Positions 1-64,000 of a stretch of 64,000 nt of DNA are shown in pieces; position 1 is the stretch's first letter; the number at the start of each line of letters is the position of its first letter. A program made the translations under genes and the position numbers. This DNA is from Crambe crambe (taxonomy: Eukaryota > Porifera > Demospongiae > Poecilosclerida > Crambeidae): positions 930,001-994,000 of the forward strand of contig OZ004591.1 of assembly GCA_963924555.1 (NCBI GenBank), in the 5' to 3' direction. The notes beneath the pieces were generated by a model. It had not been told where the DNA came from, made no database searches, and saw nothing but the letters and a program-made list of their open reading frames with translations.

Positions 1-19
1 TTGAAAAATGAGCATGTGG

Positions 20-21
<2 letters not shown>

Positions 22-89
<68 letters not shown>
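22..89. repeat. (GA)n microsatellite
   Basis: An uninterrupted GA dinucleotide run of about 68 bp. It lies in the intron or flank downstream of the second Ig-gene exon read on the minus strand. Confidence 0.95.
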
Positions 90-91
<2 letters not shown>

Positions 92-170
92 TACACTAAC
101 AGGTTACATAGGCCTCCTAGTCACTTAAATAGCCAATGAACAAAGTCATTAATTCTCAAAAATCACTCAC

Positions 171-2739
171 CTTCATCACCTGCCTTTAAAATAACAGGAG
201 GTGCTCCAGCAACATATACATTGAGTGTAGCATTATGGCACATTTCCAGTGGAGTGCCACGAGCCACACATACCTCACAAATGTGGAGTCCATAGTCATT
301 ATCTCGTTCATCTTGGGTTATTTTAATGCTAGTGATGTTGAACCATTGGTTAAATTGTCCACCAATAACTCGCACCCCAGAAAAAGATGTAACCAGTTGT
401 GGACCCCTGTCATCACCTGCATTGCATGGTGAATAGATCATGATGTCATTTGGGACCAAACACATTGCATTATTATGCATTTGATTCCCCCCACGATGTG
501 CAAATGGTATGCAGAACATACCCTGAGTTGCTGGGCAGAGCATTTTAGTAAGTTATTTTTTATGCCACGTGACAGGATGGGAAAAGTCCAATACTTTTAA
601 GGAAAGCCACACCCATTGTCACCCCTCTATCTATATACATGTAATGTGCATGCTGAATTAGCTTTGTTCCCAGGCCATCAGGAGGGCAGGGGGGAGGGCC
701 TAGTACATACTGACTACAGATTACCAGAAATCTGGTACTTAATTTACTGCTCAAGTGAGTTACGCACAAAGAAGTAACTGAATCTTGATGCGCCATAGTT
801 TACAAGAATAAATTTCCAGGTTATTTCACGGATGTGCATTCAGTGTTGACTGCAGATGTATCACAACAATTACTAAGTCCGTGTGCTTGCTGGAAAGTTG
901 TTCTGTTTTCAAGGTGTCTAGTGTTAGATGCTTGAGTGACTGTAGTGTTTCCTCAAAAATTAAGGGTGGCGCCACATTATTAACCGTATTTCATTAACTA
1001 CATAGATAATTACTGCTATTTTAATGAAATTCTTAATAGTGGGCTACATGTTTGTAATAATAGTGCTCTGTGTTAATGCACATGTGTGTAATTGCCTTAG
1101 TTATACATACAGTGTACATGAAGAACAACAACCAACTAAGTACCAGCTACAAGAAAACTATACTATGTCATGGCCTTATTCATTCTTCTGCCCAGAAATA
1201 GTCCTTTTTTTTAATGAAAATTTTGCAAAAAGCATGGAGATAAATAGCATAGCAAGCTAGCTAACATGTCATTCTTTGATGGGCTAAGTTAGCCAGACCC
1301 AGTAGAAGAGCTACTACTTTGACTATTTGTGTAACTATTAGCATGTGATAGGTGGGTTAATTAGTTGTGCTATTTTGGGTAAAATAGGGTTCTGAAATTG
1401 TCTAAAATTGTGCGAACCCACCTATTACATAATTATACTAACTTGACTCATCCCACTGTACTATTCCACTTAATTGCTATATATACTGTGATATTTTCAT
1501 TGCATAGCTTTGAAGGTGGTGAAAGTCGAATACAAGTTATTGATGCAGCCTTATATACTTTGACTTCAGCCATTAAATTTGTTTATTGAAAATAATGCTG
1601 CAATTGGCCATCTACCAGATAATTAATCTACATAAATCAATATGGCTGAAAAATACGGAGTACATTGAGATATCTGGCTGTCCTGGTGTACAAGCGAATA
1701 AGCAGTTATAGCAGTGAATCAGGGATGGAGACAGCCGATTAATAATGGGGGGGGGCTGAAGACAAACTAAGGCTAACCTAAAAGGATGTACAGATACCCT
1801 CCCAGGAAAATTTGCAACCTTGAAGCTAGAGAGCATAGCAATGCATGGTAAAGTGCATTCATAAGAAACAAAATTTAGTTCCCCCTGCCCCCCTGTTTTC
1901 TCCATCCCTGTGAATGTACACCTGCAGCAGAAGTTATGATTCTTCAGTTAGTTGCCAGAGGCGTAGCCAGGATATCAGAAAAGAGGGAGCAAATAAATAG
2001 ATTCTGTGCGCATAGCACACGCGAAAAATTTTAACTGGAAACCACGCCCACCAATTGAGGAGCAGGCATTAGTTTAATTTTATAAAGTAGTGCAGCTACT
2101 TGCAAGATCGCTTGAATGTTGCTGTCGTAAGAAAGAGCTAATTGGCCAGGATAAGACTATATACTAAACATCAGCATAAGGAGATAATGCAAGTCAATGG
2201 ACTCTGAAAAAAAGGGGCCCCTGGCTACGCCACTGGTTGCTAATGTATAGGCATATCCTTGGTATACAAGAAGCCACTCCTTGTGTGACAAGAGCTAGAG
2301 CAATTTATAACTGCTTCTGTATACTACTTGCTATATCACTGTACACCAGGGGACCAGGGAGGCAGATATCAATCAATCAAGATATCAATCAATATCAATA
2401 TAATCATCCTGGTGGCCTAGTCAATGTTAGCTATATCAACTTACGTGGCATTCCTTGCTCATTATACAATTCTCTATACCATTGGATAGTTCCCCCAGGA
2501 AAGTTCATCAACCATGGAAGACAATCTATAGATGCTTGCACAGCCTCTTGCATAAATGCAACTTGTGAAGCCATCGATATTGGGATGATTACATGCTCGC
2601 CAGTTTTTACTGCAATTTCAAGAGCCCTGGGACCGTGGCGTAGACTTTCTTGACCACTAGGTAGAGGTCTGTAGATTCTTTGCCCACTGACTGCCGATAG
2701 TCCTACCATTAGACATAATACAAGTAGCTGCACTGTCAT
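171..2739 (-). CDS. Ig-domain secreted or membrane protein, 5' part (runs off the left edge)
   Basis: Two exons are visible: 2739-2445 and 530-171. The ATG at 2739 opens a hydrophobic signal peptide (MTVQLLVLCLMVGLSAVSGQ), so the product enters the secretory pathway. The donor at 2444 (GTAAGT) and acceptor before 530 join in phase 1 without a stop. The joined protein (218 complete codons visible) has an immunoglobulin-like domain: a tryptophan in IQWYRE, cysteines, FNITSIKI, then DNDYGLHICEVC, which matches the Ig F-strand pattern D-x-G-x-Y-x-C. After it comes AGAPPVIL, which looks like the start of a further Ig or FN3 domain. A donor (GTGAGT) follows at 170, so the gene continues beyond base 1. 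The membrane anchor, if any, is outside the window. I cannot name a specific family. Confidence 0.8.
1720..1910. mobile_element. miniature inverted-repeat transposon (191 bp)
   Basis: Perfect 12-bp terminal inverted repeats (CAGGGATGGAGA ... TCTCCATCCCTG) are flanked by a 5-bp duplication TGAAT (1715-1719 and 1911-1915). There is no coding capacity. It lies in the large intron of the Ig gene. Confidence 0.75.
1956..2235. mobile_element. miniature inverted-repeat transposon (280 bp)
   Basis: Terminal inverted repeats CAGAGGCGTAGCCAGG and CCTGGCTACGCCACTG differ by one base. A 5-bp duplication GTTGC flanks it (1951-1955 and 2236-2240). It is non-coding and sits 45 bp from the previous miniature element in the same intron. 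The terminal motif resembles hAT-type CAGTGGCG ends, but the duplication is 5 bp and not the usual 8. Confidence 0.75.
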
Positions 2740-2850
2740 GATTGTCGTTGTCGTTGTCGTTGTCGGAAGGTGGAATGTCAACGTATATGAAGTGGGTGGG
2801 AGAGAAAAAAAGAACTGAGTCAGATGATGCCGTCCACTGTGCATGCAACA

Positions 2851-2894
2851 GTGACTGCGCTGCGCGCGTACATGAAGACTACTACGCATGCGTA
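2851..2894. promoter_or_regulatory. GC-palindrome cluster upstream of the Ig gene
   Basis: CTGCGCTGCGCGCGTA is followed by the perfect palindrome TACGCATGCGTA (2883-2894), 110-155 bp upstream of the Ig gene ATG. It resembles NRF1-type GCGCATGCGC sites found before other genes in the window. A promoter role is inference. Confidence 0.4.
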
Positions 2895-4618
2895 TTCTAC
2901 ATTATCATTGTACTTGTGTAGTCTTTTTCCCTTATCATAAGTTATTATTATAGTGCTATGCATCCGCTATGATTTCTTCACTGTGTAGCTAGCTAGCTGT
3001 GCACATCCAAAACTCATGCAAAATGGTAAGATGAATGCAAGCTATAGAGCTAATTAAATTAGCTATGAGCTAAAATATTTATTATTTTCAGGTGTTCAAA
3101 GGTACAGGAGTTGTGTATTCATATGACTGAGAAGTGAATTGGTGTGGACTGATTCTGTCTTCACTGCTGTCATTATGTACCTTCTCCCCCTTTGAAATAC
3201 TATTAACAGTACCGTACGTGCCAGGACTGTCTCGGATATTCACACTGCTTTTGCTTTTTAATAATTTGCTGCAACCGTTAAAAACACTTTTCTTGAATTT
3301 TTTGGTGAAGAATATGAACAGCAGTGCATTACTAATGCCTTGTCCGGAGTCACCAATTCCCTAAATAAAAGAAACAGCTAGCTAGCTACTGTGAGTAGGA
3401 AGGATATTTTCTAAACCAAGAAACTAGCTATATCTCTTTTTCCCAGGCAAGGGAGTCAAAAACTGAAGATACTTGATGGGTAGTTACATAGCTAACTAGA
3501 GGAACATTCATTACTTACTCCAAGAATCACTAGGGCAAGAGCTATTTTTGGATTCAGACTTCTTCTCACATAGAGGTGCAAGACATCTCCAATGAACGAC
3601 CACACTCTTAGAAGGATGAAAATAATAGGTATCAAGAGAAACTTGTAGTCGATGGATTGCAGAGCCAACGTGTATTTGTCAGATCTCCTGTATAGTGCAG
3701 TCTGTTTGGCCTAAAATTGTAGCAGAAATCATGGCAATAATAAAAGGATTGTCTGATCAGTTAGTTGTATACATGAAATTGAGGCCATGCAACATTATAC
3801 AACAGACACACACTGATAACAGTTATTACTCTGCCATCCCATGTAACCTGTATAGGTCAGCATGTGCTACTAAAAAAGGGAGGGAGAGGTATGTCTTCGA
3901 TCTGGTAGAATGACTCAAGATGGTTCATAATGAATGGACTAACCTCTTCTCTTACGTTGATGTGGACCGTACAAGAGAGAATAGGAATGAAAAAGAATGT
4001 TAACAATATCCAAAGATTATATCCAAACAGAGAGACATATATATCTTTTTCCTTGGTCAAAGGATCCATCAGAATGATAGAACACCACCCCGATGACTCG
4101 TATGGAGAATAACCAAGCCTTCCTGTGAAAAGCAGCCACATAGTAAGAAGAAGTGGCATTCCATAGCAGAAGAAATATGAGAAATACAAGCAGTATTGTG
4201 CTAACTTCGTGCTCCTATGGAGAATACGAAAGTATAAATAGCACGAGAGAGAATTTGTCCATAGTATGGAGCCATAAGTGAAGTAAAGGGAAAGAGCAGC
4301 TTGGGAAAGGCAGAGATTTTGCATCATGGGTGATGTAGGACACATGATCAAATCATGAAAAGGCTGTCGGCCATCAGCGTGGTGAGGTAAAATGAAGATG
4401 TTTGAGATGGAAGTATTGCAGTCTTCAGAGGGGATCTTGCAGAAGAAACGGTCGAAATAAACTGCCACCCCTACTAAATTGAAAGTGGCTACTCCCAAGT
4501 CCATTAGAGAAATGTGAACCAAAATCTGCCTTCCACGACTGCGTAAGTCCTTACAGCAGATGAAGGAAAGGATGATCAGTAAGGTCCCAATGATGGAGAG
4601 AGAACAGGTGACCATTAT

Positions 4619-5069
4619 TAGGGTTGCCAAAGTGAAAATTCGATCTTCAAGATATCAACAAATGACTACAGGAAAAAGCTTAGCTATCTTATAAGATGCT
4701 CCAGCTTCGATAAAACCTCACCTCGAACAATTTCTGCGGCGCAGCACACAAAAATACTTGTACGGTTAAAATTGAAGCTGCTCTAATTAAAGGAAGAAGT
4801 GCAATATTTTGTAAGGTTGTACTGCTGCTTCTGTGCCTGACCAAACTTGCTCCCAGGTGTGAAAAAAGTGCTTCCAGGTGTGAAAAAAGTGCTTCCAGGT
4901 GTGAAAAAGGTATGATTGGAGCCGGAATGGAGGGATAAAGCGAGTCCAAGGAAAGGGGGTGTTGAAGGGTGCTAGTCTCTCACACCATTTCTATGTTGGG
5001 TGGTAGGTAATCACTCTATAGACCTAGTTTGAGGGAAGTTCAATGTTTCTCTCCAGCTGGATGAGTGAT
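4619..5069. repeat. left terminal inverted repeat of the transposon
   Basis: Base by base this matches the reverse complement of 8955-9424, with scattered mismatches and small indels. It starts TAGGGTTGCCAAAGTG and ends near CTCCAGCTGGATGAGTG. It contains extra copies of a 20-bp CTTCCAGGTGTGAAAAAAGT unit at 4852-4910, so the arms are not identical. Confidence 0.9.
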
Positions 5070-5240
5070 CTGAACTAAAATTTCAGAGTTTTGTGTGTTA
5101 ATGAGCATGTTGCGAGTGTGGGAACATGTTTTAACTTGCTACCTGTACTTTTTTAAAAAGGTAATTCAATTGGCAATTAATCTGGAATGGCCAATTCTAT
5201 ATCACCAGGTAAATATGACATTTATTAGCCCAAATAATGT

Positions 5241-5450
5241 CTCCTAGAGTACCTTCTTCGACCTCTAGATGAACTAATGGAAGAGGACACTGCCATATTA
5301 TGTGAAGTGAAAGCATTGCGGATAGAGATGAAGCATTTCACTGAACTAGTCGAAAAATTAAGCAAAGAATTCATTGAAATGAAGAGAGAACTTGAAACTA
5401 CACGGTGTGCATTAAGTGAGATTACAATGCAGTTACTTTCCACCAATTAA
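5241..5450 (+). pseudogene. inverted remnant of the transposase coiled-coil segment
   Basis: A plus-strand open stretch ending in TAA at 5448-5450, with an ATG at 5277. Its translation (CEVKALRIEM ... ELETTRCALSEITMQ) aligns with the coiled-coil part of the transposase encoded on the other strand (SEVKVVQAEM ... ELHSTRCALRDVTNE). It lies between the left inverted repeat and the transposase stop, preceded by an AG that could serve as a splice acceptor. It is either debris from a related element or a small second gene encoding a transposase-like coiled coil. I favour debris. Confidence 0.6.
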
Positions 5451-5499
5451 GGACATGAGTTAGCTATGTGCCCTGAATAATTTGTTGTCATTGAAATCA

Positions 5500-8400
5500 T
5501 TAAATTATTTTTAAGTCTCCATTAAACAGGTCCACAGAAAGATCAAAATAACAGTGTTCATCTTCTCCTTCATATATAATTTCATGTGTTTTTGTAGCAG
5601 TGTCATAGCTGAGTATAGTACCATGGTACCATCTGAACTCGCTTGTGCCCACCTCAAATTTATGACTTATATGTTTCCCTATCAAAAAATCAGGGTTCTG
5701 AATAAGATGTGAGGATTCAGAGGTGCTGTTTTGGATGTACTCTGATAGTTCACTAATGATATCATCAATAGGTCGGTGTTTCCCAGAACGGCTAAAAGTA
5801 ATATGAATGTTTTGATGTAAAATTTTCTTCCTTATCTTAAACTGTGTTTTTATAAGGGAAAGTTTCTGGGCTTTCATTTTTGCAGCTGTGAGTGGTAAGC
5901 TTTCAATGTCCAAAAGTGCTTGACATAGTTCATCGGGGGTGGTAATCAAATGCTGTTGAGAAAGTTCATCTCTCTCCAGTTTTTCCTTCCGCTTCAGAGC
6001 TTCCCTTCTCACATTTGCTTGGACCATGTTTTGCCTTCTTTCTTTAATTCTTTGCTCTTCTTCACTTTTGTACTCCCTTTGCACACTTAATCTTTTCTTA
6101 ACAGCTAAGTCTATCACTTCACATTGTTGGTCATTGGTAAGGCTGCCTAACCACTGCAAAGTTTTATTCTTTTTAACTTCAACAAGGTTGGAACGTGCCA
6201 TCTGGTGTAGGTTAGGGATTGCAGTGGTAAGATAATCATTTAGACCAAGGATTGATTCGCAAAGGTCATTACTTGGTTTCAACTCAGCAAGTGCTCTCTT
6301 TACATCTGGCTCTGGAGGGTCCCAGTACTTGCCTCCTGGAAGTTGGTTTTGTGCATACATGCATAATTTTTCTCTCATTTTCATTACCCCAGCAACCAAC
6401 AATGGATATAGTGTTGCAGAATTACACTGACCTTGCTCAAATAATTCTTCATAAACAACTTTCGACTTTGGGTGTTGGCGATGATTGGTATTTTTATTGT
6501 CTCCATAAAGCTTCCCTTCAGATCTGAACACTTTATGATTTTTGTCCAGTACCACTTTAGGATAACGCTCAACTTCTTGCAAATAAGTTTTTAGTTCGAG
6601 ATAATGATGGTTCATGTCCAAAGCTGATTTTCTTAAGTCACTAGATTTAGACAACATTACAAGGTCTGCATAAACATGATAAAACATCAACCCATCTGCT
6701 ATTAACTGAGTAATTTCAGTAGAATCCAACAATTTCATATAAATATCCCTTTCTAATTTGTTACCAGTATCTTTACCCATATACTTTAGGAAGTGCAGAG
6801 CAGCATTCTTAAGAAATATGATCTTTGCTGCATTTGCAGCTGAAACAAAGTATCGACTTCCAATTTGACGTGCAAGGGTTACACTAGAACAAGAAGAATA
6901 GTACACTCGAGATTCTTCACTCAAACTGGCATCAGCAGACATTACTGCCAAAAAATCGGGAAATCCTAGCACTCCACAACAGTATTCAGGGGTGCCATAT
7001 TTGCCAAATACTTTGCAGAATTCATGGACTAGCACATCCACTGGATGATATTGTCTACTAGTGGATTCAGCATCATCACACCCCACAATTCCTGATAAAA
7101 AGGCCTTGCGTAGATTGACACCGAGATGCATCGCACATAGATTTTCAATTAAATCAACAGTTGTAACTGTAGCAGGCCCAAATCTTTCCTCATCTGATTC
7201 TCTGCACTCTTTAATCAGTTTGTTTACTCGTTTTTGGGTAGATGCTGAATCAGAAGTCGAGGAAACCAACAGAGTCCAATTGATACTATCTGGATTTGGC
7301 ATATTTAAAGCATGTGCTGTCTTTCTTAACTTTTGAAGCTCCCTTGATACATCTGCAATGGCACTATCAGCAGTTCCATCAGGAAGTTCATTAAGAGACA
7401 CAACCATATTATTGATGGCTACTCCTCCTATTTTTTTTTGGCCTTTCGTAGTCCCATCTGTGTTCATGTGAAATCCTTTGCTTTCCGTTACATGCTCACA
7501 TAGAACAGTCGCCTTATGAGCACTGCTAATAGTTTTCAATTCTTCTTTTCTCATGTAACTGGCACAGCCTCGCTGAGGCAGCTTGAGCTGTTCAACGTCA
7601 ATAGATGGATTGAAACATTTTATAACAGATTTGATGATATCAGAGATTTTAGAAGAGGGGACCTGATTTGTTAAAAGAGTGTAGTACAACTTTCGAATGG
7701 CTGGTAAATATCTTCTGCCATGCTTAGTTTGAATACTGAAGTCTACATATACATCACTGGTAGGATGAGCACCAATAGAAGCTACAGTTAATTCCTTTTC
7801 TACATCTGAAATTGCTATGGATAAGTCAACGTTTTCTTCCTGTAGCTGGAGAATATCCTCCTCCAGTGCAAAAGTTCTCTTTTCAGCCATATCTCGCCTC
7901 CTTTTAGCAATATCTCTCTGTTTCTTTAATGCTATCTTTTCATTAGTAACATCACGCAATGCACATCGTGTAGAGTGTAGTTCATCTTTAGATGCACATA
8001 ACTGCTGCCTTAATTCATCAACTTCCATGTTTAATTTCTGTAGTTGTTCAGTGCAACTTCTCATCTCTGCTTGCACAACCTTAACTTCAGATACAGCTTT
8101 GTCAAGGCCATAAGTCATTAGTTTATCTGGAGGTTGATTACATTTTGCAATCCTTTCAATAAACCTGTATGCATTGTCTGCACGACACCTTTTTTCTGCT
8201 AGATTCTTATCAATTGCCATATAAAACTGTCCTATGGCTACTTTTGTTGATCCACGGGTAATACTCCACTTTTTAAAGAAAGGGTGCAATTGTTTGTAAA
8301 AACCTACATTAGGAACACCTGGAATATGCCATTTGAGGATTTTTTCCCCATTTTGAACCTGGTAATAAACAGATTCTAGTAGTTTTTTATCCAAACCATA

Positions 8401-8791
8401 AACAATAAGCTCTTCAGGAAATGTATCTATTAAGAATATCAGAAGCCATAAAAGTAGCCAATCATAAGAGCATACATGCACACACTTGTGTCATATAATT
8501 ATGGAGAATATTTATCTAACCTGCTGCTATAGGGTTCCTTATACGAGGCTCCCAAATCCTCTTTCTATAGGTTGATAGTGAAGATCCACTGATCTTACTT
8601 CCACCCCTTAATGAGGGCTGGGTAGGTGCCACAATACGTTTAACAGTTTCATAGAATCTTCTCGGACGACCTATGTATATCTTAGGATACTGCTCTCTAA
8701 ATTTTGATACCATAAGATATTCATTATTGTCAGGGCACTTATTGAACAGATCTATCAATTCTCCATATGTTGGTTTCTTGTGAGTTGCCAT
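5500..8791 (-). CDS. transposase of the long-TIR DNA transposon (1065 aa)
   Basis: Two exons, 8791-8521 and 8426-5500, are joined across a 94-bp GT-AG intron in phase 1. The ATG at 8791 (MATHKKPTYGEL) is the first in-frame methionine; an upstream TTG at 8809 is not needed. Visible parts: an N-terminal basic region (residues 1-90, YIGRPRRFYETVKRIV), then a helical region, then a coiled coil rich in K/R/E (about 140-260). The likely RNase-H-fold core follows, with NTDGTTKGQKK (D near 414), STSDSASTQKRV (D near 483) and a C-x2-H motif (CAMH near 521-524). A charged helical stretch and a C-terminal SH3/Tudor-like segment (W-Y-H-G-T-I ... DLSVDLFNGDL) close the protein. It would cut and paste the element and bind its inverted repeats. 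Intact length and intron suggest recent activity. The third acidic residue could not be assigned. Confidence 0.8.
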
Positions 8792-8954
8792 AATCGTGGG
8801 CGTGGCCAAACCTCTTCACATACACAATGGTAACGTCAAAAAGAAATCCTGAGGATGGAAACAAAATAAATATGACCAATGCCTTAGTAAAGATGTCTAT
8901 TTGAAGGAAATAAGCTTCAATTCTGGACACAATATACAAAAATATAGTTGATAG

Positions 8955-9424
8955 CACTCATCCAGCTGGAGAGAAACATTGAACTTCCCTCAAACTATGT
9001 CTATAGACTGATTACCTACTACCCAACATAGAAATAGTGTGAGAGACTAGCACCCTTCAACACCCCCTTTCCTTGGACTCGCTTTATCCCTCCATTCCGG
9101 CTCCAATCTTACCTTTTCCACAGTTTTTCACACCTGGAAGCACTTTTTCACACCTGGGAGCAAGTTTGGCGGCTACAGCAGTACATTCAACATGATTCAA
9201 GCACACCCTTACAAAATTTTAGAGAAATATTGCACTTCTTCCTTTAATTAGAGCAACTTCAATTTTAACCCTGTGTTCGCGTACAAGTATTTTTGTGTGC
9301 TGCGCCGCAGAAATTGTTCGAGGTGAGGTTTTATCGAAGCTGGGGCATCTTATAAGGTAGCTAAGCATTTTCTGATAGTCATTTGTTGATATCTTGAAGA
9401 TCGAATTTTCACTTTGGCAACCCT
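8955..9424. repeat. right terminal inverted repeat of the transposon
   Basis: Inverted partner of 4619-5069. It begins near CACTCATCCAGCTGGAG and ends TTGGCAACCCT. It has fewer copies of the internal CACACCTGGAAGCA-like unit than the left arm. Confidence 0.9.
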
Positions 9425-9528
9425 ACCATTATGATGATTCTCACCCACGGCTCTTTCTTCTCGAAAGGGGTAGCATCCTCCAACGAGGCATCTTCCAGCT
9501 GCTCTAGTTCGTGGATGAGTGAAGACAT

Positions 9529-9664
9529 TGCTTTGATGCCGAAACTGCTGATGCAGCATATTTTTAGTTTATGAGCTTAAGTCACATGACGTAAATCTAA
9601 AGCGCGCGCGATGAACCAATGGAATTAATTTTTGTCATAATTAAATTTCTATTCTCCAGCTTAG
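9529..9664. promoter_or_regulatory. bidirectional promoter between receptor genes a and b
   Basis: Only 136 bp separate the minus-strand ATG of receptor a (9528) from the plus-strand ATG of receptor b (9665). The spacer has a CRE-like TGACGTAA (about 9587), a CGCGCGCG run (about 9602) and CCAATGG (about 9616). Shared control of the pair is inference; the transposon now lies about 100 bp inside gene a. Confidence 0.5.
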
Positions 9665-11719
9665 ATGGATTGGATGCTCTCAAACAGAAGATTACTGGAT
9701 ACGAATTTTTCCAATGTCAGCGACGACTGTACCCCCACTTTAGCATTCCAGCCAGTTTTCATCCTTGCCCTACGGATATGCGTATCCATCACATCAATCC
9801 TTTCCATGTTGGGAGCAAGTCTCATCATAGGTACCTTCATAGCGTTTAAAAGCTTAAGAACTAAAGCTAGACAGCTTCTGGTCCAGCTCTCGATTGCAGA
9901 TTTTCTTCTGGCTTTATCCCACTTAGTGGGAGTCAACCTCAATCTTCCAAGATTTGCCAGTCGAATTTGTTCCAATAGACTAGAGACAGACTACAATATA
10001 ACTGGTGATGCATTTTGTGAAGTGCAGGCAGGAATTAGTATTTTTTCAACTCTTGGCTCCTTCTTTTGGACGGTAGCAGTGGCACTCTATCTTTTGACTA
10101 TCATTGTTTTTGAGAAACCTAAAGTGGGCAAGTATCTCACCTATTTATCTTACGTTGTGTGCTGGGGCGTTCCTGCTGTGGTGGTGGTTATATTCGGCAC
10201 TCTCAATTACTTGGGCTTTCACGCTAACTTGGATGCAGGTACTTAGACTACTAGTTTAATAGCTTACTTCATATGTATAATAGAGTGAATCTCTCACTTC
10301 ATATCAAGTTAGAGTGAAACCCTATATGAGCAATGACCAGTATAAAAATGTATTCTTTCAAAATTCCTCTATGGGCTTCATGTGTAAGATTAGAGAATTT
10401 GAGATGATTAGTCTTTATGCATGCAGGTATATCATATCTACAGTGTTGTAGATATAATCACGATAGATAACTAAAAACTTTCAATAAAAACTCAGCATTG
10501 TTGTTAAGATAATCCATGTCTGGACAATAATATGGAGTGTTGCTGTGAGCCCTGGACTGATATGGCAAGTAGCTATATCTAGCAGGAAAAGGACCTCACA
10601 ATATGCATATGACAGCTAGCATAATATCAGTTTTAAGTATAGTAGTATAATAGAAAAAAATCGTCAGACAAAGGCAGAGAATAACCCTCACTTATGCTAA
10701 TCTCTGAGAGTCTATTAGCCCTATAGCTCTGAGCCATCTGTTCTTGGCCACCTGTAAACATTTATTGTCTTCAAAGTCATGACTATGACCAATGTGGTAG
10801 TTGACTTGTAGCTAGCATCATTTATCTGGCTGGACAATCAGACTATAGGATAACTTATAAATAGATTCTCTTTACCACTGAAGTAGCCAAAATGCAATAA
10901 GGCTACACTACTACTGGATACACACCTAGCTAGGCTAACTTGAAAAACAATAGAGCTATCTTAATTTTATGTTCAGGTTGGTGCTATCTGAGAACTGCTT
11001 TCAAATCTAGTCCCACTGTTCCAGATGTGTTGAGTCAAGTATTTGTTTATTTGACATACATACTTCTGTTTGTGCTTTACGTTTGGATACGCTGCTCTAT
11101 TCGAGCCAAGGTTGGTGGTGGTTGGTAGCTAATGGTACATGAAGTTCCATTACATGTCATCAGGGAACTGTCGGTAACTCAACTTGATCAGCTGACAGGC
11201 AATGTACAGCAGCTGTTTTTAGTAATTTTATGGATAGGAAACAAGTAGTAGTGTCCCCAAGTGTATTGAGAATGTCATGATGATCAATTACCTTCAAGTG
11301 GGTGGGGTCTAAATTCTGTTAAAGGAGGTGGCATGGGATTCTAGTTTAAGGGGGTGTGATTCCACATTGAAGAGGGTGACCTATGGCTTTACTATTGAGG
11401 AAGGGGGTGGGGTTTCCATACTAATGGCTCCCTATATAGCTGAAGAGGATGGCATTCTACTCACTTCTTGTGTCCTTTTGTTTTATTAGATGAAATATGT
11501 TTCAACTCAAATCTCCTCTACAAACAAATTCCAGTCAAGAACAAAGAATGCTGACATCAAACTGACTTTCATTCCTCTCTTCTTCATCTTCCTTCGAATA
11601 TGGGGGACTTTGCTCGGGATTTTCTACATTTATATGACTGATTACAGCGCTAAGTTCAGAGAAACACCTGCCAATGCTGCTCTTGTCTTTTTATCTGTAT
11701 GTTCTAATTATTGATCAAC

Positions 11720-11778
<59 letters not shown>

Positions 11779-12156
11779 GCACATGCTCAAACTCATATAG
11801 CCACTGACTGTTTCATGCAGGGAATTGGAACTTCAGCACAAGGGCTGGTGAATGCTCTCCTATTCTGTGTCTTAACTTCACTAGTTCGAAAAAGGCTAAC
11901 CCATGCAATCAAGTACAACCTCTGCTGCTGCTGTTTCCACAAGAAAGAGCAAACCACTTATCTTTTGGAGCCCTCGACAGAACATTCCGCAACTGGGAGA
12001 GAGGAAACCACTCATTATGATAATGAGGACATGTGGACTGTTCCTTCCCCTAGCTATAATGCCATCACCAGAACTAGGTTGCAGAGTGAGAGCCTTGACG
12101 GTTCAAAGTTCAACTCAGCAAGTGTTGGGAAAAGGGTGGTCAGTGGTACAGAGTAG
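9665..12156 (+). CDS. GPR157-like seven-transmembrane receptor 'b' (416 aa)
   Basis: Exons 9665-10238, 10977-11110, 11490-11696 and 11821-12156 join in phases 1, 0, 0 and give 416 aa. A short N-terminus with NFSN and NVSD glycosylation sites precedes TM1 (ITSILSMLGASLII). The first loop has SLRTKARQLLVQLSIADF. TM3 has GSFFWTVAVALYL, TM4 has VVCWGVPAVVVV, extracellular loop 2 has GWCYL, TM6 has LTFIPLFFIFLRIW and TM7 has GIGTSAQGLVNALLF. The tail has a CCCC cluster, a candidate palmitoylation site, and is rich in S/T. It is most similar to receptors c and d in the cluster, which share the phase-1 intron just before the loop-2 cysteine. Head to head with receptor a. Ligand unknown. Confidence 0.88.
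11722..11776. repeat. (AAT)n microsatellite
   Basis: A trinucleotide AAT run in the last intron of receptor b, 45 bp before the final exon. Confidence 0.95.
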
Positions 12157-12286
12157 TGAATTTTTGTCATATATTTGAAGATTATCCAAAATAATATATA
12201 TAGATGGTGGAATTACAAACCATGCATGGCTTTTATGAAACATTGTGGGTATGACACACTACACATCACAGAAGACTAGGTGCTAG

Positions 12287-14289
12287 CTATGTGTTTGGGT
12301 TTAGTGAACCATAGCTACTACTGCTTGTGTTTATAAAGACTGTTGCATCATCTTCCTTTGCTGAGTTTGAAAGTACTTGCTTGTTCTTTACTCTGTCAAC
12401 ACAACTGACCAGTGACTGATACAATCTTTGCCTTACTGGTGGAGTTAGGAGGCAGAAGAGAATCGAATTAGCAAAACCTTGTGCATTCACTGCAATACCC
12501 TGTGTGTATGATGAGCGTGTGTGGGGTGGGAAGGAAAGAGAATCAAATAGTTTATATCAGTCTATTCCATTCTCCTTTCAGTTTAAAGAAAGGATTAAGC
12601 ATAAGGTTGCTATGATAAGGCTTATAGCTATGCTATCATACAGAACAGTGTTCCATTGTACTACTACTTAACAAACCTACTAAAAATCTTACTTGAATAA
12701 TAAGCAGAGCTGCAGCAGCTATGGAGCATTTGAAGTCTGCATTTTCGGTATAAAAGGTGATGATTCCAAAGATGACGGTCCAGACTCTTAGGAGAAGGAA
12801 AATGGGGGGCACAAAGAGGAGCTTAACATCAGGATTTGAAGGTTTGGTCGCATAACCTCGACTGTCTTGTCCCTTGCCATACTGTAGTGGAAAAGATAAT
12901 AGCTACCTCAAGGTAGTGATGTGTATTAATTGCAGCTATCAGAGAGAAAGTTTTCTAGCACCACTCGTGAGTTATGCTAAAATTACGTAACTTTTCCTCC
13001 CAAAACTTAAGCACTTATTCTCCCAATAAGGTATTATACACTTGTTCTCCCAATAAGGTTATTCTCCTGATAAAGTATTATACACTTATTCTCCTTACTG
13101 GGGGGGGGGGGGGGGGGGGGATCCCAAAACTCCAGCCCCCCCCCTAAAATTTCCATTTGCAGTTATATAATAATACTATTGTACATGTCCATTAACATGA
13201 GGTTATGCCAGTGGATTAACCATAAAGAGAGTGTTTTATACATCAAGTGGGCATCCAAAAAGGGAGTAGCCAAGGCAAAAATTTTCCCACCCACAAGCGT
13301 GCAGATATTCTTCCCCCCTATTAAAAATTCCTAGATAGAACCCTGCCAAGTATTTATACACTTGCACAGACGACTGACATTTTGACCTCTTTTCTATTAG
13401 CTGCACACGTACTTTGGGTTTTATTCTACAACGTATATGGCAGAAGAGAACACCATAGAGTATTGGCAGTAGAATGAAAGCTCCATAGACCCACAACTCG
13501 TAGCTTAAAACCTCAGCCACTATAATCTCAGGGCCTGTCATGCCAACTGGCACAACATTAATGATGTAGCATTCTGGAAAAAAGAAAAGAGAGATATTTT
13601 ATGCAACCAATCATCCCAGTAGCCAGTAATTCTGAGGGAAAGTAGTAAAAAATCAGGCAATTTATAACTTATCTATGAACTAGCCAAGTTAAACCATACA
13701 TCATTAATTAAGTATGGTAACACAAGACGAATCTTAATCTACCTGTGGATCCAATTGTCAGGTATCCAAAGTAACGCCTTACTCCATCATATATCACCAG
13801 CACAGTCGGAATGCCCCAGCACATAACGAGCATGATTATAAGCATAATCCTTGCAAAGTTCTTTTGTTTGGATATTACATAAGCTACCATGAATATTCCA
13901 ATGCAAACACTCCAGAGGAAAGAAGCTACACTGCCAAATACTGTGAATGCAGCCTGGGCCACACAAACAGGATCTTTATTTGTGGTATTGAAGTGGTCTT
14001 CAGTGTTAGGCCTTTCTGTGAATCTTTTGTAGTTGGCATACAATCCGACCAGATGAGAAATGACCACGATGAGGTCAGCCACTGAAAGGTGGAGTAGCAT
14101 AGTCCTGGCAGTTGTCCGCATGTCCTTGTAGGCTACGTAGACAAAGATGATGAGACACACACCAAGGATTGACAGGATGCACATGATGGTGGCTGTCACT
14201 TGCACAGTCGTTATCACGTCAGGATGGATAGCCGGATAATGCGCGCTGCTACCATTACTTGAACAATTCCCGAACACAGTATGAGGCAT
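12287..14289 (-). CDS. GPR157-like seven-transmembrane receptor 'c' (369 aa)
   Basis: Exons 14289-13743, 13573-13413, 12881-12693 and 12499-12287, phases 1, 0, 0. The N-terminus has an NCSSNGSS glycosylation cluster. TM1-TM2 region reads TIMCILSILGVCLII and DMRTTARTMLLHLSVADL. TM3 region is VASFLWSVCIGIFM and TM4 is VMCWGIPTVLV. In extracellular loop 2 the usual GWC is replaced by ECYII, so the tryptophan is lost while the cysteine stays. TM6 is LLFVPPIFLLLRVW and TM7 is GIAVNAQGFANSILF, lacking the GDS seen in receptors a, e, f and g. It lies tail to tail with receptor b, the stops being 131 bp apart. Function as a receptor is firm by family; the ligand is unknown. Confidence 0.88.
13100..13120. 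repeat. poly-G tract
   Basis: About 21 consecutive G, in the intron of receptor c, followed by a shorter poly-C at about 13136-13144. Prone to sequencing error. Confidence 0.8.
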
Positions 14290-14583
14290 GATAGTTGTTA
14301 GTATCCTTGACAGGAATCTGGCCTGGGTGTGTCGCAGTTTGCGCGCTGGATAGGGTAAGGGGTCATCATTCTAGATTGTAATTAATGGGTGTGGTTTTTT
14401 CTTTTCTTTTTTCTCTTTATAACTTTAGTGTCCAAATGGGCACAAAGCGAGCCAACTAGCCACTGGCTAATACTAAGGCTGCCTAAATAAAAACATAAAT
14501 GAATCAAACAAGACAGAGCAAACAAAGTAATAGCTACTATTGTAGTCAGCATTTAAAGAGTTATAGTTTCAATTGGTTAGAAA

Positions 14584-16256
14584 TCAATTATTTTTTATTG
14601 AGCCATAATGGGTGGTTTGTAGAGAATTAGTAGTACTCAAGTCCAGTGTGTCTTCCAGTAAAGTCTCACTCTGCCCCTGAGCCACTTGATCATTCTTCCT
14701 TCTACAAAGACGAAGGAGAACATGGTACCATCTCATTCGAACCTGTCTTGTGAGGAGACAAAAGAGTACTGCATTCACAAACCCTTGAGCATTGATACCA
14801 ATTGCCTGCCGGAATAAAGACAATAAAAATATAATAACCATACAAATAGAAGCTCACAATGAATGGGAACAGGTGTCACAGCCACCAGGGCCTGGTAATT
14901 GATGGTGTAGCTAACTTCAATTCTAAAAAGCTAGTTTATCTCTCTAGGAGCTTAATTGGTTGTTTATTCTAAGGCTATGGGTATCACTTATTATCTGTGG
15001 GGAGGAGGAGCTATAATTAATAAAAATCCAATTGGTTTCCAAATCCCCCCCCCCCCCCCCCCCCCCCCCCCCATACTGTGGATGTACTAACTTGCATAAA
15101 AAGAAGAACAGCATTGGCAATGTTGCAACGATAATGTATATCAAAATTTCTAGTGTAAAATGCAATGACATCCACAAATGTTGTCCACACTCTCAGCAGA
15201 AGGAAAATGACAGGTATGAAGAGCAGTTTGATGTCGGTCTTGGATGATGCCAGTGCTGTATTAGAATACTCCTGCATAGGTGTCGGTATAGTCAATATAA
15301 CCTACTCATTGTTAATAACTAGCTAGTACTATCCAAATATGCCCCTATACAGGTATAATTTATAAGCAGTACTTAATATAACCTACTCATCATTGTAGTA
15401 CTCTTAGCTAATAGTATCAACAGCTGCTTAAAGTCAAAATGAGTTTTATGGGATCAAACCATTACTTTTTTTCGACAGCGAATGTGGCACGAAACGGCAA
15501 TGTAGCTGATAGGGAGGACAATATAAGCAATGTAAACCCAGATCTCATATGTAAAAACCTCAGCAGCTATGTAGATATTATCATCTCGTTTGTAGTCATA
15601 GTCCACCACATAGCAACCTACAAATGAAAGGAAAATTGGTGTAATATTTATGATGGGTTTAATAAATTGGCTATCTCACCTGCTTGTCCTGTTAACTGGA
15701 ATCCCAGGAATCTTTTGATGATACTTGCAATCACAAAAGGTATAGGGACCCCCCAGGATAAAACATACAGGATTACAACCATCACCTTTATTGCCTTCTG
15801 CTTTATATTTGTTGTAATCATAACTAGCATATACACCGCTATGGACATTGTCCACAGGAATGATGCTATTGTACTAAACATAGTCACAGCACCTTGAGAA
15901 ATGCATTGTGCATCAAAAGCTGATTCGTTGATGCGATCATAGACATCATCAAGGTTGCCTATTAATTCTCCAGTAGTGTTATCATAATGAGGCAGGAATC
16001 TTTCAAAATTTATCATTGCACCAACAAAGTGCGAACCAGCTATGAGCATGTCCGCAATGGAGAGATTGAGCAACAACTGCCTTGCTGTGGTTCTCAAGTC
16101 TTTAAAAGCAACATAGGTGAGTATGATGACGCATGCTCCAAGGATCGAGAGAGAGCAGGTGACTCCAGTTAGGACCTTGACGCCTGCGATAACTCCGGGG
16201 GAGACAGCTGGATATATGTGGAGCATACACGCACTTGCATTTGGGAGAGCGTTCAT
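14584..16256 (-). CDS. GPR157-like seven-transmembrane receptor 'd' (376 aa)
   Basis: Exons 16256-15680, 15617-15466, 15271-15092 and 14805-14584, phases 1, 0, 0. Start MNALPNASAC with a glycosylation site. TM1 region is VTCSLSILGACVIIL and loop 1 is DLRTTARQLLLNLSIADM. A long insert with NTT and NES sites lies between TM2 and TM3. TM3 is ASFLWTMSIAVYM and TM4 is VLSWGVPIPFV. Extracellular loop 2 has GCYVVDYD, with no tryptophan before the cysteine. TM6 is LLFIPVIFLLLRVW and TM7 is AIGINAQGFVNAVLF. Its splice positions are those of b and c, so these three form one subgroup. Divergent from receptor e with 126 bp between the start codons. Confidence 0.88.
15045..15072. repeat. poly-C tract
   Basis: 28 consecutive C in the intron of receptor d, about 20 bp downstream (minus-strand sense) of the third exon. 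Confidence 0.85.
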
Positions 16257-16382
16257 TTTTTCTCTTTGTAATCGTAGCTAGCTAGCTAATTAGCCACGCC
16301 CCCATAAACTGCGCATAATGTTATGCGCAAGTGGTGGGATGTACCCGCGAGTGCTGCTTGCTGCAAGTAAAATAGCTTTACT
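16257..16382. promoter_or_regulatory. bidirectional promoter between receptors d and e, with 18-bp palindrome
   Basis: 126 bp lie between the two start codons. A perfect palindrome GCGCATAATGTTATGCGC occupies 16311-16328 near the centre, so a dimeric factor would see the same site from both genes. AGCTAGCTAGCT occurs on the d side. The regulatory role is inferred from position and symmetry. Confidence 0.55.
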
Positions 16383-17880
16383 ATGGGTGATTGGCCCGAC
16401 AAAGAAGTTAATTTCACGCCCATCTTGGATCCCGTCCAGAAGGATATCCCGACCAGAACAGTAGTGGGGATTACCTGTGCCCTCTCCATCATAGGGTCAC
16501 TACTCATCATTCTCTCCTACCTCCTTCAGAAAAAGAAGACCAAAGTTCGCGAGATTCTGGTTAATGTCTCCTTAATGGATTTAGGAGTGGGTCTTTCAAA
16601 TTTAATTGGCCTATCAGTTTATTTCGATCAATATTATGATATGAATGGATATGGTGGGAAGCCGGTTCCAACTTACATAGACAACTTGTGCAAGACACAG
16701 GCCTTTTTTGCAGCATACTGTTCTCTGGGATCGATATTCTGGACCACAGCTCTGGCAGGCTACCTCTATGCTGTTGTGCACAGTGATCATTGTAAAAAAA
16801 AGCATTTTCTCTGCTTAGTGAGATTTTACTATGCCATATGCTACGCAATACCCCTCATCATTTCAGTGTGGCTCGTATCAACTGGAAGATTGGGCTACTC
16901 TCCCTACGACTCAAGCGGCTGGTGTTCTCTTATTGCCAAGGATCCTTATACCAAGAAAGTCAATCTGTTCATCACTGTGTTTGCACATGACTTATGGATG
17001 TATCTTTCAATGATTTTGATAATTGTTCTCTATGTGGCCATAAAGTGCTCTGTTACAAATCAGGTAAGGTGTATTAGTAGCTATTATGCCTATATATAAT
17101 TAATAATTATATATATATATATATATTATGTATAGTAATGCACATGTAATGCATGCATTGATAATGATTAATGTATTATTGAGCATATTCATGATACAGG
17201 TCAGCTAATTGCAGCTGTTTTTTCATGGCAGGCAGTGAATTACTGCATGTGCTTAAGTCAGCATAATTTGCTTACTAGCTACAATCTTTCAGGCTATCTA
17301 TGCATCTAGTATTTTTTTGTACCTTTATCATTCATATTAGGTAAAAGATAGTCAGACAGCTCCTTCAAAGAAATCTTGGTCATCACTGAACTTATTAGAT
17401 TACAAGTTCATAGCAATTCCTGTGATTTTTGTGCTGCTGCGAATCTGGAGTCTCATTCTAAGCATCCTTCTGGATTATGCTCAGTTGAAAACAAAAAATA
17501 TCCCTCTTATTGTTATTCTTTTCTACTTATCAGTAAGTATATTATAAGTAACAAGTTGTATCATGTCATTTTTAATACCTTTGGTTAGCACTGCAATTTC
17601 TTTTCCTTAGGGGATTGGTGATTCAGCACAAGGTTTCACAAACGCCATTTTGTTCATCTTATTCACTAAGACAATCCGAAATAACATCCTCAGGTATGTA
17701 TTATGTTGCAAGTACAAGCGGTCGAAACAGATACGTAGAGAACAGAGCCTAAATGATGTGGATAGCCAGGAAGACATTATAGAAGACCCAAGCACAAGTG
17801 AAGATGAAAAAATGCCAATTAATAGTTCTATCACCAAAACCCCCTTGCTTCATGGAACCCCAAAGACCAGTCTACACTGA
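16383..17880 (+). CDS. GPR157-like seven-transmembrane receptor 'e' (380 aa)
   Basis: Exons 16383-17063, 17341-17532 and 17611-17880, all phase 0. TM1 region is ITCALSIIGSLLIIL and loop 1 is KVREILVNVSLMDLG. TM3 region is GSIFWTTALAGYLY and TM4 is YAICYAIPLII. Extracellular loop 2 reads GRLGYSPYDSSGWCSLI, very close to receptor a and the clearest match to GPR157. TM6 is IAIPVIFVLLRIW and TM7 is GIGDSAQGFTNAILF. The tail is acidic and serine-rich. With a and g it belongs to the three-exon subgroup with no intron near loop 2. A polyadenylation signal follows 140 bp after the stop. Confidence 0.9.
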
Positions 17881-18019
17881 TATGATAAATTTTTTTGGTG
17901 ATGTTATAGGGTTGTTCACCTATCATTGGAATCATGTTGTGGTTGTGTCAGTTGTCTTTGGGTTAAAATTGGGTTGGTTTTTGTTCATTCATGCTGTCAT
18001 CTACTGATTTTATTTGTTT

Positions 18020-18025
18020 AATAAA
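18020..18025 (+). terminator. AATAAA polyadenylation signal of receptor e
   Basis: AATAAA lies 140 bp after the stop of receptor e in T-rich sequence, just before a (TTTG)n run. Assignment is by position. Confidence 0.5.
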
Positions 18026-18049
18026 ATTTCTACCTTCTACCATGAGTTT

Positions 18050-18088
18050 TTTTTGTTTGTTTGTTTGTTTGTTTGTTTGTTTGTTTTT
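18050..18088. repeat. (TTTG)n microsatellite
   Basis: A tetranucleotide TTTG run between the convergent 3' ends of receptors e and f. Confidence 0.9.
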
Positions 18089-18196
18089 TTGGTAGAGACA
18101 AAAAGGTTTTAGCTGCTGAGCATGCATGAGCATGAATTTTTCATGGAATGAAGCTTATGGGTACTGTTAACAAGACTGTATGTAAGTCTTGGGCTA

Positions 18197-21035
18197 TCAC
18201 TGGTCTTGCTGCTGAAGAAGTTGTGATTTTTGAGTGGATTCAGACTTTGGAATAGCACATTTCTTTGACTTTGACTTCATAACTGGAAACGTGGAAGACA
18301 GTGACCCTTGGGAGTTGGTGATAGTGCTGCAAGACTTGAGGGGGATGGAACAACGTCCCTTGCTGACAAAGTGATCCCTGACTTTTGGTGTAAAGACACA
18401 GAAGAGAAGAGCGTTGACAAAACCTTGACCGGAATCACCAATACCCTATCATAATACAACAAAGAATTACAATGTATCCCGCCATACTTACACAGAAAAT
18501 ATTATGTCAAGGAATAAAACATTGTTAGAGAATTTTCTTTTTCTTAGTTTGCACCTCGGGCCCTGTATACCCTGTATTTCATATTGTTTAGGTACACTGT
18601 TGGACATGATATTGATTCACACCCTCACTAGCTACTACAATAATCATGCAGAATAGCTGCCCGCCCCCTTCATGTTTAGCCCCTCCCACTTCCTACAAGC
18701 TATACAATACTCACAGCTGCATAGAGTAGTATATAAGAGATTGCAAGAGGTAGGTTGACATGAGCATACACCAGCAATATGACCAATATCATGGTCCATA
18801 TTCGCAGCAGAAGGAAGAAGAAAGGGATCAGAATGAACTTTGTGTCGGCCTTGCTTACAGCAGCCATATTGTGTCCTTGTAAAAGGAAAGGGTTCGAGTC
18901 CTTCAGCTGCATGCACACAAATAAAATTATAATCGAGTGAAATGTACAGTGGAACCTCTAAATCCAAACACCTTTGGGACCAGCGAAAAGTGTCCTGATT
19001 AGAGAGGTGTCCCTATTTCAGGGGTTAAATTATACACATTTATATTGTGTTGGGACAAGAAAAAGTGTCCTGATTAGAGAGGTTTTTGCATTTCAGGGAG
19101 TCCACATTTAGGGGTTCCACTGTACTACTTTTCCCGTCTTTTTTCCCCCTAAATAGCACAATGACTATCATGAAAAGCTGAATGGCATACTAAAGTGTGC
19201 AGCTAGCTAGCTATATAAAGCACACCTATTTATCACAGTGTTCACGCCAAAATGCAACACTCCAATTCCACGCTTTAGTTCTTAAAAGTGTGCATCATGT
19301 CATCAAGGGTAGCAGATGGATGACAAGTCCACTAACATAAGTCTTATAGGGCTAACTATAATATGTAGCTACATGAGGAAATTCGAATGGAATGCAGATC
19401 AGCTTGATATCAGGTTGTAGTCTCCACTCCATAAGATGTCATTGAACTACTTTCAGACTATAAGCTTACTCCATAAAAAAGTGAAATTTAATTATGGAAT
19501 AATAAAATTATGATACCATGTATCCATTGTCCATTTCTGATCTACATTTAAGTTTGAAACAACCTTTCGCTATTCAATTTAAGTTGATCAATAGAGCACC
19601 ATTCAAATCCTATATATGCAGCTGCTTCCTTTCTATAATGAGTATAATCACCACTCTCTCATGACTGTACATACAGCTTTGTTATTAGCTAGAACATTTA
19701 ACATATGTCAGGCATTCAGTGGAAAGTGACAACATGTATCAAAGATAACTATGATGGAATATAATCTGCACTAAGGTACTTAAGTACATTAATTTTCAGT
19801 AGAGCAGAACTAATTCTACTATCATAGAATGTAATGAGTATTAAAATAAATACTCCAAAATATCCTGGTTTGAAACCCCAATAGATAGATACCTATCTTC
19901 TGTTATGTAAACCACTATTAGTTTTCATGCATGCATACACAGACACCTACATGTGACCATGATCCCATCATCGAATTATACCTGAAATTTGATGTAACAG
20001 TGGGTGGTGAAATAGAGGATGGTGACCATGATGAAGGTAAGGTAGATCCAGAGGTCATTTCCAAACACAACAGCAAATGTGTCCTGTTTGCCAGTGTAGT
20101 CATCTATCTTCAGTGTACACCAACCAGATCCTCCATGGGGTGAATAGCCCAAACGATCTAAGTGAATATAGCATAGCTACTCCCTAGAATTGCAAAATAG
20201 TAATTTCAAATTCCCTAAGAAAAGAGGTTCACCTCCCAAAAGTGATAATCTGTTATTGATAGCATAAAAGTCACCAAGACACAACTATCACATACATTTT
20301 GTACTTGGACTGTATGCTTATAATCAACACTAATAGCTAGAGAATACAGTAGTCCTTAAAATAGATATTACCTGTGCTTACTAGCCAGAGAGATATCAGA
20401 AGAGGTAGTCCCCAGCAAAAAATACACGCTACATACAAAACCTTGTGGTGGACTTTCTTGCTACTATGTACAACCAAGCAGTAAATATACACAGCCAAAC
20501 TCAAAGTCCATAAAACTGAGGCCAGGGTCGAAAAAGCTGCAAAGAAAGCCTGAGCTCTACACAGTCCATTCAGTGCTTGACAAGAGAGAGCTGAATTGAC
20601 TCCATTAGACACTTTGTTCGATAACGATAGAGTATTGTTGACATTACTGGTATCCATGGGACAGTGACGAATATACTGATCAAAGTACACAGTGACTCCG
20701 ATGAAGTTGGAACAGGCTACTCCAAAGTCGGCAAATGAGAGGTGAACCAAAATTTGTCTGGACTTGGTTTGAATGTCTTTTATCAAACAATACGAGAGGA
20801 TTATCAAGATTGCTCCTAGCATTGATAGACAGCAAGTAATGCCCACAACAACTCTCAGAGCAGCATGCTTATTGAAGAAAGGTCCATAGATCATACTCGA
20901 GTTTGAGATGAATGATTCATGGTCGACAGGAAGGTTTCTTGGTGTTAGATGAGAACCAGAGCTTGAAATGTCTGTGATTCGTTCAATCTCTCCAATTCTG
21001 TCCAAGTTCAAGCCGTGTAGTGAAAAGGGAAGCAT
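18197..21035 (-). CDS. GPR157-like seven-transmembrane receptor 'f' (426 aa)
   Basis: Exons 21035-20372, 20157-19982, 18906-18715 and 18445-18197, phases 1, 0, 0. It has the longest N-terminus of the cluster (about 65 residues before TM1), with NSS glycosylation. TM1 is ITCCLSMLGAILIIL and loop 1 is QTKSRQILVHLSFADFG. A TM2-TM3 insert has several N-x-S/T sites. TM3 is ASVLWTLSLAVYIY and TM4 is IFCWGLPLLIS. Extracellular loop 2 is DRLGYSPHGGSGWCTL, TM6 is LIPFFFLLLRIW and TM7 is GIGDSGQGFVNALLF. Its first intron lies before LGYSPH, about a dozen residues upstream of the position used in b, c and d, so the insertion is independent. Intron 2 holds a TA-flanked miniature transposon. Confidence 0.88.
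18947..19122. mobile_element. mariner-type miniature transposon (176 bp)
   Basis: Terminal inverted repeats begin CAGTGGAACC and end GGTTCCACTG, with TA on both sides (18945-18946, 19123-19124). That is the signature of Tc1/mariner non-autonomous elements. The internal unit AGTGTCCTGATTAGAGAGGT occurs twice, and related stretches recur at about 50846-51130, 52890-52980, 53681-53830 and 57720-57860. Confidence 0.8.
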
Positions 21036-21193
21036 TATACTGCTGTCTTCATGCGTCTAGATTTTCCAACTTCTTATTGCAGCTGACGAAAAGATCTATT
21101 GCTCATGCGCATGACAACAAAGTTATGATTCCATCTAATGCACACCAACTGATGTGGGAGGACACCGGTCAGCAGTGAACAGCAGCTTCGAAA
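21036..21193. promoter_or_regulatory. divergent spacer with palindrome between receptor f and the 77-aa gene
   Basis: 158 bp separate the start codons. A perfect 12-bp palindrome TCATGCGCATGA lies at 21103-21114, similar to NRF1-type sites. A shared promoter is inference. Confidence 0.45.
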
Positions 21194-21701
21194 ATGCCTA
21201 TGGTGAGACTAGACGAAAGATATATATATGTATAATTCATAGAGTTAATTCGCAGGTAAAAATACACTATACAATAGAGGGAGAAGATTCAACAGTTGTG
21301 ACTACCATCAGTGCAATGGTGTCCAACATCGATTTCATCATGAGAGGACTCCCTGGCCAGCCTGAAAGTTAGTGAATAGGGTTAGGATCAACCCCACATC
21401 CCTGTAGCTTAGTGCATATTGTAGATCTGGAGTAGGAAGAGCTAGCTCTATGAGGTTGTAGATCTGGAGTAGGAAGATCTAGAAGGTTGGGGTAGTCATA
21501 AGGTACGCAGGGGATGTCAGATCATTGATCAACAGCTATTTATACTACCACTAACACTACTAGTTTATATGTGCTATTTGGTGCATAGAATACAAACCTG
21601 TGAGGATAGAGGCTGCTGACGGGACTGAGTTGACCGACTGGTCTGCTAAGCCACCTGCAACTGTGTATGTCATAGGGGTTAAACAAAAAACTCCAGAATA
21701 A
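21194..21701 (+). CDS. small three-exon gene of unknown function (77 aa)
   Basis: Exons 21194-21202 (ATG CCT ATG), 21256-21367 and 21589-21701 join in phases 0 and 1 to give 77 aa ending in TAA. All boundaries are GT-AG. The protein reads MPMVKIHYTI at the start, has SAMVSNIDFIMRGLPGQPEK in the middle, and VRIEAADGTELTDW then TVYVIGVK near the end. It looks like a compact alpha/beta fold. No signal peptide or membrane segment is visible. I do not recognise the family. Support is the consistent splicing and the tight head-to-head position with receptor f; the very short first exon is the weakest part. Confidence 0.55.
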
Positions 21702-21915
21702 TCGGTCACTCTTTTAGCCTTTTCATTCATATTTTCAACACCCTTCTTTTAAAACGGAATATTTTTGTAATGCATGTATGTATAGATTTGACTGGTACAT
21801 AATGATAAGAGTTAGTTTTAGTCAGTGTTCGTTGGCGTACTTCTAGTGGACTCCTGAGTAATCATTCATTCATTCCGCTGCAAGGTAGAGAAATAAGTAT
21901 ATGCAATATCCAACA

Positions 21916-23852
21916 TTATTTATCCACCTGAACTTTGGACCAATGACCATTACTAAAACTCACCAGAAACTTGATTCTAAAGTGTGCTGCATCTGTCAGT
22001 TTGTTAGTTTGGGTTGGATCTGTGAGCTGACCAGAGGGTAGGACTCCTATGTGAGACCCTGGTGCTGCTACAGACTCCAAAGTCACATGATAGTCAGATG
22101 TCATCATTGCAATAAAGTCACATTCCACTCCCCCATTGCCCTGAGGGGGAGAGAGGGGGGATGATACCAGAGCCTTTCAGTAAAACCATCTATTCAGCCC
22201 TATAATGGTACCACCTCTCTTTAAGCACACTTATTTCAGCTATTTAAAAGAACACCTCCACTGGTTTCTAGCCCATAATGGCCACAGCCAGTAATCATAT
22301 TTCACTCTTTCATCCTATGCGTATATACTGCATGTCATCTATTTTGCCCTATAAAAAGCCTATTTCTCTCTTAAGAATAGGTTACCTGAATCACTTACAT
22401 ATCCAACTGCATATCCACGAATGATGGCCAAGTAACAATGAGGCTGTGCTACGTTCCTAAACTTGATGGCAGAGGTTCTGTCTCCAGGAACAACAGTGAA
22501 CTCACTGGATGTCCCCACATCTCCTCCACAGTCCAGCCACCCATTCTCAAGAATCATCAAACTCTTCCCACTGACCTTGGAGACGATTTGAACCGTGCTG
22601 CCAGGTTTGAGATGCTCCTGTCACACAATCAAGTTATCATACTAGTTAATTGCACACACACATTCTTTGCAGACACACCATAGGGTTTAGAAAGGTGTTG
22701 CTGACGTGTTTGGAAATGCTGTTCTTGGCTTTTGATAGATCTTGAGTCATGCTAGTCACATAATTCACTGCTCGTCCGATGCCTTTCTATAAACCACACA
22801 CACATAATTCAAAATACTATAGCAGTTGTATAACTAGTTATAGCTAACTCACAAGCAAGTTTCTTGATTCCTGCAAATAATCAGAACAAATGTTCTAAAA
22901 GCATTAAGGATTACTGATTGTAAAAAGAAAATCATTCAGAGGTTGATATATTATTCTCTCTCAGAATTCCAATGTCTTACACTTCTAGCAGTCTTAATAC
23001 CTAGTTGCATGCAGTCTATACTTCATGATACATCATTTTGTAGTACCCACATTCAACATATCACTGTAATACCGCGTTTTAGTCTGTGTTCAAATCGTAA
23101 TGATGGGTTCTTCATCTCTGCTGTCACATGGCTAAGGAGCCTTTTTATCCTTTGTTCAGGGATGTACCATATAACTCTTTTTGTACTAATGTATGATTCC
23201 ACTACGACCCATTAGCTACTTGTACAATGTATCCATTGACTACTTCAATGATCAATTGCTAGTAATAGTCAAGTATGACAATTTGCTATCAATATTTTCA
23301 TCACCAGGTAACAGACTACTGTTCACATGGAGTGCATGACTCAGCAGAAGCAAAAGACTCACCATAAGCAAGTAATAATAAATGGATGATACCTTCCATT
23401 GGACCAGGTTTGATAGTCCACTCAATAGTATGGCCACATGGCTACTATAAAAATTCTCACTCTAGAAGGATGCTCAAAACACACACACTTACAGAACGAC
23501 GATTATCTGGTTTATTCACAGTGACAAATTTTTGCTGGATGATCACATGCTGTGCTTGATGAGGTGAGGCCGGTGGAGGAGGAATGGCCTGGTATTGGTA
23601 GGAAGCAGCTACTCCATGCTGCTGCTGACGTTGCTGCTGTGATTGTTGGTGATGATGGTGGAGTGGTACCTGCTGAGTTATTGGAAGGTGTGGTTGGTCA
23701 AGTTTCTGGGTTTGATGCCGCTGCCCTGGTAGTTGCAGACTTTGTGGTGAAGCTTTGTGGTGACTTGGGGCAGGATACTGGTAGGAAGAGCAAAATTGTC
23801 TGTTTGTCCTTGCTGCGGGATATTGATGATGAAAATATCGTCCATTAGCCAT
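21916..23852 (-). CDS. beta-trefoil protein 1 with Q/H/P-rich N-terminus (309 aa)
   Basis: Exons 23852-23493, 22870-22853 (18 bp), 22786-22679, 22617-22399 and 22140-21916 are all phase 0. Residues 1-120 are low complexity, rich in Gln, His, Pro and Tyr (QQSQQQRQQQHG, IPPPPASPHQ). Then comes a helical leader (KGIGRAVNYVTSMTQDLSKA) and a core of about 130 residues: EHLKPGSTVQIVSKVSGKSL, FRNVAQPHCYLAIIRGYAVG and GGVECDFIAMM ... VTLESVAAPGSHIGVLPSGQ. The repeating FR..A.PH.YLAI and SLES..PG.HIGVLP.G pattern is that of a beta-trefoil (FGF/fascin/IL1-type fold). No signal peptide is seen, so it is probably intracellular. It is paralogous to the gene at 46845-49207. The last exon reads through a possible GTGAGT donor to a stop; a longer spliced 3' end is possible. 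Confidence 0.75.
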
Positions 23853-24631
23853 TGGTTCAAACCTCTAAATTTACAAAATATTATTGACTGCTAGACTAAC
23901 CTTATGCAAGAGCAAAGTCCGATTTTGTAGTTCTGAGCATGCGCTGCGCACTCATAAACTGTCAGTTACCATAGATACGAGTAGGTGTGCACTATTTAGA
24001 GTAAATACAGCGTGTAAACGCCGAAACGCAGAGATCGAGAGAGTCCAAGATTGTTTCGAGTATCTTCGAGAGAATCAGGTTTCTTACTATCTCTGGCTAC
24101 TTTTGCTACACAGCTATTTGCTACGCAGCTTATTCTTAAGGTTTGTAAAGTAATGTTTAAACAAACTAGCTACTTAATACATTCGCTATTTTGCTTATGG
24201 GATAGTTAGCTAGCTAGCTAAGATTTTTGTTTTTTGTTTCGTTTTTTGTTTTTTTATTTTAGCCACCTAATTGAAGTAGAACTAAGTAATAAGTTAAACT
24301 AATAGTAAGATATAAAGTAGCTTGTTCAGAAAAAAATTTTGCTAGCTAATAACATTTTTTCAATGTCTGATTTTAGATAACGTGTAACCGTTGAAACGCA
24401 GTCAAGTATCATTTCGAGTGTATCTTCGAGATCATCAGGCTACTTTACTGTCTCTGGATATTTTTTGCTATTTTTCTCTACAGCTTATCTAAGGTTTGTA
24501 ATTTTAACAGTTCACTTTGGTATTTTAGCTAGCTGGCTATGGTAACCTAGCTAATTGCATAATAATAGTAAGATATTAGTTGATCAAATTTTCTTCCAGC
24601 TTCATCTTGATTTCTGAATCATTACTACTCA
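23853..24631. promoter_or_regulatory. divergent upstream region with a duplicated 5' leader
   Basis: This lies between beta-trefoil 1 (minus) and the USP gene (plus). Two related blocks of about 100 bp, near 24010-24120 and 24380-24480, share GAAACGCAG, TTTCGAG, TATCTTCGAGA and ATCAGG. Each carries a plausible donor or exon edge, as two alternative first exons of the USP gene would. GCATGCGCTGCGCA at about 23938-23950 resembles an NRF1 site. No coding sequence is seen. Confidence 0.4.
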
Positions 24632-33253
<8,622 letters not shown>

Positions 33254-33589
33254 CCCGCTTCTCCCTTTGTAGGGACCATCTCATAAAATGATAATTTAAT
33301 TTAATTCGTAAGATAAAGTAATAAATGTAAAAGTATGTCTACTGTTTCCCCCTTCTGTGTCGTCCTCTTATGCCATACGTGTGCCAGCAATCTCCGAAAC
33401 AAGTTAACCACTGCCGACCAATGTCCTTCTTAGAATATAAATAGTGCCATCTTGTGACACAATACCACCAGCAGCAAGCAATTGTCTCCACACCAAGAAG
33501 GTACGGCTAATCATTTCACTACCGGCAGTCTCGTGACTCGCTCTACCCACTGATCCTTACTCCAGTGACTTCCTCCAATGCCAATACCA

Positions 33590-36000
33590 TTTCACGATCA
33601 GTACCAGTCAATTGCTATTCCAGCAGCAAGCTTCCTATATCAGCCCTCTCTAACACCATCACCACCAGTTAATTGCTATTCCAGCAGCAAGCTTCCTATG
33701 TCAGTCCTCTCTTAACACCATCACCATCAGTCGTCAGTCCTCTCTAACACTATCACCACCAGTCGGCCTCCTATGTCAGTCCTCTCTAACACCATCACCA
33801 CCAGTCGTCAGTCCTCTCTAACACTATCGCCACCAGTCGGCCTCCTATATCAGTCCTCTCTAACACCATCACCACCAGTCATCAGTCCTCTCTAACACTA
33901 TCACCACCAGTCGGCCTCCTATGTCAGTCCTCTCTAACACCATCACCACCAGTCGTCAGTCCTCTCTAACACTATCACCACCAGTCGGCTTCCTATGTCA
34001 GTCCTCTCTAACACTTTATCACCAGCAGTCTTGCTAACTTCCTCCCAATGTTCACAATCAGTACCAGTCAATTGCTATTCCAGCAGCAAGCGGCCCTCTC
34101 TAACACCATCACCACCAGTCAATTGCTATTCCAGCAGCAAGCTTCCTATATCAGTCCTCTCTAACACCATCACCACCAGTCGGCCTCCTATGTCAGTCCT
34201 CTCTAACACCATCACCACCAGTCGTCAGTCCTATCTAACACCATCACCACCAGTCGGCTTCCTATGTCAGTCCTCTCTAACACTTTATCACCAGCAATCT
34301 TGCCAACTTCCTCCCAATGTTCACAATCAGTACCAGTCAATTGCTATTCCAGCAGCAAGCTTCCTATATCGGCCCTCTCTAACACCATCACCACCAGTCA
34401 ATTGCTATTCCAGCAGCAAGCTTTCCTCTCTAACACCATCACCACCAGTCGTCAGTCCTCTCTGACACTATCACCACCAGTCGGCTTCCTATGTCAGTCC
34501 TCTCTTACACCATCACCACCAGTCATCAGTCCTCTCTAACACCATCACCACCAGTCGGCTTCCTATGTCAGTTCTCTCTAACACTTTATCACCAGCAATC
34601 TTGCCAACTTCCTCCCGATGCCAATACCAACATGCTCATTTCACACTACCAGCGTCAGCCAATTACTAACAAAAAAATCCTCTGTAACACCACAGCCACT
34701 TCACCACTAGCAATCTTGCCAACTTCCTCCTGACAATACCAACAAGCCACCAGCACCAGCCAATTGCCAATACAATACCAGCAATCTTCATCCTCCAGTC
34801 ACTTTACCAACCTGCCAATACTCTAAAGTCCTCCAGCCATTTTACCACCTGCCAATACAATACTATCCAGCAGCTTTACCACCAGCAATCCAATTGCCAA
34901 TACAATACCAGCAGCAATCTTCCTATATCAAAGTCCTCCAGCCACTTTACCACCAGCAATCTTACAGTCAACTTCCTCCAATGCCGTCCATACCAACATG
35001 CTTGTAAAACAACTGGCACCAGCCAATTACCAGCTATTCTAAAATCCGGCCACTTCCTCCAATGCCAATACCAACATGCTCAAGTTCCAAGGTCCTCTCT
35101 AAACATTCCACCACCAGCAATCTCATGACTTAATTAACCAACTTCCTCCCAATGCCAATACCAATATGCTTATTCCACAACCTCAACCAGCCAATTGTTA
35201 AACCACCAGAAATCTTCCTGTCTCTAACACCACAACCAACAACTCAATTTCTAACTTCCTCCCCACCAATATGCTCATGCAAGTCTTTGCCCAATGACAT
35301 GCTCATTTCACCAATTACAACAATCTTTCTATGCCAAAGTCCTCTCTAACACCCACAACAACTTTACCATCAGCAATACCAACATGCTCACCACCAGCAC
35401 CTGCCAATTACTAATACATACCAAAGTCCTCAAGCACCACCAAAGTGCACATCAATCTCCTGGCCTCACTTCACAAGGTATACAATTTGTATGCTGTAAT
35501 CTCCTCTAAAGCCAATCCAAAGTCAATCCTCTGTAAACCACACCAATCTCCTGCCTCCAAAGTTATACTTTGCAGTTCCCAAGGTATACCTGCCAGTTCG
35601 TATGCTCCAAAGCCAATCCTCTATAAACCACATTATACTTCGCAGTACTCCCAAGGTATACCTGCCAGTTCGTATGCCACAATCTCCTCTAAAGCCAATC
35701 CTCTATAAACCACGTTATACCTCGCAGTACTCCCAAGGTATACCTGTCCAATTCATATGCTGCAATCTCCCATCACTATAAACCACATTATACCTTGCAG
35801 TACTCCCAAAGTATACCTGCCGATTCATATGCTGCAATCTCCCATCTCTGTAAACCACGTTACTCCCAAGGAAGCAATCTCCCATCACGTTAATACCTCA
35901 CTATACTCCCAAGGTATACCTGCCAATTAGTATGCCAGCCACAGTCTCCTCTAAGCCAATCCTCTGTAAACCACAGCAATCTCCTGCCTCATAAGTTAAT
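33590..36000. repeat. G-poor degenerate tandem array, segment 1
   Basis: The first kilobase (33590-34640) is built from a 30-35 bp unit such as CAGTCCTCTCTAACACCATC followed by ACCACCAGTCG, arranged in larger blocks of 70-75 bp. Interspersed blocks read CAATTGCTATTCCAGCAGCA. The remainder to about 36000 is a decayed continuation with CTCTGTAAACCACA and CCAAGGTATACCTGCC units. Long plus-strand open frames here reflect low complexity and do not look like genes. Confidence 0.85.
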
Positions 36001-36160
36001 CGATCAAGTTTCCACATAAAAAAGCTCAGTGTTGTAACAATTAAGTTCCTCTATTCTGGATTCTCAGCATTGTTTTCTCTGGTCAAATAGACCTTAGTAT
36101 TGTGACTACTGTTCTCATTCTGGATTATCTTTAAGTTCCCTATTACAGACTCAATAAGAT

Positions 36161-37800
36161 CCTGTCTCCACCAAGTATGACTGTATACTTGTCGTTGAAA
36201 GGCCTTGTACGTACATCATGACTTGATTCTGACACTTCATGGAAGTATTAGGACTCACACATGACTCTTAACTTCCTGCTAGTCTGTCCTCCAGTCTCCA
36301 TCTAGTTGGATTTATAGGACTGGACCATTAGACTTATAAAGTCTCCTGATCTCTTGACCTTTATACTCAATCTTCGGCAATAATAACTCTCAGACATGCT
36401 TTTATGGACCATTTGACTCATTAATTTGGTTCCTGTCCCCATCCAGTTGAACTCTTGGACAAATTGACGGTTAAACTCAAGTTGGACTCGTGCAGCTTTG
36501 TGACTTTAAGCTCAAGACCATTAGACTCATAACTGTCCTCATCTCATGTGGACGAATTGACTCAAACCTATGCTCTTTTTAAACTCACAAACTTCTAGAC
36601 TCCATTCATTAAGTTGGACACATACAGCTTGTGACTTTAAGCTCAGGACCAATCGACTCATATGTCCCCATACAGGTTTAATGACTCAATGCTCCTATAA
36701 TTATAAACTCATTATGTTCCTGTCTCTATATGAAGCTGGATTCATCCACTCATACAATCATGTCTGGACTTTCGTGAATTCTACACGAGCCCAAGTTGGA
36801 CATGTACAAGTCTCCAACTCAACCCTCTCTCCGGTTCTAAAGCATAACCGAATGCCTCCATCTCTCCACAGGGTTCTAAACAGTTTCTCTTCTCTTATAA
36901 TAAATCTCTCCACGGAACTATTTCAGAATAATAAACCAAGTTCCTAGCATTGTGACTACTGCCAATTAAGTTCTCGTTCTCCTGTCTCCACCAAGTATGA
37001 CTGTATACTTGTAGATATGACCGACATCAAGTAGATCTTCATGGAAGTATTAGACTCACACATGACTCTTAACTTCCTGCTAGTCTGTTCTCCAGTCTCC
37101 ATCTAGTTGGGTTTACATGACTGGACTATAAAGTTCACAGTCTGATCTCTTGACCTTTATACTCAATCTTCATCAATTTGGACTCGTGCAAACATTATGC
37201 TTTATAATCTCTGGACCATTTTGACTCATTAATTAGGTTCCTGTCCCCATTCAGTTGAACTTGTGGACAAATTGACTCCAAGCTCCTGTTAAATTCACAA
37301 ATTTCCAGGCTCGGACTCATGCAACTTTGTGACTTTAAGCTCAAGACCATTAGACTCATAATATTATGTCCTCATCTCATGTGGACTTAAGTTGGACACA
37401 CATACAGTTTGTGACTTTAAGCTCAGGACCAATCGACTCATATGTCCCCATCAAGTTTAACTCATGCATACAGGTTTAATGACTCAATGCTCCTATAATT
37501 ATAAACTCATAATGTTCCTGTCTCTATATATGAAGCTGGATTCATCCACTCATACAATCATGTCTGGACTTTCGTGAATTCTATGATCTACAAGTTGGAC
37601 ACACTCTGGGAAAGACTATGTCTATGGACACTGCCGCTCTTAAACTCCATCATATTGTGCTTATGAAACCTAACCTACGCAATGTGAAGCTCTGATATCA
37701 AGTCTCCAACCGAGTCTTTTCCTCTGAACTCTAACCCTCTCTCCAATCTAAAGCAAATGCCTCCATCTCTCCACAAGGTTCTAAACAGCATTCGTTTTTT
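36161..37800. repeat. tandem duplication of about 0.82 kb
   Basis: CCTGTCTCCACCAAGTATGA starts at 36161 and again at 36981. The following several hundred bases match (for example ACTTCCTGCTAGTCTGT; then GGATTCATCCACTCATACAA and GTCTGGACTTTCGTGAATTC) with indels. Internally each copy is made of short GACTCAT-like units. Confidence 0.8.
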
Positions 37801-37859
37801 TCTCTTCTCTTAAGTTCCTCTATCTCTCCACGGAACTAAGTTCCTCCAGTATTATGACA

Positions 37860-38560
37860 ACCTCTCTATGCAATTCAAGGCATCTCACGTAAAATATAGC
37901 TAAGAATGTGCTTCCAACTATAATAACTCTGACCAAGTTCCTCTACACTCCACAGAATCCTAACCATAATGCCTCCACACAATTCTGCATCTCTCCACGT
38001 AATGAAAGCAGATGCCTCCAACTCTCCACAAAAAAAAAAAGAATTCTGATCAATTCTATAAGGCACCTCTCCACGTAATAAAAGCAATGCCTCCAAAATA
38101 AGTTCCTCTATACTCTACAGAATTCTAACCACAATGCCTCCACACAATTCTATAAGGCATGCATCTCCACGTAATAAAAGCAGATGCTCCACAAAAAAAT
38201 GAATTCAACCATATAATGCCAATTCTATAAGGCATCTTCACGTAATAAAAGCAGATGCCTCTAATACTCTACAGAATTCTAACCACAATGCCTCCACACA
38301 ATTCTATGAGGCATCTCTCCACGAAACTTTAATAATACCTGATTCTAAATCATCTCTCCACACACGTTTAAAGCAGTATTATAACCATCTCTCCACACAA
38401 TTCTAAAGAACCATCAATTATAAAGCAGCATTATTATCAAGTTCCTCCATCTCTCCACACAATTATAAAGCAGCATTCTAACCATTTCTCCACACAACTC
38501 TAAAGCTCATCTCTCCACACAATTATTATAAAGCAACCTTCACAAAATCATGTTTCTCCC
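37860..38560. repeat. G-poor tandem array, last segment
   Basis: Decayed repeats of 60-110 bp built from CTCTCCACGTAATAAAAGCA, TGCCTCCACACAATTCTA and ATCTCTCCACACAATT. Non-coding. Confidence 0.8.
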
Positions 38561-38569
38561 TGAAAGTGC

Positions 38570-40402
38570 TCTGTTTAGAGCACAATGAGTGAATAAATAT
38601 ACAATTATCATGACAATTACACTGTACTCATGTTTTTCCATAGCTACAAAATCAGTTTCTGTGTTGTAATCATTCATTTTTGTTCCCATTTCCCAAATCA
38701 GCAGTTTACTCAGTATTTTTGTGATGACCTTTCAAATTTCATGTATTGCAGCTGCAAAAAAATCCGCTTTTCCTGAGAGAAGTGATGTATAAATCCCAAA
38801 AGGGATATTATCAGGAGGGGGGATGCCCCAGAAAATTTGTACATAATAATGGAACATGAAAGACAGCTACACTCCCAAACATCCCCTATTCTAACTGTAG
38901 TCATAATGCCCAAACATCCTTCACTCCTTCTGTCTCATTATAGGATATTGAAGAGTGACCATAATTAAGGAATTGTGGTCAGTATTCCAAGTAGTGCAAC
39001 ATTGTTTCCTTGAGGGACTCACATCACATGTCAGTTGGCTCTGTGTCAGAGGTTAAAGTTAAGTTGTACACTCTTGTGGCCTCTCTGCATGAATTTGATA
39101 AGTGTAACTGCAGATGGTATAAATAACTCCAATCCACTAATGGGTATCCTTGCAGAGTAGTAACTGGACACAAACACAACAAGAGCTCTGCAGAGTGTAT
39201 ATACTGATAATAGTGTTGTTCAGTTGGATGGCTGCATTATAATCATGATGGTGGTTAGGACAATTTATCATGAGTAAACCCCTGGCACACCCAACCAATT
39301 AATGTGAAGTCAAAGTTCTCTACCATTATCGCTCCATGACTGACAGACAGTGTGCAACCACACCATAGCAAAACAATCTGAGTCAGCACTTCAATAATGT
39401 GATGTCAGTTGTTTAAGTGCCCAGTTGGAACGAAAAACAGGATACTCTGCCCTATGAAAAGATATGCTGAAGTGGGTGACTTTGGACTCTGGCATGATGA
39501 GGTTTTGATAGGGAAGCCATGATGGCCTGATAAAGAGTGGTGTAGTGATGAGAGTGGTGTAGTGGCAGCTGGACATGTCATTACTACTGAGGGCACATTG
39601 CAAGCACTCCCTCAGGGCAATTAACAGTCCCCCCCCCTCCCAGGATCAAGGGATCAAGGAATGCAAATAGAGTCTCTATCTCTAGTATTATAGTCTCTCT
39701 CTCTCTCTCTGCTCCTGATGCCCTAAACCTTTAAAGGTTAGCTAGTTGACATATTTTTTCCACACATGGAATGGGACTTAATTGTGGTGGATGATTGAAG
39801 CACCAGCTAGCTGCTGGGAGAAATGAAACAAAGAATTCAAGCATTATGATGAATTAGCAGAGTCCATAAAAGGTATCCAGAAGTATACACATTTCCAAAT
39901 TAATTATCAGTCATGCAGTATTTCATGTAATTATAACCTTGCATTCTTTGGTTGCTATCCATTTCTTCATTGCTTTGCAATGTAACATTAATTCACTTCT
40001 TGTTTGATTGAATAAAGACTCATAGGATCAACCCATGACAACACATTAAATAACAACAATAACAAGAAATGCAAAAAAAAAAAAAAAAAAAAAAAAATAA
40101 TGACATAACATGAAGATGACCCATTATATGTACATGGTGCGACTTAAATATACACACAAAAAAACCAGATTTTTTTCTTTTGAATTTCTGTGGTTTTGGG
40201 AAGCAAATGTAGAGAACAACACCAAAGCAACAAGTGTAACAGAAGAGGCTGTGTACCACATGAAAGGATCCTACATCAGAAAAAAAAAAAAAAAAAATTG
40301 CAAGAGGGGGAGGGCAAACAAACTACTTCTAGATAGGATGTGGCTTCTTATACTTATTGTGGTGAAAATGAACAAAAAAACTTGCACTTAATTTTTATTA
40401 CT
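38570..40402. other. intergenic, no gene seen
   Basis: 1.8 kb between the repeat array and the 3' end of the EVH1-CRIB gene. It holds short A tracts at 40073-40097 and about 40281-40297 and a short CT run near 39692-39708. No coding or RNA feature recognised. Confidence 0.6.
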
Positions 40403-41695
40403 TTATATGGCAGTCACTACAGAAGGTTTGAATGGGATGTCCATTTCTAGATTCATGTCCAGTCTAGGAGGTGTGAGGTCGTATGAATAGCTCCCCTGAC
40501 TCGTGCTGTTGTACTCCTGATATGCAGGACTCGCTGGATTTTGGTAGTTGGGGGGACTTGTCTGCATATCTCTTTTGGGCCCCTCAGTGAAGTCGTTACT
40601 TTGAGAATGCTGGCTCTCACCAGGACTCTGAAAACCAGGAGTGTATCCACTGGGTGAGAGAGGTGTGGGTGATTGCAGGCCAACTCCATCTTGGTTTCTG
40701 TTGTCCTGATAGTTGCTGCCCTGAAAGCCACTGTCCTGGTATCCGTTTCCTGGATAACTGTGTGTGTTGTCAGGCAGCTGAGACAGCAGCTTCTCGCTGA
40801 GTTGTTTGACCATTTGAGGTTTGGATCTGTATTCCAACGCTGCAGGAGAAGATTCAGTAAGCACTGGATCAACTGGAGGGGACATGAGAGGAACATCGTC
40901 AGGAGACACGGGGGATACCGGGGGGGACAGAATAGGAGACGAAGACGATCGAGTCAGTGGAAGACCGATTTCCTTGAATTGAAGTCTCGGTTTTGCTGAT
41001 TCTTTCTTTTTTTTTGATTTCTGCTTCGGTGCTGGACTGTCTGTCGATTCCAATCTGCTGGACTTGATTCCAAGGCCAAAAAAGGCGGCAATAATGTCAG
41101 CTTTGATCTTTTCTATATCCATGCATTCATCAATGGCCTGTGTTCCCTGTATGTGCTGGAAATTGCATGGCTTTGAGATCATTTCCTTGCGAAATCTGGT
41201 GGGCTCTCCTGTCTGTGACGCATTGAGGACAGAGCCTTTCTTTCCATCATCACGTACCCTTTCCTGATGCCACGTGGTGTAAGTCGTATTCAGTTCACAA
41301 GCTTTATCCTTTGATGAAAACATCAACCCAACCAAAACATTCACCTCTCCAAGGGCAAACACATGAAAGTTATCGGCTACTGCAGTGTAATCTGAATTCT
41401 GGAGCAGTTTGGCTTTCCACACCAGCACCCCATAGCTTGCATTGTAGAGACAGAGACTCATAGACCACATGTACTTACGTCCGTTCTTGCTCAATTCCCT
41501 GTTCCTCAAGAGACAGGCCACTCCAGATGAGACATACTGCCACTGGGTTTCGTGTGGGTTATCCGGATAAGAGGCAGCAAAAACATGGCAAGCACATTCA
41601 GCAAGCTTTGCTTCAGCATTTCGACTGGCCACAGAGAATTGGATACGTTCTATCAGTTCCTTTGATATAATCAGTTCTGGGAGAGTATACTCCAT
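40403..41695 (-). CDS. WASP-like EVH1 (WH1)-CRIB protein lacking a visible VCA tail (430 aa)
   Basis: One uninterrupted exon from the ATG at 41695 to TAA at 40403. Residues about 25-140 form an EVH1/WH1 domain (YVSSGVACLLRN, YMWSMSLCLYNA, GVLVWKAKLL, NFHVFALGEVNVLVGLMF), the fold by which WASP and N-WASP hold WIP-type proline ligands. At 172-190 comes a CRIB-like motif, MISKPCNFQHIQGTQAID (compare I-S-x-P-x-x-F-x-H), which in WASP binds Cdc42/Rac-GTP. A helix with FFGLGIKS follows, then a basic KKKK patch and a long disordered S/P/Q-rich tail (PILSPPVSPVSP; NYQDN/GYQDS repeats). No polyproline run, WH2 or acidic Arp2/3-binding end is visible, so it may be a WASP-related adaptor and not an Arp2/3 activator. 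The EVH1 and CRIB calls rest on motif reading. Confidence 0.75.
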   Translation of the reverse strand: MEYTLPELIISKELIERIQFSVASRNAEAKLAECACHVFAASYPDNPHETQWQYVSSGVACLLRNRELSKNGRKYMWSMSLCLYNASYGVLVWKAKLLQNSDYTAVADNFHVFALGEVNVLVGLMFSSKDKACELNTTYTTWHQERVRDDGKKGSVLNASQTGEPTRFRKEMISKPCNFQHIQGTQAIDECMDIEKIKADIIAAFFGLGIKSSRLESTDSPAPKQKSKKKKESAKPRLQFKEIGLPLTRSSSSPILSPPVSPVSPDDVPLMSPPVDPVLTESSPAALEYRSKPQMVKQLSEKLLSQLPDNTHSYPGNGYQDSGFQGSNYQDNRNQDGVGLQSPTPLSPSGYTPGFQSPGESQHSQSNDFTEGPKRDMQTSPPNYQNPASPAYQEYNSTSQGSYSYDLTPPRLDMNLEMDIPFKPSVVTAI

Positions 41696-42317
41696 CCTGG
41701 TATCACATACAAAGATGGCAGAAAGTTAACTTTTATCCTTTTCAAATATATAATGCTCACTTTGAATCTGGTTTGTACCTACATAGAAAGAATAGGATTG
41801 TAAAATGATACCCAGTGCTATTAAAATTCATAGGCCAGCTACTAGTCCCTATAGCTGAATATCATCAAAGAGAACTCGGCCGGCTAGTTAGCTAGCAACG
41901 CGCGATTCCCAGCAGGCTACAGCTAGCGCAGTACAGGTAATGGCTACACGCTAGCGGCCGGCTGCTAGGAAGTTATCCATCCTCGACCTCGTGTATAACC
42001 GTGCCGGCCCCAGCAGCGGCTTTCTAACAACAGTAATAGTTTAGCGAACAGCAGAACAGCTCTAGATAGCTAATTGACGTCGTATGTAAAAGCTAAAAAA
42101 CTTACTTCCAATTGGTACGTAGCTATACAAACTGGCAAAAAATCTCCTGCACTTCAATATGTAACTTGGCTGCAGCTAGCTAGCTAGAGAGAGACTCGCA
42201 CCGGAAATTTCATGTGGTGGTGTAAAAAATACTGTGGGTGGAGTCTATTTAGAGTTGGTAAAGGGTCAAACTGAAGCTAGCTAGCTAGCTGCACAAAAAA
42301 ATATATATAATAGTGTT
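41696..42317. other. upstream region of the EVH1-CRIB gene
   Basis: About 620 bp up to the stop of the next gene. It contains GC-richer sequence at 41880-42010 with CGGCCGGC and CGCGCG, suggestive of a promoter, and AGCTAGCT strings. A GT/AG-bounded 5'-untranslated intron is possible. No ORF. Confidence 0.4.
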
Positions 42318-45300
42318 TTAGCATGGATCAAATGGTTCAATGTCACAAAAGACGTAACCCTTTTCCTGAAATTCCATTGCCATCTGACTCTACATTATAC
42401 CAGAACAGACAACATTAAAAATAAATGAATAATGATGTGTACTAACCTTTCTCTTCACATCCAAACACATTCCAAATACTGCCCCTCCACTGCCACTAAA
42501 CTTGGCAGAAGAACCATGCTTTCTGGCGATGGCAATCATCTCGAGATTGGGAGCACCCAGTGCCTCTTCCCCATAAATTCCCAGACGAGTGTCGAAGTTC
42601 TCGTCCATCAAAGAGCGAAGCCTGCACGTTGATGATACAGAAGCAGTGCAGAATAGAAAACAGAAGTTTAGGGTTAAGGGTTAAGGGTTAGGATTAGCCT
42701 GCATATTGATGGTATACAAACAGTCCAGAATTGTAGAGAAAACGGGATTTTAGAAGTTAATCACAACTTACTTCTCAAAGTCTTTATCACTTAGAGCAGT
42801 TCTGAAGAGGAAAGGAAAGTATACACATGAAAGAATTGGGGGTTAAGTTAAATGAGGGCAGGGATGATAAGAAAAAGAGTTACCACTGTATACTACTCAC
42901 CTAGCTTGGTCAGTGAGATCAGCAAAGTGCTTCATAGCATCTATCACTTTCTTGTCCCCTAAAAATGCAACACATCCAACTACACATTACAACCAGATCA
43001 TGGCCACACCTTGAATCCATCTCTGTTTCACATTGCTATGGATTTTGCCTGTTGAGTAGCGTAGAACACCACATGATCATCACATGATCTAGAGACAATG
43101 ACTTACGTACCTGAGTCACTGGGGTCACCAAGGTAGGCTAACCACAGAGGAGGGAGACAACTTATACTTAATTTCTCATATGTCCCTGCAATACAATAAG
43201 AGGAGAAGAAGTTGCTTATGCAGCAAATCGACACTCAATGTTTAGTGCTCTAATGTGTAGCCTAGAAAGAGATCCAATTTGACATCAGCATCTCATGCCT
43301 GGTTGGACATCCCATAGAATATAGCATAGAATATGAGATTGGATCATATCAACATCTCACATCCCATAAAATACCCTGCATGTGTGTGCCGGTGTTTACA
43401 GAACTTCACAGGACCACACCCTATAATCGAATATGCACACTTTGAAACCCGATAAGTTAGGTTTGTGCACTCAAACAAGCAAACCATCACACATCCTGTA
43501 ATTGTACTGAGTCTACATATGTAGAGATCAATGTAGTTATATCTCCTTGACTGAGATGGGAGTATTGGATAATTGATGGGTTCCCACTAAGCTTGGTCCA
43601 CTCCCTCTGCAGTATTGCAAACTACAGACAGACTTACCATACTTTTTATCCTCCATTAGTGCTTTATTGAAGTCCATGTATACCAAACCTTCGTACACCT
43701 GCAGATTCATTCAGACTTTCAGATTACACAGGATACCACTATAGAGTTGTCCTGACCTGAATAACCCTATCCTGCAGGCCAGCCTGAATGAAAAGCTCGC
43801 TCTTCTCGACATCCAGGACGAAGTTTGGCTGCAAGGGCTTAGGCATGTCCTGAAATAATTATAGTATAACATGTCCTGAAATAAAGTTGATAGTCAGCCA
43901 CACCCACTCCTACCTTGACCCCACCCCTTTTAATAACTCACGGCATCAGTCAGTGAATAGAATTTCATGAGACATTTCAAAGTGGATGTGATGATGGCAC
44001 TGCTCCCCGCAAGCCCCTGCAATTATTGCCATGATTACTAATGTCATGGTTACAGTCAATAATGATGTCAAGATGCCTTACCACTTGTCTGGGGATATTG
44101 GTGTCGTATTTCAGAGTGAAGTTCTTACGAGCCAGTGCAATCCTACCAACAACAAAACATATGTTGTAAACAGAGAGAAAAGCAAACCAAAAAACACACA
44201 CCCGTGCTGGGCACAGTACTGGTAGAACTTCTTACATGTGGCTTGGAGAAGTCTCAGACCCCCTAGGTAACTATAAGAATATCATTATGGTTTGTCATTA
44301 TGTATGACTGTTCCCAGACTCTGTGTGGAGGTAAAGGGTCTGGGTATGAGGTTTGTAATGATATGGTCTGTTAGTGTGTGATAACAACAGCCTGCTTCAC
44401 ACATGCATGGTAGTCTGTTAGTACTCACCCCTCCTTCCTACTGATGCCATAGAGGTCAGAGAGACTCCCAAACTCCGTGGGGTCATTCAGAGGGTGTAGG
44501 GTCAATTTCTGGAGTACGGAAGCATCTGTATAAACATGCTAGCTAGTTTTAAAGTGTACACAAAATAAACGTACGAGTTTAGCAGATTCCATGATTACCA
44601 CATCTGCCCAGAAGTTAGCGATAGAGAGGGATATAGTCTTGCCAAAAAACCCGTCAGACGGGTTTCCGATAAAACCAATCCTGCACCATAAAGGAATAGC
44701 GTATGCTTGGTTAAGAGACAAGTCTACAATTAAGAGGTAAGTCTTCGATTGTCGGTGCATTGTAGAACATGGGGCTATGAGTGGAGTGGAACCCCCAATA
44801 TCAAAGAGGAGAAACTTCTCAACTAAGGACACTTTTTAAAATAACCTCGAAAAGAGGATAACCTCAAAGGATTGTTAAAATAAAATCTCTGTTACTATAA
44901 TTCCAATGGGATGTCTTCTTTTTGCTAAGCTCTTGCCTGGCATAAGTGCGGCAGCTGATTGGTTCGGCCACTTTGGCAACTTGGGATTGCTTGTCTCGGA
45001 ACCACATGATCCATTTCTTGTATTCGTTGAGTCCCACTTGGCCAATCAGTTGGAATCGAGTAGGCAGCTTCATCCCGTATACAGTAGCCTGTGACACCAA
45101 CCACGACTGGAGGGAGGGAGGGAGAGAAGAGGAAGGAGGAGGAGGAGGAAGAGGAAGAGGAGGAGGAGAGAGGAGGAGGAGGAGGATGAGGAAGAGAAGG
45201 AGGAGGAAAGATAGAGAGGGGAAGGGATTGAAATGGGACAAACCTCTTTCTCACCATGAATCTTCCGAGTGCTCTTTCCTTCTTGCCTGGATGCTGCTTG

Positions 45301-45838
45301 GTGTAGGAGGAGATGTGTGGCAAGGTTTCCCTCCTCAGGCAGTAGAAGACGGGACTAGCCAATCGAGACTCGGTCTCACTGGCACTAGGCTTTTCAAGAA
45401 ACTTCAAAATCCTGAAAGTTAAAGAATACAGTGAGACCTGTCTTAAAGACCACCTGTATCCAGAGATCACCCTTCTATAAAACCAACTTGGTTATGTTTC
45501 AAAAGTGCTATTTTCAATATATTTGACCTCCATACAGAGACCACCCACTCCAGAGGTGGTCGCTGTAGGCAGGCTTCTCTGTAACTATAATAAGAATTCT
45601 AAGGTACTTAAAAATCTTACTTTCCTGAAGCTTGATCCACTTCCACTATTCCTCTTGTCTCTGTACTTTCTCCTTCAGTGAGTTCATAGTAGATTGATAA
45701 GTTTGCTCGCTGAGATGATGGATGATGGAACACATAATTATAGGCACTGTCTCACTAATGCTCACTTTCAACTTAAAGAAGTCAATGACTTGCCCGATGT
45801 CAAAATTGAAGTTAAAAAGCATATCTCCTGCCACCTAC

Positions 45839-45913
<75 letters not shown>

Positions 45914-46650
45914 TTCCTGGGACTCACCACCATTACATCATCTTTTATATTTCTGCTACATATGGCCAAATTGACATCTGCAATTGCCCCAAGGCTATGT
46001 AAAACAGAGCATGCAGCCAAGATGAACACCAAATAAAGCTCACTCGCTAGCTAGTGCACGTACACTCAATTCCCACCTATTTTCATATGTTGTTGACCCA
46101 TCATTGATTATATTCTGGAGTGGAAACTCATGAGCACTGGCCCAACGTTCGTAATACTTATATCTATTACAGTAAAACACATTATTGAAATTTATTCGTA
46201 CTTCTACCCTTTACCAACTCACTTATCAGCATTTGTCACTAAATAAACTTCACTAAACTGTTGGCGACTGCAAGGATAACATTCCTTAATGGATAATATT
46301 ACTATAACACTCCCCTTAGCACACCTCTTGAGCGCATTCCACCAGTTGTCAAGGATGGTGTCTCCATTGTCTGGGCGAGCAGGAAGGAGAGCCTTGGGGA
46401 TGCCTATCAGGTGGCTGTATGCACCTGTTTTATCCTCCTGTAGCAATTATTCGTGCTAATTATAGGGTCTCTCCTACCATTTATCTGCACTGGTGGTTTC
46501 ACACATCAGGACGCAGCTGATTTTAGCTCGTCTACGACAGCTTTTTTGAGCGCACCTACGCTTGTTATGGATTCCTTACTCTACACATCTCACCTGGATC
46601 TCCTTCTCCAGCACAACACCATGGCCAGCCACCAAAATAATGCAGATCAT
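42318..46650 (-). CDS. nucleotidyltransferase-glucuronokinase (GHMP kinase) fusion, 22 exons (615 aa)
   Basis: Exons (minus): 46650-46594, 46437-46325, 46267-46223, 46163-46077, 45994-45928, 45834-45766, 45709-45621, 45411-45255, 45106-44937, 44680-44575, 44508-44429, 44270-44202, 44142-44082, 44016-43942, 43849-43757, 43698-43638, 43185-43111, 43048-43010, 42958-42901, 42801-42772, 42621-42447, 42389-42318. Phases agree throughout; intron 9 starts with GC. Residues 1-280 resemble a sugar-phosphate nucleotidyltransferase: ILVAGHGVVLEKEIQ, IGIPKALLPA, EVYLVTNADKYKYYERWA, VAGDMLF (D127) and KILKFLEKPS. The usual GxGTR loop is altered. Residues 285-615 match glucuronokinase (D-glucuronate to its 1-phosphate): IGFIGNPSDGFFGKTI, the ATP-binding GLAGSSAI (391-398) and SGSGGAVFG (576-584). 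Together the halves suggest salvage of glucuronate toward UDP-glucuronate, if the first half is active. Confidence 0.85.
45841..45911. repeat. (AAT)n microsatellite
   Basis: A trinucleotide run in the intron between exons 5 and 6 of the fusion gene, beginning 7 bp from an exon edge. Confidence 0.95.
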
Positions 46651-46712
46651 GATTGTAAGTGATAGTAAAGTGTCGTCAAAATTATAAACTAAGTATAGTA
46701 CTATTGAATTAA

Positions 46713-46724
46713 CGCGCATGCGCG
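46713..46724. promoter_or_regulatory. NRF1-like palindrome upstream of the fusion gene
   Basis: Perfect palindrome CGCGCATGCGCG, 63 bp upstream of the minus-strand ATG at 46650. It fits the NRF1 consensus GCGCATGCGC. Role inferred from position. Confidence 0.5.
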
Positions 46725-46781
46725 TTTGAAAAAGCACACTAGCACTCTATAATATAGGGGATGGATAGCAGCTACTAAGCA

Positions 46782-46820
46782 TAGCCTCGTACCCAGGCTC
46801 TAGCCTGGGTACGAGGCTAC
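46782..46820. mobile_element. 39-bp palindromic insertion with 9-bp flanking duplication
   Basis: Two 18-bp arms, TAGCCTCGTACCCAGGCT and its exact complement, are separated by 2 bp. TACTAAGCA flanks it on both sides (46773-46781 and 46821-46829). The whole unit looks like a miniature palindromic element with a target duplication. It lies between the fusion gene and beta-trefoil 2. Confidence 0.7.
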
Positions 46821-46844
46821 TACTAAGCAATGACACACATCAGG

Positions 46845-49207
46845 TTACTGTTGAGGGGGTGGGGCAGTTGGAGGAGGGTAGCCTTGGTTACCCACCACAG
46901 CCTGCTGTCCAGGTGGGGGATAGCCCGTCCCAGGAGGGCAGCCTTGAGAGGTGGGTGGAGCCTGGGTCGGAGGTGGAAGGTAACCTTGACAGGTGGGTGG
47001 GGCCTGGGCTGGTGGTGGGGGATAGCCTGTCCCAGGAGGTGGAGGGTAGCCTTGTGATGGAGCCTGGGCTGGAGGTGGAGGGTAGCCTTGAGAGGTGGGT
47101 GGAGCCTGGGCAGGAGGTGGAGGGTAGCCTTGAGAGGTGGGTGGAGCCTGGGTTGGAGGTGGAGGGTAGCCTTGAGAGGTGGGCGGAACCTGGGCTGGAG
47201 GTGGAGGGTAGCCTTGAGAGGCCTGGGCTGGAGGTGGAGGGTAGCCTTGAGAGGCCTGGGCTGGAGGTGGGGGGTATCCTTGGGTAGGGGGTGGAGGTTG
47301 GTTGCTCACAACAGCAGCAGCTGCCTGTGGTTGCTAATATACAATATTTTAACAAATTAATGTAAGTTTTAAGTGGTGTTTATGGAACAAAATTAATGAT
47401 TCACTTTCAACATTCTCATTCTCTCTAGGCTCTCTCTTCCCCTACTGATCTCCCTCCCTCCTAAATACCCTCTCTCCTTCTCTCCTTCCCAAATCACCTT
47501 CCATTCTTCACCTCTTCCTCCCCTCCCTTTCTAAACAACAATTGTGCCCCCTTACTGGATTTCGTTTGACAAACTTGATCTTGAAGTGAGCAGCAGTGGC
47601 AGTGCTGGGTGTCTGGGCTGGTGCAGAGAACTGGCCTGTTTGTAGCACTCCTATGTGAGAACCCAGGTTCATGGCTGACTCTAAAGTCACATACTCGCTG
47701 ACATCAATCGAGACATCGGAAGTTGCAGAGTGCCCAAAAAAATCGCACTCTGGTCCCCCTTGCCCCTACATGATTGATGTTAATTGGAAATTAGCCTACT
47801 CCCGGGACATTATATATACTCAATATAAGCAGCTGTAATTAAAGAGCCTGAGGATGTGGTTTACTGTGAAAGAGAAGTCTGTTTCACTCTTTGCTCTGCA
47901 ATTGTCCTCTGCAATATTAATTCACCCCTGAATCAATCAAGGAATGGTTCTATATAGCTAACACTGGCGTAGGAAGATGATTCAGTTTAGGGGGCCCAGC
48001 ACCACATGCTTCACATTCTATTTTGCTTGCCAGTTCCAAGTAAAAAGAGAAAAACTCTAGGGAGGTCCTGGTCCCTGTGGCCCCCCCTATTCCTACGTCA
48101 GTGTATTATTGGACGGCACCTCTCCAAAGTATATTATTCACAATGAGAAGATGTTCTACATAAAGGACATATCTGATCTCACACATGCCTACATACGTAC
48201 ATTTCCAAGGAAATATCCATTCATAATGGCCAGATAGAAGTGAGGATATGCCACGCTGCGAAACCGGATGGCTTTTGGACTGTACTGACTCCCGACCACT
48301 TCAAACTGGGACTCAAGAGCATTGGCGTTGCGGGGACTCCCGGTACACTGAACCTCTCCCCTACTGTTCACCACCAGACACTTCTGGTAAGTCCTCGAGG
48401 TCAAGATCACAACGTTCCATGGCTTCAGATGGTCCTGGAAGCAGTGGTAATACACAGACGTGAAGCTAATAATAAAACTATTCTTTAAGTTTACTGTGAG
48501 AAGCATAACCAATCACGATGGTCCTGTCATGTCAATACAGAAACCATTGTTATGGGGTGAATTTACTAACTTATATATTTCATTTTCTATAAGCTTTTGA
48601 TCGAGTATTGCTAGTGTGCAATGTCGAACATGCTGCTTAAGTTTCTCTCTTGAGAATCTTCATCTTCAGAGTACGAGTACATATGGTGTTTCAGAGTACG
48701 AGTACATATGGTGTGGAATTAGCACCCATGACCTGTAGCTACTGTTAAAACTTTTCACACCTTTTCAGCACGATAGTTAGCATTCAGTACAAGAGAATGC
48801 CCTGCAGTCATTTATATACTTATCAGAAAAATTGCCTGCTGTAACAATAGGCTGGTCAATTGTATTTCCTATGGCCATTGCTGGGCATGCAGTGATGATA
48901 CTCACGTACCAAAGGGCTGAAGGTGCTGGTCACATCCTTGGCCGCTTTATCAATAGATCCAGCCAGGCTATTCACTGCTGAGCTTAGTCCACTCTGGGGG
49001 TGCAAGGTAAGTCAATAAAATGAAATTGCCATTAATAAGTTAGTTAGCTCTTTAGCAGTTGGCTGGGCGCAATAGTTGCACAGCATCATTGCTAGCTAGA
49101 TCAAACTTACAAAGAATCCACCCTTTTTCTTCTGCTTTGCAAAAGGAAAGAGAATAAAATCAAGAATGAAGTAGGCTAAACAGTAACGAGGATCTTACCT
49201 GAGCCAT
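46845..49207 (-). CDS. beta-trefoil protein 2 with GYPPPP-repeat tail (348 aa)
   Basis: Exons 49207-49199, 49131-49111, 48993-48910, 48434-48201, 47765-47556 and 47333-46845 are all phase 0. A short basic start (MAQ, KKKGGFF) leads to a helical segment (SGLSSAVNSLAGSIDKAAKD). The trefoil core follows: DHLKPWNVVILTSRTYQKCL, FRSVAYPHFYLAIMNGYFLG and GGPECDFFGH ... VTLESAMNLGSHIGVLQTGQ. From residue about 187 the tail is Pro/Gly/Tyr/Gln-rich, with about a dozen QGYPPPPAQ units, like the XYPPX repeats of annexin A7 and similar membrane-associated proteins; these often drive condensation. There is no signal peptide. Exon order and phases in the core match beta-trefoil 1 (21916-23852), so the genes are duplicates whose low-complexity parts differ. 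The molecular function is unknown. Confidence 0.82.
47961..48104. mobile_element. possible miniature transposon (about 144 bp)
   Basis: ACACTGGCGTAGGAA at the left and TTCCTACGTCAGTGT at the right are near-perfect inverted repeats with one mismatch. The target duplication is unclear. Located in an intron of beta-trefoil 2. Confidence 0.45.
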
Positions 49208-50058
49208 TGTTCCTTGAGCCGATGGGCGTGGCTCAAATCGTATGACGTCATCGAATATGAATTATGCATAACACGTGGTCATCATTGTGGTGTGGCCCGC
49301 CGGTACCGCGGTCCTTTGATGTCTGTCCTCGAAGGAAAGTGATTTGAGGTTGGACAGTGGTCCCATTTACTTGCAGCTGCTAAATCAGAGTCGACACTAT
49401 CTGAGACCAGACAAGGACAGGTAAGAGTGCTTTAAAGTTGGACCAAAGTAGTTAAGTTATTTATTATGGTCTCAAAGGTGACTAGATCGTAGCTGCAATT
49501 CTTTAGCCACCTCCCATAAGTAGTCTTGTAGTCCAGAGACGCAAAATATATTGGCATGGCTGCAGTCTGCAGTTTCTACAACTTCACTAACAACTTGACT
49601 ACATTGTTTGCTTTTTATGAGCCAAAACTGTTAAAACCCCTTGGCCGAGTGCTTGATAGCCCTGATGTGGTGGTAAAATGTTAGTCTCGTCACTTTTTTT
49701 CTTTCATAGGGCGGTTGAAAAATAAGTGGGCTGGCTCGCGAGACTAGTAAAATATAGTGTGAGTTGCATACCTCTAGCATTGGCCTTTGTATGTATCTTT
49801 ATACTAACATTGCCCCGAAGATGTTGATGGTAGCAGGTTTAATGTGAGTATATAGCATTTGCTGTTTGCATACCACTGACTGAGTGAATGAGTTTGTATG
49901 TATGTGTTGGTCATTCATAATTCCCAAGTCATTAAGTTCTTTGTACCTTTAGTTAAGTTAAGTTGATGTTGTTACGTCTGATCTGTGTCTTTATACAAAA
50001 TACCACCTCAGCAAATTTATTCTAATTATGCAGGTTATTAAGGAGAGTTTTACTCACC
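49208..50058. other. divergent upstream region of beta-trefoil 2 and receptor g
   Basis: 850 bp with no coding content. GGTACCGCGG and GGCCCGCC lie just upstream of beta-trefoil 2 (about 49290-49310). A pyrimidine-AG at about 50034 could end a 5'-untranslated intron of receptor g. Confidence 0.4.
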
Positions 50059-52431
50059 ATGCTACTCACCTTCAGTGTTTTAGCCGCACGAGAAGCCATT
50101 TCTTCCTTCTCCCAACCCCAGCCTTCCCCCAACAACATCTCCTCATGCTTCGCAGACAACACCCTCATCATGGCCCTCCGAGTGACAGTGGGCGTGACCT
50201 GCAGTCTTTCCATGATTGGGTCTGTCCTCATCATCCTCTCGTATGTACTCATCTCCAATATCCGCACCAAAGCGAGAGAGATTTTAGTTAACCTCTCGTT
50301 GATGGACTTTATGTGTGCAGCAGCAAATTTCACTGGTGTATGCATCAACTTTTATCAATACTTGGGCAATAGTGACGTCAGGAGAGCACATGGGAGTATG
50401 AATCGTGTGTGCCTCGCTCAAGCCTTTTTTGCTATGTACGGTACAATATCTTCAGAACTGTGGACAATGTGTATCGCTGTCTATATCTTCATTCTAATAA
50501 TGTTTCAAGAGAAGAAGACAGTGAATCGATCAATGCCAGCTTTTTATGTGGTATCCTACGGCTTGCCTCTGCTTTGCACGGCCTGGTTTATAGCCACAAA
50601 GAAACTGGGCTATGATAGACTGAGTGGCTCAGGATGGTGCAGCGTGATCCTCTATCAGCATGGTCAGTACAAGCCTCTCACTGCTGTCTTTGCTAATGAC
50701 TTGTGGATCTATTTGACAGTCTTACTTGTGTCTGTGATCTTTTTCTCACTTCACTGTTACCTGAAGCATGAGGTAGGTATTTTGTGTCTGGCCACTTAGC
50801 ATTTGCTATTGTAGAATCTAATTCTTCATTTCGGGGATCAATTTACAGTGGACTTCCAAATAATGGACACACTTGGGGTCCTATCCTTTTGTCCTTCGTA
50901 GAGAGGTTGTGAGGTTATTTGTATATACAAAGGTACCCTTTGTTGAGAAGTTCAGAGTGACCTTTACCAAAATGGGGTGTCCTGATTAGTGAGCAAGTGT
51001 CTTGACAAGTCTCCTGATCAATGAGCAAGTGTCCTGATTAGAGAGCAAGTGTCCTGATCAGTGAGCAAGTGTCCTGATCAGTGAGCAAGTGTCCTGATTA
51101 GAGAGCAAGTGTCCTGATTGTCCCAATATATGTACTGTAATGGATATGTTGGCTGTCAATAATGAATTAATGTTTCCTCCATCTATTATTGCTCACTTAC
51201 TAGGTCTCTAGAAGCAGAAATGTCTTCACTCCCAACTTGCACAGAGTGGAAGTCAAGCTTCTCTTCATCCCGCTCTTCTTCATTCTCCTCAGAATTTGGA
51301 GTCTCTTGTTTGTCATTCTAACAGTGGAGGCCCAGCTCCATCTCAACTGTAAAGTTGTCCAGTTCTTCACTATCATAAACGTGAGTGTTATACTTTCAGT
51401 GAAACCTGTATCTCATTGGGAAGTGTCCCATCGACCATATCTCATCTCATCAGACTAGTGCTTAAAATCATTGCTTACTATGTACCCATGTAGTTGAGTA
51501 CCCAGTGAAACCTAAGCTGGGAATAAGTAGGGAGGTGATTTCCTTATGGGAATCAAAGCCACTCCAAGCATTCAGTTATGTTCGATAATATCTTGCAGTG
51601 ATTTCCCGAACTTCAGATGTTGTACAAGGCCAGTGTTGTATTAGAATAGATAATAGCCTGATTTTCCCAAGTGGTGGAAGATAGTTCATCAATTTAAGTA
51701 CCTTTCTGCTTACCAAAGGTTGAGCAAAATAAGGGGAGCAAGCATATCTGCGTGCTTGTGTGTGGAAAATTTTGTGACCTAACCACGCCCCACTTTTTCC
51801 TGACCACACCCATCCGGATAAACTGCACCCACTTGATGATAGTAACAATGACTCTTAATGGACATTACCTACACATCATATCACCTATCAATATGTGTGC
51901 AGAGGAAACTATACCAGCTCTAAGGGCCTTCAGAGCTGGTACCTATTCCCGGAAATTCTTTGATCTATTCTTGGTAATGGCTCTGGGGGACTCGACCATG
52001 CTTACATGTGTATCTAACTAAGAATAGTATTATGAATATATGGAATAGAAGGCTTGTTGTATTAACTATGTCATTTAGTTAATATTACTGAAATCTCAAG
52101 GGGGGGGGGGGGGGGCGAATACCCCCCCCCCCCCTAAATGAACCCTTTTTATAACTCCATTGTTCCTCCTTAATCACCTCAGGGCATTGGTGACTCGGGT
52201 CAAGGTTTTGCCAATGCCATTCTCTACGTCCTCTTCACCCCCAGAGTCCGAAGATACTTCTTGTATCGTCTCCTATGTCGTAAGTGGCCTCCCTCTTCCT
52301 CCAGTGCCTCCCCTCTCCACAGCGATCCACAAGTCTTCTTCAGTTACTCAGAAGATGGTGACAAGGGAGAGAATTCAGGTGACTACAGCATCACTGAAAA
52401 GGATGCTAAAAGCTTACTATTGAATACTTAA
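50059..52431 (+). CDS. GPR157-like seven-transmembrane receptor 'g' (379 aa)
   Basis: Exons 50059-50772, 51204-51380 and 52183-52431, all phase 0, the same structure as receptors a and e although it lies 29 kb from the cluster. The TM1 region is VTCSLSMIGSVLIIL and loop 1 is IRTKAREILVNLSLMDF. TM3 is SSELWTMCIAVYIF and TM4 is YVVSYGLPLLC. Extracellular loop 2 is KKLGYDRLSGSGWCSVIL, very like GPR157. TM6 is LLFIPLFFILLRIW and TM7 is GIGDSGQGFANAILY. The tail is Ser-rich then acidic. The start at 50059 adds a hydrophobic N-terminal stretch (MLLTFSVLAA). TM2D3 begins 125 bp after the stop. Confidence 0.9.
50985..51120. repeat. tandem repeat of a 20-bp unit
   Basis: About six copies of GTCCTGATCAGTGAGCAAGT with small changes, in intron 1 of receptor g. 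It is an expansion of a motif also present in the mariner-type miniature element at 18947-19122. Confidence 0.85.
52100..52134. repeat. poly-G/poly-C inverted pair
   Basis: 16 G then 13 C with a 6-bp spacer, able to form a GC hairpin, in intron 2 of receptor g. Tract lengths may be unreliable. Confidence 0.7.
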
Positions 52432-52556
52432 ATTGCATTAATCATTGAATTCATTCCTACATGTATTGTCATGAATTGTGGTGTTTATGCGCATGCGTAT
52501 AACGGAAATAAATCAACGAATTGTTTTGCCAGAGTAAAGTCGGGAAAAAAAAAAAA
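52432..52556 (+). promoter_or_regulatory. short promoter of TM2D3 with NRF1-like site
   Basis: Only 125 bp lie between the receptor g stop and the TM2D3 start. ATGCGCATGCG at 52487-52497 fits an NRF1-type site, 60 bp before the ATG. Confidence 0.45.
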
Positions 52557-54124
<1,568 letters not shown>

Positions 54125-54198
54125 GCTAAAAACTTCACAATTACTTTATTGTAAAACTGTCGAATGTTTTTCATTTTAATTTTCATGAAATTTTACCC

Positions 54199-54204
54199 AA
54201 TAAA
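54199..54204 (+). terminator. AATAAA polyadenylation signal of TM2D3
   Basis: AATAAA lies 75 bp after the TM2D3 stop; another follows near 54217. Assignment is by position. Confidence 0.6.
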
Positions 54205-54501
54205 AATTATCAAAGAATAAAGATCAAAGTTTAGACAGTGGAATGGTAAGAAGGGGAAAGGGTAAAACCCTGCAATGAACTAATATAGTAAAATTAGTCG
54301 TACACATTTTACAAAAGAAAAAAAAAAAGGATTGATTTATTTTTTCTTTGTTTCTTTTTTTAAAATTTTTTTTAAAAAAATAAATAACGGTGCATAGTTA
54401 GCACACCATCACCACATGAAATGAATTGAAATTGGTTTTTTTTTTGTTTTTTTTGAGAATGAAGGAAACTGGTGAATCAATGAGAGATCGCTGTCAAAGT
54501 T

Positions 54502-63239
<8,738 letters not shown>

Positions 63240-64000
63240 TATCCTGCAAGGGAGGGGGAGGGTTACTATAACAACCGGACTATTGTCATAGCAAATAAAA
63301 TATCATAGTGCTGCTCTATGAAATGATCAGTTCCGCAATTTATTTCCTTTCTGGTCAATATAGTGCTAAGGTTACACCAATGAACACACAATAAAATATA
63401 GAATAAGTTCCCTGCACTGTCATATACTTCTAATCATTGTCATTGTCTTCACACACAACTTTGCATTGTCCTCGGATAAAACTTCATAAGATGCTGTGAA
63501 GTCTCTAAGCTGAATCACTAATGAATGTGATGTAGCCGTGGTGACCATGGCAATGCTGATTCCACTACCATACAGTGTCTGTATGGGATACTAGGAACTT
63601 TCTCAAAACTCCCTTTTTCATCACCTTCAACTCAAAAACTGGTAGTCAGAATTAAGGCTCTCTTAGACAATTTTTTGTGGTTGACTTCAAAATGGCAAAA
63701 ACCACAAAAATTTCCTCAAAAAATTCCCCCCACAATTATTATCTTCAAAATGATTATCTTAAAATTGAATTTCCAGCCTTTCGCACTGGACCTGCTAAGG
63801 TCAAGTCAGTGTTTGTGAGTGTGTGGGCGTGATACACAATATTCAAGGGAGAGTTCACCAGTACAGTCCACCTGTACTGTACTGATTCCAGGTGCACACC
63901 ACTCCATGTCACGTAGCCAGTCCATGTTGTTGCATGTATGCACACACTAAGGTGAAAGTACACAAATACAATCACATTCAGAAACTCCATAACAAAAACC
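63240..64000. other. upstream region of the kinase gene
   Basis: About 760 bp to the right edge. No coding region supported. CCATGGTCACCACGG-like symmetry lies near 63536-63552. The promoter of the kinase gene is probably here or further right. Confidence 0.4.

Follow-up and report, generated by a model that had tools for sequence, protein, structure and literature searches.

The closest described systems are found among DNA transposons that share short target duplications or a particular catalytic motif and, for one domain, among retroelements and chromatin readers. The Galileo branch of the P superfamily is described as having 7-bp duplications as its usual length (PMC3688188). Dada elements make 6-7-bp duplications and carry a D/CxxH motif after the second catalytic Asp, while hAT elements combine a CxxH motif with duplications of about 8 bp; a D...D...C/DxxH...E pattern is described in the same source for hAT, Kolobok, P, MuDR and Dada (PMC3706591). 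A C-terminal Tudor domain has been described in Gypsy-10_Ec32 of Ectocarpus, which, to the knowledge of the authors of that 2025 study, is the first reported Tudor-bearing transposable element (PMC12477816). The second Tudor domain of Spindlin1 binds H3K4me3 via the side chains of Phe-141, Trp-151, Tyr-170, and Tyr-177, and binding is weakened about 2,800-fold by Y170A and about 130-fold by F141A (PMC7864079).

The locus described here lies in a 64,000-nucleotide stretch of the genome of the sponge Crambe crambe (GenBank assembly GCA_963924555.1, contig OZ004591.1, positions 930,001 to 994,000 of the forward strand), which is referred to as the window. The genome searched was the 143.1-Mb assembly of 119 contigs, in which the window is on contig C14 and to which contigs C3, C5, C8, C9, C12, C17, and C18 also belong. 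The window contains a DNA transposon in the first coding exon of a receptor gene (receptor a). This element is similar to the P superfamily and Galileo in its 7-bp duplications, and to Dada in both duplication length and the CxxH motif. Elements of the hAT superfamily have TAGGG-like ends, and the window element resembles them in this feature as well as in the CxxH motif. Like Gypsy-10_Ec32, the window element is predicted to encode a C-terminal Tudor domain, a likeness that does not imply sequence kinship of the two Tudors; in contrast, Gypsy-10_Ec32 is an LTR retroelement of brown algae, whereas the window element belongs to an animal and has inverted repeats. Compared with the Spindlin (Spin/Ssty) readers, the window family is closest to the second Spin/Ssty repeat, with aromatic residues at the positions of Phe-141, Trp-151, and Tyr-170; however, Spindlin has three repeats, while the transposase domain corresponds to one repeat fused to a transposase. 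The best explanation overall, including the inferred steps set out below, is that a recently moving cut-and-paste DNA transposon entered a gene for a seven-helix receptor, duplicating 7 bp of its target, a reading to which we assign a probability of roughly 85%.

The insertion and its target duplication

The features of the element and of the interrupted gene are as follows.

4619..9425, no strand assigned: DNA transposon of 4,807 bp, TAGGGTTGCC...GGCAACCCTA, with inverted arms and a near-identical second copy on contig C3
4619..5083, no strand assigned: left terminal inverted repeat, 465 bp, with three subterminal repeats at about 21-bp spacing at 4843-4911
8939..9425, no strand assigned: right terminal inverted repeat, 487 bp, containing two subterminal repeats of 20 bp each (9121-9160)
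9426..9528, minus strand: receptor a first coding exon, 5' part, with the ATG at 9528 and the right copy of the 7-bp duplication inside it (9426-9432)
3944..4618, minus strand: receptor a first coding exon, 3' part, with the left duplication copy, CCATTAT, at 4612-4618
3519..3710, minus strand: receptor a exon 2
3088..3360, minus strand: receptor a exon 3, with the stop codon
9529..9664, no strand assigned: 136 bp separating the start codon of receptor a (minus strand) from that of a divergent receptor at 9665 (plus strand), untouched by the insertion

The original prediction placed a 4.8-kb element between the two halves of the first coding exon of receptor a; this arrangement is confirmed by the inverted arms and flanking exon halves. 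The arms pair in complementary blocks of 184 nt at 94%, 146 nt at 96%, and 46 nt at 98%, with shorter blocks between them, and the insertion point is 96 bp into the receptor a coding sequence. The termini of the element are defined because the second copy, on C3, is nearly identical. This copy also corrects the 8-bp duplication originally proposed: the duplication is 7 bp, CCATTAT in the window (4612-4618 and 9426-9432) and ATGAAGT at the C3 copy. The eighth matching base in the window arises because the terminal A of the inverted repeat meets an A in the flank, and no such match occurs on C3. The restored receptor a sequence is identical whether the duplication is counted as 7 or 8 bp.

Duplication length was surveyed at 14 sites with inspected ends, consisting of the window and C3 copies and 12 further insertions of related elements. 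Exact 7-bp duplications are present at 13 of the 14; the site on C18 is imperfect. The 11 further exact duplications are GCTTTGG, TCTAGCT, GGCTTGA, TGTATAG, CTTTAAG, AAACTGT, CTAATTA, ATACATA, CTTGTAG, ATATAAT, and TTGTAAG. Together, the terminal inverted repeats and fixed-length duplication identify the element as a cut-and-paste DNA transposon. That the locus is instead an assembly artefact fusing unrelated sequence is exceedingly improbable, as the element ends carry an exact 7-bp duplication, the reading frame is restored upon removal of the element, and 12 of the 13 other sites have the same duplication length at similar ends. Searches for an empty allele with the flanks (3088-4617 and 9426-9664) matched the window locus only, in a collapsed 143-Mb assembly where a second allele would be hidden; consequently, the insertion may be fixed or may be polymorphic, heterozygous, or somatic, as originally suggested.

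The interrupted receptor gene

Rejoining the flanks with a single copy of the duplication yields 257 open codons in the first coding exon, as predicted. The downstream splice sites are also sound, in agreement with the earlier claim: the exon 1 donor (AGAG/GTTAGT, at 3943) directly follows the exon end at 3944, and joining the restored exon 1 to 3519-3710 and 3088-3360 gives a receptor of 411 aa. The receptor a frame at 3857-4654 matches the Pfam family PF00002 (7tm_2) above the cut-off (25.6 vs 20.6 bits), placing the predicted product among the secretin-like (7tm_2) seven-helix receptors. The joined N-terminus can be aligned across the insertion point in all six of the window paralogs compared, the closest of which has 39% identity. 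Three of these alignments extend back to residue 17-21, whereas the other three start at residue 29, just a few residues ahead of the insertion junction.

Two head-to-head receptor pairs are found in the window. The first is formed by receptor a and its neighbor at 9665, and the second comprises the frames at 15648-16277 and 16371-17099; the start codons are separated by 136 bp (9528-9665) and 126 bp (16256-16383), respectively. The two pairs are possibly duplicates of one module. Elsewhere in the window, a long CTCTCT-like simple repeat at 53109-53840 produces spurious long frames on both strands.

What the interrupted allele can still make

Read from the old start codon of receptor a, the frame stops after 39 codons, within the inverted repeat, and the interrupted allele is likely null or near-null. 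This is not proven, because an ATG within the left copy of the duplication (4615-4613) could serve as the start of a receptor lacking its N-terminal 33 residues. If transcription from within the element reached this codon, the allele would not be null. The ATG is in frame with the remaining exon, opens a 378-aa frame downstream, and has A at -3 and G at +4; reading outward through the final 300 bp of the element on that strand reveals no other ATG. The loss would be limited to a brief N-terminal stretch and the opening residues of helix 1, but helix 1 would thereby be shortened, and we consider such a truncated receptor unlikely, while giving it some weight.

Removal of the element as an intron, so that the receptor would still be made, was also considered, as a donor-like ATG/GTAGGG is present at the junction and 14 of 256 donor/acceptor pairs leave the frame open. 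All 14, however, start the exon at 4526-4550 and delete helix 1, as judged by alignment to the paralogs, and no acceptor in the last 300 bp of the element yields an open frame in the 256 pairs tried. Splicing that retains helix 1 is rejected (0 of 256 pairs tried), and production of the receptor by this route is very unlikely. Loss of function, complete or nearly so, is the preferred reading of the allele.

Copies in the genome and age of the insertion

The window and C3 copies differ by 9 substitutions over 4,530 aligned bases (0.2%). The C3 copy has four gaps relative to the window copy (6, 8, 231, and 32 bases) and is interrupted by a later insertion. A third copy polarizes six of the nine differences, of which five changed in the C3 copy and one in the window copy. 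The insertion in the window is thus young by these comparisons, in keeping with the original prediction that it is recent. The prediction that the transposase is open also holds, as its main frame is uninterrupted. The rest of the gene indeed shows no decay, as was claimed, but at this age that has little bearing on whether the gene works: an intact remainder of receptor a is expected whether the gene is used or not.

An old insertion in a gene long dead might be suspected from the inverted-repeat arms, which differ at 28 of 452 aligned bases in the window copy. The arms of the C3 copy, however, show nearly the same difference (30 of 452), and the divergence therefore predates both insertions; as it is inherited, it was rejected as a clock. 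Given also the 0.2% difference between the two copies and the lack of a stop or frameshift in the receptor outside the insertion, an old insertion is highly improbable, and a young one remains the preferred reading.

The left repeat has at least seven matches in the genome: two at the termini of the window copy and five on C3. In the listed transposase matches, identity of 87% or higher is confined to the window and C3, and of these matches the window copy alone is in a single full-length frame. Two places on C3 about 2.7 Mb apart (C3:3258000 and C3:582000) are 97-98% alike over about 9 kb and contain the same broken pieces of the element. Four copies of a related element on C3, C5, C17, and C18 (L046, L047, L074-L075, and L072-L073) encode transposases listed at 100% identity to the query, which suggests another recently active family.

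Structure and placement of the transposase

The transposase is predicted to be encoded by two exons.

8521..8791, minus strand: transposase exon 1, predicted (MATHKKPTYGELIDLF...), with donor CAGCAG/GTTAGA at 8520 and homologues in the C12, C8, and C9 relatives
5500..8426, minus strand: transposase exon 2, with putative catalytic D324, D393, C431xxH434, and E724 (numbered from 8427)

The main frame is open over 5500-8490, and the joined exons give a protein of 1,065 aa with one stop. The exon 1 protein is present in the C12, C8, and C9 relatives at 42-53% identity. Within the motifs TDGTT (D324), SD (D393), CxxH (C431 and H434), and E724, the D, D, C, H, and E residues are invariant in all four aligned members. 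This arrangement resembles the pattern of hAT, Kolobok, P, MuDR, and Dada, the DDE-like assignment being a reading of motifs and not of the fold. The conserved residues are consistent with a transposase that would be catalytically competent.

No Pfam transposase family matches the four family members. THAP and P-type RNase H Pfam domains have no match at E<=1 in the four transposases or the N-terminal exon, and PF21787 has at least 150 matches elsewhere in the same genome. The hAT C-terminal dimerization domain likewise has no Pfam match in the same transposases, with at least 150 matches to PF05699 elsewhere in the genome. By eye, none of the listed PF21787 or PF05699 matches overlaps the four transposases or the C3 copy. 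An hhalign comparison against the genome's own P-like and hAT proteins, based on shallow profiles, gave no match. With Pfam profiles, the only zinc-finger match at E<=1 is ZSWIM1-3_C in L046 (E=0.97). No tRNA or Rfam match is present in the window, one scan each of viral and prokaryote contigs found no relatives, and phage-protein families gave weak matches only (E 0.01 or worse).

By the features compared, the element does not fit three described superfamilies. In contrast to the P superfamily and Galileo, the window element has no THAP or P-type RNase H Pfam match and adds a predicted C-terminal Spin/Ssty domain. It differs from hAT in having no match to the dimerization domain and in its duplication, which is 7 bp and not about 8 bp at 13 of 14 sites. 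Dada elements lack terminal inverted repeats, have CCCC and CCHC zinc fingers, and target small RNA genes, whereas the window element has inverted repeats of 465 and 487 bp and its target is a receptor exon.

A small frame on the opposite strand

A second, smaller frame lies on the opposite strand from the transposase.

5277..5450, plus strand: small second frame of 57 aa, or 74 aa if a possible upstream exon is included, similar to the transposase's coiled-coil segment

The 74-aa version aligns to the transposase coiled coil with a score of 91, compared with a shuffled mean of 36 (SD 5.6) and with none of 500 shuffles scoring as high. A similar frame is found at the same place in the C9 relative (L018, within 986-1490), which scores 66 against its own transposase (0 of 500 shuffles) and 49 against the window small frame (2 of 500 shuffles as high). 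A search of the C12 and C8 relatives found no counterpart of the small frame, and the score of the window frame against the C12 transposase is chance-like (64 of 500 shuffles).

A Spindlin-like Tudor domain

The C-terminus of the transposase contains a further predicted domain.

5503..5670, minus strand: C-terminal Spin/Ssty (Spindlin-like Tudor) domain of the transposase, with approximate limits

A profile built from four transposases matches Spindlin-1 in the PDB (E=8e-7) at profile positions 921-983 of 985. Twenty C-termini were then read, comprising these four and 16 from matches reaching the C-terminus, and 12 were retained after dropping eight near-duplicates. The 12-member profile matches Spindlin-1 at E=4e-26, most strongly in repeat 2 of the three that Spindlin has, and six of the 12 members individually match PF02513 (Spin-Ssty) at E<=1 (best E=4e-7). 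The domain of the window copy itself has no PF02513 match at E<=1 and a weak match to PF21743 (E=0.015). Because its own domain scores weakly, the Spin/Ssty case for the window copy rests on the family profile, through which its C-terminus is assigned as a predicted Spin/Ssty Tudor domain.

The side chains that form the Spindlin1 cage are largely matched in the transposase alignment. Position 141 is Phe or Trp, position 151 is Tyr or Phe, and position 170 is Tyr in all 12 domains; at the less certain Tyr-177 position, 11 of them have a gap.

Among the matches listed genome-wide, PF02513 is above its cut-off at 14 places. Eleven of these fall within transposase matches, and two are on the same strand some 100 bp downstream of such matches. 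The remaining place is a decayed fragment, an assignment made from its peptide and from a weak transposase match close by. All 14 are thus judged to sit on such transposases or their fragments. No free-standing Spindlin gene was seen among the listed PF02513 matches, a search that could miss repeats split by introns.

In open-licence PMC text, no paper was found on a Tudor-bearing DNA transposon or on Spindlin in connection with transposon domestication; PMC3259105 mentions the Tudor domain once, in its reference list. The window element would be a DNA transposon case of a Tudor-bearing transposable element.

Insertion sites relative to gene starts

The position of 13 insertion sites was compared with that of gene starts, defined as -500 to +150 of the first ATG of an open frame. 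The site on C18 was left out because its duplication is imperfect. With frames of at least 90 aa, six of the 13 sites fall in this interval, compared with 37% of window positions; the corresponding values are 6/13 and 33% for frames of at least 100 aa, and 4/13 and 13% for frames of at least 150 aa. The background consists of positions in the window without the element, and for some sites the flank on one side is limited to a few hundred bases. These 13 sites do not establish a bias of insertion toward gene starts. The window site, itself one of the 13, prompted the idea of a preference for gene starts. The copy on C9 (L018:174-252 and 5420-5925) likewise splits a coding frame, 79 bp downstream of its ATG; the empty site has this frame open for 112 aa.

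Proposed mechanism and significance

Based on the features described above, it is proposed that a recently mobile cut-and-paste transposon, encoding a transposase that is presumably catalytically competent, inserted 96 bp into the receptor coding sequence and duplicated 7 bp. Translation from the old start would then end after 39 codons in the inverted repeat, giving a null or nearly null allele. The Spindlin-like Tudor domain may bind a methylated histone tail and contribute to the selection of open chromatin for insertion. The oligomerization segment of the transposase itself may be the source of the small coiled-coil frame; as a guess, it may be a dominant-negative brake.

A broader proposal is tentative, and we regard it as possible but doubtful: that the elements form an undescribed superfamily (Repbase or Dfam may already name it), in which a Spindlin-type reader steers insertion to active gene starts, and that animal Spindlins and these transposases share an origin. 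Such an origin, by capture in either direction, may hold because the listed above-threshold Spin/Ssty domains are found only on these transposases.

A transposon in a gene is ordinary. In this animal, the young and almost unchanged insertion in receptor a offers a ready marker of recent transposition. The part worth following is a transposase that matches no Pfam transposase family and carries a predicted reader domain. The PHD finger of RAG2 is a comparable reader. Gypsy elements with reader domains are also comparable (PMC12477816). A reader of histone marks within a transposase would let a DNA transposon read chromatin directly, in a manner that can be tested, and the presence of this domain on transposases raises the question of where the Spindlin domain originated.
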